Of a stretch of 58,920 nucleotides of DNA, positions 1 through 58,920 are shown piece after piece. Below the pieces are notes generated by a model. The model saw only the letters and a list, made by a program, of their open reading frames with translations. It ran no database searches and was not told the origin of the DNA. Source of the DNA: a virus. Made by a program: the position numbers and the translations under genes. The stretch lies in IMG/VR virus record IMGVR_UViG_3300027782_000095, positions 1 through 58,920 of that record; one strand, 5' to 3'. Each line of letters begins with the position of its first letter. Within the stretch, counting starts at the first letter, position 1.

Positions 1-1194
1 TCCAATCTCATGAGCATTAATAACCAAACCTGAGTTAACAGCTTCACGCTTGATAGCTTCGTTAACAAGCTTCATACCACCCAAACCAGTTTGAACAATC
101 AACTGACGTTGAGGATCTGGTCCTTTAAATTCAACCTTACCATTGAAGAAGTTGAATAATTCAGATTTAAACAAATCCAAATTGAAAGTACCACGATTAT
201 ATATACGCTTGTAAGAGTTATCTAATTGCTTCCAAAGACCCACTGATAAACGAATATCATCTGGACCATCTTGCTTAACTTTACCACCTTGTCCCCACAT
301 TAAGTAAGTTTCGATGTCATTAGCAATCTTAGTCAAATGAGCTGCTTCTAAAGTAGTCAAGAAAGAACGAGTTAATTGACCTGATTGGTATGCTTTTTTA
401 ACATAGTCCTTACCCATCTTAGAAGCCATATCTTCCAAGTTAGTAATAGAAGGATCAGGATTTTTGTCAAAGTTTCTCCAAAGTTCAATAACTGGAACTG
501 TACCATCAGCTTTCATTCCACCTTTCATCATCAAGTCAGCACGACTAGAGATTGAATAATGAACGTGAGCTTCAGCACCACCAACGTAGTTGTAGAACTC
601 TCTAAATCCTGCAGACACTGAACCAATGTCAGAGAATCTTTCGCCATACTCACCACGAGCAGAACCTTTTCTAAACACTCTTGTACCAACTGTAATGTAT
701 TTGTTGTCCAAGAATTTAGTGTTGTCGTTGTTTACCAACTGTACTGTGTATATGAAACCATCTCCTGCTGGGATAACATCATCAGCAGTGATGTACATTT
801 CCACACCATTGTACTTGTCATAAGTGATGATATCACCATGACCAAAAGAACGTTTGTTTAATTTAATCTTGAAGGTTTGACCATCAACGCCTTTAGTTGC
901 ATTCTGAGGATCAAGATCTTCAATGATGTAAGGTAAGTCCTGTGCTACAGGAATTTGCCATTTGTATTCACCACGTGCGTTGTCTACCATAATCACATTC
1001 TTACCACCAAAAGAAGACATTTGATAAAGAGGCATTTCTACCTTTTGTACCATTGCCCACAAATCAACTGGACCTAAGTCAGTTGGCTCTGCAGATTTTA
1101 GTAAGTTAGATAAGTGATATGAATCCACATGTGAACTCGTATGATACTGAGTGTCACGTAGGAATATACCATTGTTTAAAACTGGGGTTGCCAT
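1..1194 (-). CDS. Major capsid protein, crAss-like (3' end off window)
   Basis: The reading frame stays open from an ATG at 1194 to the left edge, giving 398 residues of a protein that begins MATPVLNNGIFLRDTQYHTS. The overall sequence and the position just downstream of portal and a scaffold-like gene fit the HK97-fold major capsid protein of crAss-like phages, which is about 490 residues long, so the C-terminus is missing. Codon choice is unlike most neighbours (frequent GGT, CGT, AAC, TTC), as expected for the most abundant virion protein. The start is preceded by an A/T-rich stretch without Shine-Dalgarno, as is normal in Bacteroidota. Family assignment is by recognition and context; no search was run. 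Confidence 0.85.
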   Translation of the reverse strand, partial: MATPVLNNGIFLRDTQYHTSSHVDSYHLSNLLKSAEPTDLGPVDLWAMVQKVEMPLYQMSSFGGKNVIMVDNARGEYKWQIPVAQDLPYIIEDLDPQNATKGVDGQTFKIKLNKRSFGHGDIITYDKYNGVEMYITADDVIPAGDGFIYTVQLVNNDNTKFLDNKYITVGTRVFRKGSARGEYGERFSDIGSVSAGFREFYNYVGGAEAHVHYSISSRADLMMKGGMKADGTVPVIELWRNFDKNPDPSITNLEDMASKMGKDYVKKAYQSGQLTRSFLTTLEAAHLTKIANDIETYLMWGQGGKVKQDGPDDIRLSVGLWKQLDNSYKRIYNRGTFNLDLFKSELFNFFNGKVEFKGPDPQRQLIVQTGLGGMKLVNEAIKREAVNSGLVINAHEIG

Positions 1195-1225
1195 AGGGCT
1201 TAAAATTTAAGGGTTAATAAAATTA

Positions 1226-2497
1226 TTATCGTTTAAAAATATTTGTTTGTCTAGTTATTTTTTTAGGCTTATTTTGTTCTTCTTCTTCGTGATATGTAGA
1301 AATATTCTTACGAGCTTGTTCTGTCTTTAATTGTCTTACAGTTTGTTCAACTGCTGCATTCTTACCCTGTTTTTGTAAAGATTGACGATAGTCATCAGGG
1401 CTAGAAAGTAACCAAAGAGCTTCAGCAATTAATTCATAATTGGGCTCTACATATTGATACTTCTCTAAAAGATGTCCTAACAAATTAGTAGGTCTACCTG
1501 ATACAGAAGGATATTGAGGTTGAACAAGTCCTGAATAAAGAAATGCTTGAGTTTTTTTATCAAGTTTCATTCCACTTATCTCTCCAGGTCTAAGTGCTTC
1601 AAATACGTTTTGTATATATGCACTAGCTGCTTGTTCTTGTTGTTGTCTACGTTGCTCTTGTTCAGCAAGTTGTGCATGAACAATTTGTTCTTGCATTGCA
1701 TCCAACTTTGGTTTGTATTGTTTAGCTTTCTTTTCAAGAGATCCAAGATCTCTAAGAGTGGCTATTTCTTCTTCGATATCTTCAGCATCTTCTCCACGAG
1801 CTTGTAAAAAGTTTCTTATAATAAGCTCTTGATCATAATCATCATTAGGATCAAGCTCTCTCACTTGTTCTGTTTGAGCTAAAGCTTGAAATAGTCCTTT
1901 AAGATCTTGACCACCATCTGCTACATACTTAGCAGCATATTGAAGTTCTTCTGGAAGACTCTTAAAAAATTCAGCAGGTGTTTGAGAAGCCACTTCACTT
2001 TTAAGATTATCAACATTAGCTTTCCATAGTTCATCTACATCTTTTTCAGATAGATTTCCTAAGTATTCATCTAACGATTGTTTCTTTTCATCATAGTCAT
2101 CAAATGCAAACATTTCATTTGATTCTATTCTTTTCTTTAGAAACTCAACCAATCCAGACTTTTCTGTTTTTGGTCTTCCTTTTTTAGGAGTATCATCTTC
2201 TTCTAGCTCATCTGTAATGTCGCCATCCAAAATGTCACTTAGAATTTCTTTAGCTTGTTCTTTAGATACTAGCTTTTCTTTAATATCACTTTCCTCGTCA
2301 CCTGTTAAAGGTTTATCAAGAGCAGAAGGTTTATCTAAGAAAGTAAGATCTGTTGTGTTTTTACTGAATAGATTTGGTTTTGCTTCTTCTTTAGAAGGAG
2401 TGACAATACTGTCAGCACCAGGAGCTCCTAACCAGCTATCAATATCTACATCTATTTGTTGTACAGAAGTCTGTACATTTGTTTGATTTTCAGCCAT
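1226..2497 (-). CDS. Acidic coiled-coil protein, probable capsid scaffold
   Basis: This 423-residue acidic protein lies between portal and capsid, the usual place of a scaffolding or capsid-assembly protein. The N-terminal half is rich in Asp, Glu and Lys with a basic KKGRPK stretch near residue 105. A Gln/Glu/Arg-rich helical segment around residues 275-295 looks like a coiled coil. A conserved-looking globular part (LRPGEISGMKLD, QPQYPSVSGRP) follows before a basic tail ending in TRQTNIFKR. No catalytic motif is visible. Role is inferred from position and composition; the crAss-like lineage has an equivalent gene here. Confidence 0.6.
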   Translation of the reverse strand: MAENQTNVQTSVQQIDVDIDSWLGAPGADSIVTPSKEEAKPNLFSKNTTDLTFLDKPSALDKPLTGDEESDIKEKLVSKEQAKEILSDILDGDITDELEEDDTPKKGRPKTEKSGLVEFLKKRIESNEMFAFDDYDEKKQSLDEYLGNLSEKDVDELWKANVDNLKSEVASQTPAEFFKSLPEELQYAAKYVADGGQDLKGLFQALAQTEQVRELDPNDDYDQELIIRNFLQARGEDAEDIEEEIATLRDLGSLEKKAKQYKPKLDAMQEQIVHAQLAEQEQRRQQQEQAASAYIQNVFEALRPGEISGMKLDKKTQAFLYSGLVQPQYPSVSGRPTNLLGHLLEKYQYVEPNYELIAEALWLLSSPDDYRQSLQKQGKNAAVEQTVRQLKTEQARKNISTYHEEEEQNKPKKITRQTNIFKR

Positions 2498-2594
2498 AAT
2501 ATATATTGGTTTTTTATGTGTATCTCTACATTAATAATATACTAATTTAAACTCTAAAAATTTACAAAATCTTTTTAAATCACACCTAAGCTAT

Positions 2595-2614
2595 GGATAA
2601 TAGAGCTATAACTA
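2595..2614 (-). repeat. 20-nt exact repeat, copy 1 (portal-scaffold gap)
   Basis: Read on the minus strand, TAGTTATAGCTCTATTATCC begins a few bases after the portal stop codon and about 100 nt before the scaffold-like gene. The same 20 bases occur at 19791-19810 on the plus strand, again at a gene end and about 70 nt before the next start. The shared placement relative to transcription suggests a promoter or RNA-level signal, but the function is not known. Confidence 0.6.
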
Positions 2615-2616
2615 TT

Positions 2617-5364
2617 CTATTTCTTTTTAGCAGATCCAGGCTTATCATATTTATTCTTATTTTCTTTAGCTATTTGAAGTTGTTTATTAGCTATATCTTT
2701 TTGAGTTTGAATCTTTTGTCTTTCTACATCTAGTTTATCATCTGATTGTTGTTTTTCTACAAGGTGGGTTTCCCTTTTAAGATTCATTTCATCTTGATAA
2801 CGTTGATCATCTTGAATCTTAGCCAAAGCATCCACATAATCAGATTGCTGGTTTTGGTTAATATCCACTCCTGCACCATACCCTGCAGCTCTAATTTCAG
2901 CCACAGTGATGTTAGTGTCTCTATCTTTTTGAGATTCATCAGATTTAAATTGCATTTGCATTTGCAATTGTTTCTCTTGAGATTGTAACTGCTCTTGTTG
3001 CATTTGTTGTTGATGCTGTTGTTCTTGTTGTTTTTGTTGCAGCATCTTCTCTTCTGTACCTTTAAGAACACCTGTAAGCTCAGCAATAGACTCTGATTTA
3101 ATAATATTACCAAGATCAAATATAGAAGCACCACTAGTGTTATTCTGTATAGCTAGTTGTTTAAGCTGTTCCATAATAGCACGAGAATTAGTTTTAGTAG
3201 AACAGAAGATGTTAAGATCTCTCATAAGAAGATCTGTACCATTCATTTCAAAGTTCATCTTTTCATCAGCTGTAGTGATGTATTGAAGACGTACACTAGG
3301 TTTCTTAGAATGATAATACTGTGCTAAGTCAGTTCTCATTTGGTGTACACGAGGCATTAAGTTATCACTATGCTGTATAAAGTATTGTTCTGTCTGTGCA
3401 TAAGAAGCATTCATAGCTTGTTCTATACCTGTAGCAGTTTGTTGCTGAGCTATCTGCATTCCCATACGTTGCTCATTCAATCCTATTACAGCAAACGCTT
3501 GTTGTTTAAAATAGTTACCTAATTGTATCCTAGACATTAAACGTTGAGTTTGTTCTAGGTTTAACACTTGATAATGTTGGAAGTTAAGAGCATTCTCTGT
3601 ATTGGTGATTGAAGTATCCAATGGTAACATTTGAAAGTTCTTCATAGCAACATAAGCTTTAGCCAGATTATTTTTACCCCAATCTTCTCCTAATGAGTGA
3701 CGAGGTAAAGCATTCTGGTCTAACATAATCACTGTGCCTAGTTCATCAACCAAGATGTCTGCTATTTGATTATTTACTATGTTAAAACCAATTTGATATG
3801 GTTTCATAAGATCTACAAGACTCACTGAACGTGTGTTTCTATCTCCAAACACTGATCCTTCTACAGGAAGCTTACATCCATAAAGTGTTTGATCTCCTTT
3901 AAATTGGAAAGGAATTCTACCTGGCTTACCTCCTTGTAACCCAAGATAGATGGGATTGATACCCCCTGGGTTATTTACACCCCAAAATGCAGGTCTATTT
4001 GGTCCTATCTTCACACCACCCCATGTTTCATTAATCCATATCCAATCAATATGGTCCCCATATATAAGATTATCTTTAGTTTTTTGTTTATATACAGCTG
4101 TGTTATACATAGGTTTATCAACCATTTTATAATCTTCTGTAATAACTTCTTGAATTATTTCCCCATCTTCAGTGATTTTAGTAAGATGGCCCACTTTCCT
4201 TTGACTTTTCCAATAACAATGTGTAACACGAAGCATATGAGATTTACCAAAGTCTTGAAGATCTTCACTATCAGATAGGATCCACTCAGCAATATCACCA
4301 GTGCCAAACTTAGCATCATATAAAGAAGTAAACTGCCTATAAGCAAGTGAAGGAAGTTGAGTGTTCCACTCATGAGATCTTGTAGGGTCATAATATGTAC
4401 CATCATTTTGATATCCAGAAACTGCATAACCTGCAGAACGTACAGGATAGATAACTTCAAGAGCTTCTAATTGATCTTGAGTCATCATCCATCCATACTT
4501 ATCTAATACGTCTGATACAGACATCATATCAATCTTACCCACCCAGTTACCCTGAGATATGTAACGTACATCTGGGCTCTTATGGTAGAATGTAAGTAAT
4601 GGATTCCATAATTCTAATTCATAATCTTCTTCGCCTAAAGCAAAATGCCAAAACTCTCTATCAGTGATGAGCATATCTCTAAAAGCTCTTTCTTCTAGTT
4701 CTTGCATTTTAAATCTTTCATCATCCACTCTCATTTGGTGAGTGGCCCATTGTTCTATCATAGAACGATAGTCCTTATTAAAATAAGCTTGTATTTCTGG
4801 AAGTGTTTTAAGTTTTTCAGGAGATGATTCTTGCTGAGCTTGTTCAGAATTTAAATCAAGTCCCATCTCAGTCATCTTAGCCATTATTTTATTTTTGGCA
4901 TCATCAAGCAAAGCATCTTCAATCATTTGCCTTTTCATATCAAGCATCTCATTATAAGACTGATCATCTACAGCTCTAAACATTATTCTTGAAGTTCTCT
5001 TAGAGAATTCATTTGTAAGAACGTTTACAACGCTAGGAATAATAGGATAGAATTTAAGCTCTAAAGCTGATGCATCCTCTTTTGTAAGTGTGTCTATAAG
5101 ATCAGCCATCTCATTATTTTCCTCCACTATATAATCAGTGCGATCAATAATACCTTTAGCTAATTTATAGTTTTTCATTAGACGTCTTGCATTACGTCTA
5201 AGTTGTTTCATTCCCTGAAACTCTAACCAGTCAAGATTCCATGCTCTCCACTGATCATCTTTATCAGCTTGTGGTAGAAATTGAATAGGTTGCGTAAGCA
5301 CACCCATCTTGTGGTATTCTACTTTCTTTCCAGCTTTAAGGTCTAATGCGTTATATACTTGCAT
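2617..5364 (-). CDS. Portal protein
   Basis: A 915-residue protein placed directly between the terminase and scaffold-like genes. It has the long helical architecture of crAss-like portals: an N-terminal region with Trp-rich and Arg-rich segments (DQWRAWNLDWLEF near 40; MKQLRRNARRLMKNYKLAKG), a middle beta-rich wing (MIQ and YGDHIDWIWINETWGG region) and an extreme C-terminal coiled coil rich in Gln (about residues 760-800) ending in a basic KYDKPGSAKKK tail. It would form the dodecameric vertex channel through which the terminase packages DNA. The gene starts at ATG 5364 after an A/T-rich leader. Assignment rests on length, order and family resemblance rather than a catalytic motif. Confidence 0.8.
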   Translation of the reverse strand: MQVYNALDLKAGKKVEYHKMGVLTQPIQFLPQADKDDQWRAWNLDWLEFQGMKQLRRNARRLMKNYKLAKGIIDRTDYIVEENNEMADLIDTLTKEDASALELKFYPIIPSVVNVLTNEFSKRTSRIMFRAVDDQSYNEMLDMKRQMIEDALLDDAKNKIMAKMTEMGLDLNSEQAQQESSPEKLKTLPEIQAYFNKDYRSMIEQWATHQMRVDDERFKMQELEERAFRDMLITDREFWHFALGEEDYELELWNPLLTFYHKSPDVRYISQGNWVGKIDMMSVSDVLDKYGWMMTQDQLEALEVIYPVRSAGYAVSGYQNDGTYYDPTRSHEWNTQLPSLAYRQFTSLYDAKFGTGDIAEWILSDSEDLQDFGKSHMLRVTHCYWKSQRKVGHLTKITEDGEIIQEVITEDYKMVDKPMYNTAVYKQKTKDNLIYGDHIDWIWINETWGGVKIGPNRPAFWGVNNPGGINPIYLGLQGGKPGRIPFQFKGDQTLYGCKLPVEGSVFGDRNTRSVSLVDLMKPYQIGFNIVNNQIADILVDELGTVIMLDQNALPRHSLGEDWGKNNLAKAYVAMKNFQMLPLDTSITNTENALNFQHYQVLNLEQTQRLMSRIQLGNYFKQQAFAVIGLNEQRMGMQIAQQQTATGIEQAMNASYAQTEQYFIQHSDNLMPRVHQMRTDLAQYYHSKKPSVRLQYITTADEKMNFEMNGTDLLMRDLNIFCSTKTNSRAIMEQLKQLAIQNNTSGASIFDLGNIIKSESIAELTGVLKGTEEKMLQQKQQEQQHQQQMQQEQLQSQEKQLQMQMQFKSDESQKDRDTNITVAEIRAAGYGAGVDINQNQQSDYVDALAKIQDDQRYQDEMNLKRETHLVEKQQSDDKLDVERQKIQTQKDIANKQLQIAKENKNKYDKPGSAKKK

Positions 5365-5369
5365 GATTA

Positions 5370-5519
5370 TTAATTAGTTAGGGTAATATATTCATAGTTA
5401 ACATAGGTGACATCTCTTGGTCCTGTTGTATTTGTAAATATAAAAGTTCCAGCATTCCAATCTGTAATAGAAATTGTTATGCTATCTGATGTTTTTAAAG
5501 GGACTTCTTGGTTGTGCAT
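5370..5519 (-). CDS. Small beta-rich protein between terminase and portal
   Basis: An uninterrupted 49-residue frame starts with ATG inside the last 38 nt of the terminase gene, in another frame, and ends five bases before the portal start. The product begins MHNQEVPLKTSDSITISITD and is rich in Thr, Ile and Tyr in alternating patterns typical of beta strands. It fills what would otherwise be a 117-nt gap in a tightly packed operon, which is the main reason to believe it. No family is recognised; a small head or decoration protein is possible but unproven. Confidence 0.5.
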   Translation of the reverse strand: MHNQEVPLKTSDSITISITDWNAGTFIFTNTTGPRDVTYVNYEYITLTN

Positions 5520-7689
5520 ACACTGAAGGTTTAAGTTTTGATTGACCCATGTGTCTAAAGGGGCCCCAATTTAATTTACTAATTTTTTGGCTATTTGCCA
5601 AGTTTTCTTTATTGGTCTCAATACGTTTAGATAGGCCTCTATTAGATTGTTGCACTTTAGCAAAAGCTATAAGAGCACAGAATGCTACAAGTCTATCCAC
5701 ATTGACACCTTCTCTATAAGCCTGCATTTCTTTTAGAAGCATGGGATCTGGTATTCTTTCCACCCCATAAATGGTTTTTACAATGGTTCCATCTGGTAGA
5801 GTTTCATTGTCAAGTTCTTCTTTAAGAAATTCAATACCATAAGATAGAAGGTTTCCTTTAAATAATGTACCCACATTCTTCCAGCCATATTCTTGAAACA
5901 CATTTCTATTAGCTCCTATATCTTTTAAGAATAATATCATATCTTTAGGAACCAAGTATTTTTGTCTCTTTCTAGATATCATATACTGTATAAATAAAGC
6001 TACGTTATTTTCCACAATTGTCCAAGCATTATACCACTCTATAAGAAGTTCTAGTCTTTCATGGGTTTTATTAATGTCATCAAATCTTCCACACCAGCTA
6101 GCCACTAAGCCATCTCGTTCTATAGAATTTTCTACATCTCCATTACCATTGTCTTTAATAACCTCTACAGCATTTTTGTAAACATATATAGCACATAAAG
6201 AATCAGAAGTGGTTGTTTTACCTTCTCCTACAGGATCTACAGAGGCATAATACATTCCAAATGAAGGATTGGGGTGAGGTCTTTCATATACACATATTAC
6301 ACCTTCTTTATCTTCTGTTCTCTTAGAAATAGGAAATTCCATTATAGGAATCTTTCTGGATTGCTTATCTATAATCTTTCCTTCAGCATTTCTAGAAAGC
6401 TCAAGATATTCCACTCCATAGTTTTTATCACTAATACGTTGTAATTGTTTAGATACTAAGTGTGGAGGGAATACACTTATCTTACGTGTAGCAAAAGCTT
6501 CTTCTATAGTACGAGGATGCTGAGATATTGTAAGCTGGTAAGCAGCTGGATCCATGTTCTTCTTAGATTTTTCAAACTCTTCGTCAAGAGCAACTAAAGC
6601 TTCTTCCACTTTAGAGTTACCATATCCATCTATATAAGGAGGCATAGACCACTGTTCTGGTATAAATAATCCTGTTTTACCTATACTACCATCTCCATCT
6701 AAAAGATTTGATTCCACTGCATAGAATCCATTTTCTTCTGGATGTATGATGTATTCTTTAAGAGGTTCACATTGATCAAGATCACCTACAGATCCTGCAG
6801 CAATAAACTGTCCTGTGATGATATGGCCTGATTTAAGGGCTGGTTTCATAAACCCATAGGTGTCATTCATCTTAGGAGCAATACCCCCCTCCTCATGAAA
6901 GAAATACGTTACAGGTCCACCCACACCATTGGTTGGATCTTTTTCAAAAGAGTAAGAGTTAATTGTAGATTTTAATCCTCTATAAGTATCACGATTATTT
7001 ATTCTCACTTTAATTTGCTGTTGCCATGCTCCCACCTTATCTGGCTCAGCTGGTCTATACCAAGCAGTGTGTTCATTTAAGAAGTTTTTGTATTCATTAA
7101 GAAACTTCCAAGATCCTTTCTCATTTATATAATCTTTTAGACTTGCTCCTATCTTTAACACAGCACCTTCTTCAAACCAATATTGATTAAGTAGTTTAGC
7201 CATGTGGAAATAAGAAGAAGCTATCTGACGTTTCTTTAAAATAATAGCATGCTTATAATGAAGTTCTCCTAAAATTTCATAGAGAGCCATGTGATACTGA
7301 GCATCCCTGACTTTTGCAAAATCAAATCTTTTTTCTTCTTTATCATAGATTGGCAAGAAATTAAGCCACATATAATAGTCTCTAGATAGATACCAAGTGT
7401 AATCTCCACTATGAATAATAATGCCAGTGCGACATTTGTTTTTTTGATCATCCCAATATGTTATAAAGTCTTTACTCTTTAATGGGGCATGACAATAATA
7501 TCCTTGCTTTTGAAACTTACGTCCTTCAGCATTGAACATTAAACTGTCTTCATTAAATTCATACTTACCAGGTTCTTTAAACAATGGTAATAGAAAGTCT
7601 CTGAATTCTTCTCTTGTAGGAAATTCAGTGACAGACCATTGGCCATCTTTGTATGTAGGTACTTCTATAAAGTTACTTGATTTCTCCAC
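5482..7689 (-). CDS. terL: Terminase large subunit
   Basis: A 735-residue packaging motor with an N-terminal ATPase and C-terminal nuclease. The nuclease domain shows YASVDPVGEG around residues 481-490, whose Asp485 fits the first acidic residue of the RNase H-like site; VENNVALFIQY supplies a second acidic element and DRLVAFCALIAFA near 690-700 contains the third Asp. The Walker B-like strand ends in FFHEEGG (about 263-269). The position of the P-loop carries KKRQIASSYF (about 152-161) instead of a GxxGxGKT motif, a deviation typical of this terminase lineage. It acts with portal to cut and pump DNA. Upstream genes overlap or abut it in one operon. Confidence 0.88.
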   Translation of the reverse strand: MEKSSNFIEVPTYKDGQWSVTEFPTREEFRDFLLPLFKEPGKYEFNEDSLMFNAEGRKFQKQGYYCHAPLKSKDFITYWDDQKNKCRTGIIIHSGDYTWYLSRDYYMWLNFLPIYDKEEKRFDFAKVRDAQYHMALYEILGELHYKHAIILKKRQIASSYFHMAKLLNQYWFEEGAVLKIGASLKDYINEKGSWKFLNEYKNFLNEHTAWYRPAEPDKVGAWQQQIKVRINNRDTYRGLKSTINSYSFEKDPTNGVGGPVTYFFHEEGGIAPKMNDTYGFMKPALKSGHIITGQFIAAGSVGDLDQCEPLKEYIIHPEENGFYAVESNLLDGDGSIGKTGLFIPEQWSMPPYIDGYGNSKVEEALVALDEEFEKSKKNMDPAAYQLTISQHPRTIEEAFATRKISVFPPHLVSKQLQRISDKNYGVEYLELSRNAEGKIIDKQSRKIPIMEFPISKRTEDKEGVICVYERPHPNPSFGMYYASVDPVGEGKTTTSDSLCAIYVYKNAVEVIKDNGNGDVENSIERDGLVASWCGRFDDINKTHERLELLIEWYNAWTIVENNVALFIQYMISRKRQKYLVPKDMILFLKDIGANRNVFQEYGWKNVGTLFKGNLLSYGIEFLKEELDNETLPDGTIVKTIYGVERIPDPMLLKEMQAYREGVNVDRLVAFCALIAFAKVQQSNRGLSKRIETNKENLANSQKISKLNWGPFRHMGQSKLKPSVYAQPRSPFKNIR

Positions 7690-7936
7690 GTGTAATATCT
7701 TCTATAATATCTATGTCACCTTTACTCTTATGTAAAAGGTCTAATAATGTATTTAGATGTTTACTTCTAAGAACACCTGCATGTTTATAATCATTCCAAT
7801 ACTCATTGTATGTTTCACGTGGAACAGCTGCCCACTGTTCATTAGTTGAATTATAATGAAATACCCAATCTTCTAAATAAGCTAAATCAGCTGGTTTATA
7901 ATAAGGTTCTTCGTCTTGATAAACTTCTTGTTTCAT
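7673..7936 (-). CDS. Hypothetical protein upstream of terL
   Basis: An 87-residue protein starting MKQEVYQDEEPYYKPADLAY and overlapping the terminase start by 17 nt. It is acidic and rich in Tyr and Trp (WVFHYNSTNEQWAAVP). The ATG at 7936 is preferred because it follows an A-rich leader and clears the upstream gene; an ATG at 7957 would add seven residues and overlap that gene. The position fits a small terminase subunit, but no helix-turn-helix is evident, so the role is left open. Confidence 0.65.
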   Translation of the reverse strand: MKQEVYQDEEPYYKPADLAYLEDWVFHYNSTNEQWAAVPRETYNEYWNDYKHAGVLRSKHLNTLLDLLHKSKGDIDIIEDITRGEIK

Positions 7937-7946
7937 ATTATTTGTT

Positions 7947-8459
7947 TTATTGATCATATGCTAAGTTTTGTCCACCTCTTACAGATGATTGTTGTTCTTC
8001 CATAAGATCTTTATACACTCCTTTAAATGATTGTCTCACTGCATCATACTTCTCTGCCATTCTGAGAAGTGCAGGACTAGATCCATCTCTACCAAATGTA
8101 AGTTGTTCTGTTGCCATACTTTTAGCCATATTATCTAAAAATATTTTTATCCCAAGATATGCTCTGTATGTAGGAGTTTGATAGAGTTGTTCACATCTCT
8201 TTAACCCAGCCACTATAAGATCATCATCAACACTAAAGTCAGCATCTATTTCTTTTAAGATGATACTTTCTTTATCTGTTTCTTGTATATCAAAGAAAGG
8301 ATTCATATCTGGATTGGGGCAAGTCATATAAAAAAAGTAGGCATATATAGTGAGATGATCATCTGGGTGAACATCCATTATATCTTTAAGAAACTTTAAT
8401 GTGTAACAGTGTTCACTAGGAATCACTTTACCATTACTTACATCAAATAATCTAATCAT
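7947..8459 (-). CDS. Conserved phage protein of unknown function
   Basis: A 170-residue protein, mostly helical, beginning MIRLFDVSNGKVIPSEHCYT. Features include a TCPNPDMNPFFDI segment, a long central helix with LKRCEQLYQTPTYRAYLGIK, and a C-terminal charged helix. Its place among head genes next to terL suggests a packaging or head-assembly role, which is inference only. It overlaps the next upstream gene by 8 nt and is certainly co-transcribed with it. Confidence 0.65.
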   Translation of the reverse strand: MIRLFDVSNGKVIPSEHCYTLKFLKDIMDVHPDDHLTIYAYFFYMTCPNPDMNPFFDIQETDKESIILKEIDADFSVDDDLIVAGLKRCEQLYQTPTYRAYLGIKIFLDNMAKSMATEQLTFGRDGSSPALLRMAEKYDAVRQSFKGVYKDLMEEQQSSVRGGQNLAYDQ

Positions 8460-8730
8460 TTTTTTCTTCTTTTAAAAAGTCCATGTTACGTTTTGCATTA
8501 GGTGGAATCTTTTTTACTATTTCATCTAGTCTTTCACAATCCCATCCTTCTCCATTCATTGGGTTTCCCCATATCCTTACATCATCAGAATAAAAATGTT
8601 TAATAACACCTTTGGGTAGTCTCACTACCCACACAGTGTTTATATTAATTCCATAATCTATAATAAACATGGCTTCTCCATCACCTAATGGTGTATGGAC
8701 TTCTACTGTTGGGTTTAGTTGTAATATCAT
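8452..8730 (-). CDS. Hypothetical protein, small beta-barrel-like
   Basis: A 92-residue protein. Residues 1-45 alternate hydrophobic and polar residues (VEVHTPLGDGEAMFIIDYG, then TVWVVRLPKGVIKHF), resembling a small beta-barrel of SH3 or KOW type. The C-terminus is helical and basic. No family can be named with confidence. It overlaps the downstream gene by 8 nt. Confidence 0.6.
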   Translation of the reverse strand: MILQLNPTVEVHTPLGDGEAMFIIDYGININTVWVVRLPKGVIKHFYSDDVRIWGNPMNGEGWDCERLDEIVKKIPPNAKRNMDFLKEEKND

Positions 8731-8731
8731 T

Positions 8732-8968
8732 TTATCCTAATAAACTTCTATTTTGTAATAAATCTCTTTTAGCTGATGTCATAGACATGCCTCTTAAAAA
8801 GGCTTGGTTTTTTAATTCATTATCATGTATCCATGATATGATGTTCTTTCTTTTATGGTCTTCACTCATATAGCATTTTCTTGCTGTGCCAGCAGGAACA
8901 ATGTCCCCATTAACATACAAGTCTAGTATTTCTGCTATTGTAAGTATATTATTTTCCTGAGTATTCAT
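8732..8968 (-). CDS. Hypothetical protein
   Basis: A 78-residue protein beginning MNTQENNILTIAEILDLYVN, with a predicted helical N-terminus that could be a degenerate helix-turn-helix and a basic C-terminus. Its start lies within the last 20 nt of the PhoH gene, indicating translational coupling. No function can be assigned. Confidence 0.55.
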   Translation of the reverse strand: MNTQENNILTIAEILDLYVNGDIVPAGTARKCYMSEDHKRKNIISWIHDNELKNQAFLRGMSMTSAKRDLLQNRSLLG

Positions 8969-9602
8969 AGTCTAAAATTTTACCCACTAGATCACTCCTG
9001 TGGTTATGTTTTAATTTAATCCATTTAATTCCATCAATCTTTTTAGAAAGATCAATAGCATAACTAAGTCCATTAAAGTCATCTTTAATATCCTTTTGTT
9101 CATTATCGCCATTGATTATAATCCTACCATTCTTTCCAAGACGTGTAAGTAGTGCAAGCATTTCTGCCTTAGTCAAATTTTGGGCTTCTTCCACCACAAG
9201 TACATCGTCAATAGTTTTGCCACGTATAAACTGTACAGGTAGTGCAATGACTTTTTTATCTTTGATAAGATCATCAATTTTAGTTTTATTATAACACTTA
9301 ATAAGGTTTTCTTGAAAGGCTTCCAAATATGGGTTGAACTTTTCATCCAAGCTCCCAGGCAAAAAGCCAAGAGAATGACCAACTTCAACAGCTGCACGTG
9401 TAACATATATGTTGTCATATTCTTTTTTGAATATAAAGTCAAGAGCTGTTTGAGCTGATACAAGACTCTTACCACAGCCTGCTCTACCTGTTATCACCAC
9501 TATTTGATTTTCTCTTATTAGTCTTTTAGCTTCTTTCTGTTCATCATTAAGAGTGATTTCATATTTAATTTCACTTTTTAAAACTTTTTTCTTTTGTTCC
9601 AT
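8949..9602 (-). CDS. phoH: PhoH-like P-loop ATPase
   Basis: A 217-residue ATPase of the PhoH family, which is common in phages and tied to RNA metabolism and phosphate stress, although its phage role is unsettled. The P-loop GRAGCGKS is at residues 39-46. The family segment RAAVEVGHSLGFLPG follows, then Walker B DDVLVVEEAQN near 138, the LTRLGKNGRIIINGD sensor stretch and an Arg-finger-like KHNHRSD. Length is that of the bare PhoH domain with no PIN or KH fusion. The stop codon of the upstream nuclease overlaps the start by one base. Confidence 0.88.
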   Translation of the reverse strand: MEQKKKVLKSEIKYEITLNDEQKEAKRLIRENQIVVITGRAGCGKSLVSAQTALDFIFKKEYDNIYVTRAAVEVGHSLGFLPGSLDEKFNPYLEAFQENLIKCYNKTKIDDLIKDKKVIALPVQFIRGKTIDDVLVVEEAQNLTKAEMLALLTRLGKNGRIIINGDNEQKDIKDDFNGLSYAIDLSKKIDGIKWIKLKHNHRSDLVGKILDYEYSGK

Positions 9603-10429
9603 TAATGTGATTTTAATTTATGTTTGTTATCTTCTAACCAGTGTATAAGAGCTATTGCTTCTTCTTTTAAATAGGGAAGGTCATATTGTATTAGATCAAG
9701 GACAATAGGATTACCATCAGTATCAAGAGCAGATATAGGATTGTCAAACCTATCGCGTCCTGCCTCCTCAAACAATATGTGATGAATTGTGAGAACACCA
9801 GGATTAAGTTTAGGGTTATGCTTAAGAATAATAAACAAATACATACTAAGCTGAAGAGCATAGTGATTAAGATGACAATCATCAAGATGACTGAGAGGAT
9901 AAGACATTTTTTGTGTCTTTCCTTCCCAATTAGTAAATCCTTCAACTTTAATTTCTTTATTAGTTTTATAATCTGTTATATGAACTTTACCATCTACCAC
10001 TTCCACAAGATCAGACTGACCACATACACCTGCTGAACGAAGGTACACCATGTGTTCTGGATAGATGCCTTCTTTAAGCTTTTGTTCTGGAGAATATTTT
10101 ATTCCTTCCACTTCAATAGGTTTAAACACTGGCACTGTTACACCATGTCTTTCCATATCTCCTATTTGACACAAGTCATTCTCTCTTTGATTATGATACC
10201 ATGTGCCAAGATCTGTAGCACGTTTAGCTTCTGACTTCCAAGCTTCTTTAATTTCTGCAGGTGTCATTCCATACCACTTACTCTTTTTACTTTTAGCCAC
10301 TTTAGATGCTATAGTTTCTGCATCAAATGGTTGTTTAAATTGTGATATTAAACTAGTGACACTTAACCAATCAATACCATCTTCACTTGTATATTTGTGA
10401 TTGTGAGGTGTAAATTTTAATCCACTCAT
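9602..10429 (-). CDS. PD-(D/E)XK family nuclease
   Basis: With the start at ATG 10429 (sharing ATGA with the upstream stop) the protein has 275 residues. A longer start at 10486 would overlap the previous gene by 61 nt and add a Lys/Arg-rich leader. It begins with a target-recognition-like domain (DWLSVTSLISQFKQPFD). The catalytic core is CGQSDLVEVVDGKVHITDYKTNKE: Asp of QSDLVEV, Asp of ITDYKT and the following Lys form the D-xn-DxK signature of the RecB/Cas4-like superfamily. A C-terminal helix pair includes YALQLSMYLFIILK, the usual motif IV Gln-Tyr helix. It is probably a DNA processing exonuclease or endonuclease linked to packaging, since it sits with phoH and terL. Confidence 0.78.
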   Translation of the reverse strand: MSGLKFTPHNHKYTSEDGIDWLSVTSLISQFKQPFDAETIASKVAKSKKSKWYGMTPAEIKEAWKSEAKRATDLGTWYHNQRENDLCQIGDMERHGVTVPVFKPIEVEGIKYSPEQKLKEGIYPEHMVYLRSAGVCGQSDLVEVVDGKVHITDYKTNKEIKVEGFTNWEGKTQKMSYPLSHLDDCHLNHYALQLSMYLFIILKHNPKLNPGVLTIHHILFEEAGRDRFDNPISALDTDGNPIVLDLIQYDLPYLKEEAIALIHWLEDNKHKLKSH

Positions 10430-10755
10430 AGTCCTAGCTTTTGATTTAATTGATTTTCTTCTTCTTCTGTTAGTTCTGCTTTCCATTTACCAAGAGGACA
10501 ATCTGAACTAAGTGCTCTTGTTTTTAAAGATAGAGAACATCCACATCCTCCTAGTTTTTCATTGCAACAAGGATGTGTTCCTTTAACAAAACACCCTTCA
10601 CCTTGCACATCTAGAAGTTCACAACTTAGGCAAATCTGCATTCTTTGTTGTGCAATCTCTTCTACATCTTCTTTCTTAAAAACACTATTCGTTATCCCCT
10701 CTATTATCTGACCCTTGTTCTTCCATATCTTTATTATGTTTTCTTTTAGACTCAT
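10426..10755 (-). CDS. Cys-rich putative zinc-binding protein
   Basis: A 109-residue protein with nine cysteines in ICLSCELLDVQGEGC, PCCNEKLGGCGCSLSLKTR and DCPLGKW, arranged like two interleaved zinc sites. An N-terminal helix (KENIIKIWKNKGQIIEGI) and a Glu-rich C-terminal helix flank it. Similar small Cys-rich proteins are widespread in Bacteroidota phages. It overlaps the IHF-like gene by 71 nt in another frame and the nuclease by 4 nt. Zinc binding is inferred from the spacing; the cellular role is unknown. Confidence 0.65.
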   Translation of the reverse strand: MSLKENIIKIWKNKGQIIEGITNSVFKKEDVEEIAQQRMQICLSCELLDVQGEGCFVKGTHPCCNEKLGGCGCSLSLKTRALSSDCPLGKWKAELTEEEENQLNQKLGL

Positions 10756-11116
10756 CTTTGTGCAGTTTAATAAAATCTTTACGTTGGTTTTCTTCTTGAA
10801 TTATATTTCTTAAATTTCTTAAATCAAATAAATTCTCAGCTATTTTAAAACGAGCAGTCATTTGCTGCATGCCTTTTTGTTTATTGGTCTCTTCCCATTT
10901 CTCAAGACTATTTATCTTATCTTCTAATTTCCAATGTTTGATGGTAAAGTCCCCAAGATTGGTGAGATGTATTCTTTGATGTTTTAAAGACGATAGACTT
11001 TTTCTCACCTCCTCCCAATAAAAAGATGTTACATCTTCTATTATATTTTCCCCAATGCCAGTTATTCTACTAGTATCAGATATTAATGTTTTAGCTTTTT
11101 TAGGATGTAGCAACAC
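10685..11116 (-). CDS. HU/IHF-like DNA-binding protein
   Basis: A 143-residue protein. The first ~70 residues match the HU/IHF fold: two helices (ISDTSRITGIGENIIEDVTS, FYWEEVRKSLSSLK) followed by the beta motif RIHLTNLGDFTIKHW, which corresponds to the GFGTF-type strand of HU. The usual beta-arm is replaced by a helical, charged extension to the C-terminus. Atypical IHF-like genes next to a winged-helix gene are typical of crAss-like phages. It likely bends DNA during packaging or replication. The start overlaps the upstream gene by 17 nt. Confidence 0.7.
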   Translation of the reverse strand: MLLHPKKAKTLISDTSRITGIGENIIEDVTSFYWEEVRKSLSSLKHQRIHLTNLGDFTIKHWKLEDKINSLEKWEETNKQKGMQQMTARFKIAENLFDLRNLRNIIQEENQRKDFIKLHKDESKRKHNKDMEEQGSDNRGDNE

Positions 11117-11465
11117 TTAAAAATTTAAAATCTAAAAGAATATTACCATCACTATGAATATTTAAAATAGGATTAAGAACTATTTTCTTTTTATTTTTTC
11201 CTTCTTTTATAATCATACCTTTCTTTTCCAACTTAGCTAAACAATTACGTGCACTTTGTGGAGAAGAAAATATCTTCTTTTCAAATATTACATTACAAAA
11301 GTTGGTGAGTTCTTGCTCTCCTTCAATAGCTAAATAAGTGAGACAATCAAGTTCAGCATTGCTTAATTGTACATATGTTAAATAGCAATGCGTAATAAGC
11401 TGGTATTTTACAATACCCCACTTATCCATCTTTACTTTCTTATCCACTTGGTTTACAATAGCCAT
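11100..11465 (-). CDS. Winged-helix DNA-binding protein
   Basis: A 121-residue protein with a helix-turn-helix core: LSNAELDCLTYLAI (helix 1), ELTNFCNVIFEKKIF, then SSPQSARNCLAKLEKKGMIIKE as recognition helix and wing, followed by a basic hairpin KNKKKIVLNP. This resembles transcriptional or replication regulators with a MarR/DnaD-like wing. The gene begins one base into the stop codon of the GNAT gene. A regulator of the structural operon is plausible but not shown. Confidence 0.62.
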   Translation of the reverse strand: MAIVNQVDKKVKMDKWGIVKYQLITHCYLTYVQLSNAELDCLTYLAIEGEQELTNFCNVIFEKKIFSSPQSARNCLAKLEKKGMIIKEGKNKKKIVLNPILNIHSDGNILLDFKFLSVATS

Positions 11466-11905
11466 TATAATTCTAATTTAAAACTTATGTATTCTTGCTT
11501 TGTGCCAGTCCAATCTTTATAAGATAGGATTGGAATGGCTCCAAAGTTTTCAAATATTTTCCAACAAGCACCTATACAGGCCTCTCCTGTAAGAACACTA
11601 AAGCCAGCTTCTAAACCCCACTCTATAGTCAGCTTAACTAAGTCATGACCATATCCCTGTCCTTTTTGTGTAGGAATAACAGTGAGACTATTCATATGTA
11701 ATACATTAGATGATTTCCAAGATAGAATGATTTCTCCCACTATCTCTTTTCTTTCATCTTTAAGCCATATGCCTTGGATGTTATTTTCTTCCTCTAGCAT
11801 GTATGTCTTATAACTATTATCCTTTCTTAGTTCTCTAGGTTGTTCTTTTTCAAACTTAAAGGTTTCTTTATAATCTTTAAGTTTATATAAAGGGGTTGTT
11901 GGCAT
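11465..11905 (-). CDS. GNAT family N-acetyltransferase
   Basis: A 146-residue protein with the acetyl-CoA-binding motif A in LTVIPTQKGQGYGHDLVKL (QKGQGYG is the Q/RxxGxG/A element) near residues 75-95. It is preceded by a beta strand (LHMNSLTVIP) and followed by the helix-strand FSVLTGEACIGACWKIFENFGA. The substrate cannot be told from sequence. It probably modifies a host or phage protein; its place among head genes suggests a structural or regulatory target, which is inference. Confidence 0.78.
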   Translation of the reverse strand: MPTTPLYKLKDYKETFKFEKEQPRELRKDNSYKTYMLEEENNIQGIWLKDERKEIVGEIILSWKSSNVLHMNSLTVIPTQKGQGYGHDLVKLTIEWGLEAGFSVLTGEACIGACWKIFENFGAIPILSYKDWTGTKQEYISFKLEL

Positions 11906-11908
11906 TGA

Positions 11909-12265
11909 TTACTTTTTAAGACCTCTTGATTTAGTCTGTTCTTCTTCTACAGGTGGAGCAGGAATAGGTTCTTCAGATCTTAACACTTGATCACCCACTT
12001 TCAATCCTGCTTCCACTAATTCTGGGTTGGCATCAAGATCTTCTTGTGTAAGATTGTAAGGTGTTCCTTGTGGTTGTGTTTGGCTAGGATTGGTGGCATT
12101 ACCTATAAAAGATAGAGCCTTGATTTCCTCAGCTCTAGCCACAGCTAATCTAGTGTTTAATTCTTGAAGCTTTAATTGAACCTCTTTCACTTCAATTTGT
12201 TCTTCCATAAAAGCAATCACTTGTTCTTTACTTGGAGCTTGTTGCTCATTTACTTGTTCTGACAT
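11909..12265 (-). CDS. Helical hypothetical protein
   Basis: A 118-residue protein with a long amphipathic N-terminal helix (EQVIAFMEEQIEVKEVQLKL to about residue 50), an Asn/Pro/Gln-rich linker, and a Pro/Glu-rich tail ending in SRGLKK. It looks like a small accessory head protein or chaperone; nothing more can be supported. The gap to the GNAT gene is only three bases. Confidence 0.55.
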   Translation of the reverse strand: MSEQVNEQQAPSKEQVIAFMEEQIEVKEVQLKLQELNTRLAVARAEEIKALSFIGNATNPSQTQPQGTPYNLTQEDLDANPELVEAGLKVGDQVLRSEEPIPAPPVEEEQTKSRGLKK

Positions 12266-12283
12266 TTTGGTTTATTTTAATTG

Positions 12284-12406
12284 TTATATAATACCTTTTG
12301 ATTTAGCTACAGGTTCACCTATTCTTTCCATTGCTTTCTTAACAGATTTACATACAGCTTTCTTAATTTTTTTAAATAGCTTTTTTTTAATTTTATTTTT
12401 TAACAT
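12284..12406 (-). CDS. Lys-rich 40-residue peptide
   Basis: A short frame of 40 codons beginning MLKNKIKKKLFKKIKKAVCK in which 14 residues are lysine. The N-terminal 26 residues form a cationic amphipathic helix; the tail is GEPVAKSKGII. The start follows an A/T-rich leader and the frame fills the gap between two operon genes. It could be a DNA-condensing or membrane-active peptide, but no function is established. Confidence 0.5.
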   Translation of the reverse strand: MLKNKIKKKLFKKIKKAVCKSVKKAMERIGEPVAKSKGII

Positions 12407-12420
12407 AATATATAGGGAAA

Positions 12421-12738
12421 TTAAAGAATGATGTCATCATCGTCACCAAGTGATAAGTTTAGATCAATCCCCCCATCCATCATATTTATATAAGACTCCC
12501 ACTTATTTATAAAGTCTAAATAGTGTGTATCTAATATAAAAGTTTCCCCTGTATTAGTGAATATACTAGTGCAGTTGTATGAAGGCTCCCCCAACTCATC
12601 TGTACTCATCTTAGCTGCTGTCACTACACCTATATCAATAGCAAATGGTAGCCACTTACCACCATCATCATTAAGACCTAGTAAATTCATTTCTGTAGGA
12701 TTGATTGTATGACAATGCACTTTACATCTGTGTATCAT
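12421..12738 (-). CDS. Hypothetical protein with acidic tail
   Basis: A 105-residue protein beginning MIHRCKVHCHTINPTEMNLL with a beta-rich core (GKWLPFAIDIGVVTAAKM, SIFTNTGETFILDTHYL) and the acidic end LSLGDDDDIIL. No family is recognised. It starts on the last base of the preceding gene's stop codon. Confidence 0.58.
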   Translation of the reverse strand: MIHRCKVHCHTINPTEMNLLGLNDDGGKWLPFAIDIGVVTAAKMSTDELGEPSYNCTSIFTNTGETFILDTHYLDFINKWESYINMMDGGIDLNLSLGDDDDIIL

Positions 12739-12971
12739 TATAGTTGTTGTTTAGATTTACGTGATTGATTGTATTGATTGTAATTCATATACCTACTCCT
12801 GTTATTAGCCTTTATCATCTGCATAGCCATAAGTCTATAAGCTATCCCATCTCTTACATCCACCACAGGTACTTGTACTTCCTGACCCCATTTGTTTCTA
12901 CCCACCCTATAATGAGAAAGAAGTTCTTCTTCCCCCTCTTCAGTTAGTTTTCTAAATTCTGTCTGGTTCAT
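12738..12971 (-). CDS. Hypothetical protein, first gene of the leftward operon
   Basis: A 77-residue protein beginning MNQTEFRKLTEEGEEELLSH with a basic, Asn/Tyr-rich end (RYMNYNQYNQSRKSKQQ). It is the promoter-proximal gene of the leftward capsid/packaging operon. No function can be assigned. Confidence 0.55.
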   Translation of the reverse strand: MNQTEFRKLTEEGEEELLSHYRVGRNKWGQEVQVPVVDVRDGIAYRLMAMQMIKANNRSRYMNYNQYNQSRKSKQQL

Positions 12972-13183
12972 AATATAATATACTTTAAATGTTTAAACTT
13001 AACAAATTTAATTATATATTATATACACCCCTATAATTAAATATCCCCACTTTGTTAATACATCTTACATATCCCCCCACTATTGTGTTAGAAGATGTAA
13101 TGGGGTATTCATGAGCAACCCCTACTCTGTTTTGGGGAGTGTGTGTACCCCCTCAACAATGTCACCTAAAACTCAAATATAAA
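12972..13183. promoter_or_regulatory. Divergent intergenic control region
   Basis: About 210 nt separate the leftward packaging operon from the rightward accessory arm. On the minus strand TAAATTTG (13003-13010) matches the Bacteroidota -7 consensus TAnnTTTG, 32 nt before the first leftward start, but no TTTG is found 19 nt further upstream. On the plus side there is a CCCC...GGGG dyad (about 13111-13126) and long runs of pyrimidines. The region must hold promoters for both directions; the exact sites are unproven. Confidence 0.5.
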
Positions 13184-13501
13184 ATGGAACAGTCAACAAA
13201 CAAACCAACAGTTCAATCTTTTGACGCTATCATCTTGACTATCGATGACGAAGCTCGTCCAAAGTCAAATGGCAAGCACTTCCTTCTTTGCGAAGTGGAG
13301 TTCAAAAGTGGTGCTTTATTAGGGAAGAAGTTCTTCGCTAATCGTACATTAGGCCCAAACAAAACAGAGATTTCTGTGGGACAAGATGTACAAGTGTTAT
13401 TGTCTTTTGCTGAAAGAGATGGCGTGAAGCGTCCTTTCTTTGAGATCAGTACCAGTCGTGTGGCAAGTGCAGAAGAGATTATGGATTTATTGGGTGCGTA
13501 A
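13184..13501 (+). CDS. Small OB-fold-like protein, probably highly expressed
   Basis: A 105-residue protein starting MEQSTNKPTVQSFDAIILTI. The ATG at 13184 is preferred over one at 13139 because it follows the A-rich ACTCAAATATAAA leader and the upstream extension is Cys/Pro-rich and unlike the rest. The core alternates strands (HFLLCEVEFKSG, LLGKKFFANRTLG, ISVGQDVQVLLSFAE, KRPFFEISTSR) in an OB-like pattern with Lys/Arg-rich loops, so single-stranded nucleic acid binding is possible. Codon choice resembles the capsid gene. A strong terminator follows at once, so the gene forms its own unit. Confidence 0.72.
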   Translation: MEQSTNKPTVQSFDAIILTIDDEARPKSNGKHFLLCEVEFKSGALLGKKFFANRTLGPNKTEISVGQDVQVLLSFAERDGVKRPFFEISTSRVASAEEIMDLLGA

Positions 13502-13510
13502 TCCCATTGT

Positions 13511-13549
13511 AACAGTATGCATAGTAATATGTGCATACTGTTATTTTTT
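13511..13549 (+). terminator. Strong intrinsic terminator
   Basis: A perfect 11-bp inverted repeat (AACAGTATGCA at 13511-13521, TGCATACTGTT at 13532-13542) with a 10-nt loop is followed by an A and six T residues. It ends the unit holding the OB-fold-like gene. Confidence 0.88.
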
Positions 13550-13604
13550 AGTTTACACCATTGGCTCTGTCCAATGTTATTATATATTGTTTTTTAGTTT
13601 ACAC
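13544..13604 (+). repeat. Pair of 15-nt direct repeats before a mini-gene
   Basis: TTTTTTAGTTTACAC occurs at 13544-13558 and 13590-13604; the similarity continues as [C/T]ATT. A small hairpin (CATTGG/CCAATG, about 13558-13576) lies between them, and the second copy ends 27 nt before the ATG of a 30-codon frame. They may be phage promoter or operator elements. Confidence 0.5.
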
Positions 13605-13631
13605 TATTCACTCACAATCTAAAACTTATCT

Positions 13632-13724
13632 ATGTTAGCAACTATCTTAGCTAATGGAACTGTTGTAATCGTTAAGTCTCTTGTAGATGTAATGACTACA
13701 GCAGAAGATGTACGCAATGCGTAA
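13632..13724 (+). CDS. 30-residue mini-protein
   Basis: A frame of 30 codons encodes MLATILANGTVVIVKSLVDV followed by MTTAEDVRNA. Codon use resembles that of the highly expressed gene upstream, and an A-rich leader precedes the ATG. It could be a leader peptide for the structured RNA downstream or a tiny membrane-associated protein. Nothing is recognised. Confidence 0.45.
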   Translation: MLATILANGTVVIVKSLVDVMTTAEDVRNA

Positions 13725-13781
13725 TACATCTCATCCAGAGAGAGCTCATCTCTGTTAAACCACTGAGTATCAACTAATTGT

Positions 13782-13812
13782 GTGTGTGTTTATCTATGTG
13801 GTAGACACACAC
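13782..13812 (+). other. Long RNA hairpin after the mini-gene
   Basis: GTGTGTGTTTATC (13782-13794) pairs with GGTAGACACACAC (13800-13812) over 13 bp including two G-T pairs around a TATGT loop. The following TCTTTATTCTTTC is only weakly T-rich, so it may be an imperfect terminator or the first element of the structured RNA. Confidence 0.6.
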
Positions 13813-13844
13813 TCTTTATTCTTTCATCTAATTCAAATAGCACT

Positions 13845-14418
13845 AATATAGACCACTTTTGGTGGCATTAGATAGCTATAATATATGTTTAATGCATCAT
13901 CTCTACTTCACAAGGGTAGACAAATGTAATATATTGTAACCAGGTAAATAAGCATATTGCTAAATAACCTGAATAATTATGATAAGATAGAAATAGGTTA
14001 TAAGGTATGCTAGCAATACTGAATATAAAACATTATAGTTCCTATTATTACATTTGAATGCAGAGTGGACAATTCTATTCTAGGTTATTGGTAATCCTTA
14101 GAAATCATTCAGTTTAATCCAGTATGTCTGTTTAATGCAATCTGGTAATTATGACATACACACACTTAATTCCCTGGAAAGGGTTGTACAGCTTGTAGGC
14201 CATTGTACGTAATGTAAAACAACCTTCTGAATGATGCTAACAGCATTAGATCTAAGCACATCTATAAACTGCTCATTTTATTTAACCACACTATTAGTCG
14301 TATAAAGGACTGATATGCAACACAGATGTCTTCTGGAGTGGTGTTATTATATAGGATTTCTAGCAGTTAGACTTCATTTAACTGTGGCTTTAGTGGTGAT
14401 GCATTAACCACTGTTTTT
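13845..14418 (+). ncRNA. Candidate large structured RNA (~570 nt)
   Basis: This gene-free stretch holds many nested perfect helices. ATCTAAT and ATTAGAT flank a CCAC/GTGG hairpin at its 5' side. CAAATGTAATA (13921-13931) pairs with TATTACATTTG (14046-14056) and encloses CAGGT/ACCTG, AATAGG/CCTATT and GTAT/ATAC stems. ATCATTCAG (14104-14112) pairs with CTGAATGAT (14227-14235) and encloses GTATGTC/GACATAC (14122-14128 with 14153-14159) and a CCCT-GGAA-AGGG hairpin with a GNRA tetraloop (14172-14183). ATGCT/AGCAT follows. TTAATGCATCA near 13889 can also pair with the 3' end near 14398. An intrinsic terminator closes it. The size recalls the ROOL and GOLLD phage RNAs, but identity was not tested and the 5' end is a guess. 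Confidence 0.6.
14392..14418 (+). terminator. Terminator of the large structured RNA
   Basis: AGTGGT (14392-14397) and ACCACT (14407-14412) form a 6-bp stem around GATGCATTA, followed by G and five T residues. The loop bases can also pair with 13889-13899, so the 3' hairpin may compete with a long-range closing helix. Confidence 0.65.
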
Positions 14419-14448
14419 ATTTCCCCAAACATTAAAAATTATTTACAA

Positions 14449-14694
14449 ATGAAAATGGAACTTACACGTAATGCTGACAACAAGGTTGTTGGCTACAAAC
14501 TAATTAAAGAAGAACATGACGATCTAGAAACCTTTGAAAGGGTGAGAGACATGTACTTTTGGGCTTTGGATCAAGAAGTATTGGTGTATGATGGTAGAAA
14601 GAGTGATGATGATGATAATACAACAGAACTCAACTTTGCTACTAAAGCACACCATAAAGAAAAAATGGACAAAATCAATTCTCCAATCATTTAA
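14449..14694 (+). CDS. Hypothetical acidic protein
   Basis: An 81-residue protein beginning MKMELTRNADNKVVGYKLIK, with a YDGRKSDDDDNT acidic loop. It starts after TTATTTACAA, an A/T-rich leader. No family is recognised. It is the first gene after the structured RNA and may share its promoter by read-through. Confidence 0.55.
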   Translation: MKMELTRNADNKVVGYKLIKEEHDDLETFERVRDMYFWALDQEVLVYDGRKSDDDDNTTELNFATKAHHKEKMDKINSPII

Positions 14695-14705
14695 ATTCAT
14701 TTAAC

Positions 14706-14927
14706 ATGAAATCTCTTATCGCAATCCTAATCTATTTAGGAACATTTATGGGTCTTTTTTTACTTATGTCTCTTATTGGCTTGTTATGGATGGATAGTTA
14801 TCATTCTATTATCTCTGACAATCCATGGTTTGTGTTATACACTATATTCTTTGGTTGGTGGATGGCTATGCTACCCACGCGAGAATATTATATAAAACAT
14901 CATCATTATTTCAAAGAAGCTTTTTAA
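14706..14927 (+). CDS. Small two-helix membrane protein
   Basis: A 73-residue protein with two hydrophobic segments: residues 1-27 (LIAILIYLGTFMGLFLLMSL) and about 42-58 (WFVLYTIFFGWWMAML), ending in a His/Tyr-rich basic tail. An inner-membrane location is expected. It belongs to a run of membrane and lipoprotein genes; a superinfection-exclusion role is only a guess. Confidence 0.6.
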   Translation: MKSLIAILIYLGTFMGLFLLMSLIGLLWMDSYHSIISDNPWFVLYTIFFGWWMAMLPTREYYIKHHHYFKEAF

Positions 14928-14984
14928 ATTGAATGCTAGTGTAATAGCTAGCATTCTTATTTTCTCATTTAATTATTTAAACAC

Positions 14985-15323
14985 ATGAAAAAGTTATTAA
15001 TTATCAAATCATTAATCATTATTGTTGTTATTGCTATTATAGCATTTACTACATCTTGTTCTAAGCCTAATCCTTATGATTGTCCACCAGCTGTAAATGC
15101 AAATAAGCAAATTCATACAGAAGATATGGAAAGTCTTGTTAAGACAAGCCAGCTCGTTTCTATTGCAATAGCTGATACAGTGGATGGTAGAGTGACATAC
15201 AATGTTTCTTTTCCTGATGGCACTGTATTAGACTCTATGTATGCTGAAGAGATCGCTAATGGTCTTATTACAGGCAAATGGGATTATAATGAAGATTTAG
15301 CAATCATCACTCACATCTTCTAA
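14985..15323 (+). CDS. Small lipoprotein
   Basis: A 112-residue protein with a classical lipoprotein signal: MKKLLIIKSL start, a hydrophobic stretch to about residue 22, then FTTSCSKP with the lipobox Cys25. The mature part is small and acidic (TVDGRVTYNVSFPDGTVLDS). It should be anchored in the host cell envelope. The function is unknown; such phage lipoproteins often alter surface entry, which is inference here. Confidence 0.65.
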   Translation: MKKLLIIKSLIIIVVIAIIAFTTSCSKPNPYDCPPAVNANKQIHTEDMESLVKTSQLVSIAIADTVDGRVTYNVSFPDGTVLDSMYAEEIANGLITGKWDYNEDLAIITHIF

Positions 15324-15367
15324 ATTCTTACTCTTTTAACAATTATTTTTCACTAAATCAAACCAAA

Positions 15368-15520
15368 ATGAAAACAATTATCGTAGCTATTACAGCAGTG
15401 TTATTCTCTTGTAACAGCTCAACTAACACAACCTCTCCTTCTATGGATAGTGTTAAAGTGGCTAACGACACAACAGTTACTCATTGTGGTGCTATTCCTA
15501 AAAAGGACAGCACGAAATAA
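15368..15520 (+). CDS. Tiny lipoprotein (50 residues)
   Basis: A frame starting MKTIIVAITAVLFSCNSSTN has a short hydrophobic signal and lipobox Cys15, followed by a Thr/Ser-rich 35-residue mature peptide ending KKDSTK. The ATG follows the A-rich leader AAATCAAACCAAA. It repeats the theme of the previous gene at smaller size. Confidence 0.6.
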   Translation: MKTIIVAITAVLFSCNSSTNTTSPSMDSVKVANDTTVTHCGAIPKKDSTK

Positions 15521-15526
15521 ATAAGT

Positions 15527-15601
15527 GAGGGCTCATCTGTGCACTATTATCATACTAGTATATTATAGTATACTATGTTTATAGGTCATTAGTGAGCTCT
15601 C
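15527..15601 (+). other. Structured spacer, possible terminator or small RNA
   Basis: GAGGGCTCA soon after the lipoprotein stop can pair with TGAGCTCTC about 60 nt later. The enclosed bases hold a second hairpin made of TACTAGTATA and TATAGTATAC-like halves. A weak CTATTTTAT tail follows. It is either a transcription end or part of the RNA-rich arm. Confidence 0.45.
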
Positions 15602-15635
15602 CCTATTTTATGGTTTGATTGATAATCAATTAGTT

Positions 15636-15872
15636 ATGAAAAAACAGCTATTATGGAGTTTTTGGCTATTAATGAGCATATTATGGTGGTTATCTCTATC
15701 CATATATATCATTGTATTTAAACTACCATCTCAATTACATCAACTGGGGCAAGAACATCCTTGGTTTATTGTAAATCTATTGGCAAGCATAGTAAATATA
15801 ATTGCTTGTGTATACATAGGCTCAATCATGCCATCAACAAATAAAAATCATTACACTCCAACTAAATTTTAA
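15636..15872 (+). CDS. Small two-helix membrane protein
   Basis: A 78-residue protein with two hydrophobic helices: LLWSFWLLMSILWWLSLSIY (residues 4-23) and WFIVNLLASIVNIIACVYIG (about 43-62), both Trp-rich at the membrane edges. The ATG at 15636 is preferred to 15615, which adds MIDNQLV and overlaps a TTGATAATCAA dyad. Its organisation resembles the gene at 14706. Confidence 0.6.
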   Translation: MKKQLLWSFWLLMSILWWLSLSIYIIVFKLPSQLHQLGQEHPWFIVNLLASIVNIIACVYIGSIMPSTNKNHYTPTKF

Positions 15873-15875
15873 AAA

Positions 15876-16136
15876 ATGAAAGTATCTAAAGAACTATTTG
15901 TTATGTTGGCAAAGGCAATGTCAACAGATGACGTTATAGAAAAAATGGAAGAAACCATTAATAAATACAAAGAAGCAAAAATGTTGAATATTGATCTTGA
16001 TGACGCATTAGAAAGCTTACATATTGCTACACATCTATTCATTATGAACTCTATGGAGAAAAGTCCAGATGAAATCATAAAAGAAATGAACAAAGTGGAT
16101 CAACGTGTTAAATTCTTTGACACAGAAGTAAACTAA
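15876..16136 (+). CDS. Hypothetical helical protein
   Basis: An 86-residue, almost entirely helical protein (ELFVMLAKAMSTDDVIEKME at the start; a central LDDALESLHIATHLFIMNSM). No DNA-binding or catalytic motif is seen. It lies four bases after the membrane-protein gene and is probably co-translated with it. Confidence 0.58.
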   Translation: MKVSKELFVMLAKAMSTDDVIEKMEETINKYKEAKMLNIDLDDALESLHIATHLFIMNSMEKSPDEIIKEMNKVDQRVKFFDTEVN

Positions 16137-16142
16137 TTATGG

Positions 16143-16349
16143 ATGGGGAAAGCCTGGCGATCATATCAAAGGGCTACCTATTTAAATTTTATAGTTATGA
16201 TAATGTGTTTAGTAAATTCAATAACTAAAAAACGTATGCTTGTCACTAGAGTTACATTAGACTATTTTATTTGTGATAGAGTGAATTATATATCTAAAAA
16301 AGATGTAGCACTTGGCAAATATTATATCGAAATGCTAGTAAAAGCTTAA
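16143..16349 (+). CDS. Uncertain small protein, possible frameshifted gene
   Basis: The frame encodes 68 residues; the convincing part is the C-terminal half (MLVTRVTLDYFICDRVNYIS to LGKYYIEMLVKA). An ATG at 16139 opens a different frame (MDGESLAIISKGYLFKFYSY to FSKFNN) that stops at the AACTAAAAAACG run exactly where the second frame takes over. The true product may be the downstream part alone, or a fusion made by slippage or broken by an indel. No family is recognised. Confidence 0.4.
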   Translation: MGKAWRSYQRATYLNFIVMIMCLVNSITKKRMLVTRVTLDYFICDRVNYISKKDVALGKYYIEMLVKA

Positions 16350-16350
16350 A

Positions 16351-16555
16351 ATACGAGGCAAGTAGTTACTGCCTAATGTGCCTTACATGATGGGAAACAG
16401 CTTGACAACTGTATAGGTTTGCTCGTATAACAAAGTTATACCAAGATGATAACTTTAACTACAATCTATTCCTAACCTCTACCTGTGAAGAACTAGATGA
16501 GGGACAGCCACAACACTTGTAAGCTGGATAAAACAGAGTGTCACTTTTTATTATT
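16351..16555 (+). ncRNA. Candidate structured RNA 2 (~205 nt)
   Basis: ATACGAG (16351-16357) pairs with CTCGTAT (16422-16428) and encloses three small hairpins: GGCAAGTA/TACTGCC, ATGT/ACAT and ACAG/CTGT, a cloverleaf-like layout without a T-loop. A perfect hairpin AAAGTTAT/ATAACTTT follows (16432-16456), then CCTC/GAGG pairing. The end is a hairpin ACACTTGT/ACAGAGTGT running into CACTTTTTATT, which looks like a terminator. No coding frame of note crosses the stretch. The identity is unknown. Confidence 0.5.
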
Positions 16556-16577
16556 TAAACAATTAAAATTTATAAAC

Positions 16578-16730
16578 GTGAAAAAATTAGAAACATTATT
16601 AGCAGGAATAATAGTAGGTGGATTTATATGCATGCTATTGTTTGCAATGACGTCTTGTAGAACAGGATATGGCTGTAAAGGAAATCAAAGCTGGGGTAAG
16701 ATGGAAAGACGTATTAACTCACCTTATTAA
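16578..16730 (+). CDS. Tiny lipoprotein, GTG start
   Basis: A 50-residue protein beginning (V)KKLETLLAGIIVGGFICML with GTG at 16578, placed after AAATTTATAAAC. A longer ATG start at 16497 would lie inside the structured spacer. The signal is followed by FAMTSCRTGYGC, giving lipobox Cys27, and a short basic, Gly/Asn-rich mature part. It is the third small lipoprotein in 2 kb. Confidence 0.55.
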   Translation: MKKLETLLAGIIVGGFICMLLFAMTSCRTGYGCKGNQSWGKMERRINSPY

Positions 16731-16739
16731 ACTACTATT

Positions 16740-16898
16740 ATGATAAATTTAGTAAAAGAACCAATGCCAATAAAAATAGAGGCAGATGGTAAGAAATTAT
16801 GGATTGTTCCATCTAATAAAGATGGAGTGGATTATAAAATATGGGCACAATCTTATGCTGAGGCATTACAATTGCTACCCATGATTGAATCATTCTAA
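16740..16898 (+). CDS. Hypothetical 52-residue protein
   Basis: The frame encodes MINLVKEPMPIKIEADGKKL and continues with WIVPSNKDGVDYKIWAQSYA, ending LLPMIESF. It is a compact strand-strand-helix pattern with no signal sequence. It starts nine bases after the lipoprotein stop. Function unknown. Confidence 0.55.
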   Translation: MINLVKEPMPIKIEADGKKLWIVPSNKDGVDYKIWAQSYAEALQLLPMIESF

Positions 16899-16903
16899 AT
16901 ATT

Positions 16904-17086
16904 ATGAAAATCATGATTTACATTAAAACATTTTTATTTGGTATTAGAGCTCAAGGAGAAAAACTTCCTGAGCCTAAACTACGACCAGAAAGACCATATG
17001 ATGCACTAGATTGTACTAAATGGTGTCAAGAATTCAAATTTGGTAATAAATATGGGCATAGAGGCTCATTCTATAAAAGAAGGTGA
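16904..17086 (+). CDS. Hypothetical basic protein
   Basis: A 60-residue protein, MKIMIYIKTFLFGIRAQGEK at the start and basic, with CTKWCQEFKFGN containing a CxxxC pair. It is five bases downstream of the previous gene, so the three genes from 16578 form one small cluster ending at the next structured spacer. Confidence 0.5.
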   Translation: MKIMIYIKTFLFGIRAQGEKLPEPKLRPERPYDALDCTKWCQEFKFGNKYGHRGSFYKRR

Positions 17087-17369
17087 GGCTAGCACAAGCT
17101 AGTACCTATGATGTGTCATTACATCTATAGGATTTAGGGGCACGTTCTTGCCCTAACCAATCCAACTCAGGATACTGATCAACCATGAACGTGTGTATAG
17201 ACGAGAATCTATTCTAATCAGGGATGAAAAAATAACCTGTAATTGTGATCAGCCTATTACACCCTTGTTACGTTAGGACTTTGTCCTGTATCTACCATAT
17301 GTAGAGCTATTGCAGCTGCTACAATGACTAGTAGTGATACACCCAGGGTGGGTGAAGCCCTGTTTTTTT
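17087..17369 (+). ncRNA. Candidate structured RNA 3 (~285 nt)
   Basis: No gene lies here, but a chain of strong hairpins does. CTAG-CACAAG-CTAG comes first. Next is CCTATGATGT/ACATC-T-ATAGG, 10 bp with one bulge. GGATT/AATCC encloses TTAGGGGCA/TGCCCTAA. CTGATCA/TGATCAG encloses an AGAA/TTCT hairpin. AGGAC-TTT-GTCCT and GTAGAGC/GCTGCTAC follow, and the stretch ends in an intrinsic terminator. This density is far above that of ordinary spacers in the window. A stand-alone small RNA is the simplest reading; family and partner are unknown. Confidence 0.55.
17344..17369 (+). terminator. Intrinsic terminator
   Basis: CAGGG (17344-17348) pairs with CCCTG (17358-17362) around TGGGTGAAG and is followed by seven T residues. 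It ends the structured RNA region just before the next gene. Confidence 0.75.
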
Positions 17370-17381
17370 AAATCTTTTATT

Positions 17382-17624
17382 ATGGATAATTGTAAAGAAT
17401 GTTTACAACTAGAAACTATGTTTGATACAATAGGTAAAACATATTATAGAATGGATGAAGAAAAAGTTTTGTGTTATAGACATTGGCATCAAGGAAATAG
17501 ACCTAAATTTGTACATAAAGGAGACTATTATGAAATATTTTCTAATCAATCAATAGCAAAAGCTAAAGGTATAAACAAAGATGAAAAATTTAAGGCTCCA
17601 AAGAGGATTTGGTATGGTATCTAA
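17382..17624 (+). CDS. Putative small zinc-binding protein
   Basis: An 80-residue protein starting MDNCKECLQLETMFDTIGKT. CKEC and CYRHWH give a possible C2-CH/H2 zinc site. The ATG at 17382 follows a T-rich terminator tail and is preferred to an upstream ATG inside the terminator. The last 44 nt overlap the next gene in another frame. Zinc binding is inferred only from spacing. Confidence 0.55.
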   Translation: MDNCKECLQLETMFDTIGKTYYRMDEEKVLCYRHWHQGNRPKFVHKGDYYEIFSNQSIAKAKGINKDEKFKAPKRIWYGI

Positions 17625-17862
17625 TACTGTTATTAGAGATCCTGATATTTCTTTAAGAGATAAAGCTATTTATGCTCATTTATGTTCTTATGCAGATGGT
17701 AAAACTAATGAACTCACTGTAGGTATTGACAGAATTGCTTCTGAATGTGGTGTAGACCACTCTACAGTGAAACGAAGTATTAAAACACTCATAGATAAGA
17801 AAGTGCTTACAAGAATTAAAAGAGGAATGAATGTTACATCAATAACAATTTTATTAAAATAA
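17581..17862 (+). CDS. Winged-helix protein (HTH_36-like)
   Basis: A 93-residue protein with the pattern GFGMVSNTVIRDPDISLRDKA, AIYAHLCSYAD and LTVGIDRIASECGVDHSTVKRSIKTLIDKKVL, which is the helix-turn-helix and wing of HTH_36 proteins, found in replication initiators and phage regulators. Cys and basic residues in the recognition helix face DNA in this family. It precedes the tmRNA region and could control this arm; that link is a guess. Confidence 0.72.
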   Translation: MKNLRLQRGFGMVSNTVIRDPDISLRDKAIYAHLCSYADGKTNELTVGIDRIASECGVDHSTVKRSIKTLIDKKVLTRIKRGMNVTSITILLK

Positions 17863-18013
17863 TTAGTACGATTAAGAGTGCCATACTAGTACAGAAGTGA
17901 GAAGCAAGTACGTACTGTTTATATGTGACTGTTCCCTGCATTGCTAGGACGTTCAGCTTATAACTTAAGGTCAGAGCATTCTCTAAATTAGAAAATATGT
18001 CCTCTTAATGTAC
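17863..18013 (+). other. Spacer upstream of the tmRNA promoter
   Basis: This 150-nt stretch has no credible frame. It holds GTAC-centred dyads (AGTAC and GTACGTACTG) and a T/A-rich 3' end. The AAGCAAGTACGTACTG segment resembles the GGCAAGTAGTTACTG of structured RNA 2. No terminator was identified. Confidence 0.35.
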
Positions 18014-18021
18014 TATATTTG
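18014..18021 (+). promoter_or_regulatory. Candidate -7 element for the tmRNA
   Basis: TATATTTG matches the Bacteroidota -7 consensus TAnnTTTG. A clear TTTG at the usual -33 distance is missing. Transcription would begin near 18028, about 85 nt before the mature tmRNA 5' end, so a leader would need processing. Confidence 0.45.
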
Positions 18022-18030
18022 TAAAAATAT

Positions 18031-18107
18031 TTAGCTAAGTAGCTCCAACATAATAGAGCCCTTACTTGTAGTAGGGAGCGTATGGGAGAATGACCCATCT
18101 TAGTTAA
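18031..18107 (+). ncRNA. Structured leader before the tmRNA
   Basis: A nested fold fills the gap between the promoter candidate and the tmRNA. Outer CTAAG/CTTAG encloses GCTCC/GGAGC, which in turn holds CCCTTACT/AGTAGGG, and beside it ATGGG-AGAATGA-CCCAT. It may be a processed 5' leader or a separate small RNA. Confidence 0.45.
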
Positions 18108-18112
18108 TTTAT

Positions 18113-18599
18113 GGGCCTGCCTGGTTTTGACAGCAACAAGCAGGTAGTATCACACGCAAGGCGTAGTCAGTAGCCAAACAAACTGATTAACACTTAAAGG
18201 ACAACACAACAGTTGAACTTTCTGATATGACCTTTGATAGCTTAATGGCTTTCATTGGTGCTGACGAAGCTATTGCAGCCTAGTCTCAGACGAGTAGTTA
18301 TACTTTGGAACAGAAAATAGCAAGCGTAAAGACATAGGGTCTTCCTGTGACACTGACCATCCAAGACTATATGATGTAAAAAGAAAGCACAGTCCCAAAT
18401 TTCCTGGATTATTAGGACGTTAAAAACATTAGAAGCCAGGTGGTGGAATCTAACCTATGAGTTAGCCCTATTAGGGTGCAAAAGTCAGCTTAAACACTGA
18501 CTTTAGTACATGAGTTGTCAGCTCATACCTTGACTAAGCGTGTAAAAATGGTATTATTGGCAAATTGTTTGGACAGGGGTTCGAATCCCCTCAGGTCCA
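18113..18599 (+). ncRNA. ssrA: Transfer-messenger RNA (tmRNA)
   Basis: The 5' end GGGCCTG (18113-18119) pairs with CAGGTCC (18592-18598) as a seven-pair acceptor stem with one G-T pair; A18599 is the discriminator and CCA is not encoded. The T-arm AGGGGTTCGAATCCCCT (18575-18591) is canonical and the 5' side CTGGTTTTGACAGC matches the tmRNA D-domain signature. The 470-nt interior encodes a tag frame ending TAG at 18281-18283 and holds several hairpins consistent with pseudoknots. tmRNA with SmpB frees stalled ribosomes and marks proteins for proteolysis. No phage smpB is seen, so host SmpB would be used. At about 487 nt it is long for the family. Confidence 0.9.
18200..18283 (+). other. tmRNA tag-peptide reading frame
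   Basis: In the only frame ending at a plausible tag stop, the codons from GAC at 18200 read DNTTVELSDMTFDSLMAFIG then ADEAIAA and TAG. An in-frame TAA at 18188 limits the start, so the tag has at most 30 codons; the usual added Ala comes first. The end IAA resembles the xAA that ClpXP recognises. The exact resume codon is inferred. Confidence 0.7.
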
Positions 18600-18657
18600 C
18601 TGATCGAAAGATTAAGGGAAAACTAAAGGGTTTTTCATAGGATTTGGATTGATAACG

Positions 18658-18683
18658 CCCTTCGTTTCTACGAGGGGTTTTTT
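18658..18683 (+). terminator. Intrinsic terminator after the tmRNA
   Basis: CCCTTCGT (18658-18665) pairs with ACGAGGGG (18670-18677) with one wobble pair around a TTCT loop and is followed by six T residues. Confidence 0.82.
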
Positions 18684-18734
18684 ATATCTTATTTGCCAGC
18701 TTAAACCTGATTTTAAACCTATAAAACATAATAA

Positions 18735-19082
18735 ATGACAATGTACAGAGTAATAAATACTTTTGATTCTAAGAGTGAAAATAAAGAAGTGCATGAATAT
18801 ACTATCATGCAGTATACAAATGACAATGGTCATGAAGTGACAGCTCTTCACAGAAGTCATGATGACTGCTGGTCTGAAAATAACAGAGGTAAAGAAGTAA
18901 TTAAAGTTATAGACACAGGAGACATGGTTATATTTCCTAAAAAAGAATTTGCAGGAGATGTTGATTATGATAAATTAGCAGAATTATACATTCTATTACA
19001 TTTTATAAATAAAACAGAACGTATGCCTATGTACGAAGGTAAAATAGAAGAAATTATACCAACAAAAACTATTGAAATATGA
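18735..19082 (+). CDS. Hypothetical protein
   Basis: A 115-residue protein beginning MTMYRVINTFDSKSENKEVH with a beta-rich first half (HEYTIMQYTNDNGHEVTAL) and a helical C-terminus. It is the first gene of a long rightward run and overlaps the next gene by 4 nt (ATGA). No family is recognised. Confidence 0.58.
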   Translation: MTMYRVINTFDSKSENKEVHEYTIMQYTNDNGHEVTALHRSHDDCWSENNRGKEVIKVIDTGDMVIFPKKEFAGDVDYDKLAELYILLHFINKTERMPMYEGKIEEIIPTKTIEI

Positions 19083-19633
19083 GTCCAGAAAAGTATCAAG
19101 AAGTTAAAGAAATTTATATAGACCATATACAAGGGTATATGAAAGAAGTGGGTAATTTATTTCCACACATTACAATATTTGCTGAACATAAGAATAAAAA
19201 AGAAAATGATAAACCAGCTATTATTCATATTCCTATAGATGATCAATATATGGAATCAGATGAAACAAAAGATGAATTTATTAATAACGTGGTACCTGAT
19301 GTGTTTAAAACAATTAAAAATGATTTTATTCCTTCAGCTGTAGTGTGGGGAACAGAAGCATGGGTGAGAACTGTTCATAAAGAAGAAGTGATAAATGATG
19401 AAATAGGTGACTATAAGAAAATACCAATTAAAAAAGAAGTGGTATTTGTTTCTATAGAAACTAAAGATCATCAAGAAAGCATTATTTATGACATTAAAAG
19501 AAAAGGTAAACAAGTAAACTCTGATGGAGATTTATCAGATATTATTGAACTTATTGAAGCTGATGAATCTGGTAGTATGAATAATACTAGTGGTAGATTT
19601 TCAGGTTTATTTAAATTATTAGAAAATGCTTAA
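19079..19633 (+). CDS. Hypothetical protein
   Basis: A 184-residue acidic protein beginning MSPEKYQEVKEIYIDHIQGY with a helical start and an alternating strand core (PHITIFAEHKNKKENDKPAI, IKKEVVFVSIETKDHQ). The Ser/Gly-rich SGSMNNTSGRFSGLF is near the end. It overlaps both neighbours by a few bases. Function unknown. Confidence 0.58.
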   Translation: MSPEKYQEVKEIYIDHIQGYMKEVGNLFPHITIFAEHKNKKENDKPAIIHIPIDDQYMESDETKDEFINNVVPDVFKTIKNDFIPSAVVWGTEAWVRTVHKEEVINDEIGDYKKIPIKKEVVFVSIETKDHQESIIYDIKRKGKQVNSDGDLSDIIELIEADESGSMNNTSGRFSGLFKLLENA

Positions 19634-19793
19634 ATTTATAAAAAACTTATTTAATTTCTCAAAAACTAAACAATTAGAAGAAGAAGTGACAGCTTTAAAA
19701 GCAAAACTTGTAGAGAAACAAGAACAAATAAATCGCACCAATTCTTACTATAAAAAAGTTATTAGAGAGATTAAAAAGGCAAAGAGTAAGTAG
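19626..19793 (+). CDS. Small coiled-coil protein
   Basis: A 55-residue protein, MLKFIKNLFNFSKTKQLEEE at the start, then a heptad-like Leu pattern (VTALKAKLVEKQEQINRTNS) and basic end KKAKSK. The short hydrophobic N-terminus plus coiled coil suggests a membrane-tethered helix. It overlaps the previous gene by 8 nt. Its TAG stop is the first codon of the 20-nt repeat. Confidence 0.5.
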   Translation: MLKFIKNLFNFSKTKQLEEEVTALKAKLVEKQEQINRTNSYYKKVIREIKKAKSK

Positions 19794-19810
19794 TTATAGC
19801 TCTATTATCC
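19791..19810 (+). repeat. 20-nt exact repeat, copy 2
   Basis: TAGTTATAGCTCTATTATCC starts at the stop codon of the coiled-coil gene and lies about 70 nt before the next start, the same arrangement as the copy at 2595-2614 on the minus strand. Confidence 0.6.
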
Positions 19811-19881
19811 TAGTAATTATATAATTATGTATATTATTTAAATTATAAACAATATATTTATAGTATTAAATTATATACAAA

Positions 19882-20142
19882 GTGTTATATCAATTACCAA
19901 ATGGTAAAGTTATTGAGATTAGTACAGAGCAATTCATTGATATGACTGATGAAGAACTTGAGTATCTTATTGCCTATAATTATGGAGAAGTACAAGAAAA
20001 TCCATGGTTTGGCTCAATTCTCACTAAGCAGCCACCTGCACTGTTAGAAGATGTTCAGGATCTTCCACCAGATTTAACTCAAATTCCTGTAAACGACAAA
20101 ATAAATTTCTTAGACATTGATTATAATGTTGAAGAAGATTAA
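19882..20142 (+). CDS. Conserved-type acidic protein, GTG start
   Basis: An 86-residue acidic protein (M)LYQLPNGKVIEISTEQFIDM, followed by a TDEELEYLIAYNYGEVQENPW segment and an acidic C-terminus. The GTG at 19882 is the only start that keeps the well-formed N-terminal strand. A terminator follows directly, so it ends a unit. The pattern looks conserved among crAss-like phages, but the function is unknown. Confidence 0.65.
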   Translation: MLYQLPNGKVIEISTEQFIDMTDEELEYLIAYNYGEVQENPWFGSILTKQPPALLEDVQDLPPDLTQIPVNDKINFLDIDYNVEED

Positions 20143-20152
20143 AAAACACTAG

Positions 20153-20174
20153 CCCCTCTATCGAGGGGTTTTTT
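20153..20174 (+). terminator. Intrinsic terminator
   Basis: CCCCTC (20153-20158), TATC loop and GAGGGG (20163-20168) are followed by six T residues. Confidence 0.87.
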
Positions 20175-20190
20175 ATTTAAATTAAATTTT

Positions 20191-20673
20191 ATGACTCCAA
20201 AAGTAAGAGTAACAGCAGATGACAATGGAAATGTAATTGGCATCTTTAAAAACAATCCAGAGTATGGATACATTCGTGTTGAACAAGCATCTCCAGTAAT
20301 CAGTGATACAGGCTGGTTAAGAGTGAGTAGAAGATCTAGCTTTATTAAAGGTAAAGTAGATCAGTTACAAGCTTGTAATTATTCTAATGGACAAGAACTT
20401 GCTGGTAAGATTGTAGTGATTGAATCACTCGTTCCATTTAATATGGATAATCCAGATCGTGATCTTAAGATCGCAGGTGATACAGGTGTGATATGTCGCA
20501 TCAATGATCAACCAATTTATAGACAAGCATTTTATACAACAAATCCAAATGCAACAGATGACTTAATCTATCACACTAATGCAGATGAGATTAGAGAAGT
20601 ACAATCTGCTCAGCGTGAGATATCTAGTTTAAAAGCTAGTAAATCTAAAACTGAAGCAAGTTTAGATTTGTAG
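20191..20673 (+). CDS. Beta-rich conserved phage protein, single-gene unit
   Basis: A 160-residue protein beginning MTPKVRVTADDNGNVIGIFK with many strand-like segments (GYIRVEQASPVISD, AGKIVVIESLVPFN, DTGVICRINDQPIYRQAFYT) and a helical C-terminus (ADEIREVQSAQREISSLKAS). It is bracketed by terminators on both sides, so it is transcribed alone and probably well expressed. The strand pattern would fit an OB or barrel fold, but no family is certain. Confidence 0.65.
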   Translation: MTPKVRVTADDNGNVIGIFKNNPEYGYIRVEQASPVISDTGWLRVSRRSSFIKGKVDQLQACNYSNGQELAGKIVVIESLVPFNMDNPDRDLKIAGDTGVICRINDQPIYRQAFYTTNPNATDDLIYHTNADEIREVQSAQREISSLKASKSKTEASLDL

Positions 20674-20691
20674 TAGATTTATGATTTAACC

Positions 20692-20726
20692 AGGGGTGTC
20701 ACATAATGTGATGCCCCTTATTTTTT
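20692..20726 (+). terminator. Intrinsic terminator
   Basis: AGGGGTGTCACA (20692-20703) pairs with TGTGATGCCCCT (20707-20718), twelve pairs with two wobbles, followed by TATTTTTT. Confidence 0.85.
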
Positions 20727-20745
20727 ATATATAAACATTTACAAA

Positions 20746-21267
20746 ATGAATTTAAACAAAACAATCTCAGCAAACTCTAAAGGTATAACAATTAGCTTTG
20801 GAGATGTAAACAAACATCAATTTGTTTATTATAACAACACTAATGATGCTGTTAAAAAAATTCAATTAAATGGTACTGCAAAGTATCAAGCAATAGAGTA
20901 TGTACACTTTAATAAAGTACAACAATCTCTATATAATCAAGCTGTATATGGACTAAAATCATTTTCTAATGAAGCTATTATGGAAATGGAAAAAGATCAA
21001 ATAAGAAACATCAAAGAAATGCATAATAGAGCTATGTATATAATTAATGATTATAAGCAAGAAGTTTCTAATGCTAAAGTTGATACTTTTTTATCTAAGA
21101 TATTTCCAAATTCACCAATAGTAAAACAGATGCTTTGCATCAAAGGTACAGACCCATCAATTAAAGTACCTATTTCCTTAAAAGACTTAAAAATTACATC
21201 TACAATGCTTTCTAAAAAACTTGTAGAATGTAGTGTATTACCAAAAAACTTTTTTAATTTAGTTTAA
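20746..21267 (+). CDS. Hypothetical protein
   Basis: A 173-residue basic protein beginning MNLNKTISANSKGITISFGD. The N-terminal half is beta-rich with QFVYYNNTNDAVKK; a long helix (QIRNIKEMHNRAMYIINDYK) and a Lys-rich end follow. It abuts the HNH-type gene with a one-base overlap. No function can be assigned. Confidence 0.57.
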   Translation: MNLNKTISANSKGITISFGDVNKHQFVYYNNTNDAVKKIQLNGTAKYQAIEYVHFNKVQQSLYNQAVYGLKSFSNEAIMEMEKDQIRNIKEMHNRAMYIINDYKQEVSNAKVDTFLSKIFPNSPIVKQMLCIKGTDPSIKVPISLKDLKITSTMLSKKLVECSVLPKNFFNLV

Positions 21268-21659
21268 TGATAACACCTAAACTTAAAATATGTGCTGGAT
21301 GTGAAGAACTAAAACACATATGGAAATCACATGGTAAAGAAAAATACTGCAAACAATGCTGGTATACTATCGAGAAACCAAAGTCCATAAAGCCTGTATC
21401 TATCAAGATGCAGGCTACTATGGATGAATACACTAAGAAAAGAAAAGCTTATTTAGCATTGTTTTCAACATGTCAAGCTACATTAGTAGATTGTACAGGT
21501 GGAGCCACTGATGTCCATCATATGGAAGGTCGTGGAGAGAATCATAATAAAGTGAGCACTTGGTTAGCTGTATGTAGAAACTGTCACAGATGGATTGAAG
21601 AAAATCCAGCTGAAGCTAAAGAGCTTGGCTTTTCTAGGTCAAGACTTAACGAGTCATAA
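21267..21659 (+). CDS. HNH-like zinc protein
   Basis: A 130-residue protein. An N-terminal zinc ribbon (CAGCEELK, YCKQCW) is followed by a helix and then TDVHHMEGRGENHNKVSTWL plus VCRNCHRWIEENP, the HNH pattern of His-His, Asn and CxxCH. This fits an HNH nuclease of the DNA-nicking type, free-standing or part of recombination or packaging. One of the usual zinc Cys pairs may be supplied by the N-terminal ribbon. Confidence 0.7.
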   Translation: MITPKLKICAGCEELKHIWKSHGKEKYCKQCWYTIEKPKSIKPVSIKMQATMDEYTKKRKAYLALFSTCQATLVDCTGGATDVHHMEGRGENHNKVSTWLAVCRNCHRWIEENPAEAKELGFSRSRLNES

Positions 21660-21765
21660 AACACTCAAAATGTATGATATAATCATCATTAATGACCCAT
21701 TATGGGCTTAATGTTGGTTATAACCTACAAAAAGAACGTTATTGTAGAAAATAAACAACAAACTT

Positions 21766-22209
21766 ATGACATCAATAGAATGGTTAATAGACCAACTGAT
21801 ACCTGAAGATCAGCACGAAGGAATAATGGATATTATAGAAGATGCTAAAGAAATGCACAAGCAAGAGATAATAGATGCATACTCTCAATGTGGTAGAGAT
21901 AACTTTGAGCATATAAAAGTTATTAATAGGTCTGCTACTGAATACTATCAAGAAACATTTGGAAGTAAGGGAAGTGATGCTACAAAAGAAGAATCTAAAC
22001 AAGAAACACTTGAAGAATCTACTAATATAGATTTCAGTTTATTCAAAAAAGGTTTTTTTAAATGGCAACAAGAACAACAACTTCCCCAACAAGAAATATC
22101 AGATGAAGAAATAGAAGATGTTGCTTGGGAAAGATATACAGGAGACTCTGCAAAACTTGGATTTATTGAAGGCTGTAAATGGTATAGAGAACAATTAAAA
22201 CAACTATAA
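21766..22209 (+). CDS. Hypothetical acidic helical protein
   Basis: A 147-residue acidic, Gln/Glu-rich protein beginning MTSIEWLIDQLIPEDQHEGI. A start helix, a charged linker (KEESKQETLEESTN) and a C-terminal segment with WERYTGDSAKLGFIEGCKWY follow. The GF-EG-KWYR pattern is common in Bacteroidota phage proteins of unknown role. Confidence 0.6.
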   Translation: MTSIEWLIDQLIPEDQHEGIMDIIEDAKEMHKQEIIDAYSQCGRDNFEHIKVINRSATEYYQETFGSKGSDATKEESKQETLEESTNIDFSLFKKGFFKWQQEQQLPQQEISDEEIEDVAWERYTGDSAKLGFIEGCKWYREQLKQL

Positions 22210-22211
22210 CT

Positions 22212-22240
22212 TGGCAGTAAAATGAGTTTAGTGCCATTTT
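22212..22240 (+). terminator. Weak terminator candidate
   Basis: TGGCA (22212-22216) and TGCCA (22232-22236) form a short stem followed by TTTTAT. The long loop makes it doubtful. Confidence 0.35.
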
Positions 22241-22298
22241 ATAGAATATTTCCTATTAAAACATTAAAAAACATTAAAAACATAGAAAATTTTCCATT

Positions 22299-22502
22299 AT
22301 GGCATTAATTATTGACCCACCATCAGGATGGCAATATGGGTTTCCTAAACCTATTCCTGAAGATAGAAGATATGACTCTCTAACATGGCTGGTAGAACAA
22401 GGATATCCACAACATCTTATAGATGAACTAGGAGAACATTTCTATTGTAGATATTGGGAACAACCAGAAGATGGTGAAGAAGTTAAACAAGTATACCCAT
22501 GA
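22299..22502 (+). CDS. Hypothetical protein
   Basis: A 67-residue protein, MALIIDPPSGWQYGFPKPIP at the start, Pro- and Trp-rich with a central helix (DSLTWLVEQGYPQHLIDELG). It overlaps the next gene by 4 nt (ATGA). Similar small proteins occur in Bacteroidota phages without a known role. Confidence 0.58.
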   Translation: MALIIDPPSGWQYGFPKPIPEDRRYDSLTWLVEQGYPQHLIDELGEHFYCRYWEQPEDGEEVKQVYP

Positions 22503-22837
22503 GCTATGAAAAAGACACATTCTCTTTAGCTAAAGGCTTACATCACATCAACAGAGCTAAAATGTATTTTCAAGATGTGAGAATAGGCTGCACAGGAGAT
22601 TTAAAGAACACCTTTAATGGTTATATAAACAAATGTGATTTTATTCTTAACAACATCTTTGATAAGTTAGGAGAAGACACTCGTAAAGTATATAAAGAAG
22701 AATTATCAGATTCATTAGGACTTGATCACATTAACGATCAATTAATGAGATTAGATAATGATCAACGAACAGAGCTTGAAAACATCCTTGATAATATTGT
22801 TAAGGGTAAAAAAGTAAGCGTAACTGTTGAAGACTAA
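22499..22837 (+). CDS. Hypothetical helical protein
   Basis: A 112-residue, mainly helical protein beginning MSYEKDTFSLAKGLHHINRA, with GCTGDLKNTFNGYINKCDFI containing two Cys. It is translationally coupled to the gene before it and ends 33 nt before a strong terminator. Function unknown. Confidence 0.57.
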   Translation: MSYEKDTFSLAKGLHHINRAKMYFQDVRIGCTGDLKNTFNGYINKCDFILNNIFDKLGEDTRKVYKEELSDSLGLDHINDQLMRLDNDQRTELENILDNIVKGKKVSVTVED

Positions 22838-22870
22838 ATGTCCAGTTTATTGCACAAAAAACTTGACAAG

Positions 22871-22907
22871 AATGCATGAAATTTTAGGAAAAATTCATGC
22901 ATTTTTT
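22871..22907 (+). terminator. Intrinsic terminator
   Basis: AATGCATGAA (22871-22880) and TTCATGCATT (22894-22903) make a perfect 10-bp stem followed by a T run. Confidence 0.87.
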
Positions 22908-22930
22908 ATTAATAACTAATTGATAATCAA

Positions 22931-23122
22931 ATGGATGAAGAAAAAGCTATTGTAAAATTTAATAATGGCAATTTAGCATTGCTTTGTAGTGATTGTTACA
23001 CTATTATTAAAATAGGTAGAGACTTCACTAAAGAAGAACTTGAGTTTACAATGGGTAGTGATAAAAATCATTTACCTCCACAATATTGTGAAAAATGTAA
23101 AAATAAAACAAATAATGTTTGA
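22931..23122 (+). CDS. Small zinc-ribbon protein
   Basis: A 63-residue protein beginning MDEEKAIVKFNNGNLALLCS, with LLCSDCYTIIKIG and YCEKCKNK giving a CxxC...CxxC zinc ribbon. The ATG follows the TTGATAATCAA dyad. It overlaps the next gene by 8 nt. It may be an RNA- or DNA-binding accessory protein; the zinc site is inferred. Confidence 0.58.
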   Translation: MDEEKAIVKFNNGNLALLCSDCYTIIKIGRDFTKEELEFTMGSDKNHLPPQYCEKCKNKTNNV

Positions 23123-23279
23123 TGAAATATTAAAAGCTCATGAACAATTAGAAGAGCTTAACAATCAAATTATTAGAGAAAAAGATAATTATATCAAAAA
23201 ATTAGAAAATTACATTTTAGAATTAAAAACTATTATTGAAACAACTATTTTAAGAAAACATGAAAAAATTAATAAATAA
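23115..23279 (+). CDS. Small coiled-coil protein
   Basis: A 54-residue protein of nearly continuous helix, MFDEILKAHEQLEELNNQII with heptad Leu/Ile spacing. The ATG at 23115 is chosen since anything earlier lies inside the zinc-ribbon gene. It overlaps the following gene by 20 nt. A dimeric accessory peptide is likely; the role is unknown. Confidence 0.5.
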   Translation: MFDEILKAHEQLEELNNQIIREKDNYIKKLENYILELKTIIETTILRKHEKINK

Positions 23280-23544
23280 AATTGATTGGTCACTATTTTT
23301 TGCTTTTGCTAATATAATTAGTGTATTTTATTTAGTTTGTTTAGCAGTGAGTCAAACTAAAACTGTTACAGAATTAGAAGGAAAAAATCAAATATTACAA
23401 ACAACTATAGATTCTTGTATAAATTCTAATTTTGAAGAAAATATCACTAATGGTAGATATGAAATCACTTTAGAAATCTTTAGAGAAAGAAATCCTAAAG
23501 CTGCAGAACAGTTTGAGGAGATTATGTCACATGAAACTGAATAA
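23260..23544 (+). CDS. Single-pass membrane protein with coiled coil
   Basis: A 94-residue protein: basic start MKKLINKIDW, a membrane helix at about 11-33 (LFFAFANIISVFYLVCLAVS), then a coiled coil (TVTELEGKNQILQTTIDSCI). The topology resembles an i-spanin or an anti-restriction membrane peptide, but it lies far from the lysis genes, so this is not claimed. Confidence 0.58.
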   Translation: MKKLINKIDWSLFFAFANIISVFYLVCLAVSQTKTVTELEGKNQILQTTIDSCINSNFEENITNGRYEITLEIFRERNPKAAEQFEEIMSHETE

Positions 23545-23548
23545 TAGC

Positions 23549-23794
23549 ATGAATTCTAAAATAACAGCAGCAGAAGAAACATTCTGTATGTATAAACTAG
23601 GTAGAGAAGGTTCATTTATGACCTCTCTTATAGACACTATCTTTAAAGGAGATATACATAACCAAGCTAAACTAGGTAAAGGATACCCAGAGCTTGTAGA
23701 AGTTATTAGAAGATATGGTATTGAAAGAGGTTACTGGGAAGATTTAGTAAATAGATGGAATGAAGAATATCCAACACTTAAATTATACAGATAA
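23549..23794 (+). CDS. Conserved phage hypothetical
   Basis: An 81-residue protein beginning MNSKITAAEETFCMYKLGRE, followed by GSFMTSLIDTIFKGDIHNQA and a Leu/Tyr-rich end. The pattern GSFMT...NQ.KL..G.PE is widespread in phages, with no known function. The ATG at 23549 follows the previous stop by a few bases; an upstream ATG would overlap that gene. Confidence 0.62.
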   Translation: MNSKITAAEETFCMYKLGREGSFMTSLIDTIFKGDIHNQAKLGKGYPELVEVIRRYGIERGYWEDLVNRWNEEYPTLKLYR

Positions 23795-24177
23795 TGTCAC
23801 ATCCTTATCACCACAGTATTTCTTCAGCTAAAAAACATGGAGGAATCTGGCAAGACTATATAAATATACACAACTGGTTTGATGAGACTAAAGCTCATTA
23901 CCCAGACATGAGGCATAGAGCCTTAAGACATCACTCAGAAGGTATCTTTTGGTGTGAAAAAGAATTTGGTGTGGTTGTTATCAATAAAGATGGTAAATCA
24001 GTTCCTGTACGTACTATAGGTGAACAACATCTTATGGAAGACATAGGACATATACCAACTATTAAAGACTATCTAGACTGTATGTCACAAGAAGGATGGA
24101 TGTACAAGCCTGGAGAAGGTAGAAAAATACTAAAAGAAATTAAAGAAGAAAAATTAGATTACACAACAAACATTTAA
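23794..24177 (+). CDS. DUF6915-like protein
   Basis: A 127-residue protein with the features of this family: SHPYHHSISSAKKHGG at the start, INIHNWFDETKAHYPDMRHR in the middle, then ALRHHSEGIFWCEKEFG and GEQHLMEDIGHIPTIKDYL. The many conserved His residues (HPYHH, RHRALRHH, GEQH) suggest metal binding, yet no activity is established. Its start overlaps the previous stop by one base. Confidence 0.78.
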   Translation: MSHPYHHSISSAKKHGGIWQDYINIHNWFDETKAHYPDMRHRALRHHSEGIFWCEKEFGVVVINKDGKSVPVRTIGEQHLMEDIGHIPTIKDYLDCMSQEGWMYKPGEGRKILKEIKEEKLDYTTNI

Positions 24178-24179
24178 AC

Positions 24180-24884
24180 ATGAAAAAATCAATTTTAAAA
24201 TGGATTGAAAACCTTGATAACGAAGGTAAAGAACTATCTATAGGATGGGAAGGTGGAGGAGACTCTGGCTGGGCTTATTTTCAAATAGATGGAGATAACG
24301 TTGATAATGAATATACAGAAGCTATTTTAGACTATATGTATACTGAATTAAACTATGGCTCATGGGCTGGAGAATTTCAAGCTAATGGTACAGCTATATA
24401 TGATGTTCCAACAAGAAAATTTGAAGGAACAGATTACTATGGTGAAGATGGAAATGATACATTAGATACTACTATTATAATCCAAGTTCCAAAGAAATTA
24501 TGGTTTGATACACTTCATGTAGAAGTAGAATGTAATTATGATGAAACACCAAATATTTCTATACAATTTATTGTAAAAAATGGCTTCTTAACTCAGGAAC
24601 ATTTAGATATTTGTAGTAACTTAGAGGAGGTTTTAAAAGATGAATTTGATGCACTTTTTAGTAATTATGAATCAACAGATAGTTGTGAATTTAGAGGCTC
24701 TAACGACAGCTGGATTTTAGAAAGAAAAGATGCTGTTGAAGAAGATGATATGTTAGTTTTTAAAATAGACAATGTGGAAATTAATACAATAGACAGTCAA
24801 GAAAGAACTATTGTATTAGAGCTAACTGATAATATCATTAACACTATTGATGAAAAATTAAATCAAACAGAAAATGCAAATTAA
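24180..24884 (+). CDS. Hypothetical acidic protein
   Basis: A 234-residue strongly acidic protein. An early GWEGGGDSGWAYFQIDGDNV segment resembles DUF6878-type proteins; strand-rich sections (TTIIIQVPKKLWFDTLHVEV, ISIQFIVKNG) and a Cys-containing helix follow. The acidity could mean DNA mimicry, but aromatic surface residues argue for an ordinary globular protein. It overlaps the next gene by 11 nt. Confidence 0.58.
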   Translation: MKKSILKWIENLDNEGKELSIGWEGGGDSGWAYFQIDGDNVDNEYTEAILDYMYTELNYGSWAGEFQANGTAIYDVPTRKFEGTDYYGEDGNDTLDTTIIIQVPKKLWFDTLHVEVECNYDETPNISIQFIVKNGFLTQEHLDICSNLEEVLKDEFDALFSNYESTDSCEFRGSNDSWILERKDAVEEDDMLVFKIDNVEINTIDSQERTIVLELTDNIINTIDEKLNQTENAN

Positions 24885-25626
24885 TTATGCAGAACAAACC
24901 TATATTGTAAACAATAGAAGTGGGTTTGACTTAACAACAGCACTTAGACTTTGGAAGACTAAATACCAAGATGATTATAGAGATTTTCAGAAAGATGTTA
25001 TTACACATGAAAGCTTAAGTGACTTTGATGAGTTTGTACAAGACTGCTGGAATAAAATTATGGTAATTACAGTAGAGGAAGCTCTTCAAGTAGCTAATAC
25101 AGAAGAAAGACGTGTCTATTTTGATGCTATTGGTATAGAAAAACTATTCAAAGGTCTTGAACCTATTCTTTTAGATAAACAAGTAGTTGATAAAAAAAGA
25201 ACAAGATGGGATGATGATAATAAAGAGTATGAATATGTTTTTGAAGACATCTATGAGCTCTATCAAATAGAAGGTACTAAACTATATGATAAAGACAGAT
25301 GGGGCAATCCACCTAGTCCTGTATTTGCTGTAAGATGTTGGTGTACAACTACTAATAGAGAATATTGGCTGTATGTACCAAGAGAAGCTGCATTAGGATC
25401 TAGATGGTGGGCAACTGGAGATGAAGCAGAACAACCAGATGCTATTAGAGCAATTGCTTGGACTGTACGTGTTGACGTACCAGAAGAAAATTTAGAGAAG
25501 ATATATAGACAAGGAGATATTATTGTAGCTAAGATAAAACCTAAAGCTAAGCTTACAGAATCTACTTTTAGACCATATCATCTTTCTAAAGAACAATATT
25601 TAGCCCTCATGTATTCAGAAACTTAA
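24874..25626 (+). CDS. Hypothetical protein
   Basis: A 250-residue protein beginning MQINYAEQTYIVNNRSGFDL with helical domains, an acidic DDDNKEYEYVFEDIYELYQI region and a compact Trp-rich core (PVFAVRCWCTTTNREYWLYV, REAALGSRWWATGDEAEQPD). A beta-rich end (GDIIVAKIKPKAKL) follows. It pairs with the preceding gene by overlap. No known motif. Confidence 0.58.
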   Translation: MQINYAEQTYIVNNRSGFDLTTALRLWKTKYQDDYRDFQKDVITHESLSDFDEFVQDCWNKIMVITVEEALQVANTEERRVYFDAIGIEKLFKGLEPILLDKQVVDKKRTRWDDDNKEYEYVFEDIYELYQIEGTKLYDKDRWGNPPSPVFAVRCWCTTTNREYWLYVPREAALGSRWWATGDEAEQPDAIRAIAWTVRVDVPEENLEKIYRQGDIIVAKIKPKAKLTESTFRPYHLSKEQYLALMYSET

Positions 25627-25631
25627 AAATT

Positions 25632-25886
25632 ATGTCAGAAACAAATAAAAAAGTTCAAGAATTATATATAGAAATTGCTAAAACAAGAAATAGTATAACA
25701 TACATAAGAGAACAAGTAGCAACTATAGCAGAAGAAGTAGAGTTATGTAAAGCTATATATGAAGCAGGAGGTGTTGATAGACTTCTTTATATACTAGGTG
25801 ATAGATTAGAACATCTTTTAGAAGAACTATCAGATGAATATAGTTTTAAACCTAATTATAGTGAAATAATAAAAGATAATTTATGA
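25632..25886 (+). CDS. Helical hypothetical protein
   Basis: An 84-residue helical protein beginning MSETNKKVQELYIEIAKTRN with a Glu/Lys-rich coiled-coil pattern and a C-terminal LLEELSDEYSF. It shares 4 nt with the next gene. Confidence 0.55.
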   Translation: MSETNKKVQELYIEIAKTRNSITYIREQVATIAEEVELCKAIYEAGGVDRLLYILGDRLEHLLEELSDEYSFKPNYSEIIKDNL

Positions 25887-26371
25887 GTACAAAACTAATT
25901 GGTCATGTAGGAGTTGATTCAGGTCAACTTCTACTATGTGACCCATGTTATATAGACAGTCAATGGGTGAAGGAAGACTTTGAAGATTTCAGAGCATACC
26001 AACACAAAGACACAAAGAATGAGCTCACTTATAGAATAGATTTTAGAAACTATGCAGAACCTATAGAAGCTTATGGTGGAAAGAATATGAATGAGCTTAT
26101 AGAAACTGGTGAATGGGAAGAAATTCCTGACACTAAAGGAGCTGTTAATCCATTTAGTTATAATGCTTGTGCTAAAGCAACACTATCTGAGAATGGACAT
26201 GGTGAACTAAACTTCAATCATGGACATGCAGGAGCAGGTGTAGCATTCAGTACAGCATTTGGAGATGGATATTATCCAGTGATTGCACATTATATGACTG
26301 ATGGTACACTAAGAAGTGTAGAAGTGTTATTTCAGAATGATGATGAAGATGACGATGATATAGAAGATTAA
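25883..26371 (+). CDS. DUF4241-like protein
   Basis: A 162-residue protein beginning MSTKLIGHVGVDSGQLLLCD, followed by DPCYI. Two halves of strand-rich sequence end in GHAGAGVAFSTAFGDGYYPV, with the GDG-YPV element that marks this family, and an acidic DDEDDDDIED tail. Members occur in bacteria and phages without a known reaction. The acidic tail is likely a phage-specific addition. Confidence 0.55.
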   Translation: MSTKLIGHVGVDSGQLLLCDPCYIDSQWVKEDFEDFRAYQHKDTKNELTYRIDFRNYAEPIEAYGGKNMNELIETGEWEEIPDTKGAVNPFSYNACAKATLSENGHGELNFNHGHAGAGVAFSTAFGDGYYPVIAHYMTDGTLRSVEVLFQNDDEDDDDIED

Positions 26372-26392
26372 TTCACAATTAAAAAAATAAAA

Positions 26393-26638
26393 ATGAACAA
26401 AGCAAAACGTATTGTCCTTGGTGAAGGAGAAATTATTGGACACAAACATATTCTAGAGTCTAAGAAAGACATGGAATACACACAAGACACAGACAGCATA
26501 ACATTTATGTTAGCTGACATGGGTATTCTTACACATGATGAACATGATAAGATGGTATTTTCTAAAGGGAAGTACAGATCATATAATCAAGTGGAGTTTA
26601 ATCCTTTTGATAACACAGTACAAAGAGTATTTGACTAA
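26393..26638 (+). CDS. Hypothetical protein
   Basis: An 81-residue protein beginning MNKAKRIVLGEGEIIGHKHI with several His residues and a beta-rich layout (KYRSYNQVEFNPFDNTVQRV). The N-terminal GEIIGHKH motif resembles conserved phage proteins of unknown role. It overlaps the next gene by one base. Confidence 0.57.
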   Translation: MNKAKRIVLGEGEIIGHKHILESKKDMEYTQDTDSITFMLADMGILTHDEHDKMVFSKGKYRSYNQVEFNPFDNTVQRVFD

Positions 26639-26820
26639 TGAATAGAGAAAAATTCAAAAAGCAGTTGCTTGATGAAGGGTTTACTAAAGCTGAAATAGAT
26701 GCATATTTTAGAAAAAAAGATAATGCAGAAAAAAAGAAGCAAGAACAAAAAAAGCTTCAAAAAAAGCTTGATAAAAAATGTAAACCTATTATTTTTTATG
26801 GTTATAATACAAATAAATAA
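26638..26820 (+). CDS. Lys-rich small protein
   Basis: A 60-residue protein beginning MNREKFKKQLLDEGFTKAEI followed by a Lys/Gln-rich coil (KKQEQKKLQKKLDKKCK). Its stop overlaps the helicase start, so it is translationally coupled. It may be a nucleic-acid-binding cofactor of the helicase; no direct evidence. Confidence 0.52.
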   Translation: MNREKFKKQLLDEGFTKAEIDAYFRKKDNAEKKKQEQKKLQKKLDKKCKPIIFYGYNTNK

Positions 26821-27932
26821 TGAATAAAAGAGAAGAAATCCAGCAAGAAGCTCTGGATGTTGCACTAAAACATAAAAGATGTGGTTTAGGAATATCTATG
26901 GGTGTTGGAAAAACTCTTATTGGTCTTAATTATATAACTCATTTGCAGGGGAAGAATATGGGGAAGCTTAGGGTGCTCATTGTAGCACCCAAGCTCTCTA
27001 TATTTGATAGCTGGACAAATGATGCAGATAAATTTAAGATTGATATAACTAACGTAGTTTTTACCACTTATTTATCCTTAAATAAACACCATAACTATGA
27101 TTATGATATAGTAGTGTTAGACGAGTGCCATAGCTTATTAGAGAACCATTTATTATTCTTCACTCAATATAAAGGTAGAATATTAGGTCTCACTGGAACT
27201 CCTCCTAGACATCCTAGCTCAGAAAAAGGACAGATGGTAACTCAACTATGTCCTATATTGTATAAATATATTACAGATGATGCTGTAGATGATGACATTC
27301 TTAATGACTATAGAATTATAGTGCATAAGATGAGATTGTCTTCTGCTAACACCATAGCTATTAAAACCAAAACTACACAATTCTATACATCTGAAGTAAA
27401 GAATTACGCATATTGGTCACAAAGAATTATGGAAGCTAATACTAAAAAGCAAGAACAAATAGCATCTATTATGAGAATGAGAGCATTAATGGACTTTCAA
27501 ACAAAAGAACATTATGCTAAAAAATTAATAAAAGGTATTGATCAGAAATGTATCATATTTGCTAACACTCAAGAACAAGCAGACAGAATTTGTGAGCATT
27601 CAGTGCACAGTAAAAATCCTGATGCAGATGAAAATCTACAGAAGTTTAAAGATGGTGACATTGAAAAACTTTCTTGTGTAATGCAACTTAATGAAGGTGT
27701 TAATATACCAGAATTAGGTGCTGGTGTTATTCTGCATGCGTATGGTAATGAACGCAAGTCATCACAAAGAATAGGAAGGTTGTTAAGACTTAATCCTGAT
27801 GAGATGGCTGTTATACATATACTATGTTATAAGAACACTGTAGATGAAAGATGGGTGGGAGAAGCACTTAGAGATCTTGATCAAACTAAAATTAAAAACT
27901 TTGATGTAGATGAGTCAAAATTTAGTAATTAA
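26820..27932 (+). CDS. SF2 (DEAD/SNF2-like) DNA helicase
   Basis: A 370-residue ATPase of superfamily 2. Motif I is GISMGVGKTLIG (about 24-35), motif Ia VLIVAPKLSIFDSW, motif II DECHS (101-105), motif III GLTGTPP (123-129). Motifs IV-VI are KCIIFANTQEQAD, LNEGVNIPELGAGV and SSQRIGRLLR. It is a minimal two-domain helicase of the UvsW/SNF2 type without accessory domains and likely works in replication or recombination. The adjacent Lys-rich protein is coupled to it. Confidence 0.88.
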   Translation: MNKREEIQQEALDVALKHKRCGLGISMGVGKTLIGLNYITHLQGKNMGKLRVLIVAPKLSIFDSWTNDADKFKIDITNVVFTTYLSLNKHHNYDYDIVVLDECHSLLENHLLFFTQYKGRILGLTGTPPRHPSSEKGQMVTQLCPILYKYITDDAVDDDILNDYRIIVHKMRLSSANTIAIKTKTTQFYTSEVKNYAYWSQRIMEANTKKQEQIASIMRMRALMDFQTKEHYAKKLIKGIDQKCIIFANTQEQADRICEHSVHSKNPDADENLQKFKDGDIEKLSCVMQLNEGVNIPELGAGVILHAYGNERKSSQRIGRLLRLNPDEMAVIHILCYKNTVDERWVGEALRDLDQTKIKNFDVDESKFSN

Positions 27933-28305
27933 ATACGTAAAGAAAAAAGGACTGCTAGAGTTTCAATCTCTAGCAGCTTCTAAAAAGTTTGAAATATTTG
28001 TTTCAAATATACCTGAGAATACTATTGTAGAATGTTTTTATGAAGTGCAACATGATGATGGTACATTACCACAGCTTGCTAAGATTCATGCAATGATTAA
28101 AGAGCTTTCTATGTTTACTGGTGAAACTGTTGAGAATATGAAGCTTCTTGTAAAAGATAAAGCAGGCTTATGTATTATAAGAGAAGTGTCAGGCAAAGAA
28201 TATTTCTTAGCCAAGTCATTTGGTGATTGCTCTAAAGATGAGCTTTCTCTTGCTATTCAGGCGATAATTGAGATAGGTCAGTCAATAGACTATCATCTTC
28301 AATAA
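27910..28305 (+). CDS. Hypothetical protein downstream of helicase
   Basis: A 131-residue protein beginning MSQNLVIKYVKKKGLLEFQS. The core (NTIVECFYEVQHDDGTLPQL) is followed by a helical C-terminus ending SIDYHLQ. A similar N-terminal layout is seen in phage NinB-like and DUF1367-like proteins, but the match is not strong. It overlaps the helicase by 23 nt and the opposite-strand gene by 53 nt. Confidence 0.6.
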   Translation: MSQNLVIKYVKKKGLLEFQSLAASKKFEIFVSNIPENTIVECFYEVQHDDGTLPQLAKIHAMIKELSMFTGETVENMKLLVKDKAGLCIIREVSGKEYFLAKSFGDCSKDELSLAIQAIIEIGQSIDYHLQ

Positions 28306-28639
28306 TACTTTTAATAGTTTCTTCCATATTTTTTACTGCATCTTTCATATCAATTTCATATACAAGTCCTTGTTGTTCAGCAGCATATTCTAATTGTTGA
28401 ATAAGCAAACCTAATGTTGTAATATGTGTCATCCACTCTTCAGTAAATTGTTTATCACCTTTACTGATTTCTAAAAAAGAATCCATTTCTTTTTTATATT
28501 TTTCAATTTGATCTGTTGTTATTGATTTAGACATGAATGATATAACTTGATACAATTTTGTAATAATATTAGAATTAGCATCAAATTTAATGATTACTCC
28601 TTTTTTAATAGCTTTACCTTTTGGTATTGTATTTTCCAT
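28253..28639 (-). CDS. Lone reverse-strand gene with its own promoter
   Basis: A 128-residue protein beginning MENTIPKGKAIKKGVIIKFD with a beta start and a long helical body (KSITTDQIEKYKKEMDSFLE; LGLLIQQLEYAAEQQGLVYE). It is the only minus-strand gene between 13 and 32.6 kb. The start at 28639 comes 15 nt after a perfect host-type promoter; the earlier in-frame ATG at 28684 would lie upstream of it. Its 3' end overlaps the convergent gene by 53 nt. It is probably transcribed early by host polymerase. No family known. Confidence 0.65.
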   Translation of the reverse strand: MENTIPKGKAIKKGVIIKFDANSNIITKLYQVISFMSKSITTDQIEKYKKEMDSFLEISKGDKQFTEEWMTHITTLGLLIQQLEYAAEQQGLVYEIDMKDAVKNMEETIKSIIEDDSLLTDLSQLSPE

Positions 28640-28654
28640 ATAATTATTTTGTAA

Positions 28655-28685
28655 CAAATATAACATAAAATTGTGACAGAACAAA
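28655..28685 (-). promoter_or_regulatory. Canonical Bacteroidota promoter
   Basis: On the minus strand TTTG (28682-28685) and TATATTTG (28655-28662) are separated by 19 nt, the consensus for the host primary sigma factor (TTTG-N19-TAnnTTTG). The distance to the ATG at 28639 leaves a leader of about 10 nt. Confidence 0.8.
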
Positions 28686-29389
28686 TAAATTTAGAAGACA
28701 TCAAAGTTAAGCTAATAGAGAAGCTCAAGCCTTCAGGCTGGGCTAACAAGCTTAGAGGTTTTATTCAAAGCTCAGACTTTGATAAAATCTTAGACACACT
28801 ATACAAAATGAGAGAAGATGGTAAGCGATTTACACCTCCTCTTAAACAAGTATTTAGGGCATTTGAAGAGTGCCCACACGATAAACTTAAAGTGATAATG
28901 ATAGGACAAGATCCATATCCACATTTAGGTGTTGCAGATGGATTAGCATTCTCATGTGGTAATACAGATAAACCACAACCCAGCCTTAAGAATATATTTG
29001 AAGCTGTAGAAAAGACAATACACCAAGAATGGCCAACCTATCAAGATCCCAATCTAGTTAGATGGGCTAATCAAGGTATACTTTTATTAAATAGTGCACT
29101 CACTTGTGAAATAGATAAGGTGGGAAGCCATTATTCTGTATGGAAAGAGTTTGTTGCATACACTATGGACATACTTAATTATACAGATTCAGGACTAATA
29201 TTTGTTCTAATGGGTAAACAAGCTCAAGAATTAGAAGCATTAATAGGACCACACCATCATATAATTAAAGTGAGCCATCCAGCCTCAGCTGCCTATACAA
29301 AGACAACATGGGACTGTGGTGATATGTTCAATGAAATAAACAAAATTATTAATGGACAAAATGGTCCAACATTTAAAATCAATTGGTAA
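28673..29389 (+). CDS. ung: Uracil-DNA glycosylase (family 1)
   Basis: A 238-residue enzyme that removes uracil from DNA. The water-activating motif GQDPYP has Asp80. A uracil-recognition strand LLLNSALTCE follows, and the DNA-intercalation loop is SHPASAAYTK near residue 207. Length fits bacterial Ung. The start is a GTG at 28673, the only one that precedes the full N-terminal helix. Ung genes are frequent in crAss-like phages. The gene begins within the -33 element of the divergent promoter, so the two are likely coupled in regulation. Confidence 0.92.
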   Translation: MTEQINLEDIKVKLIEKLKPSGWANKLRGFIQSSDFDKILDTLYKMREDGKRFTPPLKQVFRAFEECPHDKLKVIMIGQDPYPHLGVADGLAFSCGNTDKPQPSLKNIFEAVEKTIHQEWPTYQDPNLVRWANQGILLLNSALTCEIDKVGSHYSVWKEFVAYTMDILNYTDSGLIFVLMGKQAQELEALIGPHHHIIKVSHPASAAYTKTTWDCGDMFNEINKIINGQNGPTFKINW

Positions 29390-29390
29390 A

Positions 29391-29708
29391 ATGGCAATCA
29401 ACAAAGTAGACTTAAAAGTCACACAACTAGTAAATGACCTTAATGAAGGTATGACATGGTTCAAGAAAGATGATCTTGGTTATGGTAGTATAGAAAATAA
29501 GTATGGTGCTAATGCTCCACAGATTATGGCTATTAGAAAACATCCAGCTCTTAAAGATGCTGAGACTAGTCTTACAATTTTTAACATTATAGACGACACT
29601 AAAAAAGAATCACATTCTGATCAAGTAATTGATGTTATGAATAAAACTAAACAAGTAGAAACAATAGAAACTGTTTCTGAAGCAGCAGACATCTTTGCAA
29701 ACCTTTAA
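29391..29708 (+). CDS. Hypothetical protein between ung and moxR
   Basis: A 105-residue protein beginning MAINKVDLKVTQLVNDLNEG with an N-terminal helix, a DLGYGSIENKYGANAPQIMA core and an acidic C-terminal helix. ATG 29391 is two bases after the ung stop; an earlier ATG would overlap ung by 38 nt. It may serve the ATPase pair downstream; unproven. Confidence 0.58.
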   Translation: MAINKVDLKVTQLVNDLNEGMTWFKKDDLGYGSIENKYGANAPQIMAIRKHPALKDAETSLTIFNIIDDTKKESHSDQVIDVMNKTKQVETIETVSEAADIFANL

Positions 29709-29724
29709 TCAACCACACTTAGAC

Positions 29725-31050
29725 ATGGCAAGACAATTAAATAGACCTAGTCCTTCTCACAGTGCTACAACTTTTAATGTAGGATATAGAATGGTAGGTA
29801 ATGATGGTAGAACATGGATAGTTTCAGCTAATAGTGCAGGTGTTCAAAGATGGGTACCTGCAGGTGGTCCAAGACCATTAACACCAACACAACAACCAAG
29901 TATACAACAACCAATAACAACAAAACCCCTAAACATGGCAAAGACCAAGTCAATTACAAAAAAGACTACTCAAGAAGTACGTCACATTGAAACTTCCTTA
30001 ATTAACAAGGAAGAAGTATTTAAGATGCTAGCATTAGCAGAAGCTACAGGATTACCATTATTACTAATAGGTGAGCCAGGTGTAGCAAAGACTAAAACTA
30101 TTATAGAATATGCCAAAGCTTGGTTAAACAAGGATGGTAAGATGACAGCTGAAGATTTTCAGAACAAAATGTACATCTTAGAGACTGACGAGGGTACTAA
30201 AGCATCAGAGATTAAGGGTATGCCTGACTTAGGTAAGTTGTTCACTGAGAATACATATGAAGTGAATGCTCCTGTAGCAGAAGCTGATATTGTAATTATC
30301 AACGAGGTGGACAAAGCATCTAGTGCCATTAGAAATGCAATGTTAGGTGTAATGAACGAGAAGTTTTTATTCAATGGTAAGAATAAAATTCCATGTAAAT
30401 GGAAATTGTTTATTGCAACTTGTAATGAAATACCTAAAGATGAGAAAGACTCTCCATTCTGGGATAGATTTATGTTGAAAATGACTGTAAACAGAGTGTC
30501 TGCAGGTGATATGAGTAAGTACTATGCTAAAGGTGCACGTAACTATAAAGAAAGTTTTAAGATTGGCATTCCTAATCAAGCTGAATTAGATACTATAGAA
30601 ATACCTTCTAACAAGTTAGATAAGTATTTAGAAGTTGGCTATCAACACAGTTCAGATCGTACATTAACTTTTGTACCAAAACTAACTAAAGCTGTATCTT
30701 ATGTATGGGATATTAGTGTTGATAAAGCTCTTGTAAAAACTGCACAGATTATGATTAATCAATCTGCAGGAAGCGAACTTCAAAATAAACTAATGAGCCC
30801 AGAAATTAAGGCTGTTATGAGTAAAGTGGAAATGCTACACTCTCATAGTAACAACGAAGCTTTAGAGCTTGCAGTGGCTGAAATAGAAAGCTTGATTAAT
30901 ACATATGCATCTAGAGGTGTAATGGATAATGGTCAAGTGGAAGAAATAGAAGGCACTATGCAGTTTATTCTAAGTAATCATCCAGCTCGTACTGATTATC
31001 AAACATCAGAAGAGTTTGATAATCTAGTAGAAAGCACTAATCCATTTTAG
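29725..31050 (+). CDS. MoxR-type AAA+ ATPase with N-terminal W-rich motif
   Basis: A 441-residue AAA+ ATPase. After an N-terminal segment with GYRMVGNDGRTWIVSANSAG and RWVP (about 20-44) and a Pro/Gln/Thr-rich linker, the core has Walker A GEPGVAKTKT (116-125), Walker B ADIVIINEVDKAS, a sensor 1 region FIATCNEIP and the arginine SPFWDRFMLK of MoxR proteins. MoxR ATPases act on partner VWA proteins; the next gene is one. A TTG at 29695 could extend it by ten residues, but ATG 29725 is preferred. Confidence 0.85.
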   Translation: MARQLNRPSPSHSATTFNVGYRMVGNDGRTWIVSANSAGVQRWVPAGGPRPLTPTQQPSIQQPITTKPLNMAKTKSITKKTTQEVRHIETSLINKEEVFKMLALAEATGLPLLLIGEPGVAKTKTIIEYAKAWLNKDGKMTAEDFQNKMYILETDEGTKASEIKGMPDLGKLFTENTYEVNAPVAEADIVIINEVDKASSAIRNAMLGVMNEKFLFNGKNKIPCKWKLFIATCNEIPKDEKDSPFWDRFMLKMTVNRVSAGDMSKYYAKGARNYKESFKIGIPNQAELDTIEIPSNKLDKYLEVGYQHSSDRTLTFVPKLTKAVSYVWDISVDKALVKTAQIMINQSAGSELQNKLMSPEIKAVMSKVEMLHSHSNNEALELAVAEIESLINTYASRGVMDNGQVEEIEGTMQFILSNHPARTDYQTSEEFDNLVESTNPF

Positions 31051-31115
31051 TTTTTTTTTCATATTTTATCCCTGGGTGTTTCTACACCTGGGGTTTATTT
31101 TTAAATTAATTTATT

Positions 31116-32621
31116 ATGGCTAAAGAATATAAGAATGTATATACCATTCTTGAAAAAGTAAAAAAGGGTGAAATAGAAACCCATTATAAAGATAAAGATG
31201 GTTTATTTGGTAAGATTAATTTCTATAAGAAACCAGATCTTGTTAAACCCTATCTTCATTACATAGATGAGTGGAGATTAGAAAGCATTATGGACAGTCA
31301 TATGAGAGATAGTAAAATAGTTCAAGAAAGCTATGGTAAGTTTGCTAAAACTACTGACTACAAAAAAATTGATCCAAAACAACAACCTGATCAACAAGCA
31401 TTTTTTAGCAAATTTCAGGAAAACTATAAAAAGTTTCCTAAACATATGGCTAAAGACATCTTTAAGATGTTTTATAATCCCATAGAAAAGCTTGATTTTG
31501 AAGACAGGGATGAGAAGAACCATACTAAGTTTAAGTTCTTAGAAAGGGCTAATAACCCTGTAGGTAAGATTATGTCAGAACATAGCAATCTAAAGTCTGC
31601 TATATATGCACGTAACATCCTAGCTTATTTTATCACTCGTATGACTATTATGGATTTTGTAGATCCTAATGCATCTGAAGACATTAAGAATGGATTGAAT
31701 GGTCAATCTGATTTTGATAATGATGGTGTAGATAAAGCTATGAAACAAATGATGGATAGTACACAAGGTAAAAACATGTTAGATGATGCTATGCAGAAAG
31801 CTCAAGAGCTCTGTAAACAAATGGATGATGTAATGGATGGAGATGTTCAAGAACAAATGTTTGAAGCAGCTAATGAACCTGGAACAACTGGTGAAGCAGC
31901 CAAACTTAGTCCCAACTATCTTAGAACCATAGCAGCTAGTCTTGAAAACATATCTCTTTCTATGGGATCTCTTAAAGAAAAGATTAAAAAGCTAATGGAT
32001 AAGTCTGCTAGTTATTTTAGTTCTAAAAAAAAGACCATATATGAAGATCTTTTTAATTCAGATAATATAGCTGGATTAGAAGAGTATGAGATGTTACATC
32101 CCAAGCTTAGAAAGATATTTATAGAAGATGTTAATGTTAAAGACACTAAAAGTGTAGGTAAAATTGATATTTATATAGATAGATCAGGAAGTATGAGCTC
32201 TCATTGTGGTGTACAAAATGCAAATGGAAACAGTATAAGCAAAATGGATTTTTGTAAAGCTTTTACAGCTAAGCTTAAAGCCATGGATATGCTTAATGAT
32301 GTCTATACATTTGACAATAAAGTGAAGAAAGGTAAAAATGACGTTATATCCATAGCAATGATGGACTGTGGTGGTGGTACAACAATTGATAATGCAATTC
32401 AAAGTATAGAAAAGAATGGTAGAAATGCATTAATAATCACTGATGCAGAAGACAGCTGTTCTATTTATTCTGATAAAGCATTTTTTATTGGTGTAGAAGG
32501 AGCTAATTTTAACTATTTTAATGAAATCACTATTAAAGAATACTCTGACAAAGGTCAAGTGGTAGTATTTAATGGTGAAACTATACTAAAAGTTAATGAA
32601 TTTGGTCAAATAAGTAAATAA
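31116..32621 (+). CDS. VWA-domain protein, partner of MoxR ATPase
   Basis: A 501-residue protein. The first 330 residues are helical and charged. The von Willebrand A domain follows, with IDIYIDRSGSMSS as MIDAS (DxSxS), GGGTTIDNAI as the Thr site and LIITDAED as the last Asp. The order MoxR then VWA matches RavA-ViaA and CoxD-CoxE pairs, where the ATPase remodels or loads metal into a target. The target in this phage is unknown. It ends at a bidirectional terminator. Confidence 0.85.
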   Translation: MAKEYKNVYTILEKVKKGEIETHYKDKDGLFGKINFYKKPDLVKPYLHYIDEWRLESIMDSHMRDSKIVQESYGKFAKTTDYKKIDPKQQPDQQAFFSKFQENYKKFPKHMAKDIFKMFYNPIEKLDFEDRDEKNHTKFKFLERANNPVGKIMSEHSNLKSAIYARNILAYFITRMTIMDFVDPNASEDIKNGLNGQSDFDNDGVDKAMKQMMDSTQGKNMLDDAMQKAQELCKQMDDVMDGDVQEQMFEAANEPGTTGEAAKLSPNYLRTIAASLENISLSMGSLKEKIKKLMDKSASYFSSKKKTIYEDLFNSDNIAGLEEYEMLHPKLRKIFIEDVNVKDTKSVGKIDIYIDRSGSMSSHCGVQNANGNSISKMDFCKAFTAKLKAMDMLNDVYTFDNKVKKGKNDVISIAMMDCGGGTTIDNAIQSIEKNGRNALIITDAEDSCSIYSDKAFFIGVEGANFNYFNEITIKEYSDKGQVVVFNGETILKVNEFGQISK

Positions 32622-32625
32622 AAAT

Positions 32626-32660
32626 AGGGCCTCTATAAACATAGGGGCCCTTTTCTTTTT
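32626..32660. terminator. Bidirectional terminator
   Basis: AGGGCCTCTAT (32626-32636), loop AAAC and ATAGGGGCCCT (32641-32651) form an 11-bp stem with T runs on the right and, read from the other strand, on the left. It separates converging transcription units. Confidence 0.87.
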
Positions 32661-32707
32661 CTACCAACTGAAGGGAGTTGTTGATAGAATATTACGAGAG
32701 GGTTGTA
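32652..32707 (-). other. 3' spacer of the tail/lysis unit
   Basis: Between the terminator and the last small leftward gene lies a CAACT/AGTTG hairpin and no frame of note. Confidence 0.4.
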
Positions 32708-32830
32708 CTATCTACCTTGACCTACATATTTCTTTGGTCGAGAAGAATGTTTATTATAAGACTTTTTAGCCTTTCCTGACTTACGTTTACCAAATGTTAT
32801 CTTTCTTAAGTCTCCTGCTGATTTAGCCAT
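32708..32830 (-). CDS. Basic 40-residue peptide
   Basis: The frame encodes MAKSAGDLRKITFGKRKSGK and continues AKKSYNKHSSRPKKYVGQGR. About 40% of residues are Lys or Arg. The GKRKSGKAKKSYNKH pattern recurs in small proteins of Bacteroidota phages, by recollection. It may bind nucleic acid or be packaged in the virion. Confidence 0.6.
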   Translation of the reverse strand: MAKSAGDLRKITFGKRKSGKAKKSYNKHSSRPKKYVGQGR

Positions 32831-32853
32831 TTATTTCAATATTAAATTATTCT

Positions 32854-32994
32854 TTAAGAGTTTTTATCTGCTATAAATTTAGCTTGTTCAGCTTCCACCT
32901 TAGCTTTAGACTTATCTAAAATCTCTTGTACTTTTTCAGATACAGGTTTAGGTGCTGGAGAATTAGGGAATAAAGATTTAATTTCTTGTGTCAT
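32854..32994 (-). CDS. Small helical protein
   Basis: A 46-residue frame starting MTQEIKSLFPNSPAPKPVSE continues with a Lys/Ala-rich helix (KVQEILDKSKAKVEAEQAKF). It follows the tail gene by 24 nt in the same direction. Small Pro-then-helix proteins are common near tail genes of these phages; function unknown. Confidence 0.55.
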   Translation of the reverse strand: MTQEIKSLFPNSPAPKPVSEKVQEILDKSKAKVEAEQAKFIADKNS

Positions 32995-33018
32995 AATATT
33001 TAAGTTTTAAATTGTTAA

Positions 33019-33708
33019 TTAATCCCACCAAAGGGTAACATTAGCGTTTCCTGCTGCAAATTCAAAGTCATAAGATATAAGAGCTGTAGCTAAATCTACT
33101 GTAGGCACTGATCCATAAGCTTCCAATACAAGACTATAGTTAATTTCTCCTGTAACAGGATCTGCTGGTCCATAACTATACATCATTATTTTAACACCAT
33201 ATAAAGTATTATATGCTGCAGCATCTATATCCCACATTTGAGCACCATCTGCTAAAGGAGTGGTTGTAACATCTAGAGTGGGATCAAAAAAAACATCATT
33301 ACTTTCTACAGCTGCCACCATTCCTGTTATTTTACCAGGAAATAAAACAGGGCCTCCAAATATTTCATTAGTAGGTATAATTTTAATTGTACCAAGATAT
33401 TGACTAATTACAGAATTTCCACTATACTGAAGTACTCCTCTCACTCTATAACTATTTACAGTGACAGCTGGAATAAAACCCATACCTTGACCACTAGGAT
33501 ATTGATATAAAGGACCTGCATTAAATAATGTAGATTCTGGATACCATACAAAAGGATAGTCAAGAGTATGTATTTCTTGATTAGCTTTACCTGTTTCTAC
33601 ATCATCTACCAGTCTATTAATGTGACCAAATCTTGCAAATTCTGTATCACCTTTTATTTTGCCTAATGCCCTATCAGGACTTGAAGGCTTAAATTTTCTT
33701 ATTGCCAT
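33019..33708 (-). CDS. Probable virion or tail protein
   Basis: A 229-residue protein beginning MAIRKFKPSSPDRALGKIKG with a basic start, an LVDDVETGKANQE helix and a beta-rich body rich in Gly, Tyr and Val. There is no signal peptide or catalytic motif. Location at the end of the tail module suggests a structural role; the family is unknown. Confidence 0.6.
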   Translation of the reverse strand: MAIRKFKPSSPDRALGKIKGDTEFARFGHINRLVDDVETGKANQEIHTLDYPFVWYPESTLFNAGPLYQYPSGQGMGFIPAVTVNSYRVRGVLQYSGNSVISQYLGTIKIIPTNEIFGGPVLFPGKITGMVAAVESNDVFFDPTLDVTTTPLADGAQMWDIDAAAYNTLYGVKIMMYSYGPADPVTGEINYSLVLEAYGSVPTVDLATALISYDFEFAAGNANVTLWWD

Positions 33709-33718
33709 TGTTATAATT

Positions 33719-34693
33719 TTATAAACTATTTAAAAATGCTGTTGTTAAATCTGTCCAGCCTGATACAGAGTTGTACTTTTGAAAAGTAGTAACTTCTACA
33801 TATGCATTATATCCATGGTCTACATTGATAAACGTACCATTACAATAGAATACATCTACATTAGCTCCTACATTAGCTGCTATAATACCTGATGCTCCTG
33901 TTAAGAATGTATTTGATGCTATTCTAATTTGTTCTGTACAATATTTCATAGAAGCTCCATACAAAGATGGTGTTGCTACAAAGTTGTAAGAAGCTAATAT
34001 AGTAGCTCTAAAAGCATGTAGTATAGAACAAAGTTTATAATGCTGATCATTATTAGCAAACACTCCTGTATTATATACTGGAGCAGATGCACTACCAATC
34101 ACCCAAGTAGCAGCTGTTGCTACAGCACCACATGTGTTATCTGTTAAAGACTCAGCTTGAGTTTTACCTTTTCTCCATATACGTCCTACATTACCAACTT
34201 GTGACACACCTATATGAGGCATATTAACTAAAAATAAAGCTCCATTAGTTGTAATATGAGAAGCCCATGCTTGTAGTCCTAATACACCTGTATGAGGATA
34301 ACCAGCTAATCCTGCACCAAAGAATGGTCCAAGAAAACTAGACTGCTGTGCAGAAGTCTGTCCTAGATTGTCAACATGCTCTATAGCATTAACATCATCA
34401 GAACATACGTCTGTACTAAGAAGCACATCTTTATAACTGTATCCTTGAGTTTTAATAAACTCTTTAGCAGCTTCAGCAAATCTTAAAGCTGGTACAGCAT
34501 CTTCATATTCACTTTGAACAGTGACTGTATAAGATGCTGGATTAGGTGGGAAAACAGAAGTTGTACAACACAAGTCTGCTGGAACTTCGTTCCATGTACT
34601 AGGGCCATTTGGAAATGAACCACTAGTTAAGATAAGACTACCAGGTACTATCTTTCCCTGTTTAGAATATCTTACAAATGCTCTTTTTTTCAT
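33719..34693 (-). CDS. LCIB/C-type carbonic-anhydrase-like protein
   Basis: A 324-residue protein with the order of motifs of the limiting-CO2-inducible LCIB/C family, which has a beta-carbonic-anhydrase fold. Cys97 lies in VCSDDVN, followed by GAGLAGYPHTGVLGLQAWAS, then NMPHIGVSQVGNVGRIWRKG with His160, and NTCGAVATAA with Cys188. Cys-His-Cys would bind zinc. Known members hydrate CO2 or have lost activity. The C-terminal ~110 residues are extra. It lies among tail and lysis genes, so a structural or enzyme role in the virion is possible. Identification is by motif memory. Confidence 0.62.
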   Translation of the reverse strand: MKKRAFVRYSKQGKIVPGSLILTSGSFPNGPSTWNEVPADLCCTTSVFPPNPASYTVTVQSEYEDAVPALRFAEAAKEFIKTQGYSYKDVLLSTDVCSDDVNAIEHVDNLGQTSAQQSSFLGPFFGAGLAGYPHTGVLGLQAWASHITTNGALFLVNMPHIGVSQVGNVGRIWRKGKTQAESLTDNTCGAVATAATWVIGSASAPVYNTGVFANNDQHYKLCSILHAFRATILASYNFVATPSLYGASMKYCTEQIRIASNTFLTGASGIIAANVGANVDVFYCNGTFINVDHGYNAYVEVTTFQKYNSVSGWTDLTTAFLNSL

Positions 34694-34700
34694 AGTTTAT

Positions 34701-34772
34701 TTATTTTTTAGGTTTTGAAATAGGTCTTGGCTTACCACAGCCACAACCATATATGTTATTATTTTTAGTCAT
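34701..34772 (-). CDS. 23-residue CGCG mini-protein
   Basis: The frame starts on the last base of the holin-like gene's stop codon and encodes MTKNNNIYGCGCGKPRPISK followed by PKK. The CxC plus basic, Pro-rich end resembles tiny Cys-containing peptides seen near lysis or tail genes in related phages. The translational overlap supports it. Confidence 0.45.
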   Translation of the reverse strand: MTKNNNIYGCGCGKPRPISKPKK

Positions 34773-35080
34773 TATACTTCTTTTTTATCAGACTTCTGTG
34801 TACCAAAATAGTAACTAAAAATCATGAGGGTTAATGTTTTTATGAGTTCAAATAAGTTTTCATTCTGTTGTACAGACAGCAATGGCATACCAAAAGCTAT
34901 CACCTTATCCACTACAAACACCCCTACTAATGCAGCAAATACTAATAGAATAAACCTAACTAGTAAGTCTTTAGTGTGGTTAATAAATAGCTTGTTGACA
35001 TAGTAGACACTTGCTGTGATAAAACACATACCCATTATTACACCAAGTATTACAACCCATAAATGTGGAGAGTTAAACAT
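34772..35080 (-). CDS. Holin-like membrane protein
   Basis: A 102-residue protein with three hydrophobic segments: about 7-30 (LWVVILGVIMGMCFITASVY), 40-65 (LLVRFILLVFAALVGVFVVD) and 80-95 (LTLMIFSYYFG), and a charged C-terminus KSDKKEV. Its start overlaps the endolysin stop by one base. A holin would release the endolysin through the inner membrane; the call depends on context and topology. Confidence 0.68.
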   Translation of the reverse strand: MFNSPHLWVVILGVIMGMCFITASVYYVNKLFINHTKDLLVRFILLVFAALVGVFVVDKVIAFGMPLLSVQQNENLFELIKTLTLMIFSYYFGTQKSDKKEV

Positions 35081-35676
35081 TAGACAAGTAGTTTATAGTA
35101 TTCGTTAAAGTGTTTTATTCTATCTGCAAGACCTATTGTACCACCATTTACCCTTTTTGTTACTGCTGTTACAGTAGCATCATCAGCACCTTTATCACAA
35201 ATAGCCCAAAGACCATTTTTATTAAAAAAGAAAGCTGCACTAGATAATGGGTATTTAGTAGCCACTAAATCTGGATTTGTTAAAATATCATCTTCTACAG
35301 TTTTATCAAAACTTGTATAATTGTCTTTTCCTGTCAATTGGATGTAACCACGACCTCTAAACTTATACCCATCACCACTAGCTTGATTACCATTACCCAT
35401 ACGATTAGCATATACAATATTGGCAATCTTTTCAGGCTTACGTTGATATTCTGCAGCACTTATAGCTGTGAAGTATTTCTTAAAGATAGTCTGTAACCCA
35501 CTAGCACTATAGTTTAAATTTTCTGAAACAGCTTTAAATCCACCTGATTCATGCCCACATTGGGCTAAGAAGTGAGCTAAACGTAATGTGGTTGTAATGT
35601 TAAATTTAGAAGCAGTGTCAGCAATTTGAGCAATTACACTGTCAGGAATATGTCCTTTTAGTTTATTTATATCCAT
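35080..35676 (-). CDS. GH19-family endolysin
   Basis: A 198-residue lysozyme-like enzyme of glycoside hydrolase family 19. The catalytic acid is in AQCGHESGGFKAV (Glu43), the second acidic region follows with NLNYSASGLQTIFKKYF, and GYKFRGRGYIQLTGKDNY carries the substrate-binding signature. The end has VTKRVNGGTIGLADRIKHFN. It would cut peptidoglycan at the end of infection. No signal peptide is seen, so a holin is needed for release. Confidence 0.87.
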   Translation of the reverse strand: MDINKLKGHIPDSVIAQIADTASKFNITTTLRLAHFLAQCGHESGGFKAVSENLNYSASGLQTIFKKYFTAISAAEYQRKPEKIANIVYANRMGNGNQASGDGYKFRGRGYIQLTGKDNYTSFDKTVEDDILTNPDLVATKYPLSSAAFFFNKNGLWAICDKGADDATVTAVTKRVNGGTIGLADRIKHFNEYYKLLV

Positions 35677-36314
35677 TATTTATGAAGTTTAATTTTCCAA
35701 AATGATGAGACACCATACTGAATTTGTCCACCTTTATCTATACCTGCAGAAATACCAAATATTTTATCACTTTTACTTTTTAATAACAATCCTATATTAA
35801 TTTGATTTATAGGAGTTAATTGACTACCTTCTAATGATCCCCCAAAATATACTTGGTTTCTTTTTTTCTCAGGTATAATAATAGTTTCTTTTATAATTGG
35901 ATACTTTAAACTATAATGAGTGGACCTACCAGTTAATAAGTTTCTACTCACAGTGTCTGTAATATATACATGACCTATTGAGTCTATTTTAATGCTATCA
36001 CTAAATATGTTTTTAGCTAAAAGTTCTTTAACAAGTTCTTCATACTGTTTAATTAACCCTATATAACTTGTATCTGGTAGATATTCTGTGTTCCATCTAT
36101 CTATTGGCACAGCATAAGGTTCTGTTTTAATCAACTGAGGCTTACTATTAATAGTGTTATTTTTTTCAATCCAAGTTGTATCTCTTATTATCTTAAGACC
36201 AGTAGATGGAATATGATTGCCCCCACATCTTTGTAAAAGAATAATGATAAGAAGAGCAAATATTAATAGCTCAGATAAACTAATTTTATTGAGGCCCTTG
36301 AGTATCATCAGCAA
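35676..36314 (-). CDS. Probable unimolecular spanin
   Basis: A 212-residue protein with an N-terminal hydrophobic stretch (LLIFALLIIILLQRCGG) whose Cys30 lies after a lipobox-like sequence. A periplasmic helical middle part follows, and a C-terminal beta-rich segment with QVYFGGSLEGSQLTPINQIN and HK end. This fits a spanin-like or outer-membrane-contacting lysis protein in the operon with holin and endolysin. Whether it spans both membranes is inferred. Confidence 0.55.
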   Translation of the reverse strand: MLMILKGLNKISLSELLIFALLIIILLQRCGGNHIPSTGLKIIRDTTWIEKNNTINSKPQLIKTEPYAVPIDRWNTEYLPDTSYIGLIKQYEELVKELLAKNIFSDSIKIDSIGHVYITDTVSRNLLTGRSTHYSLKYPIIKETIIIPEKKRNQVYFGGSLEGSQLTPINQINIGLLLKSKSDKIFGISAGIDKGGQIQYGVSSFWKIKLHK

Positions 36315-36492
36315 AAAAGTTTGAAAAGAATTTAGCTACACCAGCAGTAATCATGACTACAATGGCTATAGTTTTATAATCATTAACAAAAGCAAAACTA
36401 GAAAGTAACATAGCAGATCCTAATAAAGAATCTGCTATTTTCCTAATTTTCTTAGGAGTGGGAGCCCAATATGATTTTAGACAGAACTTCAT
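36286..36492 (-). CDS. Small membrane protein, holin-like candidate
   Basis: A 68-residue protein with a basic start (MKFCLKSYWAPTPKKIRKIA) and two hydrophobic helices (LLGSAMLLSSFAFV; IAIVVMITAGVAKFFSNFF). It overlaps the spanin-like gene by 29 nt. It may be an antiholin or second holin. The assignment is by context. Confidence 0.5.
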   Translation of the reverse strand: MKFCLKSYWAPTPKKIRKIADSLLGSAMLLSSFAFVNDYKTIAIVVMITAGVAKFFSNFFADDTQGPQ

Positions 36493-36767
36493 TACTTATA
36501 AATTTCTTTGATTTTAGAAATTACATCAGCATCAGTCCACTGACCAATAGCATCATATGCAGCACCTTCCCATAATACAATGTTTCCAGGATACCCTTTA
36601 ACAATAGCAGTAACAGTTTTATCTTTAGAACTATCTATTATAGATTCTATAGTTACAGAACTAATTGTTATGTCTCTAGCAGGAATTTGTTTTACAACTT
36701 TACTTCCACCAAGAGAAACAACCAACGATGTATCAGTAGGTTGTGTTAAAGAAATCTTTTTAGGCAT
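36492..36767 (-). CDS. Hypothetical beta-rich protein
   Basis: A 91-residue protein beginning MPKKISLTQPTDTSLVVSLG with alternating strands and a KGYPGNIVLWEGAAYDAIGQ core, then a C-terminal helix. It sits next to the tail-fibre gene and might be a fibre chaperone or a small tail component; nothing specific is seen. Confidence 0.55.
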   Translation of the reverse strand: MPKKISLTQPTDTSLVVSLGGSKVVKQIPARDITISSVTIESIIDSSKDKTVTAIVKGYPGNIVLWEGAAYDAIGQWTDADVISKIKEIYK

Positions 36768-36794
36768 ATTATATTTTTTAAATATTATTAATTA

Positions 36795-38732
36795 TTAAGC
36801 ATTTATATAGTAGTTTAAAAACTTACCATTCCAAGCACTATCATACATTAGTAAAACAGGTAGACCATCGCTATCCATTAGTATATCTTTTGAAACATCT
36901 TCCATATAAATATAATTTGCTGATGATAAATCATATGAACCAGTTAAATCTCTAGCTGTTATTTTCTTTATATTTAATCCTGAATTAAATGGACCAGTGG
37001 GACTAAAATTAAATATAGAGTTTGTTAATTTATTATAATCAATTTTACAAGTTCCTAATATATTATATGCTATTGAACTACTCATTTGTAATGTATTAAA
37101 ATTAATAGTACTAGATGATTCTACACCATTTAAACTAATATATGAAGCATCTAAATTATTAAATATCATTTTTCCACCATCTATGATATTATTACTAACA
37201 ATTTGAGATGCATTTGTTAATACGTTATTACTCAATGCATGACCTGATTCATAAATAGTATTACTACTCATTTGGCTATAGGATATACTATTTTCATCTA
37301 TATAACTACCATTATCTAAAGTGTTACTTTGTAAAGGCGAATGATCTAATATGTTATTTCCAATACCACATCCATTACTTAAATAATTATTATTAAAGTC
37401 TGAGTTAGATAATTTATTACCTTCTATTCTACAGGTGCCTCCTCCATTTGCATACGCTGTATTAGTCATTACATTGCTTTTATATAAATTATTATTTATA
37501 AAAGTTGTTTCTAACAATTTATTGACTCTAAAACTACTTCTATCAAAATGATTATTTCTAGTTTGTTGACCAATAATAACATTCTCAGTTAAGCCACTAT
37601 ATTGTATTATATTTTCCTCTAGTGATCCATATGAAAAACTATTACTAATAATACCACTTTTATCAATTTGATTATATTGAAAAGGAGCGTAATAAAATAC
37701 ATTATTGCTTATAAAAGCATTGTCAAGTGTATTGTATTGTACAGCAGTATTAGGTGAAGCAACTTCATTATAAAATAAAGTAGAATTTATTTGACAATAA
37801 TTTGTTAAAGTATTATCATAAATATAACCAGCTCCATTAAAATTTATACATTCAAATTCACTGTCTATAATATGATTTCCAGATAAACCAGTATTTGAAT
37901 TAGTATCATATTCATTTCCCCATTGAAAAGATTTAATAGGATTGTTATAAAAATAATTAATTATATCATCAGCTGTAACACTCACTATATTATTAGCTTT
38001 ATCTTTACGAGATGTTATACGATCTGCATCAAAATCATATGTAATAGGATCTAACACTTCATAATACTCAGTAGAGGTAAATGGTACTTCAGTCCAATGA
38101 GCAGGGTCAAGATTAAAAATATCATTTGGTACTCCTATAGTACCATCAACACTCACCCATTGCTTTCCACCCCATATAACCCAATCATTTATACTATAAG
38201 TTGGAACAACGTTTATTGTAATTGAAAACGACAAACCACTAGGATTAATAGTAACAGTATTTATAAGTCCACTACTCCAATCTCCACTTACATATTGTAT
38301 AAGATTAGATCCCATATAAAGTCCAATATCACCTTGATCACTTATTAAAGTATTTATTATTGTTGCTTCACTAGGTCCTGGTAAGTAATTATATTGCCAA
38401 TTAGTATATTCTACTTCTATTAAATTATTATAAACAGGGTATAAATCATATTTAGGATTGTAAAAAATACCATCTCCTTCTTTAGCTAGAGTGTTAGTGG
38501 TAAGTGCTTTAATAAAAACTACAGTTCCTCCATATAAAGCTACATCTGCGTCTAAAATTTTATAAATAGTTCCAGGTACCAATGTACTAGTATTTCTTAA
38601 ATCAACTAGGGCTTGACGAGTGATTGCAACAATAGGTGTACCACCACCATTACAACATGAATCTATTTTACAGCATAATTGCTTATACTTTTTAGTTAAC
38701 CAGTCTAGTTGTTCAAATATTCCTCTTGCCAT
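36795..38732 (-). CDS. Beta-helix tail-fibre/receptor-binding protein
   Basis: A 645-residue protein. A short N-terminal attachment region (MARGIFEQLDWLTKKYKQLC) with CCxIDSCC cysteines and a domain up to about residue 230 are followed by about 350 residues of short repeats of the form N-x-hydrophobic-x-x-[S/N] about 10-14 residues apart (for example NNIIDGGKMIFNNLDASYIS). These are the rungs of a right-handed parallel beta-helix. The C-terminus is a small beta tip. Such proteins bind or degrade host surface sugars. Repeat number and tip domain suggest specificity. Confidence 0.72.
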   Translation of the reverse strand: MARGIFEQLDWLTKKYKQLCCKIDSCCNGGGTPIVAITRQALVDLRNTSTLVPGTIYKILDADVALYGGTVVFIKALTTNTLAKEGDGIFYNPKYDLYPVYNNLIEVEYTNWQYNYLPGPSEATIINTLISDQGDIGLYMGSNLIQYVSGDWSSGLINTVTINPSGLSFSITINVVPTYSINDWVIWGGKQWVSVDGTIGVPNDIFNLDPAHWTEVPFTSTEYYEVLDPITYDFDADRITSRKDKANNIVSVTADDIINYFYNNPIKSFQWGNEYDTNSNTGLSGNHIIDSEFECINFNGAGYIYDNTLTNYCQINSTLFYNEVASPNTAVQYNTLDNAFISNNVFYYAPFQYNQIDKSGIISNSFSYGSLEENIIQYSGLTENVIIGQQTRNNHFDRSSFRVNKLLETTFINNNLYKSNVMTNTAYANGGGTCRIEGNKLSNSDFNNNYLSNGCGIGNNILDHSPLQSNTLDNGSYIDENSISYSQMSSNTIYESGHALSNNVLTNASQIVSNNIIDGGKMIFNNLDASYISLNGVESSSTINFNTLQMSSSIAYNILGTCKIDYNKLTNSIFNFSPTGPFNSGLNIKKITARDLTGSYDLSSANYIYMEDVSKDILMDSDGLPVLLMYDSAWNGKFLNYYINA

Positions 38733-38735
38733 GTA

Positions 38736-39074
38736 TTAAGATTTAGGTATGTATTTATTAATATCGTAGATTTCCTCAGGTTTAAAATATTTATCATGAA
38801 CTATTTTCAAAAAATCATCACTTGATGTTTCAGTCATAGCTGTTATAGGCGTCTTAAATACTTGATGATTAAGCATTTGTACGTCTTTTTTGAGATTTAG
38901 AATCTCTGTTTTATCTACATTAGACTGAGCTAATAATTGCTTAACATCAGTTCTAAGTTCAGATACATCTCTCCATATCATCATAGCTAAAATACTCACT
39001 AAAGAAGGAAAGAGATAAAGTTTTAGGGTGTTAGCCATTGAACTTTTAGGCATAGGTGTTTCACTCATGTCCAA
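38736..39074 (-). CDS. Small membrane-anchored protein
   Basis: A 112-residue protein with a central hydrophobic helix (TLKLYLFPSLVSILAMMIWR) and then a coiled coil (DVSELRTDVKQLLAQSNVDK). It is the promoter-proximal gene of the tail/lysis operon. The topology fits an i-spanin-like or host-membrane factor; its place beside the beta-helix gene is compatible with a tail role too. Confidence 0.52.
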   Translation of the reverse strand: MDMSETPMPKSSMANTLKLYLFPSLVSILAMMIWRDVSELRTDVKQLLAQSNVDKTEILNLKKDVQMLNHQVFKTPITAMTETSSDDFLKIVHDKYFKPEEIYDINKYIPKS

Positions 39075-39191
39075 AAAAATTTATAAAAATTTACACAAAA
39101 TATACAGATTAATAGAAAAAAAGAGCCTAATTTTGACATCCTTTTCTATAATATAATATACACATTTTTTAAGAACAAACCTAAAAAATTT
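39075..39191. promoter_or_regulatory. Divergent promoter region of tail and replication modules
   Basis: The 117-nt gap between the leftward tail operon and the rightward replication operon is almost pure A/T. A TTGACA (about 39134) is followed by overlapping TATAAT-like boxes (TATAATATAATATAC) with near-consensus spacing for the second box. On the minus strand TATATTTTG resembles the -7 box with one extra base. Confidence 0.45.
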
Positions 39192-39716
39192 ATGACACCA
39201 AAAGAATACAAAAAAAAGATGGAAAAACAACTCATTAAAGACTTTCAAGAAGCTTTTTATGAAAAAATTGGGTATCGTCCTACAGTGGTTACAGAAAGAA
39301 GTATAACAAATGAGGGACTTATTATATTGACTCTCAATGAGTTAGAAGAGTATTTTACACCTTATTTACCAATGATACTTGGTAAAAAACATAATTTAGC
39401 TTCAAAAGATAGAACAAGAGAATTAGTTGAATTAAGATGTATTTTCTTTTTTATAGGAAGATATATGCATTATGGATTAAAATCTATGGGTAATCATCTG
39501 AAAAGAGATCACACTACAGTGATACATAATATAGATGTATTTAAAAACTTATATGAAACAGATCCTAGGTTTGTACAAAAGTATTTACGCATTATTAACC
39601 AAATAAAAAAAGATTATGAGCCACCAACTGTGGATGACGCTAATAAAGCACAAGATCAGTCCCAATCAAATATACTTTCTAGATTGTTGCAGGGAGAAAA
39701 TTCAACCATCAAATGA
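39192..39716 (+). CDS. DnaA domain IV-like protein, putative replication initiator
   Basis: A 174-residue basic protein. The segment IFFFIGRYMHYGLKSMGNHL followed by KRDHTTVIHNIDVFK corresponds to the DNA-binding domain IV of DnaA, whose signature is R-D-H-T-T-V. There is no AAA+ ATPase domain, so this is a stand-alone DnaA-box-like DNA-binding protein. As first gene of the replication operon it is a good candidate for origin recognition; inference. Confidence 0.7.
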   Translation: MTPKEYKKKMEKQLIKDFQEAFYEKIGYRPTVVTERSITNEGLIILTLNELEEYFTPYLPMILGKKHNLASKDRTRELVELRCIFFFIGRYMHYGLKSMGNHLKRDHTTVIHNIDVFKNLYETDPRFVQKYLRIINQIKKDYEPPTVDDANKAQDQSQSNILSRLLQGENSTIK

Positions 39717-39753
39717 TCTTATAAATCAAACAGCTGAAAAGAATATATGCGAG

Positions 39754-40203
39754 ATGAAAGGTCTAATTAACGATAAAGGTATACTAACACATAAAGCAAT
39801 GGTTATACTAGATGAATTTGAAACATTGTTAGTTAAAACTAAAAAGATTGTTACGACAACTGTATTAGGTGATGATTTTATAGATAGAATTAATGAATAT
39901 AAAGAATATTTTCCTAAGAAGCTTCCAACAGGCCCAGGTAGACAATCTGTAAGAGAACTTAAACAAAAGTTTGTATGGTTCTTTAAAAACTATCCTGAAT
40001 ATGATTGGGAAGATATTCTTGAAGCAGCAAACTATTATTGTTATGAACGTAGTCAATTAAATAATGAATTTATGACCAATAGTTCAAACTTTATTAAGAA
40101 AGATACAATGAGTAAGGAAAGCATCTCTAAACTAGCTGACTATTGTCAAATGGTAAAAGATGAAATTGAAGAATTAAAAAAGAAAAGAAATGAAAACATT
40201 TGA
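39754..40203 (+). CDS. Hypothetical protein in replication operon
   Basis: A 149-residue protein beginning MKGLINDKGILTHKAMVILD. An upstream in-frame stretch overlaps the previous gene but lacks a suitable start. Helical with KIVTTTVLGDDFIDRINEYK, a central PTGPGRQSVRELKQKFVWFF and a C-terminal coiled coil (DEIEELKKKRNEN). The middle region resembles phage replication-accessory proteins that contact DnaB. The role is unproven. Confidence 0.58.
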   Translation: MKGLINDKGILTHKAMVILDEFETLLVKTKKIVTTTVLGDDFIDRINEYKEYFPKKLPTGPGRQSVRELKQKFVWFFKNYPEYDWEDILEAANYYCYERSQLNNEFMTNSSNFIKKDTMSKESISKLADYCQMVKDEIEELKKKRNENI

Positions 40204-40375
40204 AAAAGTAATACACCACTCTTTAGTGGCATTAATATTTAGTATAATTAACTGGCTCATCATAGATAGTTTCATAATAAAAATATCATTTATTATGTAT
40301 TTTATTTTAGAAATTATTTTGGCAATTTCATTAAAAATATGTAAATTTACTATTCAAAAATTAAACTTGAATTGA
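40190..40375 (+). CDS. Small membrane protein
   Basis: A 61-residue protein with two hydrophobic helices (ALIFSIINWLIIDSFIIKIS; FIMYFILEIILAISLKICKF). It overlaps the previous gene by 14 nt and its stop overlaps the DnaB start. Membrane proteins in phage replication operons may tether the replisome; nothing shows that here. Confidence 0.52.
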   Translation: MKTFEKVIHHSLVALIFSIINWLIIDSFIIKISFIMYFILEIILAISLKICKFTIQKLNLN

Positions 40376-41412
40376 TGAGCGAATCCACTGAAAACCCTTA
40401 TGGGTTTAAGTATCATTGGGAAGTGATACAGAAAAGTATAAAAAACATAGATGATAGAAGAAAAGGACGAATCAAATCATTTGTCACTCCTTGGAACACT
40501 ATCAATAATGCAACTGCAGGAGGTATAGAATGGGGATCTTTAGTTACAATTGGTGCAAGACCTGGTGCAGGTAAAACAATGTTTGTAAGTAATCTTCTTA
40601 GAGATTGTAAAGCTCTTAATCCAACACAAGATTTTAACATTCTAGAGTTTCAATTTGAAATGACTAATGAACAATATGGTCAGAGAGAAATTGTTGCTGC
40701 TACAGGATTGGATTATAATAAAGTGTTATCTACTCAAGATCAATTAGATGATTTTAACTTTCAAAGAATACAAAGATATGGTGAAGATTGTAAAAGACTT
40801 CATGATTTAGGTGTATTTCGTGGTCAGATAAATAAATCTATCACTGCTAGTGATTTAGAAAAAGCTGTACATCTTTGGTATAATAAGTTAGGTGGTAAAC
40901 CACTTATTGTCACAGTTGATCATAGCTGGTTAATTAAAAAAGATAGCACAGAAAGAGAAAAATTACAAACTCTTTATAACACTGCAGATGCTTTAATACA
41001 GCTTAAACAAGACCTTCCTATCATTATTATTATGCTTACACAGCTTAATAGAAATATAGAAGATCCTTTAAGAAAGACTCCAGGTTCCATCCAAAACTAT
41101 CCAACTAGTAGTGATATATTTGGTGGTGATGCTCTTATGCAGGGATCTGATATTGTTATGGCTCTATCAAGACCATTTACATTTGACATTCCTGCATATG
41201 GTCCTAAAAGTTATGTAGTTACAGATGATGGAATCTTTGTTCATATGCTTAAAGTTAGAAATGGTTCTAATAATAATAAAATCATATTTATGAAAGGTTT
41301 ATTTGCAGAACAAAAAATAGTGGAAACAATATCTCCAGGATTTAACATTCAGCCAGGATATACTCCTAGAAACAATAGGAGACCTTCAGCTGATATAGGT
41401 AATGAACTTTAA
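40375..41412 (+). CDS. DnaB-like replicative helicase (C-terminal domain only)
   Basis: A 345-residue RecA-fold ATPase. Walker A GARPGAGKT is at residues 60-68, the Walker B strand is PLIVTVDHSW, and IIIIMLTQLNRNIEDPLR carries the Gln sensor of DnaB. GDALMQGSDIVMALSRP follows, with the Arg-rich loop near VRNGSNNNK. There is no N-terminal primase-binding collar, so this is a short phage helicase form. It loads on the fork with the primase encoded downstream. ATG 40375 overlaps the previous stop (TGATG). Confidence 0.88.
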   Translation: MSESTENPYGFKYHWEVIQKSIKNIDDRRKGRIKSFVTPWNTINNATAGGIEWGSLVTIGARPGAGKTMFVSNLLRDCKALNPTQDFNILEFQFEMTNEQYGQREIVAATGLDYNKVLSTQDQLDDFNFQRIQRYGEDCKRLHDLGVFRGQINKSITASDLEKAVHLWYNKLGGKPLIVTVDHSWLIKKDSTEREKLQTLYNTADALIQLKQDLPIIIIMLTQLNRNIEDPLRKTPGSIQNYPTSSDIFGGDALMQGSDIVMALSRPFTFDIPAYGPKSYVVTDDGIFVHMLKVRNGSNNNKIIFMKGLFAEQKIVETISPGFNIQPGYTPRNNRRPSADIGNEL

Positions 41413-41422
41413 AAATTATAAT

Positions 41423-42022
41423 ATGGCAAACGTAATGGATACAATGACAGAAAATGAAAAAACTGTTTATAGACAAATTAAACTTAAAGAAATGCATGAT
41501 TTCAATAAAGACTTCATGGATGACTTAGGTCTTATAAAAAAAGACTTTAACATGAAATTTCCTTTTATGAGGGATGGTGTTATGGTAGTAGGGTTATTTG
41601 ATAATGAATTTAGAAGACCAAAAGGTTTTTATTTTGAGTTAATTGATAGTGATCTTGAACCTATTGATTCAACTAGACCAATTTATAGAGTTCCTTACAA
41701 TGAATTTTATGCTGATGAATTTGAAATGGATGAAAGAAGTAAATTCTTAGTTCCTGTAGATCAGCTAAAGAAAATAAATAGACAAGCAGCAGCAATTCAA
41801 AAAGAGTTAGTTATTGTAGAAAGTGATAGAGACATCAAAGAAAACAAATATATTCCACCTAAACCACCATTACCTTTTAGTGCTGCTCCTCAAGAACCAG
41901 TAGTGCCAAAGTTAGAAGATGCTCCTTATAGTGAAATGACTATAAGAGATTATATAGCTATTCATACAGGCAGACCTATCAGTAATAAAGCATGGTTAAA
42001 TGAAATCGTAAAAACAAAATAA
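41423..42022 (+). CDS. Hypothetical protein, conserved-type in replication block
   Basis: A 199-residue protein beginning MANVMDTMTENEKTVYRQIK with a helical start and a strand-rich core (DGVMVVGLFDNEFRRPKGFY, PIYRVPYNEFYADEFEMDER), then a Pro-rich linker and a C-terminal helix. ATG 41423 follows an A/T-rich leader; ATG 41402 would overlap dnaB. It sits between helicase and recombinase-like ATPase; function unknown. Confidence 0.58.
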   Translation: MANVMDTMTENEKTVYRQIKLKEMHDFNKDFMDDLGLIKKDFNMKFPFMRDGVMVVGLFDNEFRRPKGFYFELIDSDLEPIDSTRPIYRVPYNEFYADEFEMDERSKFLVPVDQLKKINRQAAAIQKELVIVESDRDIKENKYIPPKPPLPFSAAPQEPVVPKLEDAPYSEMTIRDYIAIHTGRPISNKAWLNEIVKTK

Positions 42023-42026
42023 ATAT

Positions 42027-42710
42027 ATGGGACAAGGTATTTTAATTATTGCAGAATCAGGATCTGGAAAGTCAACTAGTATTGAGACGTTAGATCCAAA
42101 AGAAACATTTATCATCAATGTGGCTAATAAGCCCCTACCATTCAAAGGATGGAAAAACAAATATACTATTTGGAGTAAAGAAAATCCAAGTGGGAACATG
42201 TATGATAAAGCAAGTGTTGCAAACATTGAAGCATGTATCAAGTATGTTAATGAGAAAAGACCTGAAATTAAAAACATTATTGTTGATGATTTTCAGTATA
42301 TGAGCTCATTTGAATTCTTTGATAGAGCAGATGAAAAAGGTTATGAGAAATTCACTCAGATTGGTGCAGGTATTGCTAGAATATCTAGAATGCCTAAAGA
42401 CTTGAGAGAAGATCTTACAGTGTTTTTTCTCACTCATGCAGAAGAAGGCACTGATATGGAAGGTAAAAAGAAATATAAAGCCAAGACTATTGGTAAAATG
42501 GTAGATGAAAAACTTACTTTAGAAGGTTTATTCTCTATTGTATTGTTTGGCAAAGTGAAAAAGAATAAAGAAGGAGAAATTCGTTATGTTTTTGAAACTT
42601 CTAACAATGGTGAAAATACATGTAAGAGTCCAAGAGGTATGTTTAGTTCTTTTGAGATTCCAAATGATTTAGCAATTGTAAAAAACGCAATCGTTGATTT
42701 TGAAAATTAG
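42027..42710 (+). CDS. Sak4/AAA_24-type RecA-like ATPase
   Basis: A 227-residue ATPase with P-loop ESGSGKST (10-17) and Walker B IIVDDFQYMSS. Sequences RMPKDLREDLTVFFLTHAEE and FGKVKKNKEGEIRYVFETSN follow the pattern of phage AAA_24 or Sak4-like proteins, which aid single-strand annealing and recombination, often next to an SSB gene, as here. Confidence 0.78.
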   Translation: MGQGILIIAESGSGKSTSIETLDPKETFIINVANKPLPFKGWKNKYTIWSKENPSGNMYDKASVANIEACIKYVNEKRPEIKNIIVDDFQYMSSFEFFDRADEKGYEKFTQIGAGIARISRMPKDLREDLTVFFLTHAEEGTDMEGKKKYKAKTIGKMVDEKLTLEGLFSIVLFGKVKKNKEGEIRYVFETSNNGENTCKSPRGMFSSFEIPNDLAIVKNAIVDFEN

Positions 42711-42718
42711 TATATTTG
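42711..42718 (+). promoter_or_regulatory. Candidate -7 element before ssb
   Basis: TATATTTG matches TAnnTTTG and lies 22 nt before the ssb start. A TTTG box at the usual -33 distance is not evident, so it may be a weak or activator-dependent promoter. Confidence 0.4.
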
Positions 42719-42740
42719 TTAACAATTAAATTAAAAAAAC

Positions 42741-43361
42741 ATGTTCAGTACAAAAGGACAAGAAGTAAAAGCAGGAGGAGCTTCAAAATCTCTCCAACCA
42801 GGTGTGGTTAAAGCACATATCATTAGTGGTCAAATTAAAACTTCTAACAAAGGTGATAAAAAAGCTTTAGAGCTTACTTTAGAAGGTCCAGCTCTTGATG
42901 GATTCGAAGGATGGCCTATGGATAAAGATAATCCAGAAGGACCAAAGTATAAAGGCCAAACAGCTAGAGTGATGGCAACTATTTGGAATGATCAGTTCAA
43001 TACTAATGATGTTAATAAAAATGACATCTTAAACAAATTATTTGTTATTGGTAAAGAATTAGGATTGAGAAATAGTTTAGACAACATTTCTACAGTGCAT
43101 GAAATCAAATCTATTGAAGATTGGGCTAACCATGCTATTGATCTTATAAAAGGAAACGATATGTTTTTCTTTTTAAAAGGTTCAGAAGAAGAGTATAATG
43201 GTAAAACCATTGTAAAACTTTCTTTTCCCAAATATAAATTCTGTAATGCAGTGGAAAGCAAATTAGATGTATTTGATAAAAACAATCAATATCATTATAA
43301 AGCTTTACAAAACAAATCTGTTTCTGGATTTGAAGCTGCATCAAATGATTTTAATTTGTAA
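42741..43361 (+). CDS. Single-stranded DNA-binding protein (phage SSB)
   Basis: A 206-residue protein beginning MFSTKGQEVKAGGASKSLQP with an OB-like core (VVKAHIISGQIKTSNKGDKK, ALELTLEGP), a loop WPMDKDNPEGPKYKGQ and a strand-rich second half (MFFFLKGSEEEYNGKTIVKL). It follows the recombinase-like ATPase and precedes primase, the usual place of phage SSBs. No acidic C-terminal tail of the bacterial SSB type is present. Confidence 0.7.
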   Translation: MFSTKGQEVKAGGASKSLQPGVVKAHIISGQIKTSNKGDKKALELTLEGPALDGFEGWPMDKDNPEGPKYKGQTARVMATIWNDQFNTNDVNKNDILNKLFVIGKELGLRNSLDNISTVHEIKSIEDWANHAIDLIKGNDMFFFLKGSEEEYNGKTIVKLSFPKYKFCNAVESKLDVFDKNNQYHYKALQNKSVSGFEAASNDFNL

Positions 43362-43395
43362 TTGATTATTAGTTCTAGGTGAATGCATAAATTTT

Positions 43396-43425
43396 GAGGG
43401 GTGTTTTATACATCCCTCTTATTTT
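43396..43425 (+). terminator. Intrinsic terminator
   Basis: GAGGGGTGT (43396-43404) pairs with ACATCCCTC (43410-43418) with one wobble and is followed by TTATTTTT. Confidence 0.82.
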
Positions 43426-43430
43426 TGCAC

Positions 43431-43438
43431 TAAATTTG
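43431..43438 (+). promoter_or_regulatory. Candidate -7 element before primase
   Basis: TAAATTTG fits TAnnTTTG and lies just after the terminator and six bases before the primase ATG. The short distance would give a leaderless transcript, so the match may be fortuitous. Confidence 0.3.
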
Positions 43439-43443
43439 ACATT

Positions 43444-44415
43444 ATGTTTAAAACAAAGAATTTAGTACACGATGTGCATGATGTTCCTACACAATGGATA
43501 TTTCAACATTTTTGCTCTATAAAAGAAAAACTAACAGGCCAAGATGTAAAGATTAAATCTTTATTTAACCCTAATGAACGCACACCTAGTATGTGTATTT
43601 ATAGTGATAAAGATAATAATTACAGATACAAAGATTTCTCTACAGGAAAAGGTGGCAGTGCTATAGATCTAGTAAAAGATCTTAAACAAGTTCCTTTTCA
43701 TAAAGCTTGTCAGTTAATAGTTGAAAATTACAATGATTTTGTTCTTCATAATAATGGAGGATATGATTTTGAAGAGTTTCAACGAGCAGCTAAATATAAA
43801 GTGACTAGTCACAAGCTAAGAAGCTGGTCTACCCAGGATCAATATTTTTGGACACAGTTTAATATTGGATCTAAACTACTTGAGGCTCACAATGTGAAAC
43901 CCCTGGAAAGTTATTGTATGACTAAGGATGATAAGAACCTTTGTATAAAAGGACTATATCTCTATGGTTATTTCAAAGAAGATGGTACTTTATACAAAAT
44001 ATACCAACCCAAGACTCTTGATAAGAAATTTATTAAAGTGACCAACTGCATTCAGGGATGGGAACAACTTGGTAATCATACTAATCTAGTTATTACATCT
44101 AGTATTAAAGATGTAATGTCTATTAAGTCTCTTAAGCTTGAAATAGATGTAATAGCTCCTGATAGTGAAAACACTATGCTCAAACAAGACATAATGGAAG
44201 AACTGCAAAGCAAGTATAAAAAAATTGTGGTATTATTTGATTATGATGATGCAGGTATAAAAGCCATGCAAACTTATAAAGAAAAGTATCCATTTATAGA
44301 AACTACAGTCTTACCTATGAGTAAGGATGTATCTGATTCAATTAAAGATTTTGGAGCTAAAGAAGTTCGTAACAGATTAGTTCCTATCTTAGATAAAAAA
44401 TTAAGCAATGGCTAA
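43444..44415 (+). CDS. DnaG-like primase (TOPRIM)
   Basis: A 323-residue primase. The N-terminal part has SLFNPNERTPSMCIYSDKDN and YRYKDFSTGKGGSAIDLV, the layout of CHC2-type primases, without the full Cys-His-Cys-Cys set. The TOPRIM domain follows: VITSSIKDVMSIKSL, where the usual catalytic Glu is replaced by Ser, and KIVVLFDYDDAGIKAM with the DxD pair. It would make RNA primers with DnaB. The changed motif may be typical of the lineage. Confidence 0.82.
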   Translation: MFKTKNLVHDVHDVPTQWIFQHFCSIKEKLTGQDVKIKSLFNPNERTPSMCIYSDKDNNYRYKDFSTGKGGSAIDLVKDLKQVPFHKACQLIVENYNDFVLHNNGGYDFEEFQRAAKYKVTSHKLRSWSTQDQYFWTQFNIGSKLLEAHNVKPLESYCMTKDDKNLCIKGLYLYGYFKEDGTLYKIYQPKTLDKKFIKVTNCIQGWEQLGNHTNLVITSSIKDVMSIKSLKLEIDVIAPDSENTMLKQDIMEELQSKYKKIVVLFDYDDAGIKAMQTYKEKYPFIETTVLPMSKDVSDSIKDFGAKEVRNRLVPILDKKLSNG

Positions 44416-44791
44416 AAATAAACGAGTACTAACCCCAAAGACTAGAAATGCAGGCACTTTAACAGAGTCTGCGTTTTGGTCTTTTATACGTAGTGCTTTA
44501 AGACAGAAATCAAGATTTTGGAAACCTATTACACAATGTAAAATGAAAGCTCGTAGGACTTACAAGGGTCCTCTTAAGAGACAGAAATTTGAGTATCAGT
44601 GTAAAGAGTGTTTAAATTGGTTTCCTGACAAGAAAATCAATGTTGACCACATTGTACCAGCTGGTACTTTAAGGTGTGCTAATGACCTCCCAGGCTTTGT
44701 AGAGAGGTTATTCTGTGAAGTAGACAATCTGCAGGTGCTCTGTGAGACCTGCCACAATAAAAAAACACAAGATGAAAAGTCCAAAAGATAA
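44408..44791 (+). CDS. HNH endonuclease
   Basis: A 127-residue nuclease. Zinc Cys pairs YQCKECLNW and LCETCHNKKT flank INVDHIVPAGTL, with His-Asp at DHI as the HNH core and NLQVLC as the Asn. The N-terminus is basic. It overlaps the primase by 8 nt in the same operon, so it is not a recent insertion; a role in DNA processing or replication is plausible. Confidence 0.82.
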   Translation: MAKNKRVLTPKTRNAGTLTESAFWSFIRSALRQKSRFWKPITQCKMKARRTYKGPLKRQKFEYQCKECLNWFPDKKINVDHIVPAGTLRCANDLPGFVERLFCEVDNLQVLCETCHNKKTQDEKSKR

Positions 44792-44963
44792 ACAAGATCT
44801 TATAGAAATCGTAATGGATCAAATTAAAGTAGATGTACGTTGTGGTGAATTAGAAGCTTTAGAAGAACTACTAGGATTTATGCCTAATGTAAATTTAATA
44901 GAATATCTACCAGAAGAAGACTGGAAACAATTTAAACATTTAAGAGACAATGGAACAATATAA
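44772..44963 (+). CDS. Hypothetical acidic protein
   Basis: A 63-residue protein, MKSPKDKQDLIEIVMDQIKV, helical with EALEELLGFMPNVNLIEYLP. The ATG lies 20 nt inside the HNH gene; an earlier one is less likely. The acidic helix pair LEELL/EYLPEEDW resembles small phage proteins in replication operons. Confidence 0.55.
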   Translation: MKSPKDKQDLIEIVMDQIKVDVRCGELEALEELLGFMPNVNLIEYLPEEDWKQFKHLRDNGTI

Positions 44964-45165
44964 AATAAAAGCTAATGAAGATTTTTTTGAATTTATAAAT
45001 GGTATGTTAAAAACAGGTGGAACATACATATTTCCTGCAGCTGATCAAGTGTATATAAAAACAGAAGATAAATTTGAAGCATCTCAAGAAGCATTAGATG
45101 CAGTTAATCCTTTAGTAAGCAAGGAATTTTTTGATAAATATTTTAAATTACAACACAATGCCTGA
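44950..45165 (+). CDS. Hypothetical small protein
   Basis: A 71-residue protein beginning MEQYKIKANEDFFEFINGML with a strand-loop-helix layout and a GGTYIFPAADQVYIKTEDKF core. It overlaps both neighbours. No function recognised. Confidence 0.54.
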   Translation: MEQYKIKANEDFFEFINGMLKTGGTYIFPAADQVYIKTEDKFEASQEALDAVNPLVSKEFFDKYFKLQHNA

Positions 45166-45346
45166 ATTACATGAAACCCTAATGGGTAGAAAACTTATAG
45201 AAGGTACGTTACCTGATATTGCTAAGCAATTAGAGCGTATAGCAGACATCCTGGACCAGGATAAGATTAGAGAGCTTATTAATCTCTATCCTAATGATCA
45301 AGAATTAGGCAGACATGTAAGAGAATATTACATCAGATTTAAATAA
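45158..45346 (+). CDS. Helical small protein
   Basis: A 62-residue helical protein beginning MPELHETLMGRKLIEGTLPD, with RIADILDQDKIRELINLYPN. ATG 45158 follows a stretch rich in A (CAACACA); an earlier ATG would be within the previous gene. Function unknown. Confidence 0.52.
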   Translation: MPELHETLMGRKLIEGTLPDIAKQLERIADILDQDKIRELINLYPNDQELGRHVREYYIRFK

Positions 45347-45351
45347 ATATT

Positions 45352-45504
45352 ATGGCAGAAATAACAAAATCAAATGAGATTTTAGATCCCATCAATGTAC
45401 AACAGCTTATAGATTTCCTTGAATATGAGGAGGCATTGACAAAAGATAAGGATACAGCATCTAGAATTAGAACACTTTTAACACAATTAGGATTATGGAA
45501 TTAG
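45352..45504 (+). CDS. Helical 50-residue protein
   Basis: The frame encodes MAEITKSNEILDPINVQQLI followed by DFLEYEEALTKDKDTASRIR. It ends 10 nt inside the exonuclease gene. An acidic start and a helical end suggest a small accessory factor, not identified. Confidence 0.52.
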   Translation: MAEITKSNEILDPINVQQLIDFLEYEEALTKDKDTASRIRTLLTQLGLWN

Positions 45505-46523
45505 AAGATTTAATGCAAGAATCTATAGAAATAATGGAAAAAGACTTTTATGCTAAACCATTTCACTTTTCTTACAGTAGTTTAAACAAGCTCATGTGGA
45601 ACCCACAGGCTTTCTATCAAATGTATGTCCTTGGTAACAGGGAAGAAAAGACAGAAAGTTATTTAGTGAATGGTAAGATAGTTCATGCTCTTCTACTAGA
45701 AGCAGATAAATTTAACGACCAGTTTATTATTAGCCCTGCTAATCTACCCACTGGAAGTACAAGAACTGTTATAGATAGAGTGTTTGCCCATGCTCAGGAG
45801 CTACAAGCTAATGGAGATCAAAGAACAGAGTTTACAGAGTTTAGCGATGCTGTATTAGATGTCCTTAAAGATATCAATCTACACCAGAGTTTAAAGACAG
45901 ACCAACAGAGAATAGACAAGATGTATACACCTGAAGCTATAAACTATTGGGACTTTCTTAAAACTAAAGGTAATAAGACGCTTATAGATCAAGAAACCTA
46001 TGATTTCTGTAAAACAGGCGTAGATCTTATCAAGATGAATAAACAAGTTTGTGATCTTATAGGATGTAATCTCACTGAGTTTAGCAACAAAGAGGTGTTT
46101 AATGAGATTCCTGTAAATATAGACATGAATGGTAAACCATTTGGTCTAAAAGGTATCATTGATAACATTGTTGTTGATCATGATGCTAAGATTATTTATG
46201 TAAATGACATTAAAACTACTAGTAAAGATCTAAAAGATTTTAATGAATCTATAGAATTTTATAATTATTGGATGCAAGCTGCAATTTATTCTACGATAAT
46301 TGCAATAAAATTCATAAATTTAATTGATAGGGGATACCAATTTAAGTTTCACTTTGTAGTGATAGATAAAGCTTATCAAGTGTACCCTTTCCCAGTGAGC
46401 GAAAACACTCTGAATAACTGGTTTACCAGATTGACAGATGCTTTAGAAAAAGCCCATTGGCATTATATAAACAAGAGTTATGATCTACCTTATGATTTTG
46501 CTGTAGGAAAAGTAACTCTATAA
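45495..46523 (+). CDS. PD-(D/E)XK exonuclease (RecB/YqaJ-like)
   Basis: A 342-residue nuclease. The N-terminal helical segment FHFSYSSLNKLMWNPQAFYQ and SYLVNGKIVHALLLEADKF are typical of phage recombination exonucleases (the His of IVHALL is motif I). GLKGIIDNIVVDHDAKIIYV and NDIKTTSK carry the Asp and DxK catalytic motifs II-III, and YWMQAAIYSTII is the Gln helix. It probably makes single strands for the SSB and annealing ATPase upstream. Confidence 0.82.
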   Translation: MELEDLMQESIEIMEKDFYAKPFHFSYSSLNKLMWNPQAFYQMYVLGNREEKTESYLVNGKIVHALLLEADKFNDQFIISPANLPTGSTRTVIDRVFAHAQELQANGDQRTEFTEFSDAVLDVLKDINLHQSLKTDQQRIDKMYTPEAINYWDFLKTKGNKTLIDQETYDFCKTGVDLIKMNKQVCDLIGCNLTEFSNKEVFNEIPVNIDMNGKPFGLKGIIDNIVVDHDAKIIYVNDIKTTSKDLKDFNESIEFYNYWMQAAIYSTIIAIKFINLIDRGYQFKFHFVVIDKAYQVYPFPVSENTLNNWFTRLTDALEKAHWHYINKSYDLPYDFAVGKVTL

Positions 46524-46534
46524 ACTAGAGAAAC

Positions 46535-47095
46535 ATGATTAAACGCTTATATAGTAAGTACTTTCAAAAATCTAAGTCTTTTTTATACCCTGCATTGGGT
46601 ATAAAGAAGAACGATAAATTTAAACCTATTAACACCTATCTTTCAATAGAAGGATTGATAGAACCAGAAGATGCTAAATTTATATGTACTTTTGAAAACA
46701 AAGATACAGAAGCATTTAAATATTTTGAAACTAAAATGTTAATAGAAAATCCATTATTCTATGAAAAGATAGAAATGGAGGATTGTAACATCTATGTGTT
46801 TGATTATGAAATATATACAAGTGATTGGTTTAATTTTATTTTAGGTAAATATTCTAAATTATCAAATGTTCTTAAAAGAGCTATCAAAACCTATTATGGT
46901 GAAGGTAGTTCTGAATACGAAATTATAGACACTTATTTGCATCCTAAAGAATATTATGATCTTTATAGTGATCTATTGAATGTTGACATAAATTCTCTAC
47001 AAAAAATAGGAGAGTTATGCGACCCTTGTGATATGGAAAAAGAAAATTTGAAAATTTCTGTAGAATATTTAGATAAATTAAAAAAAACTATATAA
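46535..47095 (+). CDS. Hypothetical protein in replication block
   Basis: A 186-residue protein beginning MIKRLYSKYFQKSKSFLYPA with a basic start and DKFKPINTYLSIEGLIEPED, then a beta-rich acid core. Similar proteins accompany the exonuclease in crAss-like phages, by recollection, with no known role. Confidence 0.56.
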   Translation: MIKRLYSKYFQKSKSFLYPALGIKKNDKFKPINTYLSIEGLIEPEDAKFICTFENKDTEAFKYFETKMLIENPLFYEKIEMEDCNIYVFDYEIYTSDWFNFILGKYSKLSNVLKRAIKTYYGEGSSEYEIIDTYLHPKEYYDLYSDLLNVDINSLQKIGELCDPCDMEKENLKISVEYLDKLKKTI

Positions 47096-47100
47096 CTTTG
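47093..47100 (+). promoter_or_regulatory. Candidate -7 element
   Basis: TAACTTTG matches TAnnTTTG and lies 16 nt before the next ATG. TTTA, not TTTG, is found near the expected -33 position. Confidence 0.35.
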
Positions 47101-47116
47101 TAAAAAACCAATTAGT

Positions 47117-47530
47117 ATGAGTAACATGTTATTAATTACATCAAGCTGGGGACCAGCTAAGACTTTCAAGTTGATCCCTATTGACAAAGACTGTCCATTC
47201 AATGAATGTATATTTGATGTTCAATCAAAAGTGCTTGCCATTATTGGCAAAGAAAGTAAAGAATCTTTTCACATGCTTCCAAAACTTACTGATCTTGGAG
47301 ATGTTATGCGTCTTAAACTAGGTAAGAAAGAAAATGGAAAAGATTATGCTGAAGAACGCAAAGCTCTTGTAACATTTTATGAATATTATATCATAGAAAG
47401 AGCAGAGATTGTTGACTTCATATCAAAGTTTGCAACTAACGCTGCTGATTTTGATTATGTACAGTATCTTGATTTAGAAATTCCTAAAGAAGGACCTGTA
47501 GCGAATAATATAATTACTTCTGTAATTTAA
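47117..47530 (+). CDS. Hypothetical protein before the polymerase
   Basis: A 137-residue protein beginning MSNMLLITSSWGPAKTFKLI, with PKLTDLGDVMRLKLGKKENG and a helical end. It lies between exonuclease and polymerase and ends at a terminator, so the polymerase has its own transcription start or depends on read-through. Function unknown. Confidence 0.6.
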   Translation: MSNMLLITSSWGPAKTFKLIPIDKDCPFNECIFDVQSKVLAIIGKESKESFHMLPKLTDLGDVMRLKLGKKENGKDYAEERKALVTFYEYYIIERAEIVDFISKFATNAADFDYVQYLDLEIPKEGPVANNIITSVI

Positions 47531-47552
47531 TTGTTATTCATACTTAAAAGAA

Positions 47553-47579
47553 AGGAGGTGCCTAGCACTTCCTTTTTTT
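47553..47579 (+). terminator. Intrinsic terminator
   Basis: AGGAGGTGC (47553-47561) and GCACTTCCT (47565-47573) form nine pairs with one wobble around CTA and are followed by a run of T. Confidence 0.83.
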
Positions 47580-47616
47580 ATCTTAAGGGGAAACAGCTTA
47601 ACTGAATATTATAAAA

Positions 47617-49545
47617 ATGAATACACACTGGGTAATGGACTATGAAACTATTTGTAATTGTTTCATAGCTGTATTTGAACACTATAAAAAAGAAGAAAAG
47701 CATGTGTTCGTTGTTTGCGAACAGCAAAATGACTTTCCTGAGTTTGTCACATTTCTTCAAAGATGTGTGACAGAAAATGAATGGCACATCTCTTATAATG
47801 GATTAAGTTTCGATGCCCAAATATCTCAATATATTCTTGGTGTAAAAGATAAACTACTTCTATTAGATGGTAAATCTATAGCAGAAACTATTTATAAGTT
47901 TGCACAAGAAACAATTGATAGATCTGATAAAGGAGAGTTTGCTCTCTATCCTCCAAGTAAACTTAAGATTAGACAAATTGATCTCTTTAAACTAAATCAT
48001 TGGGATAATAAAGCCAAGATGAGCAGTTTAAAGTGGATACAGTATTCTATGGACTGGGATAATGTAGAAGAAATGCCTCATCCACACTATGAACCTGTTA
48101 CAAATAGTAACACTTTAAGAGATGTAGTGAATTATTGTATTAATGACGTTAAATCTACCAAGAACATTTTAGATCATTCTAAAGAACAGATACAACTTAG
48201 ACAGACTCTCACCAAAGAGTATGGTATTGACTTGTATTCTGCTTCAGAGCCACGTATATCTAAAGAGTTATTTTTACACTTCTTAAGTAAGAAGTTAAAA
48301 TGGAACAAATCTGAGATTAAAACTCTTCGTACAAGAAGACCCACCATCAGTTTAAATGATTGCATCCTACCTTATGTTCAGTTTAACACTCCAGAGTTTA
48401 ACAAAATGTTGGATTATTTTCGCACTAAAGTTATATCCTCTACAAAAGATGGATTTAAGTATAGTGTAAACTATAAAGGTGTAAAAACTGATTATGGATT
48501 AGGTGGTATTCATGGTGCTATAGAATCTGGATTATATGAAGCTCCTCCAGGCTGGACAATAATGACGTCTGACGTTACTAGTTTCTATCCTAATCTAGCT
48601 ATTAAAAATCAATTTCATCCTGCTCACATTCCACAAAAGGAATTTGGCGAGCTATATGAGTGGTTCTTTGAAGAAAGAAAGAAGATTCCTAAAACAGATC
48701 CTAAGAACTATGTGTATAAGATTATATTAAACTCCACTTATGGATTGACAGGCGATGAAAATAGTTTCCTGTATGATCCTAAGATGACTATGCAAATCAC
48801 CATCAATGGTCAGTTATTACTAACTATGCTCTATGAGATGTTATGTGATAATATACCAGAAGCAAAACCTCTTATGCAAAATACAGATGGTCTTGAGATG
48901 ATGATTCCTACAGAGAAGATTCCTGTTTACATGAAAGTTTGTGAACAATGGGAGAAGCTTACCAATCTTGTTCTTGAGCATGATGAATATTCCAAAATGA
49001 TTATTGGTGATGTAAATAATTACATGGCTGTGTATAAGAATGGAAAAGTCAAATGCAAAGGTAGATTTGAATGGGAAGACCTTGAGAAAAAGAAAGTGGC
49101 TATGTTCCATAAGAACAAAAGCTTCTTAATCATTCCTAAGGCTATATATGCATTCTTTGTACATGGTACAATGCCTGAAGACTTTGTAGCACAGAATCAA
49201 AACATATTTGATTATTGTGGTGCAGTTAAAGCTAAAGGAGGCTGGTACTTTGAAGAAAGAAAAATAGTTAATGGAGAAGTTGTAAATAACAGGCTACAGA
49301 AGATTATTAGATATTATATAGCTGAAGATGGAGGTAAACTTGTTAAGTGCAACAAAGATGGCAGGGAGATTCAAGTGGAGGCAGGTCAATGGCTTCAAAC
49401 CACTGTTAATAAACTTACTAAAGATGATAAGCCTTTTGACGATTATAATATCAATCTAAACTATTATATCGAGAGTATTTATAAAGAAATCACTCAGATA
49501 CAAAAAGTTAGACCAATGGCTTATTCTCAATTATCATTATTTTAA
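47617..49545 (+). CDS. Family B DNA polymerase with 3'-5' exonuclease
   Basis: A 642-residue replicative polymerase. Exo I is MDYE (Asp8, Glu10), Exo II YNGLSFD (Asn61, Asp66), Exo III YCINDVKS (Tyr173, Asp177). Polymerase motif A is SDVTSFYPNL with Asp319, motif B is KIILNSTYGLTG (Lys368 to Gly376), and motif C is QNTDGLEM with Asp424. Motif C lacks the second Asp-Ser of the usual YxDTDS. The protein is much shorter than host PolB enzymes, matching the short PolB of crAss-like phages. It ends with PMAYSQLSLF, a possible clamp-binding (QLxLF) motif. Confidence 0.92.
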   Translation: MNTHWVMDYETICNCFIAVFEHYKKEEKHVFVVCEQQNDFPEFVTFLQRCVTENEWHISYNGLSFDAQISQYILGVKDKLLLLDGKSIAETIYKFAQETIDRSDKGEFALYPPSKLKIRQIDLFKLNHWDNKAKMSSLKWIQYSMDWDNVEEMPHPHYEPVTNSNTLRDVVNYCINDVKSTKNILDHSKEQIQLRQTLTKEYGIDLYSASEPRISKELFLHFLSKKLKWNKSEIKTLRTRRPTISLNDCILPYVQFNTPEFNKMLDYFRTKVISSTKDGFKYSVNYKGVKTDYGLGGIHGAIESGLYEAPPGWTIMTSDVTSFYPNLAIKNQFHPAHIPQKEFGELYEWFFEERKKIPKTDPKNYVYKIILNSTYGLTGDENSFLYDPKMTMQITINGQLLLTMLYEMLCDNIPEAKPLMQNTDGLEMMIPTEKIPVYMKVCEQWEKLTNLVLEHDEYSKMIIGDVNNYMAVYKNGKVKCKGRFEWEDLEKKKVAMFHKNKSFLIIPKAIYAFFVHGTMPEDFVAQNQNIFDYCGAVKAKGGWYFEERKIVNGEVVNNRLQKIIRYYIAEDGGKLVKCNKDGREIQVEAGQWLQTTVNKLTKDDKPFDDYNINLNYYIESIYKEITQIQKVRPMAYSQLSLF

Positions 49546-49558
49546 AAAACCAATAATT

Positions 49559-50434
49559 ATGGGTGCTAACACACAATTTGTCACAGAAGATGTTATCAAA
49601 AATGCAGCCCTCCCTAATCATGGAGGCAGATATGGGGTGATTCCTCATGGATTTATTATAGATGAAACTCGTAAAGAGTTAGCCAATCAGGGCTTTAGAA
49701 TTACAAGAGAGTTATACAAGACTAATAAAGATGGTCAAGTGGCTCAAGGTATTTATCACTTAGATGTAGCTAATGACCCAGATATGGGTATGATGTTTGC
49801 TTGGTCTAATAGTTACAATAAAACTATGAGATTTAAATGTGCTGTAGGAGCTCAAGTATTTATATGTATGAATGGTGTAGTGTCTGGTGACATTGCTAAC
49901 TTTTCACGTAAGCATATTGGACAAGGAGCTTTACAAGATGCAATTGATACTATTAAGAATCAATTGCAGAATGCATACACTTACTATAACAAGCTTGTAC
50001 AGGATAAGAATATGTTAATGAACATCACTCTTCCTAGAAAAGACCAAGCTGCTATTGTAGGTAGATTATTTGCTGATGATGAAATACTCACTCCTACACA
50101 AACCAGTATTGTAAAGAAAGAAATGTACACACCAAGTCATAACTATAATTGTAGTAATGATTCAGCATGGGCATTATATAATCATATCACTCTTGCTTTG
50201 AAAGAGTCTCACCCAGGTTTATACCTAGCAGACCATCAAAAAGTTCATAACTTTTTTGTTAATGAATTTGGTCAGTTGGTTACTACCACTAACCAACTAG
50301 TTGATCCTATAGACGAAGAAGAGGATAATTATCAAATAGTTGAACCAGTGAGTCCAGCAGGAGGATCTGATTTTGATATAGATGCTATAAATGCAGAGTT
50401 AAATCAAACTGCATATGGAGTAAACTTTTTATAA
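49559..50434 (+). CDS. DUF932-like protein
   Basis: A 291-residue protein. Residues 80-140 (DMGMMFAWSNSYNKTMRFKC, AVGAQVFICMNGVVSG) match the core of DUF932, a family common in phages and mobile elements with no fixed role. A helical middle part with NKLVQDKNMLMNITL and an acidic Asp/Glu-rich end follow. It sits between polymerase and nucleotide kinase, so a DNA-metabolism role is likely. Confidence 0.75.
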   Translation: MGANTQFVTEDVIKNAALPNHGGRYGVIPHGFIIDETRKELANQGFRITRELYKTNKDGQVAQGIYHLDVANDPDMGMMFAWSNSYNKTMRFKCAVGAQVFICMNGVVSGDIANFSRKHIGQGALQDAIDTIKNQLQNAYTYYNKLVQDKNMLMNITLPRKDQAAIVGRLFADDEILTPTQTSIVKKEMYTPSHNYNCSNDSAWALYNHITLALKESHPGLYLADHQKVHNFFVNEFGQLVTTTNQLVDPIDEEEDNYQIVEPVSPAGGSDFDIDAINAELNQTAYGVNFL

Positions 50435-50447
50435 CCCAAAAACCAAC

Positions 50448-50486
50448 AGGAGGTGGCTATATTATGTAGTCATCTCCTAATTTTTA
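50448..50486 (+). terminator. Intrinsic terminator
   Basis: AGGAGGTGGCTA (50448-50459) pairs with TAGTCATCTCCT (50467-50478), twelve pairs with two wobbles, then AATTTTTAT. Confidence 0.77.
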
Positions 50487-50488
50487 TC

Positions 50489-50587
50489 ATGTATCAAAGA
50501 AAAAACACAATAAGAGGATGGATTTATCACATCTATCTAGTAATTTTGTCAATGTTTAAAAAACCACCTTATGATAATAGGCGTTAA
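50489..50587 (+). CDS. 32-residue membrane mini-protein
   Basis: The frame encodes MYQRKNTIRGWIYHIYLVIL then SMFKKPPYDNRR, a basic-hydrophobic-basic pattern with a short membrane helix. It overlaps the next gene by 17 nt. Coding is plausible but not certain. Confidence 0.38.
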   Translation: MYQRKNTIRGWIYHIYLVILSMFKKPPYDNRR

Positions 50588-51266
50588 TGGGTATTCAGGC
50601 TCAGGCAAAGATACCATAGGTATAATTATTCAATATTTAAACTGCACTAATATAGGCAATATTACTATTGAAGAAGCTATAAGAGATTATAAAGACCACA
50701 AATGGTGGCTTGAAGATCAATCTGAATGGCAAATTAGAAAGTTTGCAGGTAAGCTTAAAGATATAGCTGAGCATCTTACAGGTATAGATATAGAAAAGTT
50801 TGAAGACCAAGAGTTTAAAAAAACCAATCTTAGTTCAGAATGGGATGTTCCTGCTGAAGTTAGTTTAGTAGATGGAGTAGTTAATATAGGTGAATATAGA
50901 CCTATGACTGTAAGAGAGTTTTTACAAAAACTTGGCACAAATGCTCTTAGAAATGGACTACATGATAATGTATGGGTGAATGCTTTATTTGCAGACTATA
51001 AACTTATAGAGTATGGGGATGATGAGCAAGGTCACTATCCTAATTGGGTGATAACTGACACTCGTTTTCCTAATGAAGCTCAAGCTATCAAAGATAAAGG
51101 AGGAATTGTTATTCGTGTAGATAGACCAGGCGTTAGTCCCATTAATGATCACCCTAGTGAGATAGGACTTGATAGTTGGAAGTTTGATTACAAAATAGTA
51201 AATAACTCAGATTTATTTAAACTTAAGTTTGATATTTTTAATATTTTAAAACACGCAACAAAATAA
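50571..51266 (+). CDS. Deoxynucleoside monophosphate kinase-like
   Basis: A 231-residue P-loop kinase with GYSGSGKDT (7-15) near the N-terminus. LQKLGTNALRNGLHDNVWVN corresponds to the base-binding helix of phage dNMP kinases (T4 gp1-like) and VITDTRFPNEAQAIKDKGGI to a conserved Asp-Arg stretch. It would phosphorylate dNMPs for replication. The P-loop Asp following Lys is typical of this group. Confidence 0.82.
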   Translation: MIIGVNGYSGSGKDTIGIIIQYLNCTNIGNITIEEAIRDYKDHKWWLEDQSEWQIRKFAGKLKDIAEHLTGIDIEKFEDQEFKKTNLSSEWDVPAEVSLVDGVVNIGEYRPMTVREFLQKLGTNALRNGLHDNVWVNALFADYKLIEYGDDEQGHYPNWVITDTRFPNEAQAIKDKGGIVIRVDRPGVSPINDHPSEIGLDSWKFDYKIVNNSDLFKLKFDIFNILKHATK

Positions 51267-51273
51267 AAGAATA

Positions 51274-51729
51274 ATGGAAAAAAAATTAAAAGTCAGTCTT
51301 TACCTAGATGATGTAAGAACACCTATAGAAACTATACGTGGATATCACCCATGGAATGTGGTAAGAAACTACGATGAGTTTAAAGAATGGATAGTTAAGA
51401 ATGGTATACCAGACTTAATATCTTTTGACCATGATTTAGCAGACGAGCATGCTGATGACTATTTTAGTCAAGTGGCTCAACAAGGATTTCAACAACCAGA
51501 CTACGCTTCTTATAAAGAAAAAACAGGAGTTGATTGTGCTAACTTTGTAGCAGAATATTGTCAAAAAATGAATGTAAAATTAAAACAATGTTCTGTACAT
51601 AGTCATAATCCTGTGGGTTCTAAAAACATCCAAGACTTTGTCAATGGGTTTAAGAAACATATGGGTTGGGATGAAGATTGTTTTATAATGAAACATCCAT
51701 TTGAAATAAAAGAAAAAGGGAGCAATTAA
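51274..51729 (+). CDS. Cyclic-phosphate-processing receiver (cREC) protein
   Basis: A 151-residue protein with the signature of cREC domains: SLYLDDVRTPIE at the N-terminus (Asp-Asp), LISFDHDLADEH, then TGVDCANFVAEYC and CSVHSHNPVGSKNI. The acidic pairs and His-Asn-Pro-Val-Gly motif match the family predicted to act on cyclic phosphates or RNA ends. No RNA ligase or kinase is seen nearby in the window. The stop codon lies in the loop of a bidirectional terminator. Confidence 0.75.
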   Translation: MEKKLKVSLYLDDVRTPIETIRGYHPWNVVRNYDEFKEWIVKNGIPDLISFDHDLADEHADDYFSQVAQQGFQQPDYASYKEKTGVDCANFVAEYCQKMNVKLKQCSVHSHNPVGSKNIQDFVNGFKKHMGWDEDCFIMKHPFEIKEKGSN

Positions 51730-51742
51730 ACTCCCTTTTTTT
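51713..51742. terminator. Bidirectional terminator
   Basis: AAAAAGGGAG (51713-51722) and CTCCCTTTTT (51731-51740) flank the stop codon region of the cREC gene. T runs on the plus side and A runs on the left make it work for both converging units. Confidence 0.85.
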
Positions 51743-54700
51743 ATAATCCTGTTTGTTTCTTATAGTATTCTATTCTATTTATATTACTCAAGAATGGAAG
51801 TATTTTTGTTACTTTCAATATTGTTCTTTCATTGTCATACATCTCTTTACCATTCTTATCTTGCACGCCTAAACTGTGATAGGTTACAGCTTTGATAGCA
51901 GCTCCCCAGTTTTTAGCTGTTTGTATTACAGGGAATACATTTTGTTGCAATTCAGCTGCAGAACCAATACTCATGTAATAAAGCATGTCTCTATTAAGAT
52001 CATGTAATTGTCTTAATACAAGTAGATTATAAATCTTTTTATCTTTATCATCATCTGGAGCTGCTGCTTTAAGAAGAGCATAAGCTATAAGAAGTGTTGT
52101 TATGATTTGCATCTCTTTCACCATCTTTTTGAAGTTACTCAATTGCATTTCATCATCAATCCCTGGGTTGGCTCCCATAAGAGCCTTTACCATCATTGGA
52201 ACAATCTGTAGCTTTTTCTCTACCACCATTCTTCCAAAAGTTCTATAATATCCTTCTTCTTCTCTTTGCAATAAAGCATCAGTGTGACGAGGATCAAAAC
52301 GAACTCCAAGAGTTTCAGGAAGCCAAGACTTAAATAGAATAAGCATTCTACCAACAGCATTGCTTTTAACCTTTAAAGGTACATCTCTACCAGTGGCACC
52401 ATGTAATTTATTAGCAAGTTGTTTGTATTTAAGTAGGTTATCCATATAGAAATCTTCAAATGATTTACCACCATTTGCTTTTTCATCCCATTCACCATAC
52501 TTTTCCACATCATATTCTCTATCTTCTGTAAGACTATCATAAAAATCAACCTTTTCTCCTTTAGATGTTACTACTTTCTCTTTTTTCATAGCTGCTAAAA
52601 TCATCTCAGCTTTAAAATGAAAATCACCAGAAGATAACCAAGTGTATGCTTTAGGAAGCATTTCTCTAAACTTATCTATTCCAGTTTTCTTATTAACTAA
52701 TGTTTTTAAGAACATACCATCTTCACCTTCAGCAAGACTAGCATCAGCCATAAGACCAAAAATAATTTTAGTGTTTTTTGTTTGGAACTTACCAAAAGAC
52801 CAATATCTAGCAGAAGATTCAATAATTGTTTTATTAGCCCACACTAAATCAGCTCTACTGAAATCTCTTCCCCCATGTGAATGAATTCTATTATTAATTT
52901 TACCTATTAGTACATTTCGTATAGCTGAGAAAGGTGAGAATCCTAAACTTAATAAACGAGTGTTAGATATAGCTGTATCAATTGTTTTTGTAAGAGAGAA
53001 GTTTCTTCCTCCTAGATTGTAATATTCTTTTTCTTTAACTTTAGCTTCTTCTTCTAACTTAGTTCTTTCATCATCTGTTAAACCTTCATTTTCTAATTTA
53101 GTGTTAATAACTTTGATATCTTCACTAAGTTGTTGAGCTTTTTTAGCATCAGCACTGTTCCATAATCCTAGAGCTGCTAATTCTTTCCAGTCGTACCAAA
53201 GTCTATCAGATTTCCAAAGTTCGTCTTCACTCTTAATACCATAGAAACTTCTAAGTACAGTGTGTTCTACAAGAGATTTAATACGAGAAGCATCTTTGTC
53301 TACAGCCTCTAATTTACCAAGCTTTTTGTTTTTCTCATAAGAACCTTCAGTGCCTTTGATAATATCAGTGATGGTATCCACCTCAGCTTTTATTGTATTC
53401 TTATGTTTATACACAAGAGACATATCACTCATTAGTTTTGCCATTAACACTAAATCTTTAGATCTTTCTTCTACAGGGACATTTTCATTAATGAACTTAG
53501 CTTCAAAACCACGTCTTTCTTTTTTTGTAAAAGCTCCAATATCTTTCTTTGTTTCAAAGTTGGACACTGTTAATGCATTTACAAACCAGTCACCCAATCC
53601 AGCAACACTTTCTTTGAGATTGGTTAATCCATATTCTTTTACAGCACGATCTGCTAATACAGGTAGGAAGTCAGGACCTAGCTCATCAATTTCATCTTGA
53701 GGAAACCACTTAAGAGTGTCTTGAATAAAACCATTCCACCAGTTGTAAAACTTAAGAAGCTTAGGATCATTTAATATTTTAGCAAAGTTCTCATCATAAT
53801 ACTTAGTGGGAACACCTTTAATTTGTTTAGCAGCAATTAAATAAGAAAATTTAGCTCCACCATATGCTGTAATTTTTTCTGCACCAAAAAACTTTTGGTC
53901 CATATACTTTAATGGATTGTTAAGATCATCATATTGATCCACTTTCATATTTACAAACTCATCAAAACTCATATCCTGTGGTACAATAGCAGGATTTGTT
54001 ACAGCTTCGTTTTCTATATCATATCTATACTCTTCCTTTGACACCTCAAACTCTTCATATTTCTTTTGAGACTCAGCTATAATAGCATCTATTTCTTCTT
54101 TACCAAACCCTAATTGTCTCATTTTATTAATCTCAAAAGTTCTTTGAGAATCATTATAATCATTTGGCTTTAAAAAAACAAGTGAATTAAAAGCAATAGT
54201 GTTTGACTCATTCCATGCATTGAATCTTTGCCATGCTTTTTTAATAAGATCTGCATCACCATTAGCACGCTCTATATCTTTACGAAGCATACTGTTATTA
54301 ACTTTCTTAGCAGCTGCAAATTCAGGACTATATCTTGATACAAGAGACATTTGCTTATTACCATCTTTATCCTCATTAATTCTAAAGAAGATGTCAAAAC
54401 CATTCTTTTTTATTTCAGGATGATCTTTAATAGGAGCAAATTGATCATCAATCTCAGCTTGATTTTTGTTATGCTCCATGTTAATCTTCATGTTAACTTT
54501 CTTTATAATGAAAGCTAACTTATTAGGTAGAGCAACACCAGTGGTGCTAAGTTCACGAGCCCATTCTGTAAACCAAGATGTATCGACCATCTTAGTTATA
54601 TCAGCTTCACTTAATCCTGTAGACTCTTTTACAAGCTCTATAGCAATTCTACGAGACTTTTTACTAAGATCAGAATATTTAGCATCTACTTCCTGCACTC

Positions 54701-55220
54701 TATTACGTGTATCCTCATTCTTAACATCCACTGAACTCTCAATACCTAACACTTTATATAAGTTTGACCAGGTTTCTACAATGTTATTTGCAAACTGCAA
54801 GTCGTTATAGGTGATATCAGTGTTACTATACATTGCTTCAACTAAATCACTATCAATCATAGCTTGAGATAGTAAAAAATCTAACTGCTTATCAATATCA
54901 GCATCGTTAAGATCACTAATACTTTTTGATATATCACTCATTATCTTTCTATACTCTGCTTTTTTAGCAAACTTTTCAGCTTTAGAAAGCTTAGGGTTAT
55001 TATTAATGGCCTGAAGCATATTGTTTGCATCACGATATCTTTGCTTAAGCATTAGATTACTATCAGCTAATAACTCAGATACTTTCTTTTTCTTAGCTGT
55101 GGCAACAGACTTGTATATATTATTAAGTCCACCAAACTCTGAAAAACCATCTTTTGATAGTTCTTTGATTAAGTTTTCCTTACTGAATTCTCTACCTTTG
55201 TATGTGTATTCACAAGCCAT
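51741..55220 (-). CDS. Giant protein 1 (1159 residues), probable virion cargo protein
   Basis: A 1159-residue, charge-rich, mainly helical protein starting MACEYTYKGREFSKENLIKE, with repeated coiled-coil-like runs (about residues 60-120, 640-740). A C-terminal part has GRMLILFKSWLPETLGVRFD, a hydrophobic LIAYALLKAAAP and the end NRIEYYKKQTG. Very large proteins of this kind in crAss-like phages are virion cargo or RNA-polymerase-block proteins. No DxDxD polymerase motif was seen, so no enzyme is claimed. It follows the other giant gene with one base of separation. Confidence 0.6.
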   Translation of the reverse strand: MACEYTYKGREFSKENLIKELSKDGFSEFGGLNNIYKSVATAKKKKVSELLADSNLMLKQRYRDANNMLQAINNNPKLSKAEKFAKKAEYRKIMSDISKSISDLNDADIDKQLDFLLSQAMIDSDLVEAMYSNTDITYNDLQFANNIVETWSNLYKVLGIESSVDVKNEDTRNRVQEVDAKYSDLSKKSRRIAIELVKESTGLSEADITKMVDTSWFTEWARELSTTGVALPNKLAFIIKKVNMKINMEHNKNQAEIDDQFAPIKDHPEIKKNGFDIFFRINEDKDGNKQMSLVSRYSPEFAAAKKVNNSMLRKDIERANGDADLIKKAWQRFNAWNESNTIAFNSLVFLKPNDYNDSQRTFEINKMRQLGFGKEEIDAIIAESQKKYEEFEVSKEEYRYDIENEAVTNPAIVPQDMSFDEFVNMKVDQYDDLNNPLKYMDQKFFGAEKITAYGGAKFSYLIAAKQIKGVPTKYYDENFAKILNDPKLLKFYNWWNGFIQDTLKWFPQDEIDELGPDFLPVLADRAVKEYGLTNLKESVAGLGDWFVNALTVSNFETKKDIGAFTKKERRGFEAKFINENVPVEERSKDLVLMAKLMSDMSLVYKHKNTIKAEVDTITDIIKGTEGSYEKNKKLGKLEAVDKDASRIKSLVEHTVLRSFYGIKSEDELWKSDRLWYDWKELAALGLWNSADAKKAQQLSEDIKVINTKLENEGLTDDERTKLEEEAKVKEKEYYNLGGRNFSLTKTIDTAISNTRLLSLGFSPFSAIRNVLIGKINNRIHSHGGRDFSRADLVWANKTIIESSARYWSFGKFQTKNTKIIFGLMADASLAEGEDGMFLKTLVNKKTGIDKFREMLPKAYTWLSSGDFHFKAEMILAAMKKEKVVTSKGEKVDFYDSLTEDREYDVEKYGEWDEKANGGKSFEDFYMDNLLKYKQLANKLHGATGRDVPLKVKSNAVGRMLILFKSWLPETLGVRFDPRHTDALLQREEEGYYRTFGRMVVEKKLQIVPMMVKALMGANPGIDDEMQLSNFKKMVKEMQIITTLLIAYALLKAAAPDDDKDKKIYNLLVLRQLHDLNRDMLYYMSIGSAAELQQNVFPVIQTAKNWGAAIKAVTYHSLGVQDKNGKEMYDNERTILKVTKILPFLSNINRIEYYKKQTGL

Positions 55221-58200
55221 TTAGCATTTAGTTTTAATATTTAAGAATCTAGTTATATCAGCAAAGTTATCATTAATATTTTTAGTTTTTGCTTCCTGTG
55301 CAACAGCAATAGATCTTTGTTCTGTAGCTACTTCAGATGAATTTCTTGATTGAATAAGACCAACAATGTTTGTCAATCCTTCTTTTAGAACAGAATTATC
55401 TTTTACATTAATACCTAATGCTTTTAAAAGATTACCAATTAAATCCATAAACTTTTCAAAGATAGACTTTTCTCCATCGTATGTAGTGTTATTCATAAAG
55501 TCTTGGAATCCTTGGTCAGTCATAATCATACTTACAAAATCATGAACACTTGTTAATCCATAGTAGAGTGATTTATCAGAAGCAGACAAGTAACCATCTG
55601 TTTTCATTTGATCTTTAGCTTTTTGTAAAGCAGCAGCATGTTGAGGATCCATCATCATTTTATTATGCACAGCATCATAAAGGTTATTAATGTTTTCTAC
55701 ATACTTTCTTTGCTCAACACTAAGTGTCTCAGGTTTTGCATTTAAAAGTTCAGCAGTGATGTGATGCATAAACTCATGCATAAACACTTCATGTAACTTG
55801 TCTCTTATTGCATCTCCATCTAAAGCATCACCAACAGCTAATTTAGGATTAATTGTTATAGTTTTAGTATTACCATTATACATTCCTGGATCAGTTATCT
55901 TATCATCCATCACTATAGTGACAGGAGCCACTATTCCAGACTTAGCTATTGCTGTAATAACTTGTTTATTAAAAGCATTGGCATTTGAATAAACTCTGTT
56001 TAAGAAACCTTTAATATCAGTGATTGTCTTTTGACCCTGAAACATACTATTCACCCACTTATTAATATACTCAGTGGCACTATATTGCATTGCTAATTCT
56101 AGTGGATTAACCACTTCATTTGCTGCATAGCTATTCACTTCATTATTTGATGGGCTTTTTACTTCTTGAGAACCAGGAATAATACTACTTTCAGGTTTAA
56201 CTTCTTGACCATTATCTGATATAAAGCCTTTAAATACTTCTTGGTTATGTGATATATTAGAACCAGGACTCTTAATAATTACTAACGAACCACTAGTTCT
56301 TGTAACAGCAACATACATTGAGCTAAATATATCATCTTGGTTTACACTAGGATGTGCTCTGTTTTGTTTAATGTTATAATCCCCAACAATTACATTCTTA
56401 ATACTATTACCTTGAGCTGTATGAGAAGATCCTATATAAGATGGTGTGAAAGGTAGTTTTCCTTTACCATCGTGTAGCATTTTAATATCTTCTTTTGCAG
56501 TTTTAAAATCACCATACTGCATATCAAATGTGGCTATCACTTTTCCTGTAGACTTTTGTTTTATAGTGATTCCTTTTTGCATTTTGTTTTCATATCTACC
56601 AAGATCAACAGCAATATCTAACACTTTGCTATATCCTCTTAATCTATCTTGTCTATTATATAATAGAATTTGCTCCATATCAACCATTACACTTTTATCT
56701 ATATATTGAGCTATTGTGTAAGGAAGAATTTCTTTAAGAGATGTTTGAGTTTTAACAATATCCATCACTTTAAATCTTGCTCTAGGTTTGACTACACCTC
56801 CAGCAATAGCATATTCACCATCAATGTTGTCTATTTTTCTTTCGTCTAGTAAAGCTCTCACTTCATCAGATGTAGGTGTGTACATAAAGTCAGAAGCTTT
56901 CATCTCTACACCATCTGTAAACTCTACGTAATCTCCATTAGAAAAATTACGATGTGCTACAGAGTCAATCTGTTTTCCTATTTTAGCAAAATATGCTTTA
57001 CGAATTTTATCTGAAATAGCAATAGTAGTTGCATTTTCTACATTGTTATAATGCACCCAGAACATTCCATAAGGATTATTATTATCCTTTAAAAAATCTG
57101 TATAATCATCAATAACTCCTACAGTGTTATCTACAACAAGTATGTTTTCGCTTGACTTGCTTGTAAGCTTGTCGTAAGCATCAAATGAAAGTTGTTTAGC
57201 TTTCTCACCTTTTTTAGTGCGTTCAATGTTCTCTATGATTTGATTACCAATTGCATCATAAATAGCGTGTAAGTTTTTATTACTTGAACGCATCACCTGC
57301 GTAAGCTCTCTTGTTTTACTCTTATCAAGTAGTAATGTTGCAGATATAATACCTTTATTTACATCAGCGTTTTGTTGTTCTTTAATAGGACCAAGCTGAC
57401 GATAGTCACCCATGAAGATAAATATAGGCATTTTATTTGTTACACCTTCTTCTAAATCAGTGTTAATACGTGTAAGCATATCTTTAATATCTTGCACTTT
57501 AATCATAGAGCTTTCATCTACAATTATTATATCAGGAACACTAAATGCTTTTTTATATTTAATGTGCTCTAAATACTCCTCAGTTGTCATCATATCTAAC
57601 TCTGAGCTACCATATCTTATTTTATTTCTACGAGTGGCTGAAGGTATTGTATTCACTTTACCATCATTAGCTTTTTCAGAATCTAGTCCTAATGACTCCT
57701 GAAGTACAGTGGCTGCAGTGTGACTAGGAGCTAAGTACATTACATCATTTCTTCTATATTTATTACCAGTGCTTTCTAATCCTTTTATAATAGCTCTAAT
57801 AACTGTTGTTTTACCAACACCTCCTCTACCTGCAAGTCCTATCATATTATCCCACATCACTTTAGGAATAACACCTGTAAACTTCTGTGTAAGAGGGTCT
57901 GTAAAAGAAACTGTATTCTCTAAGTCTTCAGCACGAACATTAGTTCTTTCTTTAAGTATTCTCTCAACATTTCCTTTTATAAAGTTAAAAGCTTCTTGTT
58001 GACCATCATTCATTAAAAACTTAGTGGTGTCATCTTCAAATATCATCATGTTGTTTTCATTAGATCCTTCAGGTACACTAATTTTCTTTTCACCTGGAAC
58101 CACCACTTCTTTAACTTTTGTTTCTGGATCATAAAGATCTTGATCTAACTTGTCACCTAAAGCAGCATGAACTTCTTGCATAAGTTTAGGATCAGTTATT

Positions 58201-58920
58201 TCATCTCCTAAACTACTTTGTTGTAGAGATAGTATTCTGCTATCATCAGTAACCATGTATCTTGGAGAGTTAGCTTTATTAAGAGTAACAACATTATCAG
58301 GGTTCTCTTCTGCTCTTTGTAATAGGATTAACTTTTGTATAAGGTTTCTATCAGTTACAAGAGCTCCCTTTTCACCTTTTCTTTGATAGTAGATATCAAA
58401 TCCTCCTGTTACATCTGGCTCCATTATAAATGTATGAGCACCATATTGTCTTGTTACAGGTGGTTTAGCATTGTCTTCTTCCTCTTCTTGTTCTTCTATT
58501 GTAGGTTTTTCAACAACAGGAGTTATAGAATAAATATATCTACTTTGATTACCTTTTATAAAATTAGTTGAAAATTTATTATTCTTTTCAAAATCATCCC
58601 AATCTTCAAATCCTTCAGCTTTTGCATAATTATCAACATTTCTAATATTAAAATCTTGAAGTTTTTGATTATCTAAAATACCAAGAGCTTCTTTACCTTT
58701 TTCGTAATCTACTGAATTTATAACAGGACCATAGTTATCAACTGTATATTTTGCATGAGCAATAAATTCAACTTTAACTTTAGTTCCATCAGGAAGAGTG
58801 TAAATACCATCTTCAAGTTTTTCTTTTTCAGTTCTATTAGTGATTGTTTTAGTACCAGCTTTTATCTTAGCAATGTTATCAGGTTGCATTTTTAATTGAC
58901 CTTTTTCTACTTGTTCTATA
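55221..58920 (-). CDS. Giant fusion: ASCH, SF1 helicase and zincin (5' end off window)
   Basis: The frame is open to the right edge, and the ATG at 58889 is internal. 1233 codons are visible. QPDNIAKIKAGTKTITNR resembles an ASCH RNA-binding domain. An SF1 helicase follows with GLAGRGGVGKTTVIRAI (plus-strand ~57800-57845), IIIVDESSMIK, FMGDYRQLGPIKE, and the late motifs SSHTAQGNSIKNVIVG and YVAVTRTSGSLV. The C-terminal part has HEVFMHEFMHHITAELL with HExxH, a zinc protease motif. The combination suggests an injected or virion-associated polyprotein. The N-terminus is unknown. Confidence 0.72.
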   Translation of the reverse strand, partial: IEQVEKGQLKMQPDNIAKIKAGTKTITNRTEKEKLEDGIYTLPDGTKVKVEFIAHAKYTVDNYGPVINSVDYEKGKEALGILDNQKLQDFNIRNVDNYAKAEGFEDWDDFEKNNKFSTNFIKGNQSRYIYSITPVVEKPTIEEQEEEEDNAKPPVTRQYGAHTFIMEPDVTGGFDIYYQRKGEKGALVTDRNLIQKLILLQRAEENPDNVVTLNKANSPRYMVTDDSRILSLQQSSLGDEITDPKLMQEVHAALGDKLDQDLYDPETKVKEVVVPGEKKISVPEGSNENNMMIFEDDTTKFLMNDGQQEAFNFIKGNVERILKERTNVRAEDLENTVSFTDPLTQKFTGVIPKVMWDNMIGLAGRGGVGKTTVIRAIIKGLESTGNKYRRNDVMYLAPSHTAATVLQESLGLDSEKANDGKVNTIPSATRRNKIRYGSSELDMMTTEEYLEHIKYKKAFSVPDIIIVDESSMIKVQDIKDMLTRINTDLEEGVTNKMPIFIFMGDYRQLGPIKEQQNADVNKGIISATLLLDKSKTRELTQVMRSSNKNLHAIYDAIGNQIIENIERTKKGEKAKQLSFDAYDKLTSKSSENILVVDNTVGVIDDYTDFLKDNNNPYGMFWVHYNNVENATTIAISDKIRKAYFAKIGKQIDSVAHRNFSNGDYVEFTDGVEMKASDFMYTPTSDEVRALLDERKIDNIDGEYAIAGGVVKPRARFKVMDIVKTQTSLKEILPYTIAQYIDKSVMVDMEQILLYNRQDRLRGYSKVLDIAVDLGRYENKMQKGITIKQKSTGKVIATFDMQYGDFKTAKEDIKMLHDGKGKLPFTPSYIGSSHTAQGNSIKNVIVGDYNIKQNRAHPSVNQDDIFSSMYVAVTRTSGSLVIIKSPGSNISHNQEVFKGFISDNGQEVKPESSIIPGSQEVKSPSNNEVNSYAANEVVNPLELAMQYSATEYINKWVNSMFQGQKTITDIKGFLNRVYSNANAFNKQVITAIAKSGIVAPVTIVMDDKITDPGMYNGNTKTITINPKLAVGDALDGDAIRDKLHEVFMHEFMHHITAELLNAKPETLSVEQRKYVENINNLYDAVHNKMMMDPQHAAALQKAKDQMKTDGYLSASDKSLYYGLTSVHDFVSMIMTDQGFQDFMNNTTYDGEKSIFEKFMDLIGNLLKALGINVKDNSVLKEGLTNIVGLIQSRNSSEVATEQRSIAVAQEAKTKNINDNFADITRFLNIKTKC

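Follow-up and report, generated by a model that had tools for sequence, protein, structure and literature searches.

A shuffled string of covarying RNA units at the head of the rightward genes of a distant crAss-like phage

The region we analysed in this phage genome is, judging from comparison with related phages, almost certainly a real structured RNA, made up of autonomous units that stand in a row and are shuffled from phage to phage. In alignments of homologous loci at least four of the units present here (B, M, A2 and H) have covarying helices, and three of these have covarying pseudoknots. The region lies at 13845-14418 on the plus strand of an IMG/VR record of 58,920 bases, which as a whole is referred to here as the window; the structured stretch reaches upstream of 13845, to about 13775. 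Our preferred reading, held with somewhat less than even confidence, is that the region would be transcribed as a mosaic leader heading the rightward operon and would act in cis on the downstream message; we infer that it would do so through the stability, processing or translation of that message. We found no description of such shuffled strings in the open-paper literature, and no known family fits any of the units. At least 12 recurrent RNA units without an Rfam entry are thereby added, five of which (B, M, A2, H and A) were shown to covary, and the results show that large phage RNA regions can arise by the shuffling of independent domains rather than by the conservation of one fold.

Comparative evidence for the units in the window

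A preliminary description of the window had taken the region for structured RNA and its carrier for a crAss-like phage, and both points were borne out. By the sequence of its large terminase (TerL), the source phage is a distant crAss-like virus, because all named relatives of that protein, with identities of about 25%, belong to crAss-like and related phages whose hosts are Bacteroides, Flavobacterium and Cellulophaga. CrAss-like phages rank among the most abundant known phages. The test set beforehand, covariation in related phages, returned strong covariation and no conserved protein frame.

The helices seen in a single sequence prove nothing, because shuffled sequences fold almost as well; the structure is shown by comparison instead. 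When 13845-14418 is compared with 300 dinucleotide shuffles its fold energy gives z = -1.29, with 34 of the shuffles equally or more stable, and that of the 724-nt region gives z = -1.8. Perfect helices of at least 9 bp are as many in 55 of the 300 shuffles of 13845-14418, and those of at least 7 bp in 41 of the 300. The argument that chance seldom gives a spacer this many long pairs in nested order is therefore not upheld. The individual pairings singled out at the same time are present in the sequence. The 11-bp pair 13921-13931/14046-14056 turned out to be helix P3 of the recurrent unit B, and the CCCU-GGAA-AGGG hairpin at 14172-14183 has a loop that varies between GGAA, GCAA and GUAA among relatives. 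The 9-bp pair 14104-14112/14227-14235 (ATCATTCAG/CTGAATGAT) is there as well, but its comparative support is partial and RNAalifold favours other partners. The final hairpin at 14392-14412 is followed by a T run as described; the supposed terminator, however, is stem 2 of the recurrent unit H and not a proven terminator.

Unit B (Table 1) was sought with a 26-position pattern over viral contigs, followed by a profile search. The profile search found at least 149 distinct copies in viral contigs, and in at least 133 a script located the P3 partner strand, a few of these strands being visibly misplaced. An alignment of 46 copies has 98.1% of its cells paired and double changes in 19 of 24 pairs, with P3 pairing biased upward since copy selection demanded a paired P3; P1, P2 and the pseudoknot are free of this bias, apart from a loose tail filter. 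None of 500 shuffles was as good, and slid controls were 30-51% paired. P2, whose pairing was not a selection criterion, is 100% paired with compensatory changes at 5 of 5 positions, and the pseudoknot switches from C-G to A-U in 10 sequences.

Two further ideas about unit B were rejected. Its variable inserts are not strongly folded elements, a mean z of -0.93 marking a mild folding tendency, and an upstream hairpin abutting B is not a rule, the excess being mild (24 of 117 versus 10 of 116 for stems of at least 7 bp). A variant with extra helices in the P2 loop, retaining the core UCCCAAGG, was seen at L091:9971-10276 (minus strand) and in L118, L191 and L201. Among bacterial genomes the unit B pattern occurred on one short contig only, RFNS01000086.1, 4.6 kb of a lake MAG labelled Alphaproteobacteria, which is probably a misbinned phage contig.

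The remaining units of the window are resolved to differing degrees (Table 1). The segment 14069-14241, found by BLASTN and profile searches, is conserved in the spacer at the equivalent place in several relatives. The arrangement of unit D3 is repeated in relatives, at times directly before a gene (L030, L034, L023 and L040); the window copy has diverged, and was detected by pairwise alignment and missed by the D3 profile. A homologue search for segment X found none, and it was seen in this phage only.

Table 1. Features of the RNA string in the window, and ribozymes at unit-bearing loci of other phages (prefix L)
Feature	Position	Strand	Remarks
Unit D2	13777-13818	+	Hairpin with conserved GUGGUAG apex, then T-rich stretch; aligned in 10 related loci ahead of D3; pairing not formally counted
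D2, terminator-like hairpin	13782-13812		Within unit D2
Unit D3	13851-13883	+	Short variable hairpin 13853-13856/13862-13865, then conserved GAUAGCUAUAA
Unit B	13890-14069	+	Three-way junction with pseudoknot; covariation; window copy recovered by model R1, although the long insert required manual placement of its 3' half
B, P1	13893-13897/14058-14062	+	
B, P2 hairpin	13902-13906/13916-13920	+	
B, pseudoknot	13908-13911/14065-14068	+	P2 loop with 3' tail
B, P3	13921-13931/14046-14056	+	Holds the variable insert
B, variable insert	13932-14045	+	Length differs greatly among copies
Unit M, 5' part	14082-14113	+	GGUUAUUGG...CCUUAGAAAUCAUUCAG; 13 loci; pairing partly resolved
Unit M, 3' part	14170-14247	+	Covariation; model R3, window 87.5 bits
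M, GNRA hairpin	14172-14183	+	
M, covarying stem	14186-14190/14204-14208	+	5 of 5 pairs changed on both sides
M, loop-to-tail pseudoknot	14197-14199/14223-14225	+	AGG/CCU versus GAG/CUC switch
M, 3' hairpin	14234-14237/14243-14246	+	
Unit A2	14247-14274	+	H-type pseudoknot; 25 loci; pseudoknot pairs covary
A2, stem 1	14248-14251/14260-14263	+	
A2, stem 2	14255-14258/14270-14273	+	
Segment X	14283-14347	+	Lies between A2 and H; possible three-way junction, judged by eye and from the single-sequence fold
Unit H	14360-14412	+	14 loci
H, stem 1	14364-14368/14380-14384	+	Conserved GACUUCA loop, then GGCUU; counted as covarying
H, stem 2	14392-14397/14407-14412	+	Final hairpin of the preliminary description; by eye, its two sides change together
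First protein gene downstream of the string	14449-14694	+	81 aa; start 36 nt past unit H
Pistol ribozymes	L105:2996-3058; L216:59-120; L172:5714-5776	Strand of units	
Hatchet ribozymes	L198:968-1104; L202:8518-8654	Strand of units	

The stretch from 13725 to 14448 had been described as free of genes, and no frame longer than about 36 aa occurs there, nor is any open frame conserved across homologues. The length of the longest frame, the variable length of the unit B inserts and the shuffling of the units speak against a protein-coding region. A hidden gene in the RNA region was rejected, as no frame was found.

Shuffling, strand and copy number among related phages

The hunt for homologues yielded 80 loci by way of terminase relatives and 31 contigs by a scan for conserved 20-mers. 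In the 31 contigs the conserved pieces recur separately: the two-hairpin unit A, unit B and others. The window has no copy of unit A, in which 10 of 11 pairs covary; its loci were retrieved through an exact match to 20 nt of the loop, which makes the loop invariant by selection and leaves the stems unaffected. The loop sequence UAGAAGC of unit A is presumably like the GTPase-centre loop of 23S rRNA, and unit A2 we take to resemble tmRNA; both resemblances are very short and we give them no weight. Neighbouring these units in other phages are further recurrent ones, named F, G, I, J, K, E and N. Altogether there are at least 12 unit types, which stand singly or almost abutting (gaps are often 2-15 nt) and in variable order: B-M-A2-H in the window, with D2 and D3 before B, D3-M-A-B in L065, F-B-M-A-B in L089, A-B-B in L091 and B-M-B-A2-B-E in L148. 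At loci with two or more units, 323 of 323 units lie on one strand within their locus, in counts that are not all independent since some loci are duplicate contigs.

The mosaic composition invites two further explanations. The units might act as decoys for RNA-binding proteins of the host or against its defence, and come and go in the manner of anti-defence genes. The gain and loss of units, their position at the head of the rightward block and the conserved loops on variable stems would suit such a role; it is purely inferential, with no target, link to defence genes or similarity to known decoys found, and we consider it quite improbable. Alternatively, the strings might serve as recombination cassettes, shared intergenic sequences by which small genes are swapped, with RNA structure secondary. 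The shuffled order and the occurrence between small ORFan genes are in keeping with this, and T4-type phages reportedly offer a precedent (Arbiol et al. 2010, cited in PMC4177764). However, compensatory changes in helices and pseudoknots show selection on folding, which recombination does not need, and strand coherence is strict; this explanation strikes us as very improbable.

The units are confined to one locus in a genome. Unit B was found in 21 of 28 long records, in one place each with 1-3 clustered copies; record G022 has two copies, one at each record end. Unit A occurred exactly once in each of 7 long records and unit M once in each of 6. With one locus per genome, we rejected unit B as a signal standing before every gene.

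The region does not belong to a known giant class, as had been suggested. No match to GOLLD, ROOL, OLE or HEARO reached the gathering score in the window, and none was found up to E = 5 over 13500-14460. Rfam 15 had no match to units B, M, A, A2, H, K, F, G, I, E or N in the carrier loci (E up to 1 or 5); its only matches elsewhere in the unit loci were to tRNA, freshwater-1, tmRNA and known ribozymes. Named phage records had no DNA match to the region, nor to units B and M-A. A single conserved overall secondary structure, by which GOLLD, ROOL, OLE and HEARO are recognised, was not found, as unit order and content vary; in place of one giant architecture we see a string of autonomous units shuffled between phages.

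These observations bear on whether the string is a stand-alone large non-coding RNA, mosaic in build and with its own terminator, that acts in trans as a folded particle with a function like that of GOLLD or ROOL. The single locus per genome, the many pseudoknots, the length of 0.6 kb here and the last hairpin followed by GTTTTTATTT all speak for it. So do the tRNAs in many unit loci, given that tRNA islands are frequent neighbours of ROOL and GOLLD (PMC12286853). Against it, there is no giant-family match, and unit order and content differ between phages, unlike a single conserved particle. Moreover, the strings of L083 and L110 are interrupted by small genes, units often stand 20-60 nt before a gene, and the terminator-like hairpin belongs to a recurrent unit that elsewhere is directly followed by unit B (L100 and L185). 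The 3' end of the string is thus a recurrent unit 36 nt from a start codon, and other strings end similarly, which makes the earlier label of a stand-alone RNA doubtful; we regard this account as a serious, if somewhat unlikely, candidate.

A tRNA array was rejected as well, since unit B adjoins a tRNA in only 2 of 84 cases. Freshwater-1 RNA (RF02979) lies near a tRNA gene in the unit-bearing phages L086, L088, L200 and L201.

Gene setting and a possible role in cis

In the window the RNA region has leftward genes on its left side, terminase and portal among them, and rightward genes on its right side, and the region is placed just inside the rightward block, upstream of the 81-codon gene at 14449. 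These gene calls are simple ORF calls; the 81-aa gene has an orthologue at the equivalent place in L005. The window shares with L065, L099, L129 and L148 that the RNA string stands where leftward and rightward genes diverge. The feature that follows a unit is a same-strand gene in 160 instances, another unit in 141 and an opposite-strand ORF in 7. The distance from unit to start codon is 20-60 nt in 51 of the 160, versus about 8 at 60-100 nt, and this sharp excess is seen for units A, A2, B, D3, E, H and I.

It is this placement of units before genes that leads us to favour a leader acting in cis. A separate promoter for the gene at 14449 would have little space, as only 36 nt separate its start codon from the end of unit H. 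The plus-strand string would be transcribed as one, ending those 36 nt short of the gene, and its units may adopt compact pseudoknotted folds during transcription, by which nucleases would be withstood or guided. The folded units could then fix the ends of the downstream message, and the 20-60 nt left open would offer an A/T-rich landing strip for the ribosome in a host group that is presumed to be low in Shine-Dalgarno pairing. Exchange of units between phages would be possible because each unit would work alone.

Several observations argue against the leader. A general stabiliser or translation signal would be expected at many operons, whereas we observe one locus per genome. Units F, G, K, N and J show none of the 20-60 nt excess and were never seen near a start codon, and many unit-to-gene distances are long (100-500 nt). 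The conserved unpaired nucleotides, furthermore, have the look of a specific binding or active site and not of a generic roadblock.

Other elements of the window deserve mention. A direct repeat, TTTTTTAGTTTACACYATT, occurs at 13541-13613 as two copies 46 nt apart with a hairpin before each, and is a possible candidate for a phage promoter. Sigma-70-like sites are no more frequent than in shuffles, and the sigma-70 type may not be the phage's own. A small frame at 13632-13727 has an end (LRSA or VRNA, then stop) that is kept in relatives and coincides with a hairpin, TACGC-loop-GCGTA; this hairpin, at 13700-13727, is mostly invariant among relatives, and its pairing counts are confounded with the possible peptide end. 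A tmRNA-like gene at 18113-18602 (plus strand) is a full-length match to Rfam RF00023 (61 bits) with a G-U third pair in its acceptor stem; ARAGORN missed it.

Ribozyme company and comparison with known systems

Pistol and hatchet ribozymes share the strand of the units at their loci (Table 1), and a twister match below threshold was found in L170. All five above-threshold ribozymes lie within 900 nt of a unit, as against 30% of the scanned bases. It is possible that some units are themselves new small self-cleaving ribozymes, which would cut the transcript of the string into segments; ribozymes of this kind typically have compact pseudoknots in which unpaired nucleotides are invariant, as the units do. 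However, neither a catalytic core nor a site of cleavage is recognisable in the units, and none matches any Rfam ribozyme model. The three pistol loci may come from related phages, and the units are nearly adjacent. On balance we judge this processing role to be distinctly unlikely. A match to the group I intron (RF00028, 53.6 bits) was seen in another unit-bearing phage, at L212:9067-9294 on the plus strand.

It is tempting to speculate more broadly that the units make up a library of autonomous RNAs, catalytic or ligand-binding and new classes of self-cleaving ribozyme included, which is kept at one locus, exchanged between phages and reassorted like protein domains. We think this unlikely. 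Nevertheless, new catalytic RNAs are a testable prospect because the known ribozymes share strand and loci with the units, and since the units are found singly and in twos as well as in long strings, the function of each can be dissected separately.

Several known systems resemble the strings in part. Like GOLLD and ROOL, they form a large, pseudoknot-rich phage RNA region that is often near tRNAs, and the 5' half of GOLLD is itself variable (PMC12286853). They differ in giving no covariance match, in being composed of independent units that are shuffled, and in their frequent closeness to a start codon. The promoter-stem-loop cassettes of T4-type phages are reportedly mobile and consist of a promoter and a simple stem-loop. 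With these the strings have in common that intergenic regulatory elements are shuffled among small phage genes, whereas here the phages are crAss-like and the chained elements are RNA units of at least 12 kinds, several of which have pseudoknots that covary. Phage tRNA arrays are likewise one-strand strings of structured RNA units with variable content; the units described here, however, are not tRNAs and end near start codons, and the local tRNAs are mostly not beside unit B. Finally, pistol, hatchet and twister ribozymes have similarly compact pseudoknotted folds and share strand and loci with the units, whereas the units match none of these families.
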